64,000 nt of DNA from Actinomycetes bacterium (lineage in GTDB: Bacteria > Actinomycetota > Acidimicrobiia > Acidimicrobiales > Acidimicrobiaceae), in the NCBI GenBank assembly GCA_021819725.1, contig JAKAQR010000001.1:124001-188000 (forward strand), read 5' to 3'. The translations under genes and the position numbers were made by a program. Position 1 is the first letter of the stretch, and every line of letters starts with the position of its first letter. Below, piece after piece: positions 1 to 64,000 of this stretch. The notes under the pieces were generated by a model. It was not told where the DNA came from, did not search any database, and saw only the letters and a program-made list of their open reading frames with translations.

Positions 1-48
1 GATTCTGACTGCGCCGAAGGCACTGACGCCAACTAACCTATTCGAATC

Positions 49-1641
49 GTGACTCATCAACACCAAAAAAAGATCGTCAAGTCCTCCAAACTACGTCGCA
101 GGCGTCGCCTGGTCACAGGACTAGTCGGTTTTCTCGTCTTGATCCTGATCCTAGGGGTGAGTGGCTACGTCTATGTGCACTACCGCTACGATCAGATAGG
201 CCGCGTCCACGTCGATGGACTCACCACCCAAGCCCCGAGCGGCAAGCCCGAGAATATTCTCCTGGTGGGAGACAATAGCCGCTGCACGTTGAAGAAGTAT
301 TCGAGTTTCTATCAGAAACAGAACAACCATTTCGGCACGTGTTCCCAGGTCGGTGGCGGACGCAGCGACGTCACCATGGTACTACACCTCGACCCAGCGA
401 AGCATTCAGCCTATCTACTCTCCATACCGCGGGACCTTTGGATGCCCATGCCCGGTGGCACTGGGTTGCAGCTACGGGTCGATGATTCGCTGAACTCCGC
501 CGAGGACACCTACCTCAACCGGAAGTTTGGCCCAACGATGCTCGTCAAAGCGATCCAACAGGATCTCGGCATTCCTATCAGCCACTACGTAGAACTCAAC
601 TTCTATACCTTTGAAAAGGTGGTGAACACCCTCGGCGGCATCACTATTGACTTCCCGACCAAGTTGAAGGACTACTATTCGGGACTCAACATCACGCAAC
701 CCGGATGTCAGCACCTCAACGGCACCCAGGCGTTAGCGCTTGTTCGCGCGAGGCATCTGTACTACTACGACCCGACGACGGGAACGTGGAAGTACGATGG
801 AACCGGTGATCTTGGTCGCATTCAACGGACGCATATCTTTCTGAGAGTTCTCGCCTCTCAAATTAAGACATCGGCGTTATCCAATCCCTTGAACGCTAAC
901 GCGTTGTTGGGCTCCATTCTCCCAGCACTGAAGCTCGACCAAGGCTTCACCCTCAGCGACCTCGTCTCACTAGCCTTGACCTACTCACACGTAAATCCCG
1001 GCGCTATTCCTACGGTCACCCTGCCGGTGATCATTCCCAATGGCACCTTCCATGATCTTGCCAACCCCAGTAACTATCAGGCTCCTGGATCGATCGTCCT
1101 GCCCTACCAACCCAATGATCTCACGCAAATCTCCAAGTTCCTAGGCACAAGTGCGGTGGACTACCAGGCGGTATCCCCAGGTTCCGTGACGGTTTCGGTC
1201 CTGAACGGGTCTGGCGTTACGAATGAGGCCGCGCAAACGGCCTCCGGCTTACGAGCTCTTGGCTACAAGATCGATTCTATCGGTAACGCCACCTACGCCG
1301 GAACCGACTCCGAAGCGGTGGTGCGGTATCGACCTGGTGACCTGGCGATGGGAGAGAAGGTCCTCTCTTCATTGACCGGTCAAGCGATTATGGCCGAAGG
1401 GCCAAGTTCACAGTCCGCTGATGTCGTCCTCACCACAGGCTCCACCGTTGCCGTCGACCCACCACCAAGTACAGCGAGCTCTTCCTCCTCTAGCACCGGT
1501 AACAGCTCATCATCGTCGAGTGCAACCAGCAGCGGGTCCTCCAGCAATGTTCAAAGCGTGACCCAGCTCGCTAACACCAATCTTTGGAGCGCCTCTGAAC
1601 CGATCAGTTGGTGGGATCCGAAGGCGTGCCCTTCGAAGTAA
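49..1641 (+). CDS. LytR-CpsA-Psr (LCP) family cell-wall glycopolymer ligase
   Basis: LCP enzymes transfer undecaprenyl-linked glycopolymers onto peptidoglycan outside the cell membrane. The 530-residue product has a basic N-terminus (KSSKLRRRRR), one membrane anchor at about residues 21-44, and an LCP domain at about 65-270. Recognisable LCP motifs are NILLVGDNSR, GGRSDVTMVLHL, LLSIPRDLW and QALALVRARH. A LytR_C-type domain follows at about 380-450 (VTVSVLNGSG onward), then a Ser-rich low-complexity stretch near 475-505 and a short tail. The start is GTG with no clear Shine-Dalgarno sequence in the 48 bases available, so it is not secure. It stands alone here, with a long gene-poor stretch downstream. 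Confidence 0.9.
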   Translation: MTHQHQKKIVKSSKLRRRRRLVTGLVGFLVLILILGVSGYVYVHYRYDQIGRVHVDGLTTQAPSGKPENILLVGDNSRCTLKKYSSFYQKQNNHFGTCSQVGGGRSDVTMVLHLDPAKHSAYLLSIPRDLWMPMPGGTGLQLRVDDSLNSAEDTYLNRKFGPTMLVKAIQQDLGIPISHYVELNFYTFEKVVNTLGGITIDFPTKLKDYYSGLNITQPGCQHLNGTQALALVRARHLYYYDPTTGTWKYDGTGDLGRIQRTHIFLRVLASQIKTSALSNPLNANALLGSILPALKLDQGFTLSDLVSLALTYSHVNPGAIPTVTLPVIIPNGTFHDLANPSNYQAPGSIVLPYQPNDLTQISKFLGTSAVDYQAVSPGSVTVSVLNGSGVTNEAAQTASGLRALGYKIDSIGNATYAGTDSEAVVRYRPGDLAMGEKVLSSLTGQAIMAEGPSSQSADVVLTTGSTVAVDPPPSTASSSSSSTGNSSSSSSATSSGSSSNVQSVTQLANTNLWSASEPISWWDPKACPSK

Positions 1642-1655
1642 CGAGTTGAACTTGC

Positions 1656-1673
1656 TACTGTCTTGACACAGTA
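1656..1673 (+). terminator. possible weak terminator after the LCP gene
   Basis: TACTGT and ACAGTA form a perfect 6-bp stem around a 6-nt loop, starting 14 nt after the LCP stop codon and followed by TTTG. The stem is short and the T-run poor, so this is only a candidate. Confidence 0.25.
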
Positions 1674-2490
1674 TTTGCCACAGTTGGTTGCTCCAAATGA
1701 CGACATCCCACCGCCATCCACGACGGGATAATCGGACGTACTATCGCGGCTAAGATTAACAGACGATGAAGGTCGACCCAAGCTACTTGAATACTTTTTC
1801 CGCGCCGTAGCACGAATAGCTGCTTGCCATCGCAGTACGGCCCGAGTAGCAAGAAAGTACGATGCTATTGCCCCACCGCTGCAATCCGCTGCATTCCAAC
1901 TCCCACACAGCATTACCCCACCAACATAGACATTTATTGTTGGTACTATGAGGTTCTTCTACCCAGCCCGCTTCCATCACGTTGCGACCATGATGTTGCC
2001 CACATCACAACGAGAAGCTACGCCTGGCCTGCAAACATTTGCCACCATCGGCTAGCCTTTGCCAATTCGGTCACTGGACAGTAGCAGCAATGAGCTGGCT
2101 TCCCCCGGACGCATAGAAGCTCATTCCCGTGTGCTACCACGGGTAGTCGTGCATAGCAGCGCACTCTCCCGCAGCCATCAGGCCGCCCTGCCTACGTCGG
2201 GGCGTGGCTTACAGCGAAGAGGGTCTTGCCTTCCTCATAGGACAACACCTACCGACCCGGTGCACGCCCGGCGCACCAACGACCATCCATCATTGATAAC
2301 GCTAGCCACGCTAATCCAGCGAAATGGCTCATTATCCCCTGTAGGCGACCCACCAAGCTCGGGCACATAACTGACCGGGCTCGGCTTACGCGATCTATCA
2401 ATCTCGGTAGCGCCATCTCCCTCAGAATCAGTGGTAGCGAATGCGTTCACCAACCAATCGAGACGTTCACCTCATGGCGCTGCAATCATG
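1674..2490. other. about 0.8 kb without a supportable gene
   Basis: Short open frames occur on both strands, but none has a convincing ribosome-binding site, a recognisable motif, or a protein-like composition throughout. It may be non-coding or the remains of a decayed gene. The minus-strand frame at about 2235-2453 is the least unlikely candidate, and I do not call it. Confidence 0.5.
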
Positions 2491-2498
2491 ACTAATGC

Positions 2499-4538
2499 CT
2501 AGCCAGCAGCCTCAGTTTCGGCAAATCGCGGCGGGCGTGCCATCGGATAGAAGCAGGCCGCGTAGTGCTCTTGTCCATATTGGGTGTAATCCGGCTGCTC
2601 CTCTGCGCATCGATCCTGGGCAAAAGCACAGCGGGTGCGGAAGCGACACCCGGAGGGTGGAGTAATTGCGGAGGGGATTTCGCCACGGACGGTGCCATGT
2701 TCCTTAGCTAGCTCAACCTCCGGGTTCGCCTCTGGCACGGCGTCGAGGAGCATATGAGTATAGGGATGTTTGGCCCGCTGAAAGATGTCCGCCTCTGTTC
2801 CAAGCTCCACAAGCTTGCCAAGGTACATCACGGCGATTCGGTCGGCCATGAATCGAACAACGGAGAGATCGTGAGAGATAATGATGTAGGTAAGATCATG
2901 CTCTGCCTGGAGATCCTTCATGAGGTTCAGCACCTGCGAACGAATCGAGACGTCCAGTGCCGATACTGGCTCATCTGCCACGATGACCTCTGGCTGCAGC
3001 GCCAAGGCCCGAGCAAGACCGATACGTTGTCGCTGACCACCGGAGAACTCATGTGGATATCGGTCAGCGGCCGACGGCGAGAGTCCGACCTCGCGGAGCA
3101 GCCGTGCGACCGTCGCATCGCGCTCACGTTGGCTACCAAGACGATGGATGGTTAGCGGCTCAGAGAGGATATCCTTTACCCGCATTCGCGGGTCGAGCGA
3201 GGCGTAAGGATCTTGGAACATAAGCTGAAGATCCCGACGGACCGACTTCAAATAGCGACCGTGATCCTTGATAATCGAGCGACCTTTGAAGCGAATATCT
3301 CCAGCAGTGACATCCTCTAGGCCGACGATCATCGAACCCGTCGTCGTCTTGCCGCAACCGGACTCACCGACGATTCCAAATGTCTCGCCGCGATAGACCG
3401 AGAATGTCACATCGGTCACCGCCTTGACGGTACCAATATGGCGCTGGACAAGGGCACCCTTTGTCACAGGGTACTCCTTCACGACGTGATCGAGTTCGAT
3501 AATGGCCTCGCGATCCGTCTTTGAGCTCGCCTGATCGCGTTTGATCACATTCACCGGAATACGATCGGGTGCAGAGACCGGGTAAAAGCAGCTGAACGGG
3601 TGTGAGTAACCATCCGGAGTCTCGAAGGGTGGCTCCTCAACTCGGCATCGATCTTGGACATAGCGACAGCGTGGCGCAAATCTACAACCAACTAAATCAG
3701 TACTGAGATCTGGCGGTAACCCTGGGATCGAGTAGAGACGCTCGGGGATCGAACCCTCTAGGGGTGGGATTGACGCCAAAAGAGCCTCAGTATAGGGGTG
3801 ATAAGGGTTCTGAAACAGATCCTTGGAGGAAGCGAACTCGGCGACCTCGCCCGCATACATCACCACCACATCATCAGCACGTCCAGCGATCACACCCATA
3901 TCGTGGGTGACGAGTATCATCGCCATCGAAAGACGTTCCTTCAGATCCTCAAGAAGTTCAAGAATCTGGGCCTGAATGGTGACATCAAGTGCCGTCGTTG
4001 GTTCGTCAAGGATAAGCAACTTTGGATCACAGGTGAGGGCCATCGCGATCATCACACGCTGACGGAGTCCTCCCGAGAGTTGGTGAGGAAAGTAGGTGAG
4101 CCGCTCCTTTGGGTTTGGCATACCGACCATGTTGAGCACCTCAATCGCCCTCGCCTCAGCGTCGGTCTTGTTCATGCCGAGATGAAGTCGCGCCGTCTCG
4201 CCGATCTGGTCACCAATCGTCAGTACCGGATTTAAGGACGTCATTGGGTCCTGGAAGACCATCGCGATCTCGTTGCCACGATATTTGCGCATCTGGCTTT
4301 GCGAGAGCTTCGTGAGATCGACACCATTAAACAGGATCTCGCCATGAGGAATGTAACCACCAGTTGGCAGCAGTCCCAAAATTGACATTCCAGTCATCGT
4401 TTTGCCTGAGCCGGACTCCCCTACCAGCCCGACCGTCTCACCGACATTGACATCGAAGCTTACGCCATCGACCGCCCGGACTTCACCCTTGCGCAGCCGA
4501 ATGTGCGTATGTAGATCTTTGATTTCCAAGAGTGGCAC
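2499..4538 (-). CDS. fused oligopeptide/dipeptide ABC transporter ATPase (DppD-DppF-like)
   Basis: The 679-residue protein contains two complete ABC ATPase halves, so one polypeptide probably provides both nucleotide-binding subunits of a peptide/nickel-family importer. Half 1 (about 1-320) shows Walker A GESGSGKT, signature LSGGLRQR and Walker B LLILDEPTTALD. Half 2 (about 345-660) shows GESGCGKT, FSGGQRQR and VIVADEPVSALD. Each half ends with the oligopeptide-transporter C-terminal Cys-containing segment (GCRFAPRCRYVQDRC and GCRFRTRCAFAQDRC), a hallmark of the Opp/Dpp family. The start is GTG with AAGGGG upstream. No permease or binding protein lies beside it in the window, so the substrate is unknown. 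Confidence 0.9.
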   Translation of the reverse strand: MPLLEIKDLHTHIRLRKGEVRAVDGVSFDVNVGETVGLVGESGSGKTMTGMSILGLLPTGGYIPHGEILFNGVDLTKLSQSQMRKYRGNEIAMVFQDPMTSLNPVLTIGDQIGETARLHLGMNKTDAEARAIEVLNMVGMPNPKERLTYFPHQLSGGLRQRVMIAMALTCDPKLLILDEPTTALDVTIQAQILELLEDLKERLSMAMILVTHDMGVIAGRADDVVVMYAGEVAEFASSKDLFQNPYHPYTEALLASIPPLEGSIPERLYSIPGLPPDLSTDLVGCRFAPRCRYVQDRCRVEEPPFETPDGYSHPFSCFYPVSAPDRIPVNVIKRDQASSKTDREAIIELDHVVKEYPVTKGALVQRHIGTVKAVTDVTFSVYRGETFGIVGESGCGKTTTGSMIVGLEDVTAGDIRFKGRSIIKDHGRYLKSVRRDLQLMFQDPYASLDPRMRVKDILSEPLTIHRLGSQRERDATVARLLREVGLSPSAADRYPHEFSGGQRQRIGLARALALQPEVIVADEPVSALDVSIRSQVLNLMKDLQAEHDLTYIIISHDLSVVRFMADRIAVMYLGKLVELGTEADIFQRAKHPYTHMLLDAVPEANPEVELAKEHGTVRGEIPSAITPPSGCRFRTRCAFAQDRCAEEQPDYTQYGQEHYAACFYPMARPPRFAETEAAG

Positions 4539-4671
4539 GTGCGTTCCCCTTACCTCGGTGGCCCTCTAGTATGTTATCCGGTCCCCGCATAGTAGCACTA
4601 CCTTCTCTAACAGAAAACTTCAGCGATGCGTGGGTCCGCAGGTGCGATGGTTGGTAGTATGAATCTCTCAC

Positions 4672-4759
4672 GTCGGAGTGGCGGAATAGGTAGACGCGCT
4701 AGGTTGAGGGCCTAGTGACCGATAAGGTCGTGCGGGTTCAAGTCCCGCCTCCGACACCA
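4672..4759 (+). tRNA. tRNA-Leu (anticodon GAG)
   Basis: The acceptor stem GTCGGAG pairs with CTCCGAC. The anticodon stem CTAGG/CCTAG encloses the loop TTGAGGG, placing anticodon GAG at 4706-4708. A long class II variable arm and the T arm GCGGGTTCAAGTCCCGC follow. The 3' CCA is encoded (4757-4759). It is divergent from the ABC ATPase gene. Confidence 0.97.
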
Positions 4760-4840
4760 GCGCTTGTCATTGGTGTCTCATCGCGAGCAGGTCCGTTTCG
4801 CGCGGGGTCGACAGCGTCACAACACCGATCCGGCTCTACC

Positions 4841-4874
4841 GTGGGTGTGGCTCTCCTGTGGGTGTGGCGTTCCT
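4841..4874. repeat. 17-bp direct tandem duplication
   Basis: GTGGGTGTGGCTCTCCT at 4841-4857 is followed directly by GTGGGTGTGGCGTTCCT at 4858-4874, with two mismatches. It lies in the non-coding stretch between tRNA-Leu and the convergent DUF4268 gene. No function is apparent. Confidence 0.6.
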
Positions 4875-5044
4875 AGAGTGCCAAGCCGTCAGAGCGCTCA
4901 TTAGCGCGCTGAACAGAGACCTCTTCAGCCGATGTGTCCAAAGATGTGCGCAAGCAAAGGCCCAACCTGCGAGTTCCCGGCCAGACCAACAAGCGACTCG
5001 GGACCAGGATCGTCGCCGCCATGGCGATCGAGCAGCAAGACCGG

Positions 5045-5974
5045 CTATAAGTTATGCAGGTACTTCTTGAAGACGCCACGAAGCCGTCCCATCACATCCA
5101 TAAGCTGGATTTGGATCTCATCCCAATCGCTCTCCGGGGCGTCATAGCCTCCCGTGATCATCGAGGCGATCCGATAGTGTCCCGAACCGAGCGACTCCCA
5201 AACGAGCGCATCAGGATACAGGGCGGCTTCGATCGCGTCACGCTGCTTGAGCAGAACCTGATAGATCACGAGCGCCTCGCGTTGCCGCTCCCCTACCCCT
5301 ACAATTCGTACCTCCGCACCGCATTCAGTCGCATCGGCCACAAAATTGTAGGTCACCCCGGCGAGCCTGGTCAACCGATGCGTCACCGAGGTCATGCCCC
5401 GCATCGGGGACACCATCACTGGAGCATTTGCTTGAGCGCTCAAACGATCAAAGAACGATAATCGCAAGTCACTGCGCTCCGTCATACGGCGCCGTTCGGA
5501 CTCCGCTGAACGCACCAAAGGTGACGGACCAACCACACGGGTAACCAGATAGGTAATCGTCCCTTCAACACCCTTAAAACAGTGCATCTGCAACAGAAAG
5601 AACTTTGCGACACCGCTGCGGTTTAACCAATTCACGGCAGCCACGTGTTCAGCTGCGATCTCTTCGACGATCCATACGGCCATCTGGGCCTGCAGGGCAC
5701 TGACGTAGGTGACCAATCGTCCAAGTCCTGTGCTGCCAGCACGGCCAAGTGCCACCTCGAGAACGCAAAGACCTCCACCTGGATCCTCTGCGAGCAAGTC
5801 AGGGGTAATGGCCGCACCCCTACGGCCTCGAGTAACCGTAGATAACTCCAGATCGAGCGCATCATTGATCACACTAGGGTGTTCGAGTAACCAAGTGACC
5901 AGCTCCTGGGAGCCACCAGTCCATACCTCGCGTGTGGGTACTCGTACTGGTCTTCCTATGACCTGCTGAGCCAT
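5045..5974 (-). CDS. DUF4268 domain protein with PD-(D/E)XK-like N-terminal region
   Basis: The 309-residue product matches the DUF4268 family, which usually joins an N-terminal PD-(D/E)XK nuclease-like fold to a C-terminal DUF4268 region. N-terminal family landmarks are LLAED, GLGRLVTY and VAAVNWLN. C-terminal landmarks are QREALVIYQVLLKQRDAIEA, GGYDAPESDWDEIQIQLMD and a final RGVFKKYL. At the usual ENQ active-site position this protein reads E73-V74-A75, and the TDHDHLGQ-type stretch reads AGSTGLGR, so nuclease activity is doubtful. I chose ATG 5974 because AAGGAGG at 5987-5981 sits 6 nt upstream; a longer frame reaching 6022 is less likely. It stands alone, with no restriction or defence genes beside it. 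Confidence 0.7.
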   Translation of the reverse strand: MAQQVIGRPVRVPTREVWTGGSQELVTWLLEHPSVINDALDLELSTVTRGRRGAAITPDLLAEDPGGGLCVLEVALGRAGSTGLGRLVTYVSALQAQMAVWIVEEIAAEHVAAVNWLNRSGVAKFFLLQMHCFKGVEGTITYLVTRVVGPSPLVRSAESERRRMTERSDLRLSFFDRLSAQANAPVMVSPMRGMTSVTHRLTRLAGVTYNFVADATECGAEVRIVGVGERQREALVIYQVLLKQRDAIEAALYPDALVWESLGSGHYRIASMITGGYDAPESDWDEIQIQLMDVMGRLRGVFKKYLHNL

Positions 5975-5989
5975 TGCCACCCTCCTTGG

Positions 5990-6340
5990 TAAGGTTGCTC
6001 CAGTTCCATGCTGGCACCCCAATTAACTCCCCCATTCTATCGGGTGCAACAGTCCCAAACGGGTTTTCTTTGATCTTTCTACACGGTTTAGTGATCCTAC
6101 CGACAACAGCCGCGCCCACGCTATCGACAGGTCATCTCCCACCATTTTCTACGCGGCGTTACAATCACATACAGTGCTTCTAGTACTACTTATTGCGTTA
6201 TTTCCACTTGTTTTACTGTACATAATGGCAGCACGCACCTCTGCTGACTCGTACGCGGATCCGTCTGAGCAAGGTCGCGCGCCAACGAACTCACACAACT
6301 AATGCGGCCCTACGCCATGTGTGAGGCGTTCATCTAGGGT
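5990..6340. other. intergenic stretch without a recognisable gene
   Basis: About 350 bp separates the DUF4268 gene from the 3' end of hutH. It is locally AT-richer around 6150-6230. It should contain the DUF4268 promoter, but I could not pick a convincing box. No RNA gene or repeat is seen. Confidence 0.4.
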
Positions 6341-7858
6341 CTACAGATTCAGTAGGGTAACAGGGCAGAATGTAGCGATCTCCCCGCTCTCAACGAGTTC
6401 GAGTGCCGCCTGGATGTCGGGTGCCATGAAGTGATCAACATCGTAGTGTGGCACGACTTGGCGTAGGCAGTCCATGACGTTGCGAAGTGTGGGGCTGGTG
6501 GTCACTGGTGCCCGCAGCTCGATACCCTGGACAGCCGCCAACAGTTCAATCCCAATAATGGTGGCTACATTATGCGCTAACGGCGTTAACCGACGCGCTG
6601 CGAAGGTCGCCATAGAGACGTGATCCTCCTGGTTTGCTGAGGTAGGTAGTGAGTCTACCGATGCTGGATGGGCGATGCTTTTGTTCTCAGAAGCCAGTGA
6701 AGCCGCCGTCACATGGGCAATCATAAAGCCAGAGTTGACACCACCGTTGCGGACAAGAAACGGTGGCAGGCCACTCAAGGTTGCATCGATCAAAAGGGCG
6801 ATTCTCCGCTCTGCGAGGCCCCCGACTTCGCTCGCCGCGACGGCCAAGAAGTCGCAAGCCATCGCTACCGGTTCGGCATGGAAGTTTCCCCCCGAGAGCA
6901 CCTCATTCGTCTCAGTGAAGACGAGAGGGTTGTCAGAGACTCCATTTGCCTCGACCATGAGTCGTTCGCCTGTCCATTGCAGGACGTCAAAGACACTTCC
7001 CATCACCTGGGGTTGGCATCGTAAACTATAGGGATCTTGGACCTTTTCGCAGTCCTGATGCCACTGCGTGATTCCTGATCCTGCCAGTAGCCTACGATAG
7101 GCCCCAGCCGCTATCTTCTGTCCCGTATGGCCACGGACCTCCTGGATCCTCGGATCAAACGGTACGACCGAACCCGCAGCTGCATCAACGCTGAGCGCTC
7201 CGGTCACCACGGCAGCCTTGGTTACTCGGTCGATGGCGAAGAGTCCCTCAAGTGCCAAGGCGGTAGATACCTGGGTACCGTTGAGCAAGGCAAGGCCTTC
7301 CTTCGGACGGAGCACCACTGGCTCCCGGCCAAGCGTCGCTAATCCCTCCCGGGCCAGCATCGTCTGGCCGTGACAACGCACCTCTCCGACCCCGATAAGA
7401 GCGGTAGCGAGATGGGCTAACGGAGCTAGATCGCCCGATGCGCCCACCGATCCCTGCGATGGAATCACCGGGAGGATATCGTTGACCAGAAAATCAATCA
7501 GCGCCTCCATGAGTTCACGTGAGACGCCTGAGTACCCCTGTGCGAGGCTTGCAATCTTGAGCAGGAGGACCATGCGTACAACCGTGGCCGGGAGAGGATC
7601 TCCAACACCAACCGCATGCGAGAGCACCAGATTACGTTGCAACAGTTCTAGCTCAGCAGGGGGGATCTGTGTATTTGCCAAACGTCCAAAGCCAGTATTG
7701 ATGCCGTAGGCTGGGGCACTCGCCGAAGCGATCTCGGTTACCGTGGTGGCAGCAGCAGCGATACGCTCCCACGTAGGCGCCGCCAGCTCAAGGCTGTCAA
7801 TGCCCTCCCGGACAGTTTGCAGCTGAACTAAGGTCAACGCTCCAGGCTCGATTCTCAT
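6341..7858 (-). CDS. hutH: histidine ammonia-lyase
   Basis: Converts L-histidine to trans-urocanate and ammonia in the cytosol, the first step of histidine degradation. The 505-residue length is normal for HutH. Residues 140-142 (Ala-Ser-Gly in GSVGASGDLAPLAH) form the self-made MIO cofactor. Family motifs YGINTGFG, QRNLVLSHAVGVG (His81) and GYSGVSRE are present, and the SH pair favours histidine over phenylalanine or tyrosine as substrate. ATG start with AAGGAG upstream. No other hut gene is nearby, so the rest of the pathway must lie elsewhere or be absent. Confidence 0.93.
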   Translation of the reverse strand: MRIEPGALTLVQLQTVREGIDSLELAAPTWERIAAAATTVTEIASASAPAYGINTGFGRLANTQIPPAELELLQRNLVLSHAVGVGDPLPATVVRMVLLLKIASLAQGYSGVSRELMEALIDFLVNDILPVIPSQGSVGASGDLAPLAHLATALIGVGEVRCHGQTMLAREGLATLGREPVVLRPKEGLALLNGTQVSTALALEGLFAIDRVTKAAVVTGALSVDAAAGSVVPFDPRIQEVRGHTGQKIAAGAYRRLLAGSGITQWHQDCEKVQDPYSLRCQPQVMGSVFDVLQWTGERLMVEANGVSDNPLVFTETNEVLSGGNFHAEPVAMACDFLAVAASEVGGLAERRIALLIDATLSGLPPFLVRNGGVNSGFMIAHVTAASLASENKSIAHPASVDSLPTSANQEDHVSMATFAARRLTPLAHNVATIIGIELLAAVQGIELRAPVTTSPTLRNVMDCLRQVVPHYDVDHFMAPDIQAALELVESGEIATFCPVTLLNL

Positions 7859-8027
7859 GGCACTCCTTCGTGGTCAGTGGGTCTCAGGGGCGATGATCAC
7901 CACCCCATCAAACTATCGCAGGTTGATCAGACCACGCCACTCGTGGGCCCATGGAGGCTCTATCACCGATGGTCACTCCCTACCCCAAAAAGGAGTCAGG
8001 TGCAGGCGATCACACCACGGGCCACTG

Positions 8028-8558
8028 TCATGTGGCCCAAGAAGAGAGTCCTGACGGGTCATCGAGTAACGCTCGACGGTAACAGATCAGCTCGACCCCG
8101 GGAAAGTTCACGTCGCGCTCTGGTAGCCGAAGAAACCCCTGGCGCTCATAGAGAAGCTGCGCGGCGTGCATTCGCGTATCCGTATGAAGCACTGCAGCGA
8201 CCTTATGCGCAGCTCGTGCACGCCTAAGACACTCCTCGACTAGGGCTCGACCAACTCCTTGCCGATGGACTTCGGGCGTCACACCAAGCATGCGGATACC
8301 CGCCTCGCCAGCGCGCAATCCTTCCGCCAACGGAGAGCTCTCCTCGAGCACTAGCGAGACACAACCTACCACCTGCCCATCCAAGAGGGCGACGAGTACC
8401 ACAGCGTTATCCATGCGCCCCTTGACGTGAGCTACTTCATCGATGTACTCGCCCGCAATGCCGGGCGGATAGATCTGCTGATATGCGTGCCGTAACACGA
8501 GACCTGCTCGATCAACCTCGGCTTCCCCGATGGGCCGAACCTCAAGTATCTCTGCCAT
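8028..8558 (-). CDS. GNAT-family N-acetyltransferase
   Basis: The 176-residue protein is a single GNAT domain that would transfer an acetyl group from acetyl-CoA to an unknown amine. The acetyl-CoA pyrophosphate loop is visible as MLGVTPEVHRQGVGRALVEE (R-Q-G-V-G-R). Later GNAT elements are TDTRMHAAQLLYERQGFLRL. AAGGTGG precedes the ATG start. It is divergent from the S51 peptidase gene, 63 bp away. Substrate not predictable from sequence. Confidence 0.85.
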   Translation of the reverse strand: MAEILEVRPIGEAEVDRAGLVLRHAYQQIYPPGIAGEYIDEVAHVKGRMDNAVVLVALLDGQVVGCVSLVLEESSPLAEGLRAGEAGIRMLGVTPEVHRQGVGRALVEECLRRARAAHKVAAVLHTDTRMHAAQLLYERQGFLRLPERDVNFPGVELICYRRALLDDPSGLSSWAT

Positions 8559-8609
8559 GGCACCACCTTAGGGCCTTTAGGTGGCGAAGACACTGCCTAC
8601 CACACTGCC

Positions 8610-8615
8610 TACAAT
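8610..8615 (+). promoter_or_regulatory. probable -10 box for the S51 peptidase gene (leaderless)
   Basis: TACAAT lies 6 nt before ATG 8622, which places transcription initiation at or next to the start codon. There is no properly spaced Shine-Dalgarno sequence. Confidence 0.5.
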
Positions 8616-8621
8616 GGAGCG

Positions 8622-9353
8622 ATGACCCAAGAACGCACGCCCACGATACTCGCGACCTCAGGCGGATTGATCCGCGGACAACGCACTGAGGTAGCCTTTG
8701 GACCCCTCCTCCATCATGCGATCGAATTGAGTGGGGCGACCCGACCAAGCCTTGTCTATGTTGGCACCGCTATGGGGGATGGGAGTGCACAAGGACTCCG
8801 CATGATCGAAGCAGGACAGGCGGCTGGGATTCCGGTTCGTCTGCTCAAACTCTTCCCGATGCCCAATGTCGATGATTTTGACGACTACCTTCTCAGTCAC
8901 GATGTCGTCTGGGTTGGCGGTGGCAGTGTCGCTAATCTTCTCGCTCTCTGGCGCCTTCATGGGCTCGATAGCGCCCTCACGCGGGCTTGGCAGGCCGGAG
9001 TCGTGCTTGGCGGGGTCTCTGCCGGCTCTCTCTGCTGGCACCAGGGAGGAACGACCGACTCCTTCTCCCCGGAACTCACCCCGGTGACCAATGGTCTGGC
9101 ACTCCTCCCGTACTCGAACGGTGTCCACTACGACTCCGAACCGCGACGGCGGCCACTCTTCCAAGAGCTCATTGCAGCCGGAACACTCGCTGACGGCTAT
9201 GCGACCGAGGACGGCACCGGTCTTGTCTTCAGGGGGACGACCTTAGTCGAAGCGGTAACCGAGATCAAGGACAAGAGAGCCTACTCGGTCCGACGTAGCG
9301 GCGAGGGAGTCCAGGAGGAATCGCTACCAACTCGTCTGCTCGCGAACGGGTGA
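8622..9353 (+). CDS. peptidase E-like protein (peptidase family S51, class I glutamine amidotransferase fold)
   Basis: The 243-residue protein resembles S51 dipeptidases, cytosolic serine peptidases that cleave N-terminal Asp-X bonds. The nucleophile elbow is GGVSAGSLCWH, with Ser in G-x-S-A-G. Other family features are LVYVGTAMGD near the N-terminus, VVWVGGGSVANLLALWR, and a conserved-looking YSNGVHYDSEPRRRPLF segment that would contribute the His. Some S51 members, such as cyanophycinase-type enzymes, have other substrates, so specificity is uncertain. The start is supported by a -10 box 6 nt upstream. It converges on tal. Confidence 0.8.
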   Translation: MTQERTPTILATSGGLIRGQRTEVAFGPLLHHAIELSGATRPSLVYVGTAMGDGSAQGLRMIEAGQAAGIPVRLLKLFPMPNVDDFDDYLLSHDVVWVGGGSVANLLALWRLHGLDSALTRAWQAGVVLGGVSAGSLCWHQGGTTDSFSPELTPVTNGLALLPYSNGVHYDSEPRRRPLFQELIAAGTLADGYATEDGTGLVFRGTTLVEAVTEIKDKRAYSVRRSGEGVQEESLPTRLLANG

Positions 9354-9431
9354 ACGGGAGGTGGAACGCGCTTGCAACGCACCCCGAACAAACGTTGACC
9401 ACCAAACCCGGAAAGCACTTTAGTGTTTGAC

Positions 9432-10508
9432 CTAATGTTTGAGTTTGCGCCCGACTGAGTCCAACAGTGCATTCCAGTCGTCGGTAAAGCTCTTAGCCCC
9501 CTGGACCTGCAACTCCCTCGCCAACTCCTCTAAATCCAAGCCTGCACTTGTGAGACGGCCAAACAGCTCCTGTGATTGTGCCAGGGCGTTGTCTCCTAAG
9601 ACTGAGGCAACTTTGCCATGATCGTCGAATGCAAGCAGCGTCGCCTCCGGGATGGTGTTGATCGTCCCCGGAGCCGCAAGTGCCGAGACATAGAAGGTAT
9701 CAGGATACGCAGGATCCTTCGTCGAGGTGGATGCCCAGAGTACCTTTTGCATGCGATCCGCGCCATTGCAAAGCTTTTGGCAACGCTCTGTCGCCAGTAT
9801 CTGGAGATGAGCAGCCCAGATACCCTGCATGACCGCCAGCCCCGTCTGCTGGACAAGCTCAGGCGGCAGCTTTGGATTGGCTGCCGAGTCCCACCGAGAG
9901 ACAAAAACTGATGCGACCGAGGGCACATCAAGGCTGAGGCCCGCTCGCTGCCGCAGCTCAAGGCCATCAAGAAAGGCAGTCGCGGCTGCAACATAGTGCT
10001 CTACCCCAAAGAGGAGGGTAACGTTCACTCCGATGCCATCGGCGATCAGATCACGAATGGCCTGCGCACCCGCCTCCGTTCCTGGAACCTTGATCAACAC
10101 GTTCTCGGTGTCAAAACGACTCCGGAGACGCCGTGCCCACGAGATCGTCTCTGGCATGGAGTTGGCATACTCAGGGGGGACTTCAATCGATACGAAACCA
10201 TCCCGACCCCCACTGCGTTCCCAGACCCCGTGGAGAAGTTTCGCAGCATCGGTGAGGTCGACGATAGCAAGCTCGTAGACCATCTCTTCTGCATCGAGGA
10301 CGCCCTCCGACTCAAAGTGATGGAGCGCCTTGTCATAGTCGTCGGAGTGGCCGATCGCATGCGCAAGAATCGATGGGTTTGATGTGAGGCCCGTCACCCC
10401 AATATCCGTGATGTAATGGGCTAAGGTCCCAGAATCGAGCAACTTCCTCGATATCGAGTCGAGCCAGACGCTCTGACCCAGAGCCGCTAACGAACGTACA
10501 CCTTGCAT
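9432..10508 (-). CDS. tal: transaldolase
   Basis: Transfers a dihydroxyacetone unit between sugar phosphates in the non-oxidative pentose phosphate pathway. The 358 residues fit the longer actinobacterial transaldolase type. Motifs are LVWLDSISR-like (VWLDSISRKL), GVTGLTSNPSI near residue 40, and NVLIKVPGTEAG, whose Lys is the Schiff-base residue. Its ATG overlaps the tkt stop codon by one base (TAATG), so it is translationally coupled and is the last gene of the ppk1-to-tal run. Confidence 0.95.
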   Translation of the reverse strand: MQGVRSLAALGQSVWLDSISRKLLDSGTLAHYITDIGVTGLTSNPSILAHAIGHSDDYDKALHHFESEGVLDAEEMVYELAIVDLTDAAKLLHGVWERSGGRDGFVSIEVPPEYANSMPETISWARRLRSRFDTENVLIKVPGTEAGAQAIRDLIADGIGVNVTLLFGVEHYVAAATAFLDGLELRQRAGLSLDVPSVASVFVSRWDSAANPKLPPELVQQTGLAVMQGIWAAHLQILATERCQKLCNGADRMQKVLWASTSTKDPAYPDTFYVSALAAPGTINTIPEATLLAFDDHGKVASVLGDNALAQSQELFGRLTSAGLDLEELARELQVQGAKSFTDDWNALLDSVGRKLKH

Positions 10509-12493
10509 TATTTACCTCCAAGTATTTCCTGGACCGAATCGGACACCTGACTCGGGGTGAAGCCAAAGGCTTCCAAGACCTCATCTTTGGGTCCAGAGCC
10601 TCCGAAGCGATTCATACCAATGACTGCGTCAACAAACTCGTACCAACCGAAAGCCGATGCCGCCTCGACGGCGATCCGTGGAGCAGCACCGAGCAGCGCG
10701 TCACGGTCCGCTACGGTACGCTCTCGCAACAACTCAAGGGAGGGCACTGATACGACCCCTGCATCAACACCGCTCTCATGGAGTAACTCGGCTGCGCTCA
10801 GTGCAAGACTTACCTCCGAACCAGTGGCTACCAATGTCACGTCCGCACCCCCTCGTAACCGATGGCCCGCCAAGGATGTCGTGTCAATCGTCTTGGTTCC
10901 AGAGAGCACTGGCAGGCCCTGCCGGGAGAGGACAAGCGCGGTTGGGCCGTCATCCCTGCCGAGCGCAAACGCGACACTCGCCGCCGTCTCCCGAGCATCG
11001 GCAGGCCGGAGCACAACAATGCCGGGCATGGCGCGAAGCCCTGCCAACTGCTCGACCGGCTGATGCGTTGTCCCATCCTCACCAAGAGCGATGGAGTCAT
11101 GGGTAAAGATGAAGAGGGTGTGGAGCTCCATGATTGAGGAGAGGCGTAGGGCTGGCTTCAGGTAGTCGGAGAAGACAAAGAAGGTACTCGCAAAGGGAAG
11201 GAATCCACCATGAGCGGCAATCCCATTGGTGATGGCAGCCATCGCATGTTCGCGAACACCGAAATAGATATCCCTCCCCTCATAGGTTGGCCAAGTGACT
11301 TGGGTATCGAGTCGAGTCTCAGTGGAACTCTCGACGTCCGCAGCCCCACCGACAATCTCAGGGGTAACCGATGCGGCAGAACGCAGTGCCTGCCCGAGCG
11401 CGACGCGAGTGGAGATTGCGGCCCCGTCATCAAACGAGGGCCACTCGAATGGGACTTTACCCAGTTCGCCATTAAGAACACGACGCTCGAACTCTGACCA
11501 CCGATGTGGGTCGAGAGCTGCGGCGTCTTCACACAGCTGAGTCCAGGCGCTATATCCAGAGTCTCGATCCGGTCGCCATCGCGCATAGGCCTCATCAGGA
11601 ACCACGAAGGGGGGGTGTACCCACTGCAGTTGTTCGCGTGTCGACAACAACGCTTCGGCGCCGAGGGCGGCACCATGGGAGCGATGATCATCATGGAAAG
11701 GACTTCCTATCCCGATATGGGAGTTCATGATCACCAAGGTGGGCTGACCACGGGTTTGCATCGCCATCCGCAGCGTCGCATCCACTTGCGCAAAATTATC
11801 AACGTCAGTGATACGCAGAATCCGGAACCCATAGGCCAAATAACGCGCAGCCACCTCCTCGTTGAAGGAGAGCTCGCTTGGTCCATCGAGTGTGACGGCG
11901 TTGGAGTCATAGAGGATCGTCAGCTTCTCAAGGCGCAGATGGCCAGCGAGTGAAGAGGCCTCCGACACGATACCCTCCATCATATCGCCATCGCCGCAGA
12001 GCACCCAGGTCCGGTGATTCACCACCGGGGCTTGAGCCACGTTGAACTGCTCGGCCGCCATGCGCTCGGCGAGGGCCAGCCCCACCGCGTTGGCAACACC
12101 CTGGCCGAGTGGACCAGTGGTGACCTCTACGCCTGGGGTCATCCCCCGCTCGGGATGGCCTGGGCAACGCGAAGGGTAGCGGCGAAACTGCTGTAAATCC
12201 TCCAGGGTGAGATCATAACCATTGAGATGCAACGCGCCATAGAGCAGCATCGAGGCATGGCCACCGGACAAGACAAACCGATCCCGGTCCGCCCAATCCG
12301 GCTGTGCTGGATCGTGACGGAGAAATTGCGTAAAGAGTCGATAGATGACAGGTGCCATTGCGAGCGGAGTACCTGGGTGGCCGGAGTTCGCGCGTTCCAC
12401 CGCGTCAACGGCGAGGAAGCGCAATGCGTTCGATGCAACGTCGAAGATATCCGGCGAACGCAATCCTCCAAAATCCTGCTTGTGATCGGTCAT
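10508..12493 (-). CDS. tkt: transketolase
   Basis: Thiamine-diphosphate enzyme moving two-carbon units between sugar phosphates in the pentose phosphate pathway. The 661-residue length is standard. The TPP/metal-binding motif [19 protein letters not shown] runs to the conserved Asn in [16 protein letters not shown] and the pyrimidine-domain motif [17 protein letters not shown] are also clear. The ATG overlaps the pgi stop by 4 nt (ATGA) and the stop overlaps the tal start by 1 nt. This tight packing points to a single transcript with pgi and tal. Confidence 0.97.
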
Positions 12494-14145
12494 GTAGGTC
12501 GTCCTCTCATATGTCGGTAGCGTGCAACTAAATCGGCCGTCGATACGTCCAAGGTGTCGAGCGCTGGCGCGCTAGCGGAGGTGAGGATTGGAGCGAGCTC
12601 CGAAGCGAGCTCCTTACCGAGCTCGACACCCCACTGGTCGAAGGAGTCGATTCCCCAGATCACTCCCTGCGTAAAAACACTGTGTTCGTAGAGGGCGATC
12701 AGCGCACCGAGAACCTCTGGCGTCAGCCGTTGTGCCAATATCGTGGTGGTTGGGCGATTTCCAGGCATGCGCTTCGGGGGGCGTAGTTGCGCTGGCACTC
12801 CTCGTTTCTCCAGCTCAGCATCGTCGCGTCCGAATGCGAGCGCCCTTGTCTGCGCAATGCCATTCGCAAAAAGCAGATCCTGCTGGGCATCAGGACCGCC
12901 AAGTGGTTCTGCAAAGAGAATAAAATCTGCAGGAATCAGCACCGTTCCCTGGTGGAGAAGCTGATAAAAGGCATGTTGTCCGTCGGTACCTGGTTCGCCC
13001 CAGTACACCGCACCCGTGTCATAATCAACCGTTGCCCCGTCGATGCGAACCGACTTGCCATTGGACTCCATCGTGAGCTGCTGAAGATAGGCTGGGAACC
13101 TCGATAGTCGTTGGCTATACGGGAGGATCGCCTGCGATTGCGCACCCAGGAAGTTTCGATACCAAACCGCTAACAACCCAAGCAACACTGGACCGTTTTC
13201 TGACAACGGAGTCTCTCTGAGATGTCGATCGATACTCGCGAATCCACGAAGAAACGACCGAAAACGTTCTGGACCAATCGCGAGCATGATGGTTAACCCC
13301 ACCGCCGAATCGACAGAGTAGCGTCCACCGATAAAGTCCCAGAATCCGAACATATTCTCGGTGTCGATACCAAACTCGGTAACGAGTTCATCGTTCGTGG
13401 AGACCGCCACAAAATGCTTGGCAACGGCATCCTCATGATCACCCAGCGCTTGTAGGATCCACTGACGTGCAGCCTTTGCGTTCGTCAAGGTCTCAAGGGT
13501 TCCAAAGGTCTTCGAAACGACGACAAACAACGTCGTCGCAGGGTCACAACGCTGGAAGACCTCTTCAATGGCGATTGGATCGATGTTGGAGACGAAGTAC
13601 ATCTCGCGACTCTTATCGCTGAAGTCATAGAGTGCCTTCGTGACCATCGCGGGACCCAAATCCGAGCCACCGATGCCAATGTTTACGATGGCCGAGAAGG
13701 GTTTTCCCGTGCAACCCACCCGTTGGTTGGCGCGTACGCTTCGCGCAAACTGCTCCATCCGCGTGAGCACCTTCTCGACCTCAACCTCGACCTCGATACC
13801 ATCGATGGGCCCCGACAATGTCGCCCCGTTGCGCAAGGCGGTGTGGAGTACGGCACGATCCTCGGAGACGTTGATATGCTCACCGGTGAGCATGGCGGTA
13901 ATCGCCTCAGGCAAGAATCTCGCCTTTGCCAGGTTCTCAAGAAGGGAGAGTGTCTCCCGTTGGATGAGGTGTTTTGAGAGATCGATATGTAACGGCCTCA
14001 CCTCGAATGTGCTCCATCCGAGCCGGTCGGAATCCTCGGCGAAGAGGCGCCCGAGATTGGTCTGCTGCAGCTGTTTGGCATGTGCTGCTAGGGCTTTCCA
14101 CTCGGGAAGTTGATTAGGCGAAACTCCTACTACCGGATACGGCAC
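12490..14145 (-). CDS. pgi: glucose-6-phosphate isomerase
   Basis: Interconverts glucose 6-phosphate and fructose 6-phosphate. The 551-residue product carries [50 protein letters not shown] and the C-terminal [14 protein letters not shown] signature. The start is GTG with GGAGGAG a few bases upstream. It lies 30 bp after ppx and overlaps tkt by 4 nt. Placing pgi before tkt and tal would help move carbon between glycolysis and the pentose phosphate pathway. Confidence 0.97.
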
Positions 14146-14175
14146 AGTCTCCTCCGATCCATTCTCTCTACCATC

Positions 14176-15717
14176 CTAGACATGATGGGTGGATCCGTCG
14201 ACCTCAGAGATGGTCACGAGAAGTTGACGTGCGAACTTTCCTTCAAAGAGTCGACACTTCCGGCGTAGTGCATACCGCTCCGCGCTGAGATCACTATCGG
14301 CATGCAGATCGAGCTCGACAGCGGTCGTACTGATATTGCACTCGAGATCTGTGACCAACTGTTGATGTGATCGGTCGAGCGCATCAGCGAGGCGCAGGAG
14401 TGCAGCACTGAACTGGATCTCGTCCAAGTCCGAGGGATCAAGATCCGAAGGCGCCTCGACCTCCCCTTTGGTGTGCGAACCGATAATCGCTCCAATTACT
14501 GCGATCTCTCGCCGGCTAAATCCCCGGGGAGGTGACGCCTTGACGAGATATTGTCCATGTCGGTCGTGTTGATCACGATTGATAAAGGCGCCGATGTCGT
14601 GGAGTTGGGACGCGACCCCAAGGCGTTCGCGTGCCTCAAGGGTCAGGCCATGTAGTGGTGAGAGCTCATCGAACAATTGAAGCGCAAACCTGGCTACGAA
14701 AGCGGCGTGCCGACCATCCACTCGATAGCGCAGCATGAGCTCTCGTACCGAATCAGCCCTCAGTTCTGCAGAATTGATCGCAAAAGCAAAGTGCTCTTGG
14801 CTCTGAGCTTCGTGCAATACGATACCTTCGCGTAATGCCCAGGAGCAGAGCCACACTTCATCGAGTGCCGTGACACGGAGCACCTGAGCTAGGATGATCG
14901 CGCCATAGCCCACCGTCGCCGCTCGACGCTCGTCCACTCCTTTTAACGTCGATCGTTCACTCTCGGGCGTGGACAAAATCAACTCTACCGCGTGTTCAAG
15001 AGCAGAGCGAGTAACGGCTCTCGCTAACAGTCCATCGTCGCGGTCGTCGTGGTCGTGATCGAGTGACAACGCCAGTCGTCCGATAGCGTTCATCGTTCCA
15101 CTGGTCAAGATGAGACGTGTGGGGAGATAACCGATCATGGTCGCCAGTGGTTCCCCGAGCTCTCGCGCCACGTAGTCCTCAATCGCATCACTACGCTCAT
15201 CTGGAAACTTTGCGCGAAGGCGACCAACGCCAAGTCGCAAGCTCCTCGCAGCGATCAGCTGGCGTTGATCTCCAAGCATGAGCTCGAGACTACCCCCACC
15301 AAGATCCGCGCCAAGAACTGGCCGCGAACCGAGATGACACGCAGCGCGAATCGCATCAAAGATGAGTGTCGCCTCCTCATGGCCACTGATGACCTGCACC
15401 TTGACTCCAGTGCGCGCCCAGATAGCATCGTTCAACTGCTGGGCATTTTCGGCATCCCGAAAGGAGGCTGTCGCCTTTGCGACGATCACTTGAGCACCAA
15501 AACTCTCGCTGATAGCGTGGAACTGTGCAACGGTTCGAACCGCTGCGCTGATCGCTTCATCACTGAAACTACCGTCACGATAGACATGCTCACCCAGTCG
15601 AAGCATCTCACGCTCCTTGGCAACGGACTCGAGGGTTAGATCTGGACGGACACGGAAAACGGCCAGATGGAAGGAGTTGGATCCCAAATCCATGGCAGCG
15701 ACGATCACTCCATTCAT
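14176..15717 (-). CDS. ppx: exopolyphosphatase / guanosine pentaphosphatase (Ppx-GppA family)
   Basis: Expected to release phosphate from polyphosphate ends, or to convert pppGpp to ppGpp. The actin-like ATPase motifs DLGSNSFHLAVFRV and ADLGGGSLELMLG are clear. The C-terminal third is the HD-like helical domain of long-form Ppx (GVASQLHDIGAFINRDQHDRH, HTKG). The frame is open back to 15768. ATG 15717 and GTG 15708 both fit the usual N-terminus just before the AAMDLGSNS motif; AGGGAG abuts the ATG but is well spaced for the GTG. ATG 15738 overlaps the CYTH stop and lacks a ribosome-binding site. Ppx and GppA functions cannot be told apart by eye. Confidence 0.88.
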   Translation of the reverse strand: MNGVIVAAMDLGSNSFHLAVFRVRPDLTLESVAKEREMLRLGEHVYRDGSFSDEAISAAVRTVAQFHAISESFGAQVIVAKATASFRDAENAQQLNDAIWARTGVKVQVISGHEEATLIFDAIRAACHLGSRPVLGADLGGGSLELMLGDQRQLIAARSLRLGVGRLRAKFPDERSDAIEDYVARELGEPLATMIGYLPTRLILTSGTMNAIGRLALSLDHDHDDRDDGLLARAVTRSALEHAVELILSTPESERSTLKGVDERRAATVGYGAIILAQVLRVTALDEVWLCSWALREGIVLHEAQSQEHFAFAINSAELRADSVRELMLRYRVDGRHAAFVARFALQLFDELSPLHGLTLEARERLGVASQLHDIGAFINRDQHDRHGQYLVKASPPRGFSRREIAVIGAIIGSHTKGEVEAPSDLDPSDLDEIQFSAALLRLADALDRSHQQLVTDLECNISTTAVELDLHADSDLSAERYALRRKCRLFEGKFARQLLVTISEVDGSTHHV

Positions 15718-15731
15718 CTCCCTATGAGGGC

Positions 15732-16463
15732 TCAGCATTCGTCGTGCTCCGCACTGCGTGCTGCCCATGGTGCAAGCTGGGTATCGACCGCATCGAGCAA
15801 CCGTACCAATCGACCCCCAAGATCTGGCCCTTGTGGCTTGGGGGAGGTGCTCCCCAAAGGCCGTTGGTTCTCACCCATCAGTGCGGTGGCAAGTTTCGAT
15901 TGAGAGCTCGGAGGTACTGCTGGGAACCGGCCTGCAAACTCGTCTGCCAGCCAGTCAAGCACACTGCGCTCTTGCGCCTCTACCTCGAGTTCGATAAATG
16001 CATACGGTTGTGGAGCCTCGACCATCACTTCGTCAAGGCAGACCTCAAGTTCAACCCCCGACAGGTCCATCACCCATCGTTCACGGAGTGTCCTGAATCG
16101 AGCGGTCTCAACCAGATCGCCAACGACCCCAATACAACGGAGTGCCACCACAAGTGCCGGCGGGATCACATCCCAGGCCCCATCCATCTCATACTCCGCT
16201 GCCTCGCTGACTCCACGTCGGTCAGGCAATGCACCAACCTTGATGGTCCATCGTGCTTGGGTGTGCCCTTGACTCCCCCGAGCACGCAGACCGATCTGGC
16301 TGAGCGCCAACGCATGATCAACGCTGTCGAGATACCGCGATGTAAGCTCCTGGGGATCGCCATGGGAGAGTTCTTGACCTCCAAGAGCGACGATCGCCCT
16401 CACCATCTCCAAACCCACCTCGTGATCTTGGGGGCGGCGCTTGAGCTCGCGTTCGCTAGCCAT
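15732..16463 (-). CDS. CYTH-domain protein (probable inorganic triphosphatase)
   Basis: CYTH proteins form a triphosphate tunnel that hydrolyses or binds triphosphates such as PPPi. The defining N-terminal E-x-E-x-K is present at residues 4-8 (ERELK). Later tunnel-like charged strands include LRARGS, WTIKVG, ETARFRTLRERW, ELEVCLDEVMVE and FIELEVEA. There is no C-terminal CHAD domain; after about residue 200 the tail is short and unremarkable. The ATG overlaps the ppk1 stop by 8 nt and the gene abuts ppx, so it sits between polyphosphate kinase and polyphosphatase. That context supports a role in polyphosphate or triphosphate turnover. Confidence 0.8.
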   Translation of the reverse strand: MASERELKRRPQDHEVGLEMVRAIVALGGQELSHGDPQELTSRYLDSVDHALALSQIGLRARGSQGHTQARWTIKVGALPDRRGVSEAAEYEMDGAWDVIPPALVVALRCIGVVGDLVETARFRTLRERWVMDLSGVELEVCLDEVMVEAPQPYAFIELEVEAQERSVLDWLADEFAGRFPAVPPSSQSKLATALMGENQRPLGSTSPKPQGPDLGGRLVRLLDAVDTQLAPWAARSAEHDEC

Positions 16464-18552
16464 GGATCACCGTCTCCTCGGCACGAGTGCCGTTGAGGAT
16501 CAGCTGGGAGGAGATCCCATGAACGGGGGGTAGTCGTCGCCAACCCCCTTGTGCATCGAGGGTCCAGGCATTGGTATCATCCTGCCACTCGAGGGAGAGC
16601 ATCGATATGACGCGCCGACGCAGTGCGGAGTCCTCCAACGGGAACAGGAGTTCGACACGTCGATCAAGGTTGCGCTGCATGAGGTCGCTCGAACCCACCA
16701 GCACCTCAGAACGCACATCCTCAGGGTCTCCAAAGACGAAGACGCGCGAATGTTCCAAAAATTCGCCCACGATGGAGCGGATGACGATATTGTCGGATAG
16801 CCCTGGCTCCCCCGGCTTCAGCGCGCAGATGCCCCGCACGAGCCCCCGGATCTCCACGCCGGCCTGCGAAGCTCGGTAGAGGGCCTCAATCACACCCGGA
16901 TCGACGAGTCCGTTGACCTTAAAACTGATGAAGCCCTTATCTCCTCGGGCCGTCTCTCGCTCGATCAATTCAGTGATGCGCGCCCGCAAGGCCATCGGGG
17001 CTAAAACAAGCTTCTCGAGATGTGAAGGCCGTGAGAACCCAGTGAGATAGTTGAAGACCTCCCCGAGGTCGTGCCCTATCTCCTCATCAACGGTGAAGAG
17101 CCCGAGATCCTCGTAACTTCTCGCCGTCTTGGCGTTGTAGTTTCCCGTGCCAAGATGGCAATAGCGCATCAAGGCACCATTCTCCCGTCGGATGACCATG
17201 ATCGCTTTGCAGTGCGTCTTGAGCCCGACGACCCCATAGACGACGTGAACACCAGCGTCCTCGAGCTTGCGTGCCCAGCCGATGTTGGCTAATTCGTCAA
17301 AGCGTGCCTTGACCTCCACGATCACTACGACCTGTTTGCCACTCTCGGCTGCATCGATCAACGATCCCACGATCGCCGAATCTCCGGAGGTTCGGTACAA
17401 GGTCTGCTTGATCGCCAAAACATCTGGATCCATGGCGGCCGCGGCTACGAAGGCTTCGACCGTAGACGAGAAACTATCGTAAGGATGATGCACGAGTACG
17501 TCATTACCTTTGAGCGCTGCAAAAAGGTCCGTCGGCTCCCCGTCAAGATGGGAGAAGGGTGGCGGGGTACGACCCGCGGCCCTAGGCCCACGCTCTCCTT
17601 CGAGACCGAGGTCATAGATCTCGAAGAGGCAACGCATATCGAGGGGCAATCTGGTGGAGTAGACATCGTCGCGGTGTAGCTCCAGTTCGTCGATGAGGAG
17701 TGACTGGATTGCCGGCGATGCATCGGCTGCCACCTCAAGACGAACAGCGCGTCCAAACCGTCGACGACGCAACTCGGTCTCGACAAGGGCCAGCAGATCG
17801 TCAGCTTCACCCTCCTCAAGGACAAGGTCAGTGTTGCGAGTCACGCGAAACAGCGCACTCTCACCTATCTCCATCCCCGGAAACAGCAGTCCTGCAAAGG
17901 TCTGGATCAGGTCTTCGATGAGGACGAAGGATCCACTACCTACCGGATAGAGTCGTGGAAAGTTCGTCGGCACCTTGATCCGTGCAAACCTCTCCTCACG
18001 GTCGGCGGAGTCGCGGACTGCAACCGCCAAGTTAAGCGAGAGGTTCGAGATGTAGGGGAAGGGATGGGAGGGGTCAACCGAAAGCGGGGTCAGCACTGGG
18101 TAAAGCTCTGCCTCAAAGTTTCGGCGCAGACGTTCTTTGGTTGATCCAGGGAGCGACCGCACCCGTTCGATCTGCACCCCTAGCTCGGCCAGGCGAGGTA
18201 CGAGCCGCTCCTCATAGCTCTGTTCGGCGCCCTCAAGGAGCGGAATGAGCCGGGTCCGGATGGCACGCAACTGTTCGCGGGCCGTTAAACCATCGGTCGA
18301 ACGGATCGTAAAGGGGGAGACGAGCTGATCCTTCAGCCCAGCCACACGAACCTGGAAAAACTCATCGAGGCCAGATCCAAAGATAGCGAAAAACTTCGCC
18401 CGTGCCAAGGCACCAAGATGTTCATCCGCTGCGAGCTCAAGTACCCTTGCGCCAAACTCGAGCCAGGAAAGTTCTCGATTGAAGTACCGCGCTGCCACCT
18501 GACCAGTACGACCTGACTCAGGTTCATAGGGGACCTCAAAGGATTGGGACAT
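16456..18552 (-). CDS. ppk1: polyphosphate kinase 1
   Basis: Reversibly polymerises the gamma-phosphate of ATP into polyphosphate. The 698-residue product has the N-terminal FNRELSWLEFGARVLELA, the HHPYDSFSSTVEAFV segment, EVKARFDELANIGWA, and GLKTHCKAIMVIRRE, whose His corresponds to the phosphorylated residue of PPK1. HLGTGNYNAKTARSYEDLGL is also diagnostic. I chose ATG 18552, which has AGGAG 4 nt upstream, over the in-frame GTG at 18564. It heads a six-gene run (ppk1, CYTH, ppx, pgi, tkt, tal) and is divergent from an FtsW/RodA gene. Confidence 0.96.
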   Translation of the reverse strand: MSQSFEVPYEPESGRTGQVAARYFNRELSWLEFGARVLELAADEHLGALARAKFFAIFGSGLDEFFQVRVAGLKDQLVSPFTIRSTDGLTAREQLRAIRTRLIPLLEGAEQSYEERLVPRLAELGVQIERVRSLPGSTKERLRRNFEAELYPVLTPLSVDPSHPFPYISNLSLNLAVAVRDSADREERFARIKVPTNFPRLYPVGSGSFVLIEDLIQTFAGLLFPGMEIGESALFRVTRNTDLVLEEGEADDLLALVETELRRRRFGRAVRLEVAADASPAIQSLLIDELELHRDDVYSTRLPLDMRCLFEIYDLGLEGERGPRAAGRTPPPFSHLDGEPTDLFAALKGNDVLVHHPYDSFSSTVEAFVAAAAMDPDVLAIKQTLYRTSGDSAIVGSLIDAAESGKQVVVIVEVKARFDELANIGWARKLEDAGVHVVYGVVGLKTHCKAIMVIRRENGALMRYCHLGTGNYNAKTARSYEDLGLFTVDEEIGHDLGEVFNYLTGFSRPSHLEKLVLAPMALRARITELIERETARGDKGFISFKVNGLVDPGVIEALYRASQAGVEIRGLVRGICALKPGEPGLSDNIVIRSIVGEFLEHSRVFVFGDPEDVRSEVLVGSSDLMQRNLDRRVELLFPLEDSALRRRVISMLSLEWQDDTNAWTLDAQGGWRRLPPVHGISSQLILNGTRAEETVIHG

Positions 18553-18583
18553 CTTACTCCTCACGTTCGCGCAGCCGCCAGGC

Positions 18584-18589
18584 TATAGT
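18584..18589 (+). promoter_or_regulatory. probable -10 box for the FtsW/RodA gene (leaderless)
   Basis: TATAGT ends 7 nt before the GTG at 18597, so transcription would begin at the start codon. No Shine-Dalgarno sequence is present. It lies in the very short gap between divergent ppk1 and this gene. Confidence 0.55.
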
Positions 18590-18596
18590 CTAAAGC

Positions 18597-19913
18597 GTGA
18601 AAACAAATGAGCAGGTGGGGGTCCGTACACGCGGTTATGAGCGGCGCCGCCGCGAGCTCGAACTCGTTATTGTCGCTGACCTGATCACCATCTTTGCTTG
18701 GGTGCTTGGCTACTTCGGCCTCCATCCCAATGGGCATATCACCCTCGCCCAGCCCTGGCTCGCGATCGTCGTCTTAGCACCTCTTGGCGCCCACGTCACT
18801 AATCGCTACTTCGCCTCCAACGCTGATACCATCCTCTTGCCAATCGCAGCGCTCCTCAATGGTCTTGGGTTTGTAATGATCGGGGTACTCGATACCCAGG
18901 AAGCCCACCTGCAGGCCATCTGGACCTTGTTATCAGTATTGGCCTACGTGGGTACCATCGTGTTGGTTCGCAACCCTGACTCGCTCGACCGCTACCGCTA
19001 TCTGCTCGCTATCGCGGGTATTGGTCTTCTGTTTAGTCCCATCATTCCCGGGATTGGTGAAGACATCGGAGGTGAACGGCTTTGGGTTCACTTCGGTAGC
19101 CTCAGTTTTCAGCCAGTCGAGATCGGCAAGCTCCTCCTCGCCATCTTCCTCTCATCACTCATCGTCGAGAAGAAAGACCTTCTCGCTCGGCTCCGCGGGG
19201 GTGGTCTCCGCCGTTTTGGACCCCTCGCACTCACCTTCGGTATTGCACTCGCGATCATGGCGGCGGAGAAGGATGTCGGCTTCGCGCTGCTCATCTTCGT
19301 CACCTTCGTCCTGGTCATGTGGATCGGCACGGGTAACCGAATCTACCTCCTTTTTGGGGCCATCACCTTCGTCTTTGGACTCGTCGTGGGCGGTGCACTC
19401 TTGCCACAGGTGCACCAGCGGATCACGGTTTGGCTCGATCCCTGGAAATACGCCGCAACGACCGGCTATCAGCTGATTCAGGCTCAATACGCCTTTGGGA
19501 TCGGCGGACTCAGCGGGACCGGTCTCGGATTAAGCCACCCTACCGTACCAGTAGCCACCTCTGACTTCATCTTTGCCGCCTTTGGCCAGGAACTCGGCCT
19601 CCTTGGCACCAGCGCGATCATCATCTCGTTCCTCCTTCTGACCGGCGCTGGAATCCGCATAGCCCTACGAGCAAACGGCGAATTCAGCTCCCTTCTGGCG
19701 ATGACGTTGACGGTGATACTCGCCCTCCAGACCTTCTTCATCCTGGCTGGCGTGATCCGCGTACTACCGCTCACCGGCATGACCCTTCCTTTCCTAGCCT
19801 ACGGAGGATCATCGCTCTTGGCGAATTATATCCTTCTTGGAGTGTTGATGCGGATATCCCATCGCTCCAACCAACACGCCGATCCACGAGAGGCACAGTC
19901 GAGCCACCCATGA
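18597..19913 (+). CDS. FtsW/RodA/SpoVE-family glycan polymerase (SEDS protein)
   Basis: SEDS proteins polymerise lipid II into glycan strands at the membrane, normally with a class B penicillin-binding protein. The 438-residue product has about 10-12 hydrophobic segments. Family motifs are FQPVEIGKLLLAIFLSSLI, GYQLIQAQYAFGIGGLSGTGLGLS, TSDFIFAAFGQELGLLG and PLTGMTLPFLAYGGSSLLANY. The longer N-terminal membrane region resembles the actinobacterial RodA/FtsW type. No penicillin-binding protein gene is adjacent, so the division or elongation partner is not evident. A second SEDS gene (rodA-like) lies at 28828-29973. Confidence 0.88.
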   Translation: MKTNEQVGVRTRGYERRRRELELVIVADLITIFAWVLGYFGLHPNGHITLAQPWLAIVVLAPLGAHVTNRYFASNADTILLPIAALLNGLGFVMIGVLDTQEAHLQAIWTLLSVLAYVGTIVLVRNPDSLDRYRYLLAIAGIGLLFSPIIPGIGEDIGGERLWVHFGSLSFQPVEIGKLLLAIFLSSLIVEKKDLLARLRGGGLRRFGPLALTFGIALAIMAAEKDVGFALLIFVTFVLVMWIGTGNRIYLLFGAITFVFGLVVGGALLPQVHQRITVWLDPWKYAATTGYQLIQAQYAFGIGGLSGTGLGLSHPTVPVATSDFIFAAFGQELGLLGTSAIIISFLLLTGAGIRIALRANGEFSSLLAMTLTVILALQTFFILAGVIRVLPLTGMTLPFLAYGGSSLLANYILLGVLMRISHRSNQHADPREAQSSHP

Positions 19914-20058
19914 ACCTCAACCGTAGATCTCAGGGCGACCACCGATTCTCGTCTCCCGCTGGCGCGCTCAACGACCGAGCCTGACTCGTGCGCAAGATGA
20001 AACCGAAGATTACCTCTCGCCTCGATCAAGTATCTCAATGGTAGTACGATAAGAAAAC

Positions 20059-20130
20059 ATGCGAACCTGCTGCCAGGGTGACGAGTGGAGCGTCCCGCTC
20101 CGCCGAACCCGCCACCATAGGCTCCTCTAA
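20059..20130 (+). CDS. putative 23-codon leader ORF with Cys-Cys
   Basis: ATG 20059 opens a frame encoding 23 residues (beginning MRTCCQ and ending RRTRHHRLL) that stops 4 nt before ATG 20135 of the large GGDEF/EAL gene. A TACGAT box at 20045-20050 lies 8 nt upstream of the ATG, so it could be translated leaderless. The downstream ATG has no ribosome-binding site, as expected if ribosomes re-initiate after the leader. There is no homology evidence; the call rests on spacing alone. Confidence 0.35.
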   Translation: MRTCCQGDEWSVPLRRTRHHRLL

Positions 20131-20134
20131 ACCG

Positions 20135-23100
20135 ATGGACACCGAACTTGTGATCGTCACTGTGTTAGCGATCATGCTCGTCACAGGCATTGGCTATCGT
20201 CTGCAACACAGCGCCAATGGGCACCATCTCCAACGCAACAACCAGCTCCAACAGCTCCTGGCGCAGGCGAGCCAGCTGATCAATGACAGCCCTGATGAGG
20301 CCCAATTTCTCCAAAAGGTCTGTGAGCTCATCTGCCAGATGCCTCCCGTACGCCTCGCATGGATCGGGCGTCCAGACGGTGACGGCACGGTTCGTCCGGT
20401 CGCCAGCTGTGGTGATGTCGCCTATCTCAGTGAGGTTCAGGTCTCTGTCCGTCAGGATTGCCCAGCAGGCCAAGGACCCGTAGGCCGTGCTTGGAGAAGT
20501 GGCACCGCTACCTATGACGATCATGCACTACGGAATCCGGACTATGAACCATGGCGTCGCGCGGCAAACACCCACCAACTCGTTGGCGTCCACGCACTCC
20601 CCATCCGGTGCCAAGGCGAACTTGACGCCATCCTGGTCGTCTATTTTGGACGCAAACCTATCCTCAATCACGAGGAACGACTGCTCCTCGAACGTCTCGC
20701 CACTGACCTCGCCACCGGCATCACCAAGATTCGCGAGCACCAATATAACCATCGATTGGCGGCCGCGCTCGCGCAGATCTCAGAAGCTGTCTTTATCGTC
20801 GACCTGGACGGCCGCATTCAGTGGTTCAACGACGGGTTGGCGGATTTATTTGTCATGAGCCGTGAGGAGATCGATGGCTCACATCCAACAATTCTCCTCG
20901 GGGATCCGCACTTTGATCAACTGCTTGAGCAATCCAGGCATCTCGCAGAGGATGAGGAGCTGCCGGACTGGGAGATTCTCCAAAAGACCGCCGCAGGTGT
21001 CAGTCGTTGGGTGCATGTCTCGGCCACACCCCTAGTCGACGATCTGCACACGATCTCTGGGGTTGTGGTAGTCGAGATCGACCTCACCGACGAGCGAGCG
21101 GCGATCGACGCAGAGCGTCGTCTGCTCGCCATCCTCGACGACACCTCCGACGGCGTCGGCATTACCGACCGCAACGGAAGACTCATCTATCTCAACAACG
21201 GCGGTCGACAATTGGTCGGGTTGAGCGCTGACACACCAGCGGAGGGGCGGCATTTCTTCGAACTGATCGGTGACGCCGTCGGACAGGAGCACTTTAGCAC
21301 CGCCGTGCAACGGGCTGCAGAGCTTGGACGTTGGGAGGGTGAGCTCAGCATCAAACGACCTGACGGAGTACAAGTCCCCCTCTCGATGGTGCTGATGGTC
21401 CATCGAAACACGGCAGGTCACGTTCAGTACATCTCGGCCATCGCGAGAAATATGGTTGACCAGAAGTTGCGTGAGAGTGAGTTGAGCTATCTCGCCGATC
21501 ATGATGCCCTCACCGGTCTCCCCAATCGTCGCGTACTCAATGCGAGCCTTGATGCCGCGATTGTGCTAGCGCAACAGACGGGGCGCCATTTCGCGGTTGG
21601 CGTGATCGACCTCGATGACTTCAAGCCAGTCAATGACCGTCTCGGACATCATGCTGGTGATGAACTGCTCGTCGGAATCGCAAAACGTCTCCGGCACCTC
21701 CTCCGCGAAGGCGACACCATCATCAGGTTGGGAGGAGACGAGTTTCTCGTGATTCTGAACGCACTCGACCCCTCCCAGGGTAGGAACGATCTCGAAATCG
21801 TCCTAGAACGCATACACGAAGCCGTCGTCACCCCTTTTGTGCTTGGCCAAGACCATCACGTCACGGTGGACATGAGCATTGGTATCGCCACTTTTCCTGA
21901 CACCTCAACCGAACCTGATGCGCTGATGCGCGAAGCCGATGCCGCACTGTATATCGCCAAACAACGCAAACGTCATCGCAGCCGCTGGTGGAGGCTCGCG
22001 TCCGATCCTGAGATTGAAGCTGAAGGCCCCCAACCAGTCGCACTAGCCCCCTCTGCCTATGGAGTTGAGGCAGAAGTCATGCTCGCAGAACTCATCTCCA
22101 AGACTCCGGAGTTGGTGACCAATGCCGTCGCGGCCTTCTATGGAGCGGTGGAGGCATCGCCCCTGGGTGCGAGCATCCTCGCTCACTTGAGCGAGAGTGA
22201 GTACCGCGCACTCAAGCGCCACCAGGCCGCTCATCTCGAATCGCTGCTCGACGGTACGCTCGAGAAACGCGCTCTCGAGCACCAGGCAGAACAGGTTGGT
22301 ACTGCCCACGCCCTCGCTGGACTACTCGCTGCGGACCTGGTCGACTCCGTCAATAGCTATCGATGCGCACTCACCGAACAGATCAGCCGTTTGCCCATCA
22401 ATCCTCGTGTGATCAAGGACATTGTTGGGGTCATCAATCGCAGAGTCGACGATGACATTGCTGCGCAGTTACGCGCGTTGTCCGCCACAACCGATACCTA
22501 CTTTAGTATTTTTGCCCACCCACTCCCAGGAGTCGACGGACTATGGATCGACAGCATCCAATCAGAGCTCGACATGATCGGACAGCTGCCCGGGATCGCC
22601 GCCATCGGTCTCGCTCGCCAGGGCGGTGGCGATAGCCTCTTGATCGAGGCGTACGCAGGTCGTGGAGGACAACGACTCGCCGAGCAGATGAACAGCCCTG
22701 GAGCACGGGTCGCTATCGACCCTCACCATCGCAATGGTCAGATGCTGTGCTCACGGGCCTGGCGTGACGCGCGCATCCTGGTAACCGATCGTATCGCCGA
22801 CGACACCATCTACGGTTCCTGGCCTTTGGACGAGGGTATCGCACTCCGTTCCGCAGTTGCGATCCCCATTCAGAATGTCGAAGGTCGACCCGTTGCGCTC
22901 CTGCTGTTGACCGGTCAGTATCCAGGGCAGTTTTCATCGGCGTGGATGGAACGCTTCAACAAGAATGTCAAGCAGCGATGGGAGAACCTGTTATATCGAA
23001 TCGCAACCCCGGACAATGTGCTAGCAAGACAACAGGCTGTCGGCTATCGAGGCTTGTTGCTGTCTGGCGGTTTGCGGATGTTCGTTCAGCCCATCGTCGA

Positions 23101-24103
23101 TCTCAAAACAGACCAGCTTGCCAAGGTCGAAGGACTCGCTCGTCTGGTAGAACCCGATGGCAACGTCATAGAGCCCGACAGATTTCTCAGTATTCTCGGT
23201 GCGGGTGAACGCTATCACCTGTTCCGGATGGGCCTCGAGCTCCTCTTGGCGGCTGATCGAGAGTGGAGAGCCTCTGGATTACTGATCGATCTCACGATCA
23301 ATGTTGATGCCACCACACTGAACTACCCCGAACTCCCCTCGTGGCTCGCTACGACGCTCATGAAGTGGGATTTCCCTCCTCATCGACTCGTCCTTGAACT
23401 CCTCGAAACCGACCGCCAGCACCTCATGCCTGACTCTGTGCGTCTCGGTGAGCTCCTAGAGCTTGGCGTCCAACTCGCGATCGACGACATGGGATCTGGT
23501 TACTCCAACTGGCTACGGCTCGTGGAGATTCCGGCCACCCTGATCAAAATCGATCATCACTTCACGGCAAGGATGGAGACACACCCCACACGTGTACTCA
23601 ACCTCCTTGGAACCCTCATCCTCACCGCCACCGACGCTTGCCAAAACGTCGTCGTTGAGGGTATCGAAAGCCCCGTCCTTGCCGAAGTCGCGGCCCGCCT
23701 TGGGGCTGGGTTTGGCCAGGGATATGGTATCGCCAAACCGATGCCCACCGACCAGCTCATCTCCTGGTCCCGCTCCTACCACCACGAACATTCCAACCAC
23801 GAACTACGCTCCCTGCTCGGAGCTATGGCCTACCACTGGTCATTTGTCCATAGTCCAATGCACTACAACAGAGGGCCGCTTGCTAACTGCCTACTCACGA
23901 GCTACTTTGTAGCTCACGATCTCGACACCAGTGAAGGCGCTGATCTGCACCGGGCGTTGCATGCTCATTCGACACCCCCAGCCGATCTGGTCAATGCCTT
24001 GACCCGCTGGTTTGAAAGGGTATGCACCCCCAATAGCAGCGACTACAACATCGCACCCCGGTCCACGTCATCACAGAGCGATGACTGGGCTTGGATTATC
24101 TAA
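20135..24103 (+). CDS. multidomain c-di-GMP protein: TM-GAF-PAS-PAS-GGDEF-globin-GAF-EAL
   Basis: A 1322-residue signalling protein with both diguanylate cyclase and phosphodiesterase domains. Approximate order: membrane segment 4-20; GAF 40-195; PAS 205-320; PAS 326-450; GGDEF 455-620, with intact GGDEF at 533-537; globin-like 649-790; second GAF 800-960; EAL 980-1220; an uncharacterised His-rich C-terminal segment to the end. The globin-like region resembles globin-coupled sensors: Tyr669 in AFYGAV and His725 in VGTAHALAGL lie 56 residues apart, close to the distal Tyr/proximal His spacing of E. coli DosC. The EAL motif reads EGL (Glu999). NVDATTLN, ELLETD, IDDMGSGYSN, IKID, VEGIES and GQGYG keep the expected catalytic residues. 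The frame is open to GTG 20078; ATG 20135 follows a short leader ORF. Confidence 0.88.
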   Translation: MDTELVIVTVLAIMLVTGIGYRLQHSANGHHLQRNNQLQQLLAQASQLINDSPDEAQFLQKVCELICQMPPVRLAWIGRPDGDGTVRPVASCGDVAYLSEVQVSVRQDCPAGQGPVGRAWRSGTATYDDHALRNPDYEPWRRAANTHQLVGVHALPIRCQGELDAILVVYFGRKPILNHEERLLLERLATDLATGITKIREHQYNHRLAAALAQISEAVFIVDLDGRIQWFNDGLADLFVMSREEIDGSHPTILLGDPHFDQLLEQSRHLAEDEELPDWEILQKTAAGVSRWVHVSATPLVDDLHTISGVVVVEIDLTDERAAIDAERRLLAILDDTSDGVGITDRNGRLIYLNNGGRQLVGLSADTPAEGRHFFELIGDAVGQEHFSTAVQRAAELGRWEGELSIKRPDGVQVPLSMVLMVHRNTAGHVQYISAIARNMVDQKLRESELSYLADHDALTGLPNRRVLNASLDAAIVLAQQTGRHFAVGVIDLDDFKPVNDRLGHHAGDELLVGIAKRLRHLLREGDTIIRLGGDEFLVILNALDPSQGRNDLEIVLERIHEAVVTPFVLGQDHHVTVDMSIGIATFPDTSTEPDALMREADAALYIAKQRKRHRSRWWRLASDPEIEAEGPQPVALAPSAYGVEAEVMLAELISKTPELVTNAVAAFYGAVEASPLGASILAHLSESEYRALKRHQAAHLESLLDGTLEKRALEHQAEQVGTAHALAGLLAADLVDSVNSYRCALTEQISRLPINPRVIKDIVGVINRRVDDDIAAQLRALSATTDTYFSIFAHPLPGVDGLWIDSIQSELDMIGQLPGIAAIGLARQGGGDSLLIEAYAGRGGQRLAEQMNSPGARVAIDPHHRNGQMLCSRAWRDARILVTDRIADDTIYGSWPLDEGIALRSAVAIPIQNVEGRPVALLLLTGQYPGQFSSAWMERFNKNVKQRWENLLYRIATPDNVLARQQAVGYRGLLLSGGLRMFVQPIVDLKTDQLAKVEGLARLVEPDGNVIEPDRFLSILGAGERYHLFRMGLELLLAADREWRASGLLIDLTINVDATTLNYPELPSWLATTLMKWDFPPHRLVLELLETDRQHLMPDSVRLGELLELGVQLAIDDMGSGYSNWLRLVEIPATLIKIDHHFTARMETHPTRVLNLLGTLILTATDACQNVVVEGIESPVLAEVAARLGAGFGQGYGIAKPMPTDQLISWSRSYHHEHSNHELRSLLGAMAYHWSFVHSPMHYNRGPLANCLLTSYFVAHDLDTSEGADLHRALHAHSTPPADLVNALTRWFERVCTPNSSDYNIAPRSTSSQSDDWAWII

Positions 24104-24145
24104 TGGAACCTGACCCCAACAACGCGATCGAGTAACGTTTGTGCC

Positions 24146-24841
24146 ATGAACCCATGTCATGTTCACCCGCCGATCTCGATCGCCGTGGTGCCCTTCTTGC
24201 TCTCTCACGAACAACCATACGTACTGCTCAACCGATCCTGCGCAAGGCTCTCACTGCTACGCGTTGGCGTTGGCGAGCTCGATGTAACACTCACGCACTA
24301 CGCCGAGCGGTTTCTTCGGCGAACACTGGGCCTGACCATCTCACCCCTCACCCAATGCGGCGCGGACCAAGATCTCAGCCAACACCCTCCGGCGATCGAC
24401 ATCTGCTATTACGGCTTTACCACTAGTCAATTCATCAACGGGGACGACCTGATCTGGACACCCTTATATCACCTCCTACCTCAAGAGGACCATCGCAACG
24501 GCCAGGCGGACCTGGACGAACCCTCCCGCGGAATCAACGACCAACACGATGCCGCCAACGGGCAGCTCTCGCAATACGATCTAGGCCTCCTCGCCACGGC
24601 CCTGGCGACGATTCGTCACTCCCTGGATCGACGACCCGTGATCGAGGAGATTGAACCGGCCGCCTTCACCCTCTCCTATCTGCAACATCGCACGGAGATG
24701 CTGCTCGGTGTGCGACTCCACACCCAAAATTTTCGTCGAAAACTACTCGACTCCGGATACCTCGAATCGATCGACATCGCGGTCAACCAGACACTGGGAA
24801 GACCCGCTCTACTCTATCGGGTTCGCAAGTCCCAAAGGTAG
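24146..24841 (+). CDS. nrtR: NrtR-type Nudix-related transcriptional regulator of NAD synthesis
   Basis: NrtR proteins repress NAD biosynthesis genes and sense ADP-ribose through an N-terminal Nudix fold. The 231-residue product has a Nudix-like N-terminal part (about 8-75), whose Nudix box is degenerate (GVGELDV...AERFLRRTLGL lacks the REUXEE core). The C-terminal winged helix is highly characteristic: FTLSYLQHRTEMLLGVRLHTQNFRRKLLDSGYLE followed by GRPALLYRV. It lies 35 bp upstream of nadA, a classic location for this regulator. ATG 24146 follows a TAACGT box by 7 nt and has no ribosome-binding site. I could not identify an operator palindrome with confidence. Confidence 0.85.
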   Translation: MNPCHVHPPISIAVVPFLLSHEQPYVLLNRSCARLSLLRVGVGELDVTLTHYAERFLRRTLGLTISPLTQCGADQDLSQHPPAIDICYYGFTTSQFINGDDLIWTPLYHLLPQEDHRNGQADLDEPSRGINDQHDAANGQLSQYDLGLLATALATIRHSLDRRPVIEEIEPAAFTLSYLQHRTEMLLGVRLHTQNFRRKLLDSGYLESIDIAVNQTLGRPALLYRVRKSQR

Positions 24842-24876
24842 CGATCCGTACGACAGTCGATAGACTAATACTCATC

Positions 24877-25866
24877 ATGAGCATAATTGCACCGCCAGTG
24901 GATATGACAGGATACCGGGAGCAGCTTGCTCGGCTGGTCGAGGAACAAAACGCCGTCATTCTCGCACACAACTACCAGCCCGCATGGGTCAAGGAACTCG
25001 CGGACTTCACCGGCGACTCCCTCTACCTTTCGCAGCGAGCGCGTGATACTGATGCCACCACCATCATCTTCGCTGGGGTGCGCTTCATGGCCGAGACTGC
25101 CAAAATCCTCTCACCAGAGAGACGTGTCTTCTTGCCTGCCGAGGATGCCGAATGTTCCCTCGCTGACTCGATCACCACCGCAGAACTCATCGAGTGGAAG
25201 AGCCGCTACCCAGAGGCCATCGTCGTGGCCTACGTCAATACTTCGGCTGCCGTCAAGGCCCTCGCCGACGTCTGCTGCACCTCTGCCAACGCCGTTGAGA
25301 TAGTTGAGTCCATCCCTCCGGATCGCGAGGTACTCTTCTTGCCGGATCAGTTTCTTGGTGCCTACGTACAACGGATCACTGGCCACCCGGGAATGCATAT
25401 CTGGATGGGAGAATGCCATGTCCACGCAGACATCTCCCCTCAACATTTGGCCGACAAGATGGCGCAGAATCCTCTCGCCACCCTGATGATCCATCCGGAG
25501 TGTGGCTGCACCACGCCCGCGCTCTACCAACTCGCCGACGCCAGTGGCGGACCCACTTCCCAGCGGATACGTATCCTCTCTACCAACCAGATGATCGAGG
25601 AGGCCAAGCGTTCGACGGCGGCCCATGTCCTTGTCGCTACCGAGATCGGCATCATGTCCGACCTCATCAGCGCCAACCCCGCGGTGCGCTTTGAGGCCGT
25701 GAATCCTCGTGCACGGTGCCCGTACATGAACCGTGTCACCCCCGAACGCCTGGTCGAGACGCTGCGCGATCACGTCGGCGAGGTCCACGTCGACCAAGAG
25801 ATCGCCGCCAAGGCACGATTAGCCGTTGAACGCATGGTCGATCCGGAGTTACGCGCATGGGGTTGA
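24877..25866 (+). CDS. nadA: quinolinate synthase A
   Basis: Condenses iminoaspartate with dihydroxyacetone phosphate to quinolinate using a [4Fe-4S] cluster. The 329-residue length is normal. Motifs are VILAHNYQP, the Cys-containing VCCTSANAVEIV, HPECGCTTPAL and NPRARCPYMNRVTPERLVETL, which supply the three cluster cysteines. No Shine-Dalgarno sequence precedes the ATG; TAATAC lies 5 nt upstream, so an internal leaderless promoter is possible. nadB overlaps its end by 10 nt. Confidence 0.96.
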   Translation: MSIIAPPVDMTGYREQLARLVEEQNAVILAHNYQPAWVKELADFTGDSLYLSQRARDTDATTIIFAGVRFMAETAKILSPERRVFLPAEDAECSLADSITTAELIEWKSRYPEAIVVAYVNTSAAVKALADVCCTSANAVEIVESIPPDREVLFLPDQFLGAYVQRITGHPGMHIWMGECHVHADISPQHLADKMAQNPLATLMIHPECGCTTPALYQLADASGGPTSQRIRILSTNQMIEEAKRSTAAHVLVATEIGIMSDLISANPAVRFEAVNPRARCPYMNRVTPERLVETLRDHVGEVHVDQEIAAKARLAVERMVDPELRAWG

Positions 25867-27386
25867 TGATGCAGATGACGCCGAGTCACGACCTCTCCTT
25901 CGACGTCGTGGTGGTCGGTGCCGGTATCGCTGGCCTCACCGTGGCGCTATCGTTACCATCAACGTTGCGCATCGCCATCGTCAGCCGAAGCTTTACCATG
26001 ACCTCCAGTCACTGGGCAAAGGGGGGCATGGCCGCAGCCCGTGGAGCCGACGACGAACCCGCCGAACATCTTCGCGATACCATCGTGGCGGGCGGAGAGT
26101 TGAATGACCCCGAACGCGTTGCCCTACTCGTCGGCGAGGCGCCGAACGCTATCGAGTTTCTTCAGCATCAAGGTGTCGTCTTTGAGGCACTGCCTGAACG
26201 CGAAGCCGGCCACGGACGGCCAAGAATCTGGCACGCCGATGGTGATGCGACCGGTGCCGCCATCATGAGCGCCCTCGGGGCACGCCAACGGGCCGCTGAT
26301 AACGTGACACCGATCGATGGCACGATGGTCGAACTCCTCAATGATGATAGCGGCGTGATCGGTATCATGATCAGCCACCGGAACGCCTTGACACTCCTCC
26401 GTGCACCTCGCATCGTGTTAGCCTCTGGCGGCGCTACCGGCCTTTGGGGGGATCACACCTCTCCCAACGCCAACCTTGGTACCGGAATTGTGAGTGCCTA
26501 TCGTGTGGGGGCGATCGCCACAGATCTCGAATTCACCCAGTTCCATCCGACCGCCATCGCGCTATCGGAATCTCCACTCTCGCTAGCGACAGAGGCGCTC
26601 CGCGGAGCGGGGGCCTGGATCGTCGATGAGGAGGGTAAGCGTTTTCTCTTTGCGAGCGATCCCGCCGGAGAGCTCGCCACCAGAGACAAGGTTGCTCGTG
26701 CCATGTATCGCCATGGCGGTCAGGCCTACCTCGATGCCCGGCCAATCGGAGGGGAGATATTAGAGAAGCGGTTCCCGACTTTTGTGCGTGAGGCCCGACA
26801 ACGGGGCCACGATCCGATCGTCACAGGCCCAGTGCCGATACGGCCAGCGGCACATTACACCATTGGTGGGGTGGTGACTGACACATGGGGTGAGACCAGT
26901 ATTCCCGGGTTATATGCGATCGGTGAATGCGCCAGCAGCGGGATCCATGGCGCGAATCGCCTCGCATCGAACTCTTTGCTCGAGGGGGTGGTTTTTGGTC
27001 GACGCGCGGCTCGCCACCTTGTCGACGCTCCCAACTCCGCAGCTCCAACCCACTTCCCACGCTCCACCAACCTACCAACCACGGCGCCATCACGCATTGC
27101 TCTGGCTCGCATCGTCGACGACGCCCTCGGCATCGAACGCGACGCGGTGGCGCTCGAGACTGCCCTCGAGGCGCTCACCGACGTGGCGACTTGTGAGATG
27201 GATCCCTTCAGTGCCCATGAACTCACTCTGGCATCGCACCTCGTCTCGATGATGCTCATCGCCGCCAAAGAGCGCCACGGCACCGTCGGTGCACACACAC
27301 GTGCCGATGAACAAGCTGAGGATCCTCATTACCGCCTCACCTTCGCCATCGGGTCCACTCCTCGTCGAGAGGCTCGGGTATGGTGA
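25857..27386 (+). CDS. nadB: L-aspartate oxidase
   Basis: FAD enzyme oxidising L-aspartate to iminoaspartate, the substrate of NadA. The 509-residue product has the FAD dinucleotide-binding motif VVVVGAGIAGLTVALSL, the substrate-loop motif SHWAKGGMAAARG, LASGGATGLW, EFTQFHPTAI and the C-terminal flavin motif GLYAIGECASSGIHGANRLASNS (split here by residues shared with the succinate dehydrogenase family). ATG 25857 overlaps the nadA stop by 10 nt and has GGAG 8 nt upstream; ATGs at 25866 and 25869 are alternatives. It is cotranscribed with nadA and nadC. Confidence 0.95.
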   Translation: MGLMMQMTPSHDLSFDVVVVGAGIAGLTVALSLPSTLRIAIVSRSFTMTSSHWAKGGMAAARGADDEPAEHLRDTIVAGGELNDPERVALLVGEAPNAIEFLQHQGVVFEALPEREAGHGRPRIWHADGDATGAAIMSALGARQRAADNVTPIDGTMVELLNDDSGVIGIMISHRNALTLLRAPRIVLASGGATGLWGDHTSPNANLGTGIVSAYRVGAIATDLEFTQFHPTAIALSESPLSLATEALRGAGAWIVDEEGKRFLFASDPAGELATRDKVARAMYRHGGQAYLDARPIGGEILEKRFPTFVREARQRGHDPIVTGPVPIRPAAHYTIGGVVTDTWGETSIPGLYAIGECASSGIHGANRLASNSLLEGVVFGRRAARHLVDAPNSAAPTHFPRSTNLPTTAPSRIALARIVDDALGIERDAVALETALEALTDVATCEMDPFSAHELTLASHLVSMMLIAAKERHGTVGAHTRADEQAEDPHYRLTFAIGSTPRREARVW

Positions 27387-28321
27387 TGTTATCCCCGGGC
27401 CCTATCGTCGATCTGGCCCTCATCGATCTAGCCCTCGACGAGGATCTCGTTGAGCCCGTCACCGCCGCCGAGGAGACCCACCCTCTCCCCGGGGCCGATG
27501 GTGTCGCACCGACGCGGCAACTACGCCCGTGTTCAACCGCAGGAGATCTCACCGGCTCACTCGTAGCTCATCAGGTAGTAGCGCTGACACTGCGCGCCCG
27601 GGCCCATGGGGTTTTTGTTGGTCAAACGGTGGCCCCGGTGGTACTAGGCCGGGTGGCAGAACGCTTAGGCACCGCAGCACCGACCTATGATCCAATCGTC
27701 ACCGATGGGACAATGGTGGAACCCGGTGCGACACTCGCCTGGCTGCGTGGTGATCTTCGGACGGTCTTGGCAGCAGAACGGACGATGCTCAACCTCCTCT
27801 GCCATCTTTCGGGGGTGGCGAGCACCACGCGGAGCTACGTCGAAGCCGTCGTGGGGACGAAGGCGGTCATACGTGACACCCGTAAGACGACTCCGGGATT
27901 ACGGAGCTTGGAGAAGTATGCGGTTCGTTGCGGGGGTGGCAGCAACCATCGCCTCGGTCTCTGGGACGGTATTCTCATCAAAGACAACCATCTCGCCTTC
28001 GCGCCCATGGAGGAGCTCGTGACCCGCGCCCGGCTATCGCACCCGGATCGACCACTCGAAGTCGAGGTCGATAACCTCACCCAACTGCACCAGGCCCTCG
28101 ACCTTGCCGTCGATCTCATTCTTCTCGACAATATGGAACTTGGAATGATCGCCGAGGCGGTACAGATCAGTCGAGGCCGTTGTCGACTCGAGGTCTCCGG
28201 TGGCGTGGGACTGGATCGCCTACGAGCGATCGCCGAAACCGGGGTGGATTATATTGCGGTCGGTGCACTCACCCACTCCACACCTATTCTTGATCTTGGT
28301 CTCGACTATCCCGACGCGTAG
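27380..28321 (+). CDS. nadC: nicotinate-nucleotide pyrophosphorylase (quinolinate phosphoribosyltransferase)
   Basis: Converts quinolinate and PRPP to nicotinate mononucleotide, completing the de novo branch begun by NadB and NadA. The 313-residue product has ERTMLNLLCHLSGVAS, the phosphate/PRPP-binding IRDTRKTTPGLRSLEKYAVRCGGGSNHRLGL region, LIKDNHL, EVEVDNL and the C-terminal EVSGGVGLDRLRAIAETGVDYIAVGALTHS. Its ATG overlaps the nadB stop by 7 nt. The last 38 nt overlap the convergent DUF151 nuclease gene. Confidence 0.96.
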   Translation: MVMLSPGPIVDLALIDLALDEDLVEPVTAAEETHPLPGADGVAPTRQLRPCSTAGDLTGSLVAHQVVALTLRARAHGVFVGQTVAPVVLGRVAERLGTAAPTYDPIVTDGTMVEPGATLAWLRGDLRTVLAAERTMLNLLCHLSGVASTTRSYVEAVVGTKAVIRDTRKTTPGLRSLEKYAVRCGGGSNHRLGLWDGILIKDNHLAFAPMEELVTRARLSHPDRPLEVEVDNLTQLHQALDLAVDLILLDNMELGMIAEAVQISRGRCRLEVSGGVGLDRLRAIAETGVDYIAVGALTHSTPILDLGLDYPDA

Positions 28322-28847
28322 GTGCAGAGGCATCAGACAACGGGGTTGCATCCAGCGCGTCCCTCCCCTCCCCTGGTGCGGTGCCATCTGCGTCCCCAGC
28401 CTCTACCTCGGATCTCTCTCCAACGAGCGCGGGTGACACAAGGATGGGTGCTGGCACCGGTTGGAGGAGCGCCAACATGATCGCATCGGATGGCCGAGCA
28501 CTGAACAGGCGCGTGCGTCCGTCCTGGCTTGAGAGTGCCAAGATCGCATGCACATTGCCATCGATGACGGATTCAAGCGCTACGTAACTGACACCCATCC
28601 CATACGAGGCCAGGATGTCCTGCATGAGCTCGGTCGTCATCGGTCTCGGTGCTCGTTCCTTGGCGACAATCAGGGAAAGCTGACGAGCCTGTTCGATCGA
28701 GATAGGGATCTCAAACGCCACGAGCGAGGTATCATCCGGGAGTAGTGTGATACGCGCAAAAGGCTCTGGAAGGTCGACGCCCACACGCACCATCCGGCAG
28801 GGCACGAAGCCGGCGAGATTGAAGCTGTCAGGATTTAGTACGGGCAC
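28284..28847 (-). CDS. bifunctional nuclease domain protein (DUF151)
   Basis: The 187-residue protein carries the DUF151/bifunctional nuclease domain over about residues 19-145: MVRVGVDLPEPFARITLL at the start, EIPISIEQARQLSL, the TTELMQDILASYGMGV helix, ALESVIDGNVHAILAL and SARPSDAIMLAL. Family members have reported DNase/RNase activity in other organisms. A polar tail rich in Asp, Glu and Arg follows. GTG 28847 overlaps the rodA end by 20 nt; ATG 28793 is an alternative that starts exactly at the domain. It shares a transcription unit with rodA. Confidence 0.82.
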   Translation of the reverse strand: MPVLNPDSFNLAGFVPCRMVRVGVDLPEPFARITLLPDDTSLVAFEIPISIEQARQLSLIVAKERAPRPMTTELMQDILASYGMGVSYVALESVIDGNVHAILALSSQDGRTRLFSARPSDAIMLALLQPVPAPILVSPALVGERSEVEAGDADGTAPGEGRDALDATPLSDASAPTRRDSRDQDQE

Positions 28848-29973
28848 GCTGGGCCCCTACATTCAGTGCCAGACCCACCATCGCGAGAAAGGCGAGCATC
28901 GCCGAACCGCCGTAGCTGATCAACGGCAATGGAATACCTGTAATGGGCATGATCCCTATGGTCATACCCACGTTTTGGAAGACCGAGTAACCGATCCAAG
29001 CCAACCCACCGGCCACGATCAACGTCCCCGTGATGTCCTTTGCCCAGCGCATTGCGCTCCACATTCGCCATATCAGTATCGCGTACCCTGCCAAGAGAGC
29101 GGCGCATCCAACGAAACCAAGTTGTTCTCCAATTGCGGTAAAAATGAAATCGGTCTGCTGTTCAGGCACAAAGGCCAGAGTGGTCTGCGACCCCTTAAAC
29201 AAGCCAACTCCAAAGATATGTCCGGAGCCAATGGCAATCTTGGATTGGGCGAGGTTATATCCGAAGGTCGATGCGTCTGCCTTCGGGTTAAGAAAGGATA
29301 ACAAGCGGTGCAGCTGATAACTCTTGAGGAAACCCACATGAAGGACTGCAATCACTCCAACGACACCCACCACCACGAGCGCGAGCAGATAACGCGCTGG
29401 GACACCCGCCATCACCAGCATCAGCGCCGTGATGATGCCGATGACGATCCCCGTTCCAAGATCAGGCTGTTTGATCACCAACACCATCGGGATACCTCCC
29501 ATCAGGAGGATAGTGATCACCGCCCGGAGATCGATGGGATCATCTCGATTGGCGACGTAGGCGGCGACTCCGAATATGACTCCGATCGGCGCGAACTCTG
29601 AGGGCTGTATCTGAATCGGACCGAGTTGGAACCATCGCTGCGATCCGAGTTGTGAGGTGCCGATCGGCGATAGCACAGCAAGCAGCCCGAGAAGACTAGC
29701 GCCGTAAATGAGATAGGCCAGATGCGCAATCCGTTGATAGTCGATCAACGCGAGGACCACCATCACCACCGCACCGAGCAGAAAGTAAATCGCCTGGCGT
29801 TCAAAGTAGTAATGGCCGGAGATGCCCGCATGCACGAGTTGTTCCTTGGTGGCGGAGTAGATCATGATGACGCCAAAGGCTCCAATCCCTAGCGCCACGA
29901 TCGCTAACAACAGATCGATCCGGCTCAATTCGCGCCAGAGACTCGTCTTGCGACGGACAGCCATCTGGGTCAT
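28828..29973 (-). CDS. rodA: RodA-like SEDS peptidoglycan polymerase
   Basis: Membrane glycosyltransferase expected to polymerise lipid II during cell elongation. The 381-residue length and about 10 hydrophobic segments are typical of RodA. Motifs are LGIGAFGVIMIYSAT near the N-terminus, LGSQRWFQLGPIQIQPSEFA, VIKQPDLGTGIVIGIIT, GLFKGSQTTLAFVPEQQTDFIFTAIGEQLGFVG and PITGIPLPLISYGGSAMLA. Its ATG overlaps the upstream gene's stop by 4 nt (ATGA). It is a second SEDS paralogue beside the FtsW/RodA gene at 18.6 kb. Confidence 0.92.
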   Translation of the reverse strand: MTQMAVRRKTSLWRELSRIDLLLAIVALGIGAFGVIMIYSATKEQLVHAGISGHYYFERQAIYFLLGAVVMVVLALIDYQRIAHLAYLIYGASLLGLLAVLSPIGTSQLGSQRWFQLGPIQIQPSEFAPIGVIFGVAAYVANRDDPIDLRAVITILLMGGIPMVLVIKQPDLGTGIVIGIITALMLVMAGVPARYLLALVVVGVVGVIAVLHVGFLKSYQLHRLLSFLNPKADASTFGYNLAQSKIAIGSGHIFGVGLFKGSQTTLAFVPEQQTDFIFTAIGEQLGFVGCAALLAGYAILIWRMWSAMRWAKDITGTLIVAGGLAWIGYSVFQNVGMTIGIMPITGIPLPLISYGGSAMLAFLAMVGLALNVGAQRARTKS

Positions 29974-30413
29974 GACAGACCCAGAAGCCTTTCGAGGGCA
30001 GATCGGGCCATGACGCTCTGTCCTGCCTCTGCTTGAAAGCGCACCAGCGCGGTGGCGATCCAGTCGGATAGCTTGAGTGTCTCAGTGCGGATTCGCACGC
30101 CGCCCACCACATGATCTACTCGACTCGATTGGACCTTGCCGTCCTTGTCACGTTCTATGATAAATCGTTCAGCACCAACATCGAAGTAGTCGGTACGTTG
30201 CTTACGCTTCGTCTCGGTGTGAAGCCGATCCTTGAACAGCTCTAATACCCGCTCTAGACCCACCGTCTCTAACGCCTGTGCCTCCGCAGCCAGCTTGAAC
30301 AAGTCTGAGGAATCTACCAGACCGTCAGCCGCATCGCCAAAGGCGTCACCTGATTCTTGACCATTCTCTGCTACCATGATAGGTAATAGAGTAATAGCTC
30401 TAACCATCATCAC
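29970..30413 (-). CDS. unrecognised small acidic protein upstream of rodA
   Basis: I do not recognise this 147-residue protein. Residues 30-60 form an Ala/Leu/Glu-rich helical stretch (LFKLAAEAQALETVGLERVLELFKDR written in shorter form: ALETVGLERVLELF). A charged TETKRKQR segment and a beta-like FIIERDKDGKVQSS follow, ending in a helix AGQSVMARSALERLLG. There is no signal peptide or membrane segment if ATG 30377 (MVAENGQ) is used; the longer GTG 30413 start adds 12 mainly hydrophobic residues. It overlaps rodA by 4 nt and is divergent from pspA, so a cell-envelope role is an inference from context only. Confidence 0.6.
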   Translation of the reverse strand: MMMVRAITLLPIMVAENGQESGDAFGDAADGLVDSSDLFKLAAEAQALETVGLERVLELFKDRLHTETKRKQRTDYFDVGAERFIIERDKDGKVQSSRVDHVVGGVRIRTETLKLSDWIATALVRFQAEAGQSVMARSALERLLGLS

Positions 30414-30436
30414 TTTAGGGTTAAGGAGATCCTTTC

Positions 30437-31606
30437 ATGAGCATGTTCAAGCGCGTCTCTCAGGTCTTCCAACAGAAGTCAAATGCACTCCTTGATAAGG
30501 TTGAGGACCCAACGCAGGCCATCGACCTCAGCTACGAGAAGATGCAGGAGAATCTCCAGCAAGTTCGCAGGTCGATCGCCGATGTTCTCACCTCGCAAAA
30601 GCGCCTCGAGGCACAACGAGCACAACTGCAGGCCCAATACGACAAACTGCAGGGTCAAGCACGGCAGGCTCTTCAGCAAGGACAGGAGGATGTCGCGAAG
30701 ATGGCCCTGCAACGAGCTACCGCCATCCAACCCCAGATCGACTCTCTCACCCCGCAGATCAACCAACTCGCCCAGCAAGAGAGTGCGCTAGAGGAGACCG
30801 GTCGAACGCTGAACTCCAAGATCGAGGCCTTTCGCGCACAGCGTGACACCATGAAGGCCCAATACACCGCCGCCAAGGCATCTTCCTCGGCGTTGGAGAA
30901 CCTTACCGGACTCTCAGATCAGATGACAGACGTCAACATGATGATGGATCGCGCCCAAGATAAGATCTCACAGATGCAATCACGGGCTGCAGCCGTCGGC
31001 GAACTAGCGAACTCCGGCGTGCTCGACTCCCCGTCACTCGGCGGCCACGGCGATGATATCGAAGCAGCGCTCGCTCAGAAGTCCTCGGCAAACGACGTGG
31101 ATCTACAACTTGCCGCAATGAAGGCAGAGCTCAACGGTCCAGCCCAGCCAGCGAGTCTTGCAGCGCCGACGAATTCGAACGATACTAAGGAGCTCCATGC
31201 ATCGGACACAACTACCACCGACGCAGCAGCTAGCCCAGCACCGGTGGCCGGTGACTCGTTTGTGGTTCGGGTACTGGGCCAGAACCGTTTCCGCATTCCC
31301 AACTCCATTCGACCAGCCCTCGATGGGCTCGACGCAGCGCTAGAGATGGCGGTTGACAAGAACGACGCTGAATCATTTGCACAACTGGTCAAGCAGCTTG
31401 GGCTTCTCGTCTCAACCAACGGCATAGCTCTGGATGAGACGGACGCCACCAAGGCCGACATCGTCTTGCCAAGTCCAGATATGACTCTCGACGAAGCGAA
31501 GAAACTCTTCTTTGATGCGCCAGCTGCAACACAAGACGCAACGGCTCCGACTACCGGCACTGCCACCAATGAGGTGGGTGCCGCTGCTGAGACGACGGAG
31601 AGCTAA
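30437..31606 (+). CDS. pspA: PspA/IM30 membrane-stress protein fused to a C-terminal PspAA-like domain
   Basis: PspA proteins bind stressed membranes from the cytosolic side and form ESCRT-III-like assemblies. Residues 1-235 are a clear PspA: MFKRVSQVFQQKSNALLDKVEDP, then long coiled-coil helices rich in Gln/Glu/Ala. A Thr/Ala/Asp linker (about 236-270) leads to a compact domain at about 271-365 (VVRVLGQNRFRIP, LDGLDAALEMAVDKNDAESF, ADIVLPSPDMTLDEAKKLF). This resembles PspAA, a partner usually encoded as a separate small protein. AAGGAG lies 8 nt before the ATG. It is divergent from the rodA unit. Confidence 0.87.
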   Translation: MSMFKRVSQVFQQKSNALLDKVEDPTQAIDLSYEKMQENLQQVRRSIADVLTSQKRLEAQRAQLQAQYDKLQGQARQALQQGQEDVAKMALQRATAIQPQIDSLTPQINQLAQQESALEETGRTLNSKIEAFRAQRDTMKAQYTAAKASSSALENLTGLSDQMTDVNMMMDRAQDKISQMQSRAAAVGELANSGVLDSPSLGGHGDDIEAALAQKSSANDVDLQLAAMKAELNGPAQPASLAAPTNSNDTKELHASDTTTTDAAASPAPVAGDSFVVRVLGQNRFRIPNSIRPALDGLDAALEMAVDKNDAESFAQLVKQLGLLVSTNGIALDETDATKADIVLPSPDMTLDEAKKLFFDAPAATQDATAPTTGTATNEVGAAAETTES

Positions 31607-31731
31607 CCCCGCCCTTTGTACTCCGCGACTCGTCGAACCGCGCCAGATTGGTGAGGCAATCGGCGGATCAGGACCGCCCTTGGGTGCCTATCTGCCTGCT
31701 CCGCCCTGTTCTCGATGAGCACTGTCCCCTA

Positions 31732-33714
31732 TCAGAGCAGTCGGCTGAGTTCCTTGATGTCATCGCGCAGTTTTGCAGCCTCCTCAAAACGGAGCTCAGT
31801 GGCGCATGCCTCCATCTCAACGCTCAGCGCGCTGATGACCTCCTGGAGCTGTTCAGGGGCCAAGTGAGCGTAGCGTTCGCCCACCTTTGACCGTCGCAGT
31901 TTGGGGACCCGTGATGGGGAGTTTTCGTCACCCATGAGGTCTCCGAGGCGCGCTGTTACCGTTGTTGGAGTAATCCCACGAATCTCGTTGTAGTGCTCCT
32001 GTACTGCTCGCCTTCGCGCGGTCTCGGAGATGGCATACTCCATAGACCGCGTCACCTTGTCCCCGTAGAGCAAGACCGTACCATGACTATTACGTGCAGC
32101 ACGCCCGATCGTCTGTACCAGCGAGGTTTCGGAGCGCAGAAACCCTTCCTTGTCCGCATCAAGGATGGCCACCAGTGAGACCTCCGGGAGATCGAGACCC
32201 TCCCGCAATAAGTTGATGCCTACAAGCACGTCAAACTCCCCAAGGCGAAGATCACGGATTAGCTCAATACGATCCAGCGTCTCAACATTAGAGTGCAAGT
32301 AACGTACGCGCACCCCGAGTCCCTCGAAATAATCCGTCAGGTCCTCGGCCATCTTCTTTGTCAACGTCGTCACCAAGACACGCTCGTTCACCTCAACCCT
32401 ACGATGGATCTCTCTGAGGAGATCGTCAATCTGCCCTTTGGTAGGACGCACCTCTACAACGGGATCGAGCAGTCCTGTTGGTCGTACAATCTGTTCGACC
32501 ACCGAAGACGATTGGGAGATCTCATAGGGCGCGGGTGTCGCAGAAAGGAAGATGGCCTGGTTGATGCGCTCATAGAACTCGTCAAAACGTAGTGGACGAT
32601 TGTCCATCGCCGATGGTAGGCGAAATCCATGTTCCACGAGGGTCTCCTTGCGCGAGCGATCACCGGCGTACTGACCACGGAGTTGGGGCACGGTGACATG
32701 GCTCTCATCGATGATAAGCAGATAGTCCTGGGGGAAGTAATCTAACAGCGTGTAGGGAGGCTGTCCAGCTTTGCGACCATCGAGATGGCGAGAATAGTTC
32801 TCGATTCCCGAGCAGAATCCGACTTCACCGAGCATCTCGAGATCGAACTCGGTTCGCATCTTGAGACGCTGTGCCTCAAGGAGTTTGCCTTGGTTTTCAA
32901 AGTATCCAAGCTGGTCACGGAGCTCATCCTCAATGCCGTTCATGGCCACTTTGAGACGTTCTGGACTCGCGAGGTAGTGGGTGGCAGGGAAAATCACGAA
33001 CTCGTCCAGATCCTTGACTAATTCGCCGGTCAGGAGGTCAACCTTTGAGATCCTCTCAATCTCGTCGCCAAAGAACTCGATCCTCATGGCGTACTCCTCG
33101 TACGCTGGATGCACCTCAACCGTATCCCCGCGTAATCGAAACTTACCTCGCGATACCTCGACGTCATTGCGCTCATACTGCATCGCCACCAGTGATCGCG
33201 CCATCGTCTGTAGAGAGATAGTCTTGCCACACTGGAGCGGAAGAATCTGGCCCTGGTACTCCTCCGGCGACCCGAGGCCGTAGATACACGAGACCGATGC
33301 GACAACGACGACGTCCCGTCTCGTCAGCAAAGCCGACGTGGCGGCGTGACGCAGACGATCGATCTCATCGTTAATTGACGAATCCTTCTCGATGTAGGTA
33401 TCTGTCGTTGGGAGATACGCTTCCGGCTGGTAGTAGTCATAGTACGAGACGAAGTACTCCACCCGATTATGGGGGAAAAAGCCACGAAACTCATTGGCGA
33501 GCTGCGCTGCAAGCGACTTGTTGGGCGCGATGATCAGTGTTGGACGTTGAACTGCTTCAATGGTCCACGCGATGGTCGCACTCTTGCCCGAGCCAGTGAT
33601 GCCAAGGAGAGTCTGGAACCGCTCGCCATCGGCAACTCCCTTGGCAAGCTCTGCGATAGCCTTCGGTTGATCCCCAGCCGGTTCATAGTTTGAGACCACC
33701 TGAAATTCTGGCAC
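31732..33714 (-). CDS. uvrB: excinuclease ABC subunit B
   Basis: Damage-verifying helicase subunit of nucleotide excision repair. The 660-residue protein starts [18 protein letters not shown]. It has Walker [14 protein letters not shown], the beta-hairpin [58 protein letters not shown] and a C-terminal UVR motif ([19 protein letters not shown]). The GTG start follows a TAGGCT box by 6 nt and no ribosome-binding site is visible, suggesting leaderless expression. In other actinobacteria uvrB lies close to coaE-rpsA-polA, as here, but about 6 kb of other genes intervene. Confidence 0.97.
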
Positions 33715-33914
33715 ACACCCAGCCTAGGCGCGTCATAGCTCAAACGTTCACACACAACTATGTGCCATCCATCTCCTTCTCTGACTCGACCCACGTCGCC
33801 ATCTGGTCCAGCGTGCCGCAAGTAGCCAGCCCTACCACACCCTTTCCAAGGACCGGCACTACTGGTGGATCCTGCGTTATCTGACGCCTTGGGCACCACC
33901 AGCGGTTAAGGTAA

Positions 33915-33941
33915 TCGGTAGTTGCACATCGCAACTACCGA
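33915..33941. promoter_or_regulatory. perfect inverted repeat upstream of the dienelactone hydrolase gene
   Basis: TCGGTAGTTGC and GCAACTACCGA are perfect reverse complements (11 bp) around the 5-nt loop ACATC. No T-run follows, so an operator or 5' UTR hairpin is more likely than a terminator. It ends 47 nt before the hydrolase ATG. Confidence 0.5.
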
Positions 33942-33949
33942 CCCACAAC

Positions 33950-33965
33950 GCTCATCCGAATGAGC
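33950..33965. promoter_or_regulatory. second small inverted repeat before the hydrolase gene
   Basis: GCTCAT and ATGAGC form a perfect 6-bp stem around CCGA, 9 nt downstream of the larger inverted repeat and 23 nt before the ATG. If transcribed, the two would make tandem hairpins ahead of the ribosome-binding site GGAGG. Confidence 0.35.
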
Positions 33966-33988
33966 ATGCGACCCGACTTGGAGGTTCC

Positions 33989-34735
33989 ATGACAGATCAT
34001 GCCGTACTTGGAGAAGAGATCGCCTTCCAGGGTGCCAATGGTGACTGGATTGAAGGATTCTACGCTCGTCCACTCGGACGGACCGCGAGAGGTTCCGTGG
34101 TGGTCATCCACCATATGCCTGGCTACGATGAGGCGACGAAGGAGATCGCGCTGCGTTTTGCTCGTCACGGTTATGGGGCACTGATGCCAAATCTCTACTT
34201 TCGCGAGGCACCCACGGCCGCACCAGATGATGCCGCTGCCATCGCACGTGCACAGGGCGGGGTGCCCGATGCACGTCTCCTTGGGGATGTAGGAGGTGCA
34301 CGAGAGTACCTTCTCCATCAACCCGCCGCCAATGGCAAGAGTGCCGTCATCGGCTACTGTTCCGGAGGCCGTCAAGCATTTCTGGCTGGTTGCGAACTCC
34401 CCTTCGATGCCGTGGTGGACTGTTACGGTGCGTTCGTCGTCAATCAACCTCCAAGCGAATCACCTATGAAGGTCAGTGCTGTCATCGATCGTGCAAGCAA
34501 GCTTTCAGGTCCTGTGCTCGGACTCTTTGGCAACGATGACTCCTATCCTGGCCCCGAGGAGGTCAACGCGCTGGATGCGGAGCTGACCAAGCTCAACAAG
34601 CCACACGAATTCCATCGTTACGACGGTGCAGGTCATGCGTTTTTCAACACCGCAGCACCCTCTTACCGACCCGAGGCGGCCAAGGACGCATGGGGGCATA
34701 TCTTCCGCTTCTTCGACACCTACCTGGGGGCGTAA
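33989..34735 (+). CDS. dienelactone hydrolase family protein
   Basis: Alpha/beta hydrolase of the dienelactone hydrolase (carboxymethylenebutenolidase) family, 248 residues, cytosolic. The Cys nucleophile is in GYCSGG, the acid is in GLFGNDDSYPG and the His is in YDGAGHAFFN, so the Cys-Asp-His triad is intact. GFYARPLG near the N-terminus and VVVIHHMPGYDEATKEIA are typical. GGAGG precedes the ATG at good spacing. A DUF6295 gene follows after 5 nt. No aromatic-degradation genes are nearby, so the physiological ester is unknown. Confidence 0.9.
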   Translation: MTDHAVLGEEIAFQGANGDWIEGFYARPLGRTARGSVVVIHHMPGYDEATKEIALRFARHGYGALMPNLYFREAPTAAPDDAAAIARAQGGVPDARLLGDVGGAREYLLHQPAANGKSAVIGYCSGGRQAFLAGCELPFDAVVDCYGAFVVNQPPSESPMKVSAVIDRASKLSGPVLGLFGNDDSYPGPEEVNALDAELTKLNKPHEFHRYDGAGHAFFNTAAPSYRPEAAKDAWGHIFRFFDTYLGA

Positions 34736-34740
34736 CAGCT

Positions 34741-35010
34741 ATGTGCACGTACACCACAGCCACGCTCGACCTCGTCGGAAACGCAAAAAGTGGCTCCGCA
34801 TGGGAACGGGTCAAGACCGTCTCGGTCTATCTCGACCATCCCGTTGCCTTCCCTGCAACCCACTCACTCAACATCGATCTCTTTGCCGACCAGGATAGCC
34901 CCAAACGCAGTGCTGCCCTCGAACTCTCTCCGCGCTCAGCGAAAGAACTCGCCGAGGCTATTCTCACGATGCTTGCACAAGCGCCAGAGGGTCTGCTTGG
35001 CGAGGGTTGA
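34741..35010 (+). CDS. DUF6295-like small protein
   Basis: The 89-residue product starts MCTYTTATLDLVGNAKSGS and contains VYLDHPVAFPATHSLNIDLF, resembling small actinobacterial proteins of the DUF6295 type (MCTY start, DHP, LNIDF). No function is known to me. The frame is open to 34690, but ATG 34741 gives the family N-terminus and begins 5 nt after the hydrolase stop, so the two are almost certainly one operon. Confidence 0.7.
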   Translation: MCTYTTATLDLVGNAKSGSAWERVKTVSVYLDHPVAFPATHSLNIDLFADQDSPKRSAALELSPRSAKELAEAILTMLAQAPEGLLGEG

Positions 35011-35125
35011 ACCACCACTGTGAGTGTCGACAGTGCCCGAGCGTGGCTGTTATCGGCTGTTGCGTAGAATTTCTTAACGTTTCCGCGTGAATACCTTATG
35101 TTTCGTCTAAACTTCCTTGAGTCGT

Positions 35126-35159
35126 TATAGTAGATGCACCGGTGGTGCTTGGATCCAAG
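35126..35159 (+). promoter_or_regulatory. candidate promoter and 12-bp palindrome before the secreted-protein gene
   Basis: TATAGT at 35126-35131 is a good -10 box, giving a 5' UTR of roughly 30 nt. Within it are a short hairpin GCACC-GGT-GGTGC (35136-35148) and a perfect 12-bp palindrome CTTGGATCCAAG (35148-35159) that ends 10 nt before the ATG, where it could act as an operator or occlude translation. No clear -35 box is seen. Confidence 0.4.
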
Positions 35160-35169
35160 GATGGTATAG

Positions 35170-36030
35170 ATGATTCGATCGTTGCTCGCCGTGCCACTCA
35201 TTGCCATGGCGGGCCTCGCCACGAGCCAGGCCCCAGGTGCGGCGCGGCCCACGAGTTCCGCACAACTAACCGCAGCCAGCGCCCCTAGCTTTGGTACCCG
35301 ACAGCCCTTCGCCTGGGGCACCTTCGTCGCCTCTACGGCCTCCATTGATGGTACGGTCACCGGCACAGTCGCATTTTCGCACACCACTCAGAGGGCAACG
35401 TCACGCCCCTTGGAGGCCAAAATGGTGTGCACTAGCGACTCCTGCGGTGCCACACCTCTGGCTTTCGGGCTCGTGGAACAAATCCTGCGCTTGGATGCAA
35501 ATCGGTGGGCGCAGCTCACACCGAATACCACGATCCACTCAGTGCCCAATGGTATACGGATCGCAGGCACCAATGGCACCCTCGATATCGTGGATCTCTC
35601 TACCCTCCCCGCGAAGCCATTTACGGTCTTCATCGACGCCCCTCGCACCGCGACCGTGTTGCTCAACCTCTCTCAACGTGCCGCGCAGACCATCGATGAA
35701 CTGCACACAACGGTGCTCGCAGGTCCGTCAATCGCAAAGGTCCTCTGGAATTTTGCCCAAGCGAGCGTTGTCCGACTACCCAAAACGTCCTTTCTTGGAA
35801 GTGTGCTGGCACCAGTGGCGACGACAATCGGACCAACTGTCATGCGCGGAGACATCCTGACCCAGAACCTCACCATGGGCACACCGACCCCCATGACCAT
35901 CCATGATTCCCAAGCAGGGTTTGATGGTCTCTTGCCACAGTACCCTGTCACCGACCTCCAGAAAGTCCCCTCAGCGAGGTATGATAGCCACTCTGTCGCC
36001 CAGGGCCCACTTCGCATCACTGCACCGTAG
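35170..36030 (+). CDS. secreted protein resembling the choice-of-anchor A domain
   Basis: The 286-residue product begins with a signal peptide (MIRSLLAVPLIAMAGLATSQ, likely cleaved near APGAA). The C-terminal two-thirds resembles choice-of-anchor A/collagen-binding-like domains of surface proteins: TATVLLNLSQRAAQTI, VLWNFAQASVVRLP, FLGSVLAPVATTI and MRGDILTQNLTMG follow the usual order (LiN, lWNF, GsiLAP, G.i.a..L). No sortase motif, membrane anchor or repeat region follows, so it is probably released or held by another partner. Two cysteines (residues about 87 and 92) sit close together. It is monocistronic. Confidence 0.62.
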   Translation: MIRSLLAVPLIAMAGLATSQAPGAARPTSSAQLTAASAPSFGTRQPFAWGTFVASTASIDGTVTGTVAFSHTTQRATSRPLEAKMVCTSDSCGATPLAFGLVEQILRLDANRWAQLTPNTTIHSVPNGIRIAGTNGTLDIVDLSTLPAKPFTVFIDAPRTATVLLNLSQRAAQTIDELHTTVLAGPSIAKVLWNFAQASVVRLPKTSFLGSVLAPVATTIGPTVMRGDILTQNLTMGTPTPMTIHDSQAGFDGLLPQYPVTDLQKVPSARYDSHSVAQGPLRITAP

Positions 36031-36661
36031 GTCTGGAGTGATCCACCTCAGATGAACCACCGCGAACGTTACGGTCGCCATCAAATATCCTCTGTGACCT
36101 CAACGCCGAAGAGGACGTTCGGCTCCGAGGGTCTCGTAGATGTTCTGATCGGTCTTGGCCGCAGATTCTGAACCTCTCTAGGCCCACCAGCCCCGAAGTG
36201 GGACGCAGCGGCTCATTTGTTACCTGCAGTTCGCTCCCCCTCCCCACCTGCATGTTCCCGGTCCCGGATACAGTTGCGCGAAGCCAGCGGAGCTGGGGCG
36301 CGTAGCCGATCACCATGCGTCCCAAGTCAAGGGTCGATATCAACATATCGGTGCCGTTATCACCTTACCATCAACCCACGACGTCCCACAGAGGCGACAT
36401 CGCGGCGCGCCATGACCTACATTCGGCCCTCACGCACCGTTACGTCAGTGCGTCGATCCCAAGTGTGTCACCCCAATGACACCAAGCGGCTACTTCGGTC
36501 GTGAGCATCTCAGCGGTCGCTACAGCAAGAATAGCCCACACCAGGCGCTTCAAGAACACCCACCACAACCAACACGTAACGAAGGAACATCATCTACCGG
36601 TGTTTGCCCCGTCGGCATCACTGCCATCGCACAGCCAGCTCGATCGCCATAAGTCCGTCTC
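36031..36661. other. 630-bp gene-free stretch
   Basis: Between the secreted-protein gene and the M13 peptidase gene I see only short frames on both strands, without ribosome-binding sites or motifs. No strong terminator, RNA gene or repeat was recognised. Confidence 0.45.
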
Positions 36662-36667
36662 TAGGAT
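36662..36667 (+). promoter_or_regulatory. probable -10 box of the M13 peptidase gene (leaderless)
   Basis: TAGGAT ends 6 nt before ATG 36674 and there is no Shine-Dalgarno sequence. The same TAGGAT box at the same distance precedes the ubiB gene. Confidence 0.55.
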
Positions 36668-36673
36668 GAGTAT

Positions 36674-38641
36674 ATGAATCACTATGCAGGCATACCCTTT
36701 GCGGACCTCAGTTCGGCTATACGACCACAAGAGGATCTCTTCCGCCATGTCAATGAGCACTGGCTTGAGACGACCCCAATCCCACCCGACAAGGCAACCT
36801 ATGGCACCTTCGTCATGCTCGCTGAACAGGCAGAACTTAGTGTCCGCTCCATCCTTGAGGAGGCGTCCGCCGCCTCGACGGAAACGGAGGCACGCAAGCT
36901 GGGCGATCTCTATGCCAGCTTTATGGACGTTGAGGCTATCGAACGCAATGGCAGAGAACCGATCGAGCCCCTGTTAGCGCAGATCGATGCCGTCAATGAC
37001 CTCAAGGGCTTTCTGGAGCTCCTCGGACGGACTCAGCGCGAAGGGCTCGCGAGTGCCTTCCATCTCTTCGTCGATAGCGACCCTGGCGATCCCAGTCGTT
37101 ATCTCGTCTTCATCGAACAGGGCGGGTTATCACTCCCTGATGAGCGCTACTATCGAGAACCACACTTTGGGCCAATCCACGATGAACTCGTAGCCCACAT
37201 CGCCCGCATGTTCGACCTCGCCAACCGAACCGATGCGACCGCCCGGGCTCAGCGCATTGTGGCCCTAGAGGACGCACTCGCCGAACACCACTGGGACAAC
37301 GTCGCCTGCCGTGACTCCGTCAAGACCTACAATCTTGTGCACTTCGACGACCTCAAGGCCACTATCGCCGCTATCTCTCCCACCTTCAACCTCGACACCT
37401 GGGCCGTTGGTCTTGACGCCCCCCAGAAGGCACTCGAGGAGGTCGTCCTACGCCAGCCCAGCTTTCTCGAGGGACTGGCAGGCCTCTTGAAGGAGGATCA
37501 TCTCGAAGCATGGAAGGACTGGCTCGCTTGGCGCGTGATCCACGCCTCAGCACCGTACCTTCCCGAGGCATTTGTCCAGGAAAACTTCTCGTTCTATGGG
37601 AAAATGCTCACCGGTGCTGACCAACTGCGGGATCGTTGGAAGAGAGGGGTGGCCTTTGTAGAGGGTGGTATGGGAGAGGCGGTTGGCAAGATCTATGTCG
37701 AACGTCACTTTGACCTACGGGCCAAAGAGCAGATGGATCAGCTCGTCGCCAACCTTCTCGCTGCGTACCGGGATCGGATCACCAATCTCGATTGGATGAC
37801 TCCCGAGACCAAGCGTCGCGCGCTTGATAAACTCGACGCCTTTCGGCCCAAGATTGGCTATCCCACCAAGTGGAAGGATTACTCATCTCTCACCGTCGGA
37901 GCCACCAACCTCTGGGATAATATCCGTAGCATCGCGCAGTGGCACTTCGATCGCGAGCTCCGCAAAATTGGCCAACCCGTTGATCGAGACGAATGGTTTA
38001 TGACACCACAAACCGTGAATGCCTACTATAACCCCGGCTTCAACGAGATCGTCTTCCCTGCAGCGATCTTACAGTACCCCTTCTTCGACGCCGACCGTGA
38101 TGCCGCAGCAAACTACGGAGCGATCGGAGCGGTGATCGGGCACGAAATCGGGCATGGGTTCGACGATGAAGGTTCTCGCTACGATGGGGATGGCCGCCTT
38201 CAGGATTGGTGGACCACACAGGATCGCGAAGCCTTCGAACAACGAACCCGCTCGCTTATTGCCCAGTACGACGCCCTAACCCCGCAACAGTTACCAGGGC
38301 ATTCGGTCAACGGATCGCTCACCATTGGCGAGAACATCGGAGACCTCGGAGGACTCGGCATCGCCTGGGTTGCCTATCAACTCTCCTTGGCTGGCCAAGA
38401 ACCCGCGGTCATCGAGGGGCTGACTGGAGCACAGCGCTTCTTCTACGCGTGGGCGCTCGGTTGGCGTGATAAGCGCAGGGATGAGGAGATGCTGCGACGT
38501 TTGGCAACTGACCCCCATTCACCAAACGAATTTCGTTGCAATCAAGTCGTGCGCAATATCGATGCATTCCACGAGGCCTTTGCAACAAAACCCTCCGATC
38601 CGATGTGGCTTGCACCGACCGAGCGAGTGCGTATCTGGTAG
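36674..38641 (+). CDS. M13 family (neprilysin-like) zinc metallopeptidase
   Basis: Zinc endopeptidase of family M13, 655 residues. The zinc site is H490-E-I-G-H494 within IGHEIGHGFDDEGSRYD, and the third ligand is Glu553 in GENIGDLGGLGIAWVAY. The substrate-binding NAYYNPGFNEIVFPA motif and the N-terminal LFRHVNEHWLETTPIPPDKATYGTF are typical. No signal peptide or membrane anchor is present, so it is probably intracellular, as in other bacterial PepO-like members. Monocistronic, convergent with the HDOD gene. Confidence 0.94.
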   Translation: MNHYAGIPFADLSSAIRPQEDLFRHVNEHWLETTPIPPDKATYGTFVMLAEQAELSVRSILEEASAASTETEARKLGDLYASFMDVEAIERNGREPIEPLLAQIDAVNDLKGFLELLGRTQREGLASAFHLFVDSDPGDPSRYLVFIEQGGLSLPDERYYREPHFGPIHDELVAHIARMFDLANRTDATARAQRIVALEDALAEHHWDNVACRDSVKTYNLVHFDDLKATIAAISPTFNLDTWAVGLDAPQKALEEVVLRQPSFLEGLAGLLKEDHLEAWKDWLAWRVIHASAPYLPEAFVQENFSFYGKMLTGADQLRDRWKRGVAFVEGGMGEAVGKIYVERHFDLRAKEQMDQLVANLLAAYRDRITNLDWMTPETKRRALDKLDAFRPKIGYPTKWKDYSSLTVGATNLWDNIRSIAQWHFDRELRKIGQPVDRDEWFMTPQTVNAYYNPGFNEIVFPAAILQYPFFDADRDAAANYGAIGAVIGHEIGHGFDDEGSRYDGDGRLQDWWTTQDREAFEQRTRSLIAQYDALTPQQLPGHSVNGSLTIGENIGDLGGLGIAWVAYQLSLAGQEPAVIEGLTGAQRFFYAWALGWRDKRRDEEMLRRLATDPHSPNEFRCNQVVRNIDAFHEAFATKPSDPMWLAPTERVRIW

Positions 38642-38685
38642 CGCAGCAGCTCGACAGCTACCGTCGTACTCAAGGCCTCTAACTG

Positions 38686-39510
38686 CTAGAACAGGTCCGC
38701 AATCATGGCGGCCGATCGTGCCTGTATGTTGGCTATGACGCCCGCTAGCCGCGCATCGTCGACGTAGTGTGGTAAGAGCACCATTGGAGTCTCACGGATC
38801 TGGTCTAGGCTCAACCCGCAGGTGATGAGGTGTGCGATCCGGTCCCCATCGACCAGCGCAGCATGGGTTCGCGAGAGAGAACCCTTCGGGGTGTGGTGTT
38901 GTGCAACCGCCTGGACCAGATCAGGATGAAAGTTCCAACTCTCTAGCATGTCGGCGCCGATCGCTGCGTGATGGAGGCCATAGCGCTTACGTTCAACTGC
39001 CAGCATCGTCAACTCACCATCGGCCGTCAACGGCATCGCTCTCCTATTCGCTAGCAACTCATGAAAGGTCGAATCAAGACTTGCGATGACCGCCTCGCCG
39101 ATATCATGTAAGAGCGCGAGTGAGAATGCCTGCTGCTGATCAGCACCGATCATCCGGGCGACCTCCGCTGCTCCGACGGCTGAGGTGATCGAATGCTCCC
39201 AGTCTTGAGGTGTGATCGTCCCTGTGCCCTCTACGAAGGAGGTGAGCGCCAACGACTTCACGGCGTCAAAGCCGAGAATCGCGATGGCTGCATGGAGCTC
39301 CCTGACCCGACCTCCCGTCCCGTAGTAGGCGGAGTTCGCCATCCGCATGATGCGCTGGACGAGCACGGGGTCAGCGCTAAGAACCGTAGCAACCTCTCGT
39401 GCTCCAACATCATCACGCTCAACAAGCGCCAGGAGCCGCGTCGCCACCGCATGGGACGCCTCAAGAACTTCAATCCTTTGATTGATATCCTCCGCAGAAA
39501 TAAGATCCAA
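38686..39510 (-). CDS. HDOD domain signalling protein
   Basis: HDOD domains are degenerate HD-phosphohydrolase folds found in regulatory proteins. The 274-residue protein is a single HDOD domain: VATVLSADPVLVQRIMRMANSAYYG, AIAILGFDAVKSLALT, FSLALLHDIGEAVIASL, RYGLHHAAIGADMLESWNF and VQAVAQHHTPK. The start is TTG 39510 with an excellent AGGAGG 6 nt upstream. It follows coaE by 38 nt and may be the last gene of the pdtaR-polA-rpsA-coaE unit. No output domain is fused. Confidence 0.87.
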   Translation of the reverse strand: MDLISAEDINQRIEVLEASHAVATRLLALVERDDVGAREVATVLSADPVLVQRIMRMANSAYYGTGGRVRELHAAIAILGFDAVKSLALTSFVEGTGTITPQDWEHSITSAVGAAEVARMIGADQQQAFSLALLHDIGEAVIASLDSTFHELLANRRAMPLTADGELTMLAVERKRYGLHHAAIGADMLESWNFHPDLVQAVAQHHTPKGSLSRTHAALVDGDRIAHLITCGLSLDQIRETPMVLLPHYVDDARLAGVIANIQARSAAMIADLF

Positions 39511-39548
39511 CCCGCACCTCCTGGATGAGTTCCAGTATCGGCGCGCCG

Positions 39549-40169
39549 CTAGGAGTTCTTGACTTCTTCGATAATCTTGGCAACCTGGGAGGCAAGGCCA
39601 TCGAAGGAGCCATCATTGACCACCCTCCAACGCGCAAACCTCTCACGATCCTCATCGCTTGCCTGGACCTCCAGACGAGCGACGGCATCGTGTGGGTCCA
39701 TCCCTCGCTGGTTCACGAGTCGCTCCAAGGCGAGCTCCTTGGGTATCACGACTACCAGCACATCATCGATTTCGTACTCTTTGATCGTGCGCTCCTCAAG
39801 CAGGGGAATCTCAAGGACAACCACATCGGCACCTTGCTCTCGATAGTGCTTGACCAGTTCGCCCATCCGGGAACGGATGAGCGGATGCGTGAGCCCATTT
39901 AACCGCCGCCGCTCCAGGTCATCGCCGAATACGCGTTCCGCAAGTCTCTGCCGATCGAGCGCCCCATCTTCCGTGAGAATGTCAGAGCCAAAGGCCTCGA
40001 CCAGCGAACGTAAACCCGGAGTACCAGGGGCTACCACCTCGCGCGCGACTACATCAGCACTGATGGTAGGAATACCGGCACGCGCAAAAAACCCGAGCAC
40101 CGCAGTCTTGCCAGAACCGATCGTTCCGGTGACCGCGATGACTCGGGTTCGATGGGTCTGACCCGCCAC
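39549..40169 (-). CDS. coaE: dephospho-CoA kinase
   Basis: Catalyses the last step of coenzyme A synthesis. The 206-residue product has the P-loop VTGTIGSGKTAVLGFF, DVVAREVV, the lid-region HPLIRSRM, VVLEIPLLEE and NQRGMDPHDAVARLEVQ. The open frame runs to 40316 inside rpsA. I chose GTG 40169, which lies 16 nt after the rpsA stop and gives a normal N-terminus. The rpsA-coaE order matches other actinobacteria. Confidence 0.92.
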   Translation of the reverse strand: MAGQTHRTRVIAVTGTIGSGKTAVLGFFARAGIPTISADVVAREVVAPGTPGLRSLVEAFGSDILTEDGALDRQRLAERVFGDDLERRRLNGLTHPLIRSRMGELVKHYREQGADVVVLEIPLLEERTIKEYEIDDVLVVVIPKELALERLVNQRGMDPHDAVARLEVQASDEDRERFARWRVVNDGSFDGLASQVAKIIEEVKNS

Positions 40170-40185
40170 GTTGCGAGCCGGTCGA

Positions 40186-41433
40186 TTACTCGGTGTCTTC
40201 GTTGGTCTCGACGGCCCCGTCGTCGCCTTCGGCTGGGCCGATGAAGTTACCCTCTTCGTCGTATCCATATTCTGCAAACGCATCACGATACTCCGGAGCG
40301 AGTTCACCCCCCTCAAGCGCTTGGCGAATCGAGAGACTGATGCGACGGCGCTGTGGATCCAAATCGATGATCTTCACCCACAACTCTTCACCAACGGTGA
40401 CTACCTGCTCAGGCAGATCCACATGGTGGAGTGCCATCTCTGAGATATGCACCAGGCCCTCAATGCCGGTGGCAACTTGCACGAAGCAGCCAAACGGAAC
40501 CAGCTTCGTCACACGACCGTAGACGAGTTCGCCGACCTTATGAGCGGCCGCAAACTCCTGCCAGGGATCGCGCTGTGTTGCCTTCAACGAGAGTGAGATC
40601 CGCTCGGTGTCTTGATCGACCTCAAGGACCAGGACCTGGACCTCGTCGCCGACGGATACCACTGATGAGGGATGATCCACATGATTCCATGAGAGTTCGG
40701 AGACATGGACCAAGCCGTCCATCCCACCAAGATCAACAAATACGCCAAAGTGAACGATAGAAGAGACGACGCCCTTCTTCACCTCTCCAGGCCGAATGCT
40801 GGTAAGGAATTCCTCTCGCTGCTCGCGTTGATTCTCCTCAAGGAAGGCGCGGCGCGACAGCACGACGTTGTTCCGATTGCGGTCGAGCTCGATAATCTTT
40901 GCCTCGATGTCCTGCCCAATCATGGGAGTGAGATCGCGGACGCGCCGCAGATCCACCAATGAGGCGGGAAGAAAACCACGAAGACCGATGTCCACGATCA
41001 GCCCGCCCTTGACGAGTTCGATGATCTCACCTCGGACTACCCCATCGCGAGCCTTGATCGCCTCGATCTCCTTCCACGCCTTCTCGAACTGTGCGCGCTT
41101 CTTGGAGAGAACGAGGCGTCCCTCCTTATCCTCTTTTTGCAGGACCAGCGCCTCGATCTTATCGCCGGGGCTCACGACCTCGCTTGGGGCGACATCCTTA
41201 CGGATCGACAGCTCACGAAGCGGAATAACCCCCTCCGACTTGTACCCGATGTCCAAAAGGACCTCGTCCTTGTCGACTTTGACGACGGTGCCGATGACCA
41301 CATCCCCCTCGTCGAAGTCGACAACACTCTTTGCGATGGCATCCTCAAGACCCATCTCGCCAAGATCGTCTACCACAATGGTATCTGCGGCCGCATCGGC
41401 TACGCCTTCTGCTGCCACGTCCGCTTCGCTCAT
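40186..41433 (-). CDS. rpsA: 30S ribosomal protein S1
   Basis: RNA-binding ribosomal protein that helps mRNA binding at initiation. The 415-residue length and four S1 domains match the shorter actinobacterial S1. Domain starts are visible at GDVVIGTVVKVDKDEVLLDIGYKSEG, GVVRGEIIELVKGGLIVDIG, KKGVVSSIVHFGVFVDLGGMDGLVH and GELVYGRVTKLVPFGCFVQ (each listed by its opening strand). The C-terminal tail is very acidic. AAGGA lies 5 nt before the ATG. Upstream is an AT-rich stretch with a small hairpin, probably holding its own promoter. Confidence 0.95.
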   Translation of the reverse strand: MSEADVAAEGVADAAADTIVVDDLGEMGLEDAIAKSVVDFDEGDVVIGTVVKVDKDEVLLDIGYKSEGVIPLRELSIRKDVAPSEVVSPGDKIEALVLQKEDKEGRLVLSKKRAQFEKAWKEIEAIKARDGVVRGEIIELVKGGLIVDIGLRGFLPASLVDLRRVRDLTPMIGQDIEAKIIELDRNRNNVVLSRRAFLEENQREQREEFLTSIRPGEVKKGVVSSIVHFGVFVDLGGMDGLVHVSELSWNHVDHPSSVVSVGDEVQVLVLEVDQDTERISLSLKATQRDPWQEFAAAHKVGELVYGRVTKLVPFGCFVQVATGIEGLVHISEMALHHVDLPEQVVTVGEELWVKIIDLDPQRRRISLSIRQALEGGELAPEYRDAFAEYGYDEEGNFIGPAEGDDGAVETNEDTE

Positions 41434-41477
41434 GAACTTCCTTACCCGAATATTTCAAAAATTGAACCAATACAATT

Positions 41478-41494
41478 AGAGTCTTCACGACTCT
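41478..41494 (-). promoter_or_regulatory. hairpin in the polA-rpsA intergenic region
   Basis: AGAGTC and GACTCT pair perfectly around a 5-nt loop. On the minus strand it is followed by an AT-rich tract (AATTGTATTGG). It could be a weak polA terminator or part of the rpsA leader; the following sequence is not a clean T-run. Confidence 0.3.
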
Positions 41495-41579
41495 CAGATA
41501 ATGATAGCCCAATTCTGTTCGTCCCGGCTCCGACGGAATAAATTCCTCCCGCTGTTCTCCAAGAGTTAACCCAAGCGGT

Positions 41580-44243
41580 CTACCGCCTGGCCTCCGCCCA
41601 ATTCGCACCGATGCCAACGTTTACGACCAACGGTACCGCAAGGTCCATCACACCGGTGAGTGTCGACTCAACCACATCAGCGACACCTTTGGCATCCGCA
41701 CTCGGTGCCTCAACAACAACTTCGTCATGGATTTGGAGCACCAATCGGGCCTCAGTCCCTGCAAGTCGCTGGTCGAGTGCCACCAATGCCATCTTGAAAA
41801 TATCCGCTGCAAGACCCTGGGTCGGTGCATTCATCGCCTGACGCTCTGCACCTTGACGAAGTGCTCGATTACCAGAGCGCAACTCTGGTAAGTACCTGCG
41901 GCGGCCGAGCAGCGTCGTCGTGTATCCCCGTTCCCGAGCCTCTTGGATGACACGCTCCCGGTACTCCTTCAACCCTGGAAAGGCACTAAAGAACGCCGAA
42001 AGAATCGCCTCCGCCTCCTCATTCGCGATCCCGAGTCGCGTGGCCAACCCATAGGTCTCCATCCCATAGGAGAGGCCATAGGCCACCATTTTGGCGACCG
42101 CACGTTGTTCATAACTGACCTGGTCTGGCTGGACTCCATAGATCGAGGCTGCAACCATCGCATGCACATCGCCGCTGCCGCGCAATGCCTCGATAAGGCG
42201 CGGATCACCGCTGAGATGCGCGAGAATTCGTAGCTCAATTTGCGAGTAATCTGCGGCGACCAGAAGCGAACCGGTAGGAGCAACAAAGACCCTACGGAAC
42301 TGACGTCCCTCCTCAGAACGAACCGGGATATTCTGGAGGTTCGGATGCTCCGAAGAGATCCGACCGGTCCTCGCCACCGTTTGGTTGAAGGTCGCGTGAA
42401 TCCTGCCATCCTTGGCGACCTCAGCTTTGAGCCCCTCATAAAACGTGGAATGAAGCTTATCCAACTCCCGGAATCGCAGCACCAGGCCAACCAGTGGGTG
42501 TTGATCCCGGAGGCCCTCCAAAACTCGCGCATCGGTCGAGTAGCCCGTCTTGGTCTTTTTGCCCGTCGGCAAACCCAACTGATCGAAGAGCATCGTCCCA
42601 AGCTGCTTCGGAGAATTGGGATTAAAGGACGGACCCGTGAGTGCATGGATAGCGGTGAGGGTCGATTCCGCGTCAGAGGCAAGAGCTGCGCCGATCTCTT
42701 CGAGCACTCCTCGATCAACTGCAACGCCCGCAATCTCCATGCGCGTCAACACCTTGACCAGCGGTAGCTCGATCTCTTTCGCCAAACGAACGACGTCCTC
42801 GGCCTCGATACGTGCGAGCATGAGGGAGAGTAGTTGCGGGATAGCTCCGAGTTCTTGGCGCAACCTACCCTCCAACAGATTGCCGTCAAAGAGACCCTGT
42901 GGTTCCTCTTCTGTCCAGCTCACCTGGAGCAGCTCGGCCACTGCGTGTAGATCGGTGCGTCGCTCTGAGGCATCGAGAACGTAGGCGAGCACTCCTAGAT
43001 CATAAAGTTCACCAGGATCGAGCTCCTTTTGGCAGGTGAGACTCAATGACCGCAGCAGCTCCTTGAGGCCGATGCCGGCTAAGGAGACGCCGGCGAGCCC
43101 AACGGCCTCAAGTGAGCCTCCAGGTCGACATGGCGTCGAAGTAAGCCAGACAGCGGTCGTCCCATCCTCAACACTGGCACCAACGCCAAGGATCGTCGGT
43201 GACGACCTCCCGGTTTCACCATCGAATCGTGCCGTTACGGCGAGTAGTTCTGGCTCCTTGGCCAAGAGTGCCCCCAACGAGGCGGCAGCCTCCGTCGTGG
43301 TTACCAGATCCCGATGATCGTCCTCGCTCACTCGATGTCCGACGAGTTCGCTCAGCTTCTCGTACGCGGAACGCAACCCAAACGAGCCAACAAAGAGTCG
43401 CTCTGCGCCAGCATGATCGATCTGCGTAGGCATGCGCAACTCATCGAGCGATACCTCAATCGGCACTCTTCGGTCAAGTGCCGCCAGTTGCCGAAACAGG
43501 GGTAGCTCCGGGGCCGACTCCTCCAAAGCCAACCGTTGACGGGCCGGCAACTCCGCTGCGTTGGCAAGGATGCCATCAAGATTGTCATATTGATGAAGAA
43601 GAAGGGCAGCCGTCTTGGGACCGATACCACGAACCCCTGGAAGATTATCGGATTTGTCGCCTCGCAAAACCGCGAAGTCGCAGTACTGCCGGGCAGTGAC
43701 CCCATACTTCTCTATCATGGCGGCCTCATCCATCGTTCCCAGGTTCGAAACCCCTTGCTTCGTTAGATGGACGCGTACGAGGGGATCTGCAACCAGCTGG
43801 AGAATATCTCGATCTCCAGTAACGATATCTACCCGGAACTGTTGCTCCTCGGCGACGCGGGTCAGCGTTGCAATCACATCATCCGCCTCATACCCCGGCA
43901 TCTCGATCGTCCGAATCTCCAGTGCCCGTAAAAGACCCCGAACCGCATCCAACTGGAATCGGAGTTCATCTGGAGTGGTTGCTCTTCCCCCTTTATAGTC
44001 AGCAAACAGCTCATCGCGGAAGGTTGGCGAGGGATGATCAAGTGCCACCGCTATGTGGGTCGGTTGAAATTGACTCACTGCCGAGATAACCATGCGAAAA
44101 AAACCAAAGAGTGCGTTGGTGGGGCCGCTCGGCCCCTGCATCGGAGGAATCGCAAAGAACGCTCGAAACATCAAGGAATAGCCATCGATCGCAAGAAGCC
44201 TTCGAGGGCTATTGCTATCACTGTCCAGGTTTAAGGTCTCCAT
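41580..44243 (-). CDS. polA: DNA polymerase I
   Basis: Replication and repair polymerase, 887 residues. The N-terminal 5'-nuclease domain (about 1-290) has LLAIDGYSLMFRAFFA, YEADDVIATL, GDRDILQLV, GDKSDNLPGVRGIGPKTA. The middle region (about 300-490) lacks recognisable proofreading carboxylates. The polymerase domain has motif A ADYSQIELRILAHLSGD, motif B RAVAKMVAYGLSYGMETYG and motif C LQIHDEVVVEAP. The O-helix position that is Phe762 in E. coli is Tyr here (KMVAYG), as in mycobacterial Pol I. The ATG lies 26 nt inside the end of the pdtaR gene. Confidence 0.97.
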   Translation of the reverse strand: METLNLDSDSNSPRRLLAIDGYSLMFRAFFAIPPMQGPSGPTNALFGFFRMVISAVSQFQPTHIAVALDHPSPTFRDELFADYKGGRATTPDELRFQLDAVRGLLRALEIRTIEMPGYEADDVIATLTRVAEEQQFRVDIVTGDRDILQLVADPLVRVHLTKQGVSNLGTMDEAAMIEKYGVTARQYCDFAVLRGDKSDNLPGVRGIGPKTAALLLHQYDNLDGILANAAELPARQRLALEESAPELPLFRQLAALDRRVPIEVSLDELRMPTQIDHAGAERLFVGSFGLRSAYEKLSELVGHRVSEDDHRDLVTTTEAAASLGALLAKEPELLAVTARFDGETGRSSPTILGVGASVEDGTTAVWLTSTPCRPGGSLEAVGLAGVSLAGIGLKELLRSLSLTCQKELDPGELYDLGVLAYVLDASERRTDLHAVAELLQVSWTEEEPQGLFDGNLLEGRLRQELGAIPQLLSLMLARIEAEDVVRLAKEIELPLVKVLTRMEIAGVAVDRGVLEEIGAALASDAESTLTAIHALTGPSFNPNSPKQLGTMLFDQLGLPTGKKTKTGYSTDARVLEGLRDQHPLVGLVLRFRELDKLHSTFYEGLKAEVAKDGRIHATFNQTVARTGRISSEHPNLQNIPVRSEEGRQFRRVFVAPTGSLLVAADYSQIELRILAHLSGDPRLIEALRGSGDVHAMVAASIYGVQPDQVSYEQRAVAKMVAYGLSYGMETYGLATRLGIANEEAEAILSAFFSAFPGLKEYRERVIQEARERGYTTTLLGRRRYLPELRSGNRALRQGAERQAMNAPTQGLAADIFKMALVALDQRLAGTEARLVLQIHDEVVVEAPSADAKGVADVVESTLTGVMDLAVPLVVNVGIGANWAEARR

Positions 44244-44820
44244 CGATCACCCTCTCCGCCACGTCCTTGACTCTGCCACGGGTATCCATCGCGGTCTTCT
44301 GCAAGAATCGGAATGCCTCGGACTCGGAAAGCTGATACTCATCCATCAGCCGGGCCTTGGCGCGATCCATGATCACCCGCGTCTCCAACTTCTCTTCGAG
44401 TCTGCGGCGCTCATCATGAATACGCTCAAGCTCCCCCTCCACCAGCATCTTCTCGTCGAAGCGAGCGAGAGCAAGTTCGATGGCGGGCACGAGATCATTG
44501 GCTTGGAATGGCTTCACGAGGTAGGCCATCACGCCAGCTTCTCGAGCCTGCTCCACCAGAGATCGTTGCGAGAAGGCGGTGAGGATGATCACGGCACAGA
44601 GGTGCTCAGCATTGATGGCTTCAGCAACGGTTAGCCCATCCATGCCGGGCATTTTGACGTCCAAAACCGCGGCGGCCGGGCGCATGGTACGAACCGCTTC
44701 AAGCGCTTCATCACCGCGCCCAACATCGGCTACGACATCGTAACCCTCGGCAATAAGCATCTCTTTGAGGTCACGTCGAATGATGGCCTCATCCTCTGCA
44801 ATGATGATTCGCTGTGTCAT
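44218..44820 (-). CDS. pdtaR: ANTAR-domain response regulator (PdtaR-like)
   Basis: RNA-binding response regulator; mycobacterial PdtaR is phosphorylated by the PdtaS kinase and acts by antitermination on ANTAR hairpins. The receiver domain has IIIAEDEAIIRRDL, the phosphorylatable Asp in AVLDVKMPGMDGL, ILTAFSQRS and YLVKPFQ. A coiled-coil (ELERIHDERRRLEEKLE) leads to the ANTAR domain (RAKARLMDEYQLSESEAFRFL). ATG 44820 has AGGA upstream and gives the standard N-terminus; the frame is open to 44847. The pdtaR-polA pairing matches Mycobacterium. No kinase is nearby. Confidence 0.92.
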   Translation of the reverse strand: MTQRIIIAEDEAIIRRDLKEMLIAEGYDVVADVGRGDEALEAVRTMRPAAAVLDVKMPGMDGLTVAEAINAEHLCAVIILTAFSQRSLVEQAREAGVMAYLVKPFQANDLVPAIELALARFDEKMLVEGELERIHDERRRLEEKLETRVIMDRAKARLMDEYQLSESEAFRFLQKTAMDTRGRVKDVAERVIDGDLKPGQ

Positions 44821-44935
44821 GTCGTTCCTCACTGCCTCCCGAACCAATCCGCTACTACTACATTTGTGTTCCCTAGTAAGCTAGGCGCTAACCACCAGAA
44901 CGGGTGCCATTTGCACTGCCACGAAGGGAGCATCG

Positions 44936-45595
44936 ATGATCATCGGCCGATCACTATGGGTCGCGGCCACCAACACGTGGATCATCTCAGCCGATAACAA
45001 GGAGTGTGTGATCATCGACTGTCCACCTAACCCCGATGCAATCGTGGACCTTATCACGCAACACCAGCTGATCCCAAAGGCGATCATCGCTACGCACGGT
45101 CATGTCGATCATACCGGAGGCATCCGCACTGTCTCCACCCAGTACCCGGATTCGCGTGTCTATCGGCATCCTGGAGATGCACACTATCTACGCGACCCTC
45201 TCCAGGCGAGCGGCATGCTCCGAGAAGCGCTGAGAGCAACAGGGCTCGACCTGCGTGAACCTGAGCTGATTGAAGATTTCAGCGAAGGGGATCATGTCAA
45301 GGGGTCGGGGATGGATTTTGTCGCTATCGACACTCCAGGACACACACCTGGGTCGATCTGCATCATGGCGACGCTGCCCGAAGGCAAGGTGCTCTTCACC
45401 GGAGATCATCTCTTCAAGGGTTCGATTGGTCGCACGGACCTGCCTGGGGGTTCCTCTGAACTCCTCATGGAATCGATGAGAACAAAGATCCTTCCTCTCC
45501 CCGACGAATTACCGGTTTTCCCTGGTCATGGAGAAACCACGACCATTGGTCATGAACGCCAGGTAAATCCCTATCTGGTCAATCTAGCCACGTGA
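44936..45595 (+). CDS. metallo-beta-lactamase-fold hydrolase (glyoxalase II-like)
   Basis: The 219-residue cytosolic protein has the complete metal-binding set: THGHVDHTGG, DTPGHTPGSICI, FTGDHLFKGSIGRTD and a final FPGHGETTTIGHE. This arrangement is typical of small hydroxyacylglutathione hydrolase-like enzymes, but many members cleave other thioesters. AAGGGAG precedes the ATG at good spacing. It is divergent from pdtaR. Substrate unknown. Confidence 0.9.
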   Translation: MIIGRSLWVAATNTWIISADNKECVIIDCPPNPDAIVDLITQHQLIPKAIIATHGHVDHTGGIRTVSTQYPDSRVYRHPGDAHYLRDPLQASGMLREALRATGLDLREPELIEDFSEGDHVKGSGMDFVAIDTPGHTPGSICIMATLPEGKVLFTGDHLFKGSIGRTDLPGGSSELLMESMRTKILPLPDELPVFPGHGETTTIGHERQVNPYLVNLAT

Positions 45596-45874
45596 GGTTG
45601 TCATCGACCAAGGAGTAGCCACGGCACGACGATGCCAGCTTGTCCACGCTCTTGGAGAAGCACCTCCTCGCGGTTCGCGATGTTGGTTACTCGCTTGATC
45701 AGCTAGCCCAGAGATCGGGCCGAAAGCCGGTCGCACACTGGGCTGTCTCGTCTCTTCGGGCTCGTATATTCGGGCCAGTAACTTCGAACGCTAGGTATCG
45801 GCATCAATAAGGCAGCACGAACGCTGCTGTTGGGGCCTTGTCCCGGTCACCCACGAGGCCGATCGCTCGACCGA

Positions 45875-45960
45875 TGGTACCCGGGGCGGGATTCGAACCC
45901 GCACGCCCTTGCGAGCAGAGGCTTTTGAGGCCTCCGTGTCTACCATTCCACCACCCGGGC
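45875..45960 (-). tRNA. tRNA-Leu (anticodon CAA)
   Basis: Read on the minus strand, the acceptor stem GCCCGGG pairs with CCCGGGT (one G-U). The anticodon stem GAGGC/GCCTC encloses loop CTCAAAA, with anticodon CAA at 45927-45925. A long variable arm and T arm CGGGTTCGAATCCCG follow. The 3' CCA is encoded (45877-45875). Confidence 0.96.
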
Positions 45961-46084
45961 TACTAGAGGAATCAGCATAATGTGCGACGCAGGTGTAACC
46001 AATCAGGCCTCGCCGACATCAAAGTACTTAACAGGAAAACGCCGGAATGGCTCGACAGGTTGACTATGGAGGTGAGATGCAGCA

Positions 46085-47290
46085 ATGATTGCCTTTGTCT
46101 TTCCAGGACAGGGATCACAGCAACCTGGGATGGGTGCACCCTGGGCCGACCATCCCTCCTTCGAATTGGTCGAAGAGGCAAGCAACGTTCTCGACCGCGA
46201 TCTGACCCACCTCCTAACCGACGCTGATTCGGAGATGCTCCAGATCACCCGCAATACCCAGATCTCCACCTTTTTGCTCTCCATGGTGGCACTCGACGCG
46301 GTAGAGCGTCTCGGCGTCGCCCCCCAGGTCTGCGCGGGACACTCCCTTGGGGAGTATGCAGCACTGGTAGCAGCCGGCGGCCTCGCCTTCGACGCAGGGC
46401 TTCGCCTCGTTCAAGAACGAGGCGAAGCGATGGCGATCGCTGCAGAGGCGCAACCTGGGGCCATGATCGCCTTGCTTGGCGCAGATCTCGACGTTGCCAG
46501 GGCGATTTGCGAAAGCATTCCGGGCGACCTGTGGGTGGCCAACCACAACTCCGCATCACAGATCGTCCTCTCAGGCACCCACGATACCGTTGCCCAAGTC
46601 GAGGCGCGCGCAAAGGAGTTTGGAGTCAAGCGAGTAACGCGCCTGAAAGTGGGTGGCGCCTTTCATTCTCCCTACATGGAGGCAGCACGTGAACGCCTGT
46701 TCAAAGCCATCGAAGCAACCAAATTCTACGATCTTGAGGTTCCCGTCATTGCAAACGTCGATGCCCGAGAGCACGTAGAGGCTGCAGACTGGCCAGCTCT
46801 GCTCGCAGACCAACTGACACACTCCGTGCGTTGGGAGGAGACGATCCAATACCTGCGGGAACTCAAACCACGGTTGGTGCTCGAGGTTGGACCGGGAGGG
46901 GTGTTGACCAATCTAATGAAACGCACCGCACCTGAACTCTCTGTACTATCGATCGCGACACCGGCAGATCTAGAAAAGTTGCTCGCATTGGTCGCTTCCC
47001 AGGGACCAATGGACGACTGGGCAACCTCGCACCAAGGCGAGCGGCTGTATGGCACTGAACGCCTCGTTGTCGCACCGTCGACTGGTATCTTTGAGCCGGA
47101 GAGTGCTAATTGTGTCGTCGGGGACGCTATTTTCGTGGGGCAACTCCTTGGCACGATAGGTGATGCCGAGCTGCGCTCGCCTTTTGCGGGGACCCTTCAA
47201 GGAATGATTGCATTATCAGGAGAGCGTGTTACCACAGGACAGCCGATCGCCTGGCTCACGGTCTCTGACCAATCGCTAGCCGACAAGTAG
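46085..47290 (+). CDS. fabD: malonyl-CoA:ACP transacylase with C-terminal biotinyl-like domain
   Basis: Loads malonyl groups onto acyl carrier protein for fatty-acid synthesis. Residues 1-300 are standard FabD: FVFPGQGSQQPGMG, the nucleophile Ser87 in GHSLGEYAALV, and the His in GGAFHSPYMEAA. Instead of ending near residue 310, it continues to 401. Residues about 325-392 resemble a biotinyl/lipoyl barrel (LVVAPSTGIFEP, VGDAIFVGQLLGTI, ELRSPFAGTLQGM, SGERVTTGQPIAWL), but the hairpin that normally carries the modified Lys (EAMKM) is replaced by a short GDAE turn. It leads the fabD-fabH-fabG-acpP-fabF operon. GGAGG lies 14 nt upstream of the ATG, slightly far. Confidence 0.92.
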   Translation: MIAFVFPGQGSQQPGMGAPWADHPSFELVEEASNVLDRDLTHLLTDADSEMLQITRNTQISTFLLSMVALDAVERLGVAPQVCAGHSLGEYAALVAAGGLAFDAGLRLVQERGEAMAIAAEAQPGAMIALLGADLDVARAICESIPGDLWVANHNSASQIVLSGTHDTVAQVEARAKEFGVKRVTRLKVGGAFHSPYMEAARERLFKAIEATKFYDLEVPVIANVDAREHVEAADWPALLADQLTHSVRWEETIQYLRELKPRLVLEVGPGGVLTNLMKRTAPELSVLSIATPADLEKLLALVASQGPMDDWATSHQGERLYGTERLVVAPSTGIFEPESANCVVGDAIFVGQLLGTIGDAELRSPFAGTLQGMIALSGERVTTGQPIAWLTVSDQSLADK

Positions 47291-47338
47291 GCGATGCTCA
47301 ATGATCATCCGACAACTATCGCATAAAGAAAGGTCACC

Positions 47339-48262
47339 ATGGGAGCTCGCATAACTGGTTTCGGGGCAGCCCTGCCAGAACGAATAGTCACGAACGCGGA
47401 TTTTGAAAAGTACCTCGACACCTCTGACGAGTGGATCGCATCGCGGACTGGGATACACGAACGCCGTTTTGGTGGCACCACCACCTCGTTGGCGATCGAG
47501 GCAGGACGAAACGCTATCTCTTCCGCCGGCATCACGCCCGCAGATATCGACTTCGTCATTCTCTCCACCACCACCCCCGATCAGACCGTGCCAGCCACCT
47601 CCGCTGAGGTCACCTTTCAACTCGGAACCACCGGTGGCGGTATGGACATCAATGCAGCCTGCGCTGGCTATGTCTACGCTCTTGTCACCGCCCGCGGTCT
47701 CATTGAGATGGGTTATCACCGCATCCTGGTCATTGGCGCCGACACGCTGTCAAAGATTACCGACCAGAATGACCGATCAACTGCGGTGCTCTTCGCAGAT
47801 GGTGCCGGGGCAGTCGTACTCGAGGCGAGTGACGAGGAGACCTTTCTCGGCTGGGACCTCGGCGTCGACGGCTCAGCTCGGCCAATCCTCTACTGCGACC
47901 ACGGTGGGTACATGTATATGGAAGGCCAGGAGGTCTTCAAACGAGCTGTACGTGCGATGCTCGATTCGGCACAACGAGCTCTCAAGCAGGCCGGTGTTAC
48001 CGGCGACGAGGTTAGTCTTCTCGTCCCCCATCAAGCCAATCTCCGCATCATTCAGGCCGCAAATAACCGTCTTGGGATCCCTCTCGATCGGACCGCCCTC
48101 GTCCTTGACAAGACCGGCAACACCTCATCAGGATCCATCCCCTTGGCATTGGCAGATGCAGCGAGTGCTGGGCGCATCTCTAAGGGCGACCTCGTCCTTT
48201 TCACTGGTTTTGGTGCCGGTATGACCTGGGCAAGCGCCCTCGTACGGTGGGATCTTCCATGA
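47339..48262 (+). CDS. fabH: beta-ketoacyl-ACP synthase III
   Basis: Starts fatty-acid chains by condensing an acyl-CoA with malonyl-ACP. The 307-residue product has the N-terminal TSDEWIASRTGIHERRF, the catalytic Cys in DINAACAGYVYAL, the His in LVPHQANLRIIQAA and the Asn in KTGNTSSGSIPLAL. AAAGG precedes the ATG. The stop overlaps the fabG ATG by 4 nt. Confidence 0.96.
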   Translation: MGARITGFGAALPERIVTNADFEKYLDTSDEWIASRTGIHERRFGGTTTSLAIEAGRNAISSAGITPADIDFVILSTTTPDQTVPATSAEVTFQLGTTGGGMDINAACAGYVYALVTARGLIEMGYHRILVIGADTLSKITDQNDRSTAVLFADGAGAVVLEASDEETFLGWDLGVDGSARPILYCDHGGYMYMEGQEVFKRAVRAMLDSAQRALKQAGVTGDEVSLLVPHQANLRIIQAANNRLGIPLDRTALVLDKTGNTSSGSIPLALADAASAGRISKGDLVLFTGFGAGMTWASALVRWDLP

Positions 48263-48969
48263 GTCACGTCCTCATTACGGGTGCCGCCACTGGCATTGGT
48301 CTTGCCAGTGCCCAACGTCTCCTTGCCGATGGACACCAAGTCACTGCTACCTATCATGGAACCCCGTTGCCTCCCGAACTCGCTGCCTGCTCTCGCGTCT
48401 CCCTTGACATCACCGATGCCGACTCGATCCAGACTGCGCTCAAGGAGGCAGAGACGAAGGCTGGACCGATTGAAGTACTTGTTGCAAATGCGGGCTCAAC
48501 GCATGACACGCTTCTCGTACGCATGGATGACGAGAAATTTGAAGAGATGCTTACCACGAACCTCACCTCGGCCTTTCGGCTGACCAAAGCCGTACTCCCC
48601 TCGATGATGAGAGCTCGTCGAGGTCGATTGATCTTCATCTCCTCCATCGTTGCGCTCACGGGAGGACCCGGACAAACCAACTACGCAGCGTCAAAGGCCG
48701 GTCTCATCGGCTTCGCGCGTTCCCTCGTCCGGGAACTCGGCTCCCGTAACATCACAGCAAACGTCATTCTTCCAGGCGCTATCGCCACCAAATTACTCCA
48801 TGACGCTGGCGACAATCGACGCCAGCAGATCGAGGCCCAAATCCCCCTAGGGAGAGTGGGCCGCCCCGACGAAGTCGGAGCAGTCGTACAGTTTCTAGCC
48901 TCAGAAGGGGCTAGTTACATCAACGGTGCGTTAATCGCCGTTGATGGTGGGTTGGGAATGGGTGTCTAA
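48259..48969 (+). CDS. fabG: 3-oxoacyl-ACP reductase
   Basis: NADPH-dependent short-chain dehydrogenase that reduces the beta-keto group in each elongation cycle. The 236-residue product has the cofactor motif TGAATGIGLASAQ, NAGSTHD, catalytic Ser in FISSIVAL, YAASK (Tyr/Lys) and the C-terminal GALIAVDGGLGMG. ATG 48259 overlaps the fabH stop (ATGA) and gives the usual N-terminus; the frame is open to 48247. Confidence 0.94.
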   Translation: MSHVLITGAATGIGLASAQRLLADGHQVTATYHGTPLPPELAACSRVSLDITDADSIQTALKEAETKAGPIEVLVANAGSTHDTLLVRMDDEKFEEMLTTNLTSAFRLTKAVLPSMMRARRGRLIFISSIVALTGGPGQTNYAASKAGLIGFARSLVRELGSRNITANVILPGAIATKLLHDAGDNRRQQIEAQIPLGRVGRPDEVGAVVQFLASEGASYINGALIAVDGGLGMGV

Positions 48970-49044
48970 GACCATCTCCAACATCATTCCTTGTTCGCAG
49001 GACATTGCGACAGGGATTACCTCATAAGAAAGGAAAATAGCAAC

Positions 49045-49287
49045 ATGGATCGACAAGAGGCATTTGGGAAGTTCACGGAGTGCACCGTCAAAGTTCTCGG
49101 CGTCAACAAGGATCAGGTCGTCGAGTCGGCGAGCTTCGCCGATGATCTTGATGCCGACTCCTTGGACCTCGTTGAACTCATCATGGCACTCGAAGACGAG
49201 TTCTCCGTGACGGTACCGGAGTCCGAACTCGAAGGCGTGGATACGGTGGGTAAGGCGTTCGATCTCGTCTATGGGAAGCTCGGATGA
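49045..49287 (+). CDS. acpP: acyl carrier protein
   Basis: Carries growing acyl chains on 4'-phosphopantetheine. The 80-residue acidic protein has the attachment Ser in DADSLDLVELIMALEDEF. ATG 49045 follows AAGGA by about 12 nt; the frame is open to 48991 but the extra residues do not fit ACP. Its stop overlaps the fabF ATG by 4 nt. Confidence 0.95.
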   Translation: MDRQEAFGKFTECTVKVLGVNKDQVVESASFADDLDADSLDLVELIMALEDEFSVTVPESELEGVDTVGKAFDLVYGKLG

Positions 49288-50486
49288 GGATCAGTTACGG
49301 AGATAATCCTATCTTTGCCACCCACCGCGTAGCGGTGACCGGCCTTGGGGTTGTTTCTGGTCTGGGGCTCGATCTCGCTAGCTATTGGCAGGGGCTGCTT
49401 ACACCGCCGCCCCCTGGAATACGGCGAGCCGAAGGATTTGATCCGACCAAGTGGCTGAGCGCCAAGGAGATTCGACGCCACGACCGTTACAACCAGATGG
49501 GTGTTGCCGCCGCGGACATGGCACTGAGCGATGCTGGTAACCCTACCTATCCAGTCGATCGAGTCGCTGTTTGGATGGGTACCGGTGTTGGCGGACTCGA
49601 AAGTCTCGAGAATCAGGTCATCATCGGACATGATCGGGGATACTCACGAGTCTCTCCGTTCCTGGTACCGTTGATGATGGCCAACTCAAATGCGGCCTCA
49701 ATATCGATGCGCTTTGGCTTTCAGGGACCGTGTGAAACATCAGTCACCGCATGTGCAGCCTCCAATCATGCCATCGCTAACGCTGCTCACCTCATTGCCA
49801 CCGGCCGTGTGGACATGGCGATAACCGGAGGAGCTGAGGCCGCGATCACCAAGACTGCCGCGGCTGGCTTTGTCAATATGACGGCGACCTCCAAAGTCGA
49901 CATATCTCGGCCCTTCGACCGAGATCGTGACGGCTTTGTCATGGGCGAGGGTGCGGGTGTGCTTGTGTTAGAGGAGTACGACAAGGCTGTCGCTCGAGGT
50001 GCCAGAATCTATGCGACCATCGACGGCATCGCCTCGACTGCTGACGCCTACCACATCACGCAACCCGCGCCGGGCGGTGCCGGAGCCTATAAGGCCATGC
50101 TGCTCGCGATCGAGGATGCAGGCATCACCGTCAATGACATCGCTCACATCAATGCTCACGGCACCTCAACTCCGATGAATGACCTCGCAGAGGCGACCGC
50201 AATTCGATCGCTCTTTGGAGCACTCAACCCACCGGTGACCTCCGTAAAGGGTGCTCTCGGGCATGCCCTTGGAGCAGCCGGCGGCCTTGAGGCGATCGCT
50301 GTCGCACTCACCTTCGCCCATCGACTCATCCCACCAACGGCGAACACCGTTGACCTGGATCCAGAGATCGATCTCGATGTGGTGCTAAAGGACCCGCGAG
50401 CCTTGCCAAATGGTCATATTCTCTCAAACTCCTTCGGGTTCGGCGGCCACAATGCCTGTATCGTGTTCGGGCCACCGCCAGCCTAG
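49284..50486 (+). CDS. fabF: beta-ketoacyl-ACP synthase II
   Basis: Elongating condensing enzyme of type II fatty-acid synthesis. The 400-residue product has the catalytic Cys in VTACAASNHAIANA, the two His residues in INAHGTSTPMND and VKGALGHALGAAGG, and the C-terminal NSFGFGGHNACIVF. Its ATG overlaps the acpP stop (ATGA). It ends the fab operon; no fabI, fabZ or acc gene is present here. Confidence 0.96.
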   Translation: MRISYGDNPIFATHRVAVTGLGVVSGLGLDLASYWQGLLTPPPPGIRRAEGFDPTKWLSAKEIRRHDRYNQMGVAAADMALSDAGNPTYPVDRVAVWMGTGVGGLESLENQVIIGHDRGYSRVSPFLVPLMMANSNAASISMRFGFQGPCETSVTACAASNHAIANAAHLIATGRVDMAITGGAEAAITKTAAAGFVNMTATSKVDISRPFDRDRDGFVMGEGAGVLVLEEYDKAVARGARIYATIDGIASTADAYHITQPAPGGAGAYKAMLLAIEDAGITVNDIAHINAHGTSTPMNDLAEATAIRSLFGALNPPVTSVKGALGHALGAAGGLEAIAVALTFAHRLIPPTANTVDLDPEIDLDVVLKDPRALPNGHILSNSFGFGGHNACIVFGPPPA

Positions 50487-50532
50487 GCATCGGAAGTTGC
50501 GATCCTTTTCGGAGTAGGCATCCCATGGCGGG

Positions 50533-50538
50533 TAGGAT
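50533..50538 (+). promoter_or_regulatory. probable -10 box of the UbiB-family gene (leaderless)
   Basis: TAGGAT ends 6 nt before ATG 50545, with no ribosome-binding site. This matches the M13 peptidase arrangement exactly. Confidence 0.5.
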
Positions 50539-50544
50539 AGACCC

Positions 50545-52173
50545 ATGCCAATTGACAAACCCATTGCTCCCGAGTCGACAGCGAATCATGACTATGATGA
50601 TGCCGCTGTCGGCTCCTTTTCGGAGGCTCAGCCATGGGTAGTCGACCCCGACCGCTTGGAGTGGTTAAACTCCACGGTTAAGCTACGGGCTCGCACCAGA
50701 GCGCAGGTGCCAGTCCTGCTACGCCACCGTCGTATCCCTCCCGCGAGGAGGGTGCTTGGGACTGGCTTCTCGTTAGGTGTCGCCTTGCTCGGTTGGCGCA
50801 TCTTCGATCGGCGTCGCGGTAAAGTTGCTTCACGCCAGGGGTTGTCCCGGAGACTCAGACGTTCCTTCGAGCATCTCGGCCCCACTTATATCAAGTTAGG
50901 CCAGATCATCTCGTCGGGAGAGGGTATATTCCCAGTTGAACTCGTCGACGAGTTTCGGCTCCTGCGTGACCACGTACCTGCCGAAGACTTTGCTATCGTG
51001 CAGCGAACGATTGAGGCAGACCTCGGTGGCCCTCTTGAGAACTTCTTTGCAGACTTTGACAAACGACCTGTGGCCGCGGCCTCGATCGCTCAGGTCTACT
51101 TTGCAACGCTGCTAACCGGCGAACCGGTGGCGGTGAAGGTACAACGCTCACAGGTGAGCGATCTTGTCCGCCGTGATCTCGCCGCGATGAGTTGGATTAC
51201 TCCACACCTAATCGGAAGGATCCCCGTTGCAGCGCTCGCAAACCCCCCGGCGCTTGTCGAACTGTTCGCGGAGACGATCGTTGAGGAACTCGATTTCCGT
51301 CTTGAGGCGGCGAATATGCTCGACATCGCCGGTGTGCTCGCCGCCACCGACCAGCGAAGCATCATCGTACCTCGACCCCATCCGAATCTCGTCACCCGAC
51401 GAGTCCTCGTTATGGAGAGGCTCACGGGCTTTAAATGGGATGATGCCGTCGGAATGCACAGAGCCGGCATTGATACCACAGCGGTGGTTCGGGCTGCCCT
51501 GGTATCCTTCCTGGAGGGTGCCATGCTTCACGGAGTCTTTCACGGCGACCTCCACGGAGGTAACCTGCTCGTCGGCGACGATGGCAAGGTTATCCTACTC
51601 GACTATGGGATCACCGGTAGACTCTCGGAGGCAAAGCGGCTTGGCTTTCTCCGACTCCTGATGGGTGGGTCGATGAATGACCTACCGACCCAGATACAGG
51701 CCCTTATTGACCTTGGGGCGCTCCCGCTCGACACCGACATCCGCGGTGTCATTGACGATCTTGGACTTGAAGAGCCCACTAAAGACCCCACGCAGATGCG
51801 GCCAGAGGAGATCCTCGCCGAGATTCAGGAACTGACCAAAGCCCTCCTCGGCTACGGAGCCCGTTTGCCCAAGGAACTGATGCTCTTTGTCAAGAACATG
51901 ATCTTTGTCGATGCATCCCTCGCAACCCTTGCACCAGAGATCGACCTTTTTGCGGAGATCACCTATCTGGCGTCCTACTTCATGACCCGCTATGGCGCAC
52001 AGATCTCCGCCGACATTGGTATGGAAGTCTCACCAAACGCTATCGATCTTGGCGGGCTCAAAGCAAGCCTTGGAGTCGATGGCGAGATGGAGCATCTGAG
52101 TTACCGAGAACTCAAGGAACGGCGAGAACTCATCCGCAAACGTATGGAGCAAGCGCAGCGCCACGGCAAATAA
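50545..52173 (+). CDS. ABC1/UbiB/AarF-family atypical kinase
   Basis: Members of this protein-kinase-like family support isoprenoid quinone or lipid metabolism at membranes. The 542-residue product has the KxGQ motif in LGPTYIKLGQIISSGEG, the A-rich loop VAAASIAQVYFATL, the Lys in VAVKVQRS, the ExD-like EELDFRLEAANM, and catalytic HGDLHGGNLLVGDDGKVILLDYG. A short membrane-like segment may lie near 70-85 (FSLGVALLGWRIF). The last 40 residues are highly charged. It appears monocistronic after fabF. Confidence 0.9.
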   Translation: MPIDKPIAPESTANHDYDDAAVGSFSEAQPWVVDPDRLEWLNSTVKLRARTRAQVPVLLRHRRIPPARRVLGTGFSLGVALLGWRIFDRRRGKVASRQGLSRRLRRSFEHLGPTYIKLGQIISSGEGIFPVELVDEFRLLRDHVPAEDFAIVQRTIEADLGGPLENFFADFDKRPVAAASIAQVYFATLLTGEPVAVKVQRSQVSDLVRRDLAAMSWITPHLIGRIPVAALANPPALVELFAETIVEELDFRLEAANMLDIAGVLAATDQRSIIVPRPHPNLVTRRVLVMERLTGFKWDDAVGMHRAGIDTTAVVRAALVSFLEGAMLHGVFHGDLHGGNLLVGDDGKVILLDYGITGRLSEAKRLGFLRLLMGGSMNDLPTQIQALIDLGALPLDTDIRGVIDDLGLEEPTKDPTQMRPEEILAEIQELTKALLGYGARLPKELMLFVKNMIFVDASLATLAPEIDLFAEITYLASYFMTRYGAQISADIGMEVSPNAIDLGGLKASLGVDGEMEHLSYRELKERRELIRKRMEQAQRHGK

Positions 52174-52177
52174 AGAG

Positions 52178-52275
52178 CTAGGCGGGGCGCTTGACAAACG
52201 AGCACTAGGCGGAGCGCCTGGGCAAATGCGTGCTAGCCGGAGCGCCTGGGCAAATGCGTGCTAGGCGCTGGGCAA
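52178..52275. repeat. tandem repeat of about 28 bp ending in the gnd stop region
   Basis: Units begin CTAGGCGG or CTAGCCGG at 52178, 52205 and 52233, and a partial fourth begins CTAGGCG at 52261. Periods are 27, 28 and 28 bp. Units 2 and 3 are nearly identical. Each full unit contains a short palindrome such as AGGCG-GAG-CGCCT. The fourth copy is the last five codons and stop of gnd on the minus strand, so the array may have expanded from the gnd 3' end. It lies between convergent ubiB and gnd and could serve as a bidirectional terminator, though it lacks T-runs. Confidence 0.75.
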
Positions 52276-53274
52276 CTCGTCGTGACCGCCGAATTCCTTT
52301 CGCAAGGCGGACAGAACCTTATCTGCGAAGGCACCTGAACCCTGGGAGGAGAAGCGCGAAAAGAGCGATGCGGCGATCGTTGGTGCAGGAACTCCCTCAT
52401 CAATAGCTGCGTTCACTGTCCAGCGCCCCTCGCCCGAATCCGAAACTCTCCCTTTGAAGGTGTCGAGGGTAGGATCACGTCGCAACGCATCTGCAGCCAG
52501 ATCGAGCAACCAGGAGGCAACTACGCTCCCCCGACGCCACAGCTCTGCCACCTCGGCCACAGGGATGTCATACTGATACGCGGTCGGGTCATGGAGCGGA
52601 GCCACTTCGGCGCTGGCATCTTGGGCTCGTGTCCCGATATCAGCACCTTGCAGAATCGCGAGACCCTCAGCCAGCGAGGCCATCATCCCGTACTCAATTC
52701 CGTTGTGAACCATCTTCACAAAATGACCAGCACCGTGATCACCACAGTAGAGGTAACCGAGCTCCGCTTGGCGGATCTTGCTCGTAGAATCGGTTCGAGG
52801 TGCCGACTCGACACCAGGCGCCAACACCGCGAAGATCTTCTCAATTCGTTCGAAAATCGCCTTTTCGCCACCGACCATCAGGCAATAACCGCGTTCGCGT
52901 CCCCAAACACCACCGCTTGTGCCTGCATCCATGTGGTGGATACCATGTTCCGCCAACTTCGCCGCATGCGTTTGGTCGTCGCGGTAAAACCCATTACCAC
53001 CGTCAATGACGACGTCATCGCGATCAAGGACCTCGATCAACTGGTCGAGCACCCGTTCAGTGACGCCCGCAGGAACCATCAACCACACTGCTCGTGGCGT
53101 TACCAGGCCCTCGACGAACTCTTTAAGGCTCCCAGCGCAGGACAGCCCTTCCTTCTCGGCTGCCTTACGTGCCTCAGCCGAAGCATCGTAGCCCAGAACC
53201 TGGACATCCCCTGCCTGCAACCTGAGACCCATATTCATCCCCATGCGGCCTAACCCGATGATTCCTAGCTGCAC
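52261..53274 (-). CDS. gnd: 6-phosphogluconate dehydrogenase, decarboxylating (short GndA/YqeC-like type)
   Basis: Oxidises 6-phosphogluconate to ribulose 5-phosphate and CO2. The 337-residue product belongs to the shorter type rather than the 470-residue enzymes. Motifs are the cofactor loop GIIGLGRMGMNMGLRL, VWLMVPAG, VIDGGNGFYRDD, MDAGTSGGVWGRERGYCLMVGG (catalytic-loop region) and FVKMVHNGIEYGMM with the conserved Lys/Asn. The start is GTG with GGAGGAG about 8 nt upstream. No zwf is nearby. Functionally it links with the tkt-tal-pgi set at 9-14 kb. Confidence 0.93.
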   Translation of the reverse strand: MQLGIIGLGRMGMNMGLRLQAGDVQVLGYDASAEARKAAEKEGLSCAGSLKEFVEGLVTPRAVWLMVPAGVTERVLDQLIEVLDRDDVVIDGGNGFYRDDQTHAAKLAEHGIHHMDAGTSGGVWGRERGYCLMVGGEKAIFERIEKIFAVLAPGVESAPRTDSTSKIRQAELGYLYCGDHGAGHFVKMVHNGIEYGMMASLAEGLAILQGADIGTRAQDASAEVAPLHDPTAYQYDIPVAEVAELWRRGSVVASWLLDLAADALRRDPTLDTFKGRVSDSGEGRWTVNAAIDEGVPAPTIAASLFSRFSSQGSGAFADKVLSALRKEFGGHDELPSA

Positions 53275-53415
53275 TGTGAACTCCTCCTTCGCGCGACTAT
53301 CGCTAGCCTAGCCTAAAGGTCTTGAACATTTCCCAGGTTGGCGTTCTAGTGGTCACCAAACAATGTTTCCCCAACAAAGATCGCCCATATCGATCGCGTC
53401 CTACCCTCGTGTTGG

Positions 53416-54600
53416 TTAATCAAGTTCGGCTTCGTCACGCAACCAAGCACGGACCGCATCACCGTCAGCCCCAAGCGCTGGTGGGGGATGTCGATAACTC
53501 GGCGGCGTTGCGGAGAAGGTGATCGGGTTGCGAATCATTTCAAGGCGGTTCTCCTCCTCCCCGACCAAAACTGTCGGCTCAAGGCCAACCTGTTTGGCGA
53601 ACGCAATGCCTTGATCGACAGAATTGATCGGAGCGCATGGAACGCCAGCCGCCATCAAAAGGGCGAACCACTCGTCAGAGGTTTTGGTGCGGATCCGGTC
53701 CTGAAGAAGCGGGCCAAGAAGGTCCCGATTGGCGGTACGCAATTCGTTGTGACAGAACCTTGGGTCATCGGCGAGTTGGGGCACTCCGAGTGCGGCGGTC
53801 AAGGAGCGGAACTGTCCGTCATTTGCGGCGATCACGATCAACTCGCCATCTTCGGTTGTAAAGGGATCGTACGGGTAGAGGCTGGGATGTGCGTTACCCA
53901 TTCGGAATGGAACCACCCCGCCCATGGTAACGGCCGCGGTGTGGTTAGCGAGACCCGACAGCGCGGAGGTCAGGAGGCTGACCTCAACGTGTTGGCCAAG
54001 GCCGGAGCTCGCCCGTTCGTAGAGCGCCGCTAAAATGCCCATCGCAAGGTGCAGTCCAGCGATGATATCGATCACCGAGATGCCGGCTCGATAGGCCGGT
54101 CCATCCCGCTCGCCTGTCAGACTCATAAGTCCTGACATCGCCTGGATCATCAGGTCGTAGCCCATCATCTCAGAGCCCGGTGGCCTCGTCCCAAAACCCG
54201 AGATCGAAGCAAAGACAAGCCCCGGATTCCGTTGCGACATGGTCTCATAATCAAGTCCAAAACGAGCAATCTGTCCCGGCTTAAAGTTCTCAAGCAACAC
54301 GTCAGAACGTTCGGCGAGTCGCTGCGCAAGCCCCCTATCCTCCTCATCGGCCAAATTGAGGACAATCGAGCGTTTATTTCTGTTGATACCCAGGTAGTAG
54401 GTCGAGATATCACCTCGCACTGGTGGCTTCCAGGTGCGGGTATCATCCCCAGATGGGGACTCGACTTTGATCACTGTAGCACCGAGGTCACCAAGCAGCA
54501 TGGTAGCATAGGGGCCGGCGAGAATCCGCGAAAAATCAGCGACTAAGAGCCCCGTCAAAGGGCCATCCTTCTCACTGGAACGAGCACCCTCTAGCTCCAC
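53416..54600 (-). CDS. CaiB/BaiF family CoA-transferase
   Basis: Class III CoA-transferases move CoA between organic acids. The 394-residue product has VADFSRILAGPYATMLLGDLGATVIKVE, the TYYLGINRNKRSIVLNL segment, DVLLENFKPG and GFGTRPPGSEMMGYDLMIQAMSGLM. The catalytic Asp would lie in the YDLMIQAMSG region, as in other members. I chose GTG 54600, which follows AAAGGGG by 7 nt; the frame is open to 54642. Substrate unknown; no acyl-CoA dehydrogenase is adjacent. Confidence 0.92.
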   Translation of the reverse strand: MELEGARSSEKDGPLTGLLVADFSRILAGPYATMLLGDLGATVIKVESPSGDDTRTWKPPVRGDISTYYLGINRNKRSIVLNLADEEDRGLAQRLAERSDVLLENFKPGQIARFGLDYETMSQRNPGLVFASISGFGTRPPGSEMMGYDLMIQAMSGLMSLTGERDGPAYRAGISVIDIIAGLHLAMGILAALYERASSGLGQHVEVSLLTSALSGLANHTAAVTMGGVVPFRMGNAHPSLYPYDPFTTEDGELIVIAANDGQFRSLTAALGVPQLADDPRFCHNELRTANRDLLGPLLQDRIRTKTSDEWFALLMAAGVPCAPINSVDQGIAFAKQVGLEPTVLVGEEENRLEMIRNPITFSATPPSYRHPPPALGADGDAVRAWLRDEAELD

Positions 54601-54777
54601 GGTAATACCCCTTTCTTGAACAAACTCTTCGCATCCTAGCAATATCCTTCGCCCGTGCCCGATGCTTCAACGCCAGCGGGCTGGGCCCAATCGCTACCGG
54701 TCAATGGCGGATTTCGCCTACCCAAGAACCTCGCCAGTCGCTCATCATCTCGCCAGGACCATCGATCCCTATTGCGA

Positions 54778-55173
54778 TCAACTTACTTTTCGGTTGCGAC
54801 CCATGCTCCGTCGTAACTGGAGGACTCGCGCCAACCCGAGGAGAAAGACAAACAGGCCACCGAGAATAACCCCAAACAAGATGGCGACGCCAACCGGCAT
54901 ACGAATGGTGGAACCTGGAAAGTGAATAGCTATGGAGACAAGATTCTGCAGGATAAAGACAAGAATCGCGATCAGTACTACCAGTCCAAAGAACGAACCA
55001 ATCCACACCCGGGAGGTTCTCGTCGAATGCGGTCGCTCCACCAAATGCCGCTGTTTCCCCTCACTGGCTGGTTCGGTGTCCGCCACTTGGGGAGTGGAGA
55101 CGTCACTTTCGCGCGCTTGATCATCTGGGAGCCTGTCCACGTTGGGTTCGATGGCATCGCCTTCTTGTTCCAT
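54778..55173 (-). CDS. LapA-domain (DUF1049) small membrane protein
   Basis: The 131-residue protein has an acidic N-terminal half (about 1-45) followed by two membrane helices (about 57-78 and 91-114) and a basic end RRSMGRNRK. The helices with QNLVSIAIHFPGSTIRMPVG between them match the DUF1049/LapA domain. The role in Gram-positives is unknown. ATG 55173 follows a TAGGAT box (55186-55181) by 7 nt and lacks a properly spaced ribosome-binding site, so it is probably leaderless. Confidence 0.8.
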   Translation of the reverse strand: MEQEGDAIEPNVDRLPDDQARESDVSTPQVADTEPASEGKQRHLVERPHSTRTSRVWIGSFFGLVVLIAILVFILQNLVSIAIHFPGSTIRMPVGVAILFGVILGGLFVFLLGLARVLQLRRSMGRNRKVS

Positions 55174-55183
55174 GCTCCAGATC

Positions 55184-55279
55184 CTAGTACACGGCCCGAA
55201 TCCAGCGTCCCATCGCCTCTATCAACGTGTCTGGGAGCAGCGGATGCGCGAAGACGTTGCCAGTTGGCGCGCTGCTCAT
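55184..55279 (-). CDS. possible 31-residue ORF just upstream of the LapA-like gene
   Basis: Encodes MSSAPTGNVFAHPLLPDTL followed by IEAMGRWIRAVY, a protein-like amphipathic sequence. Its TAG stop overlaps the TAGGAT promoter box of the LapA-like gene. There is no ribosome-binding site, so it may be a small gene, a fragment or chance. Confidence 0.2.
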   Translation of the reverse strand: MSSAPTGNVFAHPLLPDTLIEAMGRWIRAVY

Positions 55280-55311
55280 CATTGAGCGAAAACGTCAAGC
55301 TCATCGTGGGA

Positions 55312-55431
55312 CTATGCGCCTGCCATCTGATCAGCCACGAGACGGGAATGCTCGAAAATCAATCGAACGTCGGAACTCCAAACATCCGCGAGGGGTAGCG
55401 CACGACCCAATACCTTGGGTGAGGTCGTCAC
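55312..55431 (-). CDS. possible 39-residue ORF or gene fragment
   Basis: GTG 55431 opens a frame containing VLGRALPLADVW and RLIFEHSRLVADQMAGA, which reads like real protein. It lacks a good ribosome-binding site and has no recognised homologue. With the 55184-55279 frame it could be the remains of one frameshifted gene. Confidence 0.2.
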   Translation of the reverse strand: MTTSPKVLGRALPLADVWSSDVRLIFEHSRLVADQMAGA

Positions 55432-55439
55432 CTTTTGGG

Positions 55440-56036
55440 CTGTCTTGTTCTCCACCGCTTCATCGTAGGCTACTATTCCAGCATCTCTGGCTTGGCATCC
55501 TCATCGATCTACTATCCAAGCTACGCACACTGATACTGCAGCCCAGAGAGTCGCTGGCTGTTGGTATCCGAGTAGAAGGACGTATGCAGCGCGCGAAGGA
55601 GTATCAGCATCAATCCCCGTTAGAGATCAGACGGTGAAGGTGTGACGGTGGTGGAACAGTGCATGCCTGCGACGTGAACGTCGCCATCAATATCGAACGT
55701 AGCGGCTTGGCACCCTGACGCCGCCCGACGGCGAGTTCGGCGGAAAGTAACGGTTGCGCGGCAGAAAGCTCTGGCCCGATACTGCATTTCCAGTTGAGTG
55801 GATAGCGAAACAAACTTCGATGAAGCAGCAGGTGAACTACCAACCTACGTGCGTAGTCGTGGGTACGATTCATTGACCGATCTTGCGCGCTTGGGTCCTC
55901 AAAGACGCCGCGATTTCGCTTGCCGTTCACCCAGTGCATCCGCAAATCCTCATCGCACGGTTCTGCCAGGGCCATGGTACTGCCGACTCACCGACGATGG
56001 AGTGACACCAGGTTTGCTCACGTGAGCCAACCACGC
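55440..56036. other. gene-poor stretch between the LapA-like gene and trpA
   Basis: Apart from the two tiny frames just to its left, no gene, RNA or repeat is supportable here. A minus-strand frame at about 55610-55975 has Arg/Pro/His-rich, non-protein-like composition. Confidence 0.4.
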
Positions 56037-56810
56037 CTAGGTCTCGTCGAGGGACTCTCGTATGCTCTGAACAAAATCAGACAGCTCGTGTGGTGACTGA
56101 CCCTCGAGTACTCGCCGTAAGAGCGCAGAGCCGACTACCACCCCATCAGCGCCGGCTTCGACGACCGCCGCCGCCTGCTCGCCGTTCGATATACCGATTC
56201 CTATGAGTAACGGCAGCTCGGTGCGAGGACGGATACGCGTTGCCAAGGCAGTCGCGGTCTCCGCCAGCTCGGCCCGCTCGCCGGTCACACTCATGCTTCC
56301 TACGCCATAGACAAAACCCTCCGCAACCGCAAGAATTTCATCGACCCGCTGGAGTGAGGTCACCGGGGAGATGAGCTGGACAGTCTCGAGACCTTGAGTT
56401 TTGGCACTCGCTCTCCAACTCTCACCTTCCTCCAGGGGAAGATCCGGAATAATCACTCCATCCACACCTGCCTGACGCAGCTCAGTAACTGCACGCTCAA
56501 TACCCATGTGATGGAAGATGTTGTAATACGTCATCACCACAATAGGGACTGAAAAGGATCGTGTTCGCAACTCGCTCAGCACTGAAAGCGGTGTGACCCC
56601 ACGTGCGAGGGCGAGCTCCCCAGCGCGTTGGATGACAGGACCATCCATGCTTGGGTCGGAGAATGGAATCCCAATCTCCACCGCATCAGCTCCACTCGCG
56701 ATCACGAGATCAACCAACGAGAGCCAATCAGGATCGCTACCTGCCATCACATACGGAACGAGAAGCCGTCGGCGGCTCAACCGAAGCTGTTGCAGGGTCC
56801 TTTCAAGCAC
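56037..56810 (-). CDS. trpA: tryptophan synthase alpha subunit
   Basis: Cleaves indole-3-glycerol phosphate to indole, which is channelled to TrpB. The 257-residue product has [13 protein letters not shown], the catalytic Glu in [47 protein letters not shown] with its Asp, and [31 protein letters not shown] 56810 overlaps the trpB stop by 8 nt and has GAAGG upstream; a TTG at 56834 is also possible. Last gene of trpC-F-B-A. Confidence 0.95.
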
Positions 56811-57987
56811 GCTGATCGCCTTCCAGGAACCCAAGACGCTCCGCGATCGTCTCCATGTCCTTGTCTCCGCGCCCCGAGAGGGTCACCACGATCGAGCTCC
56901 CAGCGAGCTCTGGCTGATGCTCGACGAGCCAGGCGATCGCATGGGCGGATTCAAGCGCGCAGACGATCCCCTCAGTCCGGGCCAACAACTGGACCGCATC
57001 CAAGACCTGATCGTCGTTGACCTGATCATAACGCGCACGACCTATCGCCGACAGATGTGCGTGTTCGGGGCCAACACCGGGGTAATCAAGGCCAGCCGAT
57101 ATCGATGAGGCCTCGTTGACCTGACCAAACTCATCCTGAAGAAAGAACGACTGCATGCCATGCACGATGCCTCCGATGCCACGCCCTATCGCTGCTCCAC
57201 CCTCTGGCTCAACACCCACCAACCGTGCCGTGGTATCGACAAAGCCAGCAAAAGTCCCAGCCGCGTTCGAACCCCCGCCGACGCAGGCGACGACCCAGTC
57301 CGGGGTGGATCCTGTAGCTGCGTGATACTGGGTCCGAGCCTCATCACCGATGACTCGCTGGAACTCTCGGACCATCCACGGATACGGGTGGGGACCCATC
57401 ACACTCCCAATGCAATAATGCGTATCGCTCAGTGCCGCCACCCAGCTGCGCATGGCCTCATTCACGGCATCCTTCAAGGTGCGCGAGCCAGAGGTGACTG
57501 CCTCAACCTCCGCACCTAGCAAACGCATGCGGAACACGTTGAGCGATTGACGAGCAACATCAACTTCTCCCATGTACACCTTCGCCTCAAGGCCAAACAA
57601 CGCAGCGGCTGTCGCAGTCGCCACCCCATGTTGACCCGCACCCGTCTCCGCGATCAAGCGGGTCTTTCCCATCCGACGCGCGAGCAACGCCTGGCCGATC
57701 ACGTTATTGATCTTGTGGGATCCCGTATGAGCGAGATCCTCACGTTTTAACCAGACCTCCGCACCCAGATACTCAGAGAGTCGTTCAGCGAGGTAGAGGC
57801 GGGTTGGTCGCCCGGCATAACTCTCTAGTATCGCCGTGTATTCCGCGCGGAAAAGGGGGTCACTCCAGGCCTCGCGGAAGGAAGATTCCAGTTCAATCAC
57901 CGCCGGCATCAACGACTCAGGCACGAACCGCCCACCAAAATCGCCGAACCTACCTGTCGCATCCGGACTATCCATCATACTCGTCAT
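56803..57987 (-). CDS. trpB: tryptophan synthase beta subunit
   Basis: PLP enzyme condensing indole with L-serine. The 394-residue product has [18 protein letters not shown], the PLP Lys in [51 protein letters not shown], and [16 protein letters not shown], typical of the TrpB1 type. The ATG overlaps the trpF stop by 4 nt. Confidence 0.97.
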
Positions 57988-58646
57988 CTGCTCTCTCCTT
58001 CTTCCTCACTCAGTACGGCAACTCCGGTGCGCGCAGCGCTGCGGACCGCACGCACAAACGCACACACCTGGGTCGGATCCTTGTGGCCCGGACTACTCTC
58101 TACCCCGCTCGACACATCCACACCATAGGGATTGACCAGCGAGATCGCTTCTGCCACGTTGTCTGCATTGAGACCACCGGCGAGTACGAGTCGCTCCACC
58201 GGGGACATCTCCAGCAGCGACACCCAATTGAACCGTTCGCCTGAGCCTGGCCGTGGCCCGTCAACGAGCGTTGCCCACGGCCGGTAGCCCTGCAGTCCTC
58301 CGCCCTGTAGCTCCTCGCTTGTGATCGCCTTGATCACATAGGGCAGGTGTTGCCTCAGGTAAGCGACCTCGTCCGGCGCCTCGTGGCCGTGGAGCTGTAC
58401 ACCCACTAAACCAAGGGAGTGCGCTACCGCAAGCACTTCGTCCGGAGGGGTATCGACGAAGACACCAAAAGTGAGCACTCGCGATGGCAGATGTGCCAGC
58501 ACCGGAGCGGCGCCCTCCACCGTTACCTGCCGAACAGATTCAGCAAAGACAAAGCCGAGTGCATCCGCTCCGCAGTTGAGCGCCACGAGTGCATCGGTGA
58601 CATTGGTGATGCCACAGACCTTCACAAAAACATGCTCAGCCTGCAC
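57984..58646 (-). CDS. trpF: phosphoribosylanthranilate isomerase
   Basis: Amadori rearrangement of phosphoribosylanthranilate in tryptophan synthesis. The 220-residue product has the catalytic Cys in [50 protein letters not shown] and [14 protein letters not shown], followed by [19 protein letters not shown] 58646 overlaps the trpC end by 11 nt. It is separate from trpC, not fused. Confidence 0.95.
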
Positions 58647-59421
58647 AGAGAGCCTTCACGCCAGCACGGCGATCCCGAGAGCGCATCAGCATCTCACCCA
58701 CCAGGACTGCATCGTAACCACCCACAGCCAAGGCGTGCGCGTCCTCAGGACTCCTGACCCCTGACTCCGCCACCACCGGGAATTGGTGTCCCAACTGTTC
58801 ACGGTAGGCCAGTGCCCGACTGGAATCGACGACGAAGGTCACCAGATCCCTCTGGTTGATCCCAAGGGCACCATGAAACTGAAGGGCCGCTAAATCAAGA
58901 CCAGCTAACTCGCGAGGATCATGCACCTCGAGCAGCAGTTCTAACCCGATCAGCGAACTCCAACGGATCAACTGAACGAGCCTCTCCTGATCCATCGCTG
59001 CGGCGATCAGGAGTGCCGCTGCGGCACCATAGAGACGTGCATCACAGAGGTCGCGTTCACTAAGCAAAAAGTCCTTGCGCAAAACGGGGATGGTAACCGT
59101 ATCCACTACCGCCGCAAGATCATCCATACTTCCGCCAAAATGGGGAGTATCGGTCAGAACAGAGATCGCGGCAGCACCTCCCTCTTGATACTCTGCAGCG
59201 ATCACCGCTGGATGTACCTCCTCCTCGGACATAGACCCGCGAACTGGAGAACGACGTTTGACCTCAGCAATGACACCAAAGGACGGTGATCGAAGTGCTT
59301 CCTCAAAACTAGGAGCGGGTGCCATAGCCTCACAGGCTCGACGAAGCCCCTCGAGATCGCGCCCATCGCTGGCGCAGCGCTCCCTGTGTACCGCCAAAAT
59401 AGCATCGAGATAGGTTGCCAC
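58636..59421 (-). CDS. trpC: indole-3-glycerol-phosphate synthase
   Basis: Closes the indole ring in tryptophan synthesis. The 261-residue product has FGVIAEVKRRSPVRG with the catalytic Glu/Lys, ISVLTDTPHFGGSMDDL, PVLRKDFLL, GLELLLEVHDPREL, LGINQRDL and ESGVRSPEDAHALAVGGYDAVLVGEMLM. GTG 59421 follows TAGCCT (59434-59429) by 7 nt, fitting the leaderless pattern; a TTG at 59454 is the alternative. No trpE, trpG or trpD is adjacent, and no T-box or Trp leader was recognised. Confidence 0.94.
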   Translation of the reverse strand: MATYLDAILAVHRERCASDGRDLEGLRRACEAMAPAPSFEEALRSPSFGVIAEVKRRSPVRGSMSEEEVHPAVIAAEYQEGGAAAISVLTDTPHFGGSMDDLAAVVDTVTIPVLRKDFLLSERDLCDARLYGAAAALLIAAAMDQERLVQLIRWSSLIGLELLLEVHDPRELAGLDLAALQFHGALGINQRDLVTFVVDSSRALAYREQLGHQFPVVAESGVRSPEDAHALAVGGYDAVLVGEMLMRSRDRRAGVKALCAG

Positions 59422-59643
59422 CGCTACCAGGCTACCCGCCCACCGAACCAGCAAAGTCCCCAGATCACTGCACTTTCTTCGAGATAGTTGTACTATGCAA
59501 GTGCTTACCGACTACACTGGAACAGTACTCGTCAGTGAGCAAGATCAGCGATACGTTGGTTTTGTTCCTCGAACGGACTAGCTCGTCATCTGGTCGACGG
59601 GCTCTAGGACAAGGCGAACAAGACATGATTGGAGTAGTGAGCG

Positions 59644-61533
59644 ATGCTTGGGAGCAAGACCCCTTCAAATAAGCAGTCGGTGCGCGAACGGTCGTTCAAA
59701 ATAACCGAACACCCGCGCTATAAATGGATCGTCCTCTCCAACACCACGCTCGGCATCTTGATGGCAACCATCAACTCCTCAATCGTGCTGATCTCCCTAC
59801 CAGAGATCTTCAACGGCATCAAGCTCAATCCGCTTGCACCACAGAACACCTCCTATTTTCTTTGGGTATTGATGGGCTACCTCGTGGTGACAGCGGTCAT
59901 GGTCGTAAGCTTTGGACGCCTTGGCGACATGTATGGACGCGCACGCATGTACAACATGGGATTTGCCACCTTCACGATCTTTTCTATCCTTCTCTCAATC
60001 ACCTGGATGCACGGAGGTGGGGGTGCGATGTGGTTGATCGTGATGCGCCTTGGACAGGGCTTAGGCGGAGCGCTCCTCTTCGCCAACTCAGCCGCCCTCC
60101 TCACCGATGCCTTCCCCTCAAACCAGCGTGGTCTAGCCCTTGGAATCAACAATGTCGCCGCGATCGCTGGTTCGTTTCTCGGGCTCATTATGGGTGGCCT
60201 CTTGGCCCCAATCTCATGGAGGGCCGTCTTTCTTGTCTCGGTTCCCTTCGGTCTGATCGGCACGGTTTGGGCCTATATTATGCTCCATGACCTTGGCAAG
60301 CAGATCAAGGCAAAGATCGACGTGCTCGGTAACCTTGTCTTTGCGATCGGCCTCATCTCGATCCTGGTTGGCATCACCTACGGCCTCCAACCCTACGGTG
60401 GGCACACGATGGGGTGGACCAATCCGGGTGTACTCGCCGCCCTCATCGGAGGCGTCCTAACGCTGGTCAGTTTCGTCGCGATCGAACTCAAACGACCAGC
60501 ACCCATGATGAACGTACGTCTGTTCAAGCTACGCCCCTACAGCGCCGGGAACCTCGCTAGCCTCCTCGCCTCACTTGGCCGAGGTGGGATGATGTTTATC
60601 CTGATCATCTGGCTACAAGGCATCTGGCTACCCCAACACGGCTACTCATACTCATCGACCCCACTCTGGGCTGGCATCTACCTCGTACCCCTCACCATCG
60701 GATTCCTCGCCGCTGGCCCAATCTCTGGGTATCTCTCTGATCGCTTTGGTGCACGCCCCTTCGCTACCGGAGGTATGGTAATCGCCGCGCTCTCCTTCAT
60801 CTTGCTCATCTACTTGCCAGTGAATTTTGCTTACCCCGTCTTTGCCGGACTTCTGCTCCTCAACGGACTTGCCATGGGTCTCTTCGCCTCGCCGAACCGC
60901 GCTGGGATCATGAACAGCCTGCCCGTCAACGAACGCGGTGTCGGTGCCGGTATGGCCGCCACCTTTCAGAACTCAGCCATGGTCCTCTCCATCGGCGTCT
61001 TCTTCACCCTGATGATCTTTGGACTTCAGGCCTATCTCCCGCATGCCCTCGTCACCGGGCTCACCCATCAGCACGTTCCATTGCATATCGCAGAGGGCAT
61101 CTCGACCTTGCCACCAGTCAGCCTGCTCTTTGCAGCCTTCCTCGGCTATAATCCGATCGCAAAACTGATCGGTTCCTCGGTGCTTGGTAAACTTCCTGCC
61201 GCAAATGCCCACTATCTAACGGGACGCTTCTACTTCCCTCACTTGATCTCGCGGCCCTTCGGGCACGGGCTCACGGAGGCGTTTATTTTCGCAGCGATCG
61301 CCTGTCTTGTCGCAGCCGTGGCCTCCTGGCTACGTGGCGGCAAGTACACCGCCAGCGACATCGACCCCAGCTCACCCTCCGACGAGGAGTTCGAACGCGA
61401 GCTTGGGGAACTTGGACCAATCGAACCTCCATCCGAGGCCAATGTTGTGCAGCAAGTCTCTGGCACGGCTGCGACTGGTTCGTCTATTTCCACAACGAGT
61501 CGAGCCCAACAGATCGACTCCTCCAAAGCTTGA
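59644..61533 (+). CDS. MFS transporter, DHA2 (14-helix) drug:proton antiporter type
   Basis: Probable proton-driven exporter, 629 residues with about 14 membrane helices. It has the MFS motif A region [19 protein letters not shown], the [15 protein letters not shown] motif of DHA2 members (D1-like), [24 protein letters not shown] (motif C-like neighbourhood) and [20 protein letters not shown] in the second half. A polar Ser/Glu-rich cytosolic tail covers about 565-629. GGAG lies about 9 nt before the ATG. A two-component system follows after 100 bp, suggesting stress-regulated export; substrate unknown. Confidence 0.88.
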
Positions 61534-61635
61534 CTGGCGGGGCAAACCCAATCCTTGTCCAAAGGCCGTGATCGGGCCACTTGAGGCTCACCATTGACGC
61601 GCCTCCGTGGTCCTAAGGTCACTAGGCTCAACACC

Positions 61636-62307
61636 GTGCAACCGGCCGTTCTCATCGTTGAGGATGATCCCTCTATTGCGGAGCTTTTGCGGGCCTACCT
61701 GGAGCGTGCCCACTTCGTTCCAGTGGTAGCTGTCACTGGGGAATCGGCCCTCAGGCTCTTTGATACCGAGGCTCCTGCCGCTGTCATTCTCGACCTCAAC
61801 CTACCCGGCGCTCTCGACGGGCTCGATGTCTGTCACACCCTACGCAAACATTCAACCGTCCCGATCGTCATACTTTCGGCCAGGGATCAGGAGCTTGATC
61901 GGATCTTTGGACTTGAGATCGGCGCTGATGACTACGTCACAAAGCCCTTCTCCCCCCGAGAACTCATCGCCAGGCTAAACGCAATCTTGCGGCGCACCCA
62001 AGCGACGCCACCTGCAGGGGCCGTCATCGAAATCCTTGGTCCGATCACCTGGGACCAGCAGCGCCGCGCAACAACGTTAGCGGGAAAACCAGTTCCCTTA
62101 ACCAATAGAGAGTTCGATCTCTTAGGTTTTCTCATCACCCATCGGGGTGTAGCACTCTCAAGACGCCAGCTTCTCGATGGTGTCTGGGGGCCCGAGTGGT
62201 ACGGAGACGACCGTACCGTTGACGTCCATATTCGTCAGCTACGTCGCAAATTTGGCGATGCACTTCCCATCAGCACCGTCTGGGGGGTCGGCTATCGCCT
62301 GGCCTAA
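61636..62307 (+). CDS. OmpR/PhoB-family response regulator
   Basis: DNA-binding response regulator, 223 residues. The receiver domain has VLIVEDDPSIAELL, phosphorylatable Asp in VILDLNLPGALDGL, ILSARDQE and ADDYVTKPFSPREL. The C-terminal winged helix (about 130-222) shows LTNREFDLLGFLITH, LLDGVWGPEWYGDDRTVDVHI and the final VWGVGYRLA. GTG 61636 follows a TAGGCT box by 7 nt and gives the standard N-terminus; a TTG at 61594 is the long alternative. The kinase gene overlaps its end. Confidence 0.92.
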   Translation: MQPAVLIVEDDPSIAELLRAYLERAHFVPVVAVTGESALRLFDTEAPAAVILDLNLPGALDGLDVCHTLRKHSTVPIVILSARDQELDRIFGLEIGADDYVTKPFSPRELIARLNAILRRTQATPPAGAVIEILGPITWDQQRRATTLAGKPVPLTNREFDLLGFLITHRGVALSRRQLLDGVWGPEWYGDDRTVDVHIRQLRRKFGDALPISTVWGVGYRLA

Positions 62308-63760
62308 GTCTTCTAACAGTATCCGTGCGACGGTCCGCTTTGGCCTACTTGCGACCGCCGTGGTCACAGTGCTGATCGGCGGCCTAGGGACCTTGGCCAT
62401 CAGTCGCGAGGTCTCGGTCCACCAAACACAGGCATTCTTACTACGTACCGCGAGCGCACTCGCCATCTTGTTCGAGCGCGCGAACCATCGATTCGTCCAC
62501 CCGTTTCTTGCCACAGCTGGCGTCGGTCGACTGCACCTTGTCCCGTTGAGCCGCTCCAATCGGCCGCTCGTGGCGCTGCCACACCCGATCACACCGTCGA
62601 CGATCAACTTTGCATCGCTCGTGTCCGGCCATTACCAGTCGGGCGTCATCGGCAACGAGGTCTATCTCGCCTACCCTGTCACCACTCCGTTCTCGTTTCA
62701 CAGCCACCCCTTGACCACCACTTTGCACTCCTTTGCTCTCATTTTGACCCACCCTCTGCCCTCCATCGAGGGTCCGGTCATCTTTGTTGTAGGCGCAGTC
62801 CTCATCACCGCAATCGTCGCCGTCTCGATCTCTGATCACTACACGGCACACATCTCGCGAACACTCGATCTTCTCGTGACACGATCACGTCGAATCGCCT
62901 CCGGTCATCTCGATGACGAAGCACCCCTCGAGAAACCACGTGAATCAGAGCTCGCCAACCTCGACGACGCCATCTCTTCTATGATCACCTCCTTGAAGGC
63001 CGCCAATGAGGTTGAATCGACCTACATCCTCGCCATCTCTCACGACTTGCGTACACCCTTGACCTCGATCAGAGGCTTCGCCGAGGCGATCATCGACGAA
63101 GCAGTTGTCTCCCCAGTGGAGGCAGCACGCACCATCGAGCGCGAAGCCCAGCGAATCGAACGCCTCATCAACGACCTGATCGCCCTTGCGCGCCTACGCG
63201 CGAGCAACTACACCCTCGAACCACAACAGATTGACCTTAATGCCCTGTTAGAGCACCTCGTCGAGGCGGTGGGCCCTCGTGCACAACGCAGCGCCGTCTC
63301 CCTTAACGCGCACCCGATGTCACAGCCCGCAATCGTTCAGGTGGACCCAGAGCGACTGCTCCAACTGTTGGGTAATCTTCTCGATAACGCACTCAAGTAC
63401 GCTATCCATGAGGTTGAGGTTCGGCTTGAGTCAACCCCACATGCGATCAATGTGACGATCACCGACGATGGACGTGGGCTGTCACCAGATCTACGTGAGA
63501 AGCTCTTTCACCATCAACTGAACCCAACACCCGGCAGAGACGGTACCGTCGGCAGCGGCCTCGGACTTCTCATCGTCGGCCGCTTGGCGGGCCACATGGG
63601 GCTCAATGTGCGCGTCGATTCACCCGTTGTCCTCGACAGAGGGACGCGCTTTGTGATCACCATCCCTCGCGTCACCACCACCAAGTCTCAGCCAACGGTT
63701 ACTCCGTCAGATGCCATTCGCTCACTCCCTGTATCATCGCCAGAGAGCAAGGCTCGCTGA
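62258..63760 (+). CDS. sensor histidine kinase
   Basis: Membrane sensor kinase, about 500 residues, partner of the preceding regulator. A membrane helix (about 31-49) and a second (about 175-200) bracket an extracytoplasmic sensor of about 125 residues with no recognised fold. A HAMP-like region follows. The H-box is ISHDLRTPLTSIRGFAEAI, the N-box LLGNLLDNALKYA, then ITDDGRGLS and GSGLGLLIVGRLAGHMG. ATG 62258 lies 50 nt inside the regulator gene; no ATG, GTG or TTG suits a start after the regulator stop before the first helix, so the true start is uncertain. The last 24 codons overlap a convergent gene. Confidence 0.87.
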   Translation: MHFPSAPSGGSAIAWPKSSNSIRATVRFGLLATAVVTVLIGGLGTLAISREVSVHQTQAFLLRTASALAILFERANHRFVHPFLATAGVGRLHLVPLSRSNRPLVALPHPITPSTINFASLVSGHYQSGVIGNEVYLAYPVTTPFSFHSHPLTTTLHSFALILTHPLPSIEGPVIFVVGAVLITAIVAVSISDHYTAHISRTLDLLVTRSRRIASGHLDDEAPLEKPRESELANLDDAISSMITSLKAANEVESTYILAISHDLRTPLTSIRGFAEAIIDEAVVSPVEAARTIEREAQRIERLINDLIALARLRASNYTLEPQQIDLNALLEHLVEAVGPRAQRSAVSLNAHPMSQPAIVQVDPERLLQLLGNLLDNALKYAIHEVEVRLESTPHAINVTITDDGRGLSPDLREKLFHHQLNPTPGRDGTVGSGLGLLIVGRLAGHMGLNVRVDSPVVLDRGTRFVITIPRVTTTKSQPTVTPSDAIRSLPVSSPESKAR

Positions 63761-64000
63761 CGGCGATCCAACTCCTCGAGCAGATCATGATAGGTCGAGG
63801 AGGCGATCAATCCCTCTGCGTGAAGTCGGCGATGCAGCACAACAACGGGTGACTTCACACCATAAGTCCGTCCCAGATAGGCCTCGACAGGGCAATCTCC
63901 CCATGTCTGCATGACGTGATCACCATGGCGATGTACCTCGCGCCAGATATAGGCAATCGCGCCAAGAGTGGAACTCACCTGCACCCCGACCGTCGAGCCA
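63688..64000 (-). CDS. unrecognised gene, 5' end beyond the window
   Basis: The frame is open to the right edge (a GTG at 63984 is internal to the longer frame). The visible 103 residues contain IAYIWREVHRHGDHVMQTWG, EAYLGRTYGV and a helical C-terminal part with VVLHRRLHAEGLI and YHDLLEELDRRQRALL. The C-terminal pattern is loosely like the tail of ImmA/IrrE-type proteins, but no HExxH is visible, so I make no functional call. It overlaps the 3' end of the kinase gene by 73 nt. Confidence 0.45.
   Translation of the reverse strand, partial: GSTVGVQVSSTLGAIAYIWREVHRHGDHVMQTWGDCPVEAYLGRTYGVKSPVVVLHRRLHAEGLIASSTYHDLLEELDRRQRALLSGDDTGSERMASDGVTVG

What the first reader, a model, noticed from the sequence alone, without database searches (positions are those of the whole stretch)
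22079..22500. Probable haem globin sensor domain buried between the GGDEF and EAL domains of one protein
Seen: between an intact GGDEF domain and an EAL domain of the 1322-residue protein is a helical segment (about residues 649-790) with an FY pair (Tyr669) and VGTAHALAGL (His725), resembling globin-coupled sensors. The Tyr-His spacing is 56 residues; E. coli DosC uses Tyr43 and His98 (55 apart). Known: globin-coupled sensors usually put the globin at the N-terminus before the output. Inference: an O2/NO/redox-responsive switch between c-di-GMP synthesis and breakdown, with two GAF and two PAS domains as extra inputs. Internal placement after the cyclase and before the phosphodiesterase is unusual.
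Basis: partly seen in the sequence, partly recalled or inferred. Interest (0 to 1): 0.75.

Follow-up and report, generated by a model that had tools for sequence, protein, structure and literature searches.

The report
Globin sensor inside a c-di-GMP enzyme
A bacterium, probably an iron-oxidising acid-lover, carries one protein built to both make and destroy the signal c-di-GMP, and a likely haem-holding globin in its middle seems to be the sensor of the destroying half; some close relatives have lost the haem-holding histidine, which makes a natural test of what the haem does.

Summary

The internal place has a simple explanation. A globin-GAF-EAL unit exists alone in relatives, behind hemerythrin-GGDEF in one, and, by family profile only, in front of a PAS-GGDEF half in others. 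So the globin is most likely the sensor of the phosphodiesterase half of a fusion, not a switch between both halves.

The proximal His is kept in 17 of 22 family domains and missing in one clade of five; the one of these whose locus I hold lies at the same chromosomal place as the window gene. Haem is therefore likely here, not family-wide.

In 11 of 11 surveyed Pseudomonadota proteins with globin, GGDEF and EAL the globin came first. This is a new variant of the globin-coupled sensors. Haem binding, gas response and which enzyme is gated are inferred.

The parts
20135..24103 (+). Gene for the 1322-residue GAF-PAS-PAS-GGDEF-globin-GAF-EAL protein (GTG at 20078 also possible)
20144..20203 (+). 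Likely membrane helix at the N-terminus (residues 23-42)
   Evidence: hydropathy peak of the protein at residue 24; inference
20294..20722 (+). First GAF domain (residues 73-215)
   Evidence: Pfam
20753..21097 (+). First PAS domain (residues 226-340)
   Evidence: Pfam, NCBIfam
21134..21442 (+). Second PAS domain (residues 353-455)
   Evidence: Pfam
21494..21976 (+). GGDEF domain (residues 473-633) with intact GGDEF (552-556) and an RxxD motif (543-546) five residues upstream
   Evidence: that RxxD is the inhibitory site is recalled
22046..22504 (+). Sensor globin domain (residues 657-809)
22139..22141 (+).
   Evidence: aligned with HemAT Tyr70; Y in 12 of the 17 His-bearing family domains
22232..22234 (+). 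His719, E-helix histidine of a QxxH motif
   Evidence: aligned with HemAT His99
22307..22309 (+).
   Evidence: aligned with HemAT His123; H in 17 of 22 family domains
22694..22936 (+). Matched part of the second GAF domain (residues 873-953), between globin and EAL
   Evidence: Pfam 25.4 bits in a segment, below the cut-off of 28.6
23057..23740 (+). EAL domain (residues 994-1221); motif reads EGL, the other motifs I recall as catalytic are present
23810..24025 (+). C-terminal helical tail with Cys1271 and His1291-x3-His1295, possibly a metal site
   Evidence: resemblance to CZB only weak

Best explanation
The protein is a fusion of two one-component enzymes: a probably membrane-anchored GAF-PAS-PAS-GGDEF cyclase and a globin-GAF-EAL phosphodiesterase. 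The internal globin is the sensor at the front of the second. Supported by computation: the fold, the family and the recurring unit. Inferred: here the globin binds haem through His744; O2 (or NO, CO or a redox change) at the haem, steadied by Tyr688, shifts the last globin helix and, through the GAF domain, raises or lowers EAL activity, so oxygen tunes c-di-GMP breakdown while the front GAF and PAS domains tune synthesis. In five relatives the His is gone and the domain probably no longer holds haem in the usual way.
For: Fold and family. Unit on its own: P0009-P0011, deposited proteins of 703-710 residues that begin with Met just before the globin, L055 and L057, and a globin-EAL protein in an Acidithiobacillus genome (L112). 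Unit behind hemerythrin-GGDEF: L053/P0008. Unit in front with GGDEF last: L059 and L060 and L077, the globin there seen by the family profiles only. His at F8 in 17 of 22 family domains, 11 of the 18 rows being only 21-28% identical to the window domain; one change on a tree built without globin columns. dN/dS of the globin 0.11 against the nearest relative. Ferrochelatase in the genome. Motifs of both enzymes present.
Against: No haem, gas or enzyme data. The Pfam score is only just over the cut-off and under it in the whole protein. In whole-protein scans at E up to 0.05 Pfam finds no Protoglobin in L049, L050, L051, L058, L059, L060, L076 and L077, and only 4 of 7 close domains match at E up to 1, so much of the family rests on the profile and alignment. 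Five relatives, one of them at the same locus in the same genus, lack His744 and keep the domain. Tyr688 is replaced in 5 of the 17 His-bearing domains. The EAL motif reads EGL. The GAF between globin and EAL is weak here and no GAF is found there by Pfam in L112.
Confidence: 0.6

Rival explanations
1. A haem-free sensor globin throughout, like the RsbR N-terminal domain or the Bacillus pXO sporulation inhibitors (both recalled as haem-free), that senses a lipid or only makes dimers; His744 is a relic.
Confidence: 0.2
2. One reading: one globin switches the protein between synthesis and breakdown, acting on the GGDEF in front as well as the EAL behind, somewhat as reported for DcpG.
For: DcpG: the O2 form breaks c-di-GMP down, the NO form makes it (PMC10882959 passage). 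In a large dimer a middle domain could pull both ways.
Against: GGDEF is not a constant partner of this globin, EAL is. The GGDEF has its own GAF-PAS-PAS in front.
Confidence: 0.2
3. A degenerate globin that is only a spacer or dimerisation piece on its way to loss.
For: Among P0001-P0007 the globin diverges faster than PAS2, GGDEF, GAF2 and EAL, slightly more so in the His-less clade.
Against: dN/dS 0.11, inside the range of the other domains, and a kept His-Tyr pocket in the window clade.
Confidence: 0.1

Closest known systems
DcpG of Paenibacillus dendritiformis (bifunctional globin-coupled sensor with GGDEF and EAL)
   Same: Sensor globin, GGDEF and EAL in one chain with both activities (passage of PMC10882959)
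   Different: Its globin is N-terminal (recalled; the original paper is not held). Here the globin follows the GGDEF and goes with EAL.
Protoglobin-GGDEF-EAL-CZB proteins of Acidithiobacillus (AFE_1712), and the like protein L081 in a genome of the window's family
   Same: Same three domains, acidophile hosts (PMC6416229, section 13 part 1 and passages); L081 also has a CZB match just under Pfam's cut-off
   Different: Globin first in L081, in the A. caldus plasmid protein and in the Acidithiobacillus-type loci.
GCS-EAL of Acidithiobacillus caldus SM-1 (PMC6416229, table in a passage) and L112
   Same: Globin in front of EAL without GGDEF; L112 scores 79 bits with this family's profile and 18 with my small canonical profile, 21.4 with Pfam, under the cut-off
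   Different: No fused cyclase half. I did not see the sequence of the SM-1 protein.
E. coli DosC and DosP
   Same: Globin with F-Y and proximal His (DosC F42, Y43, H98; PMC5549716 passages); O2-linked synthesis and breakdown of c-di-GMP
   Different: Two proteins, and DosP senses O2 by a haem PAS, not a globin (start of the abstract of PMC4263535).
Vibrio fluvialis GCS-HD-GYP
   Same: Globin gating a c-di-GMP phosphodiesterase (PMC10882959 passages)
   Different: HD-GYP, not EAL; globin at the N-terminus; no cyclase.

Membership tests
Globin-coupled sensors (Protoglobin domain) | Sensor-globin fold and sequence profile | tested here: met
Globin-coupled sensors (Protoglobin domain) | Proximal F8 histidine | tested here: met
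   His744 aligned with HemAT His123; absent in 5 of 22 family domains
Globin-coupled sensors (Protoglobin domain) | Binds haem and gas | not testable with these tools
   needs a purified protein
Globin-coupled sensors (Protoglobin domain) | Globin N-terminal to its output domain | tested here: inconclusive
   N-terminal to GAF-EAL but C-terminal to GGDEF; which output it serves is inferred from relatives
Bifunctional GGDEF-EAL enzymes | Catalytic motifs of both domains | tested here: met
   GGDEF with RxxD; EGL, ELLET, DDMG, LIKID, VEGIE, QGY (roles recalled); activity untested
CZB (chemoreceptor zinc-binding) tail | CZB profile or fold | tested here: inconclusive
   No Pfam hit in 8 of 8 members; Cys and the HxxxH region line up with CZB of L081 but the probability is only 0.9%
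Haem-free globin-like sensors (RsbR, HisK_N) | HisK_N profile | tested here: inconclusive
   14.4 bits, cut-off 24.4

The most novel reading that the evidence does not exclude
A single-chain counterpart of the E. coli DosC/DosP pair in which the gas-sensing globin belongs to the EAL half, in a lineage where the same gene at the same place exists in a haem-ligand-bearing and a haem-ligand-less form, so that one gas sensor has become a sensor of something else (or unregulated) while keeping the domain.
Probability: 0.4. Interest if true: 0.65.

Novelty: new variant of a known kind. Interest (0 to 1): 0.45.

Why it matters
Haem sensors are normally read from their N-terminal place, and one sensor is easily assumed to steer the whole protein. 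Here the recurring unit suggests which half the sensor steers, and globin-GAF-EAL gives a compact test object. Relatives with and without the proximal His let one ask directly what haem contributes to c-di-GMP control in these bacteria, probably iron-oxidising acidophiles.

Tried and rejected
Sequence search of the domain alone against the PDB gave nothing; the close-family profile gave three matches with E 0.44 or worse, none a globin; only the wider profile reached HemAT and AfGcHK. A scan of genome contigs with the window's segment found no relative (the output warns that near genomes may be left out). In one search the L061 hit (MeaB) and three others at E above 0.005 were dropped as chance. 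L049, L053 and L057 were left out of the counts as near-copies of P0002, P0008 and P0009; L110-L112, found later, are not in those counts. A CZB reading of the C-terminal tail was tried and stayed unproven. The slightly faster change of the globin in the His-less clade comes from few pairs and is given no weight; against it, between the window and L049 the first GAF has a higher dN than the globin and EAL an equal one. The model of the C-terminal half (pTM 0.52) was not searched: EAL would fill the list and its GAF is poor. The survey for internal globins used the listed matches; that list was cut, frames under 600 residues were not fetched, domain order rests on small profiles of my own, and outside Pseudomonadota I looked only at the window's phylum, where order was read for four proteins outside the family (L081, L078, L079, L019). 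Other cases may exist.

Full report
What was checked. The ORF at 20078-24103 (+) encodes 1341 residues from a GTG; the ATG at 20135 gives 1322 and is where five of the six homologues start (P0003 is shorter). I use the longer numbering. Pfam places GAF, PAS, PAS, GGDEF, Protoglobin, a weak GAF and EAL in this order. The Protoglobin score is under the cut-off of 25 bits in the whole protein (22.1), over it for the segment alone (27.2) and just under in a longer segment (24.9). A scan of this genome gives 26.7 bits and no other place; the same family run over 396 genomes listed no match for this genome, so counts from such runs are lower bounds.

Family. Of the six homologues, five keep the whole layout and P0003 the part from about the end of the first PAS on; two are named Ferrimicrobium sp. 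by their source, so the window is probably of that genus (inference). In the order, 16 of 298 genomes matched the first profile; four of these I regard as chance, leaving 12: 8 of the 12 genomes searched in the window's own family, and four of another family. The gene lies between an FtsW/RodA gene and an NrtR-nadA cluster, and pieces of the same neighbours flank it in three further genomes of the genus (L049, L050, L051), including L050, whose globin lacks the His.

Modular reading. Globin-GAF-EAL occurs alone: P0009-P0011 are deposited proteins of 703-710 residues with the globin at the start; L055, L056 and L057 show it too, L056 cut by the contig end. It stands behind hemerythrin, a weak GAF and GGDEF in L053, the same as Acidithrix sp. 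C25 protein P0008; L052 shows hemerythrin, weak GAF, GGDEF and globin up to a contig end. It stands in front, with PAS and GGDEF after the EAL, in L059, L060 and L077; L076 has the unit and then GAF and PAS domains to the end of its frame. In these four Pfam does not call the globin; the family profiles do (E 1.2e-7 and 7.6e-6 for L059 and L060, about 4e-14 for L076 and L077). Pfam also calls no Protoglobin in L049, L050, L051 and L058 at E up to 0.05, and L058 shows nothing but EAL. Pfam finds an EAL in 20 of the 20 proteins used for the tree, roughly 190-230 residues after the globin match where both are called, often with a detectable GAF between. Hence the globin most likely senses for the EAL. 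This is inference from architecture.

Histidine loss. In an alignment of 22 family domains (near-copies left out) F8 is His in 17 and Phe or Leu in five: P0004-P0007 and L050. On a tree of 20 proteins made from the part after the globin the change is single and the His-less rows are one side of a supported branch (100/99); since the more distant rows have His I read it as a loss. The tree has several long branches, one gappy row (L058), and the branch joining the window clade to the His-less clade has 88/85. Eleven of the 18 domains, all His-bearing, share only 21-28% identity with the window domain, so the His has probably been held by selection. B10 is Tyr in 12 of the 17 His-bearing domains, Phe in three, His in one and Thr in one; in the His-less five it is Tyr in three, Asn and Asp in one each. 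P0004-P0007 also read AGDEF for GGDEF (4 of 4). Among P0001-P0007 the globin diverges faster than PAS2, GGDEF, GAF2 and EAL. Between the window and its nearest relative (L049) its dN/dS is 0.11, within the range of the other domains, 0.05-0.14; the first GAF has a higher dN there and EAL an equal one.

How unusual is the place. A Protoglobin search of 398 genomes in the phylum of an Acidithiobacillus genome gave matches in 123. I fetched the 14 listed open frames of 600 residues or more that were not in G935 itself; 11 hold globin, GGDEF and EAL, and in 11 of 11 the globin comes first; the other three showed a globin only (my own small profiles). In the loci, 15 of 16 show all three domains and the globin is first in all 15; the sixteenth shows a globin only. 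In the Acidithiobacillus caldus plasmid protein the globin is also at the start. PMC6416229 (section 13 part 1 and passages) counts 80 Protoglobin proteins among 387 GGDEF-EAL proteins of Acidithiobacillia and writes AFE_1712 as Protoglobin-GGDEF-EAL-CZB. My paper searches showed, in listings and in the passages I read of six papers, no globin between GGDEF and EAL; I read none of these papers whole, supplements were not open to me, and the library lacks most subscription journals.

Mechanism. By computation: fold, residues, motifs, a ferrochelatase in the genome. Inferred: haem on His744, gas or redox change at the haem, transfer through the last globin helix and GAF to EAL. Whether O2 activates or inhibits cannot be told. 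DcpG and V. fluvialis GCS-HD-GYP show that O2-bound globins can activate breakdown (PMC10882959 passages), which makes activation by O2 the first guess.

Verdict.

Noticed in passing
window 23810-24025: The tail after EAL keeps one Cys and an HxxxH pair in 11 of 11 aligned sequences, the window's among them, like a metal site; CZB resemblance is suggestive but weak.
   Followed up: partly
L053 1987-5745 (+), P0008: An Acidithrix protein carries both a hemerythrin domain and a globin around one GGDEF and in front of EAL: two different oxygen-binding folds in one c-di-GMP enzyme.
   Followed up: partly
L112 2588-4822 (+): An Acidithiobacillus ferrianus genome (reached through L095) has a 745-residue globin-EAL protein that fits this family's profile better than a canonical one, a hint of exchange between unrelated acidophiles.
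   Followed up: partly
L081 419-3250 (-) and L082 3968-6619 (+): The globin of a globin-GGDEF-EAL protein in the window's family matches an Acidithiobacillus caldus plasmid protein at 44.5% identity, again across phyla.
   Followed up: no
window 24146-28318: An NrtR-like regulator and nadA, nadB and nadC genes follow the gene; nrtR and nadA follow it in three further genomes of the genus.
   Followed up: partly
G000 (whole genome): 14 GGDEF matches but one PilZ match and one Protoglobin match in this genome.
   Followed up: no
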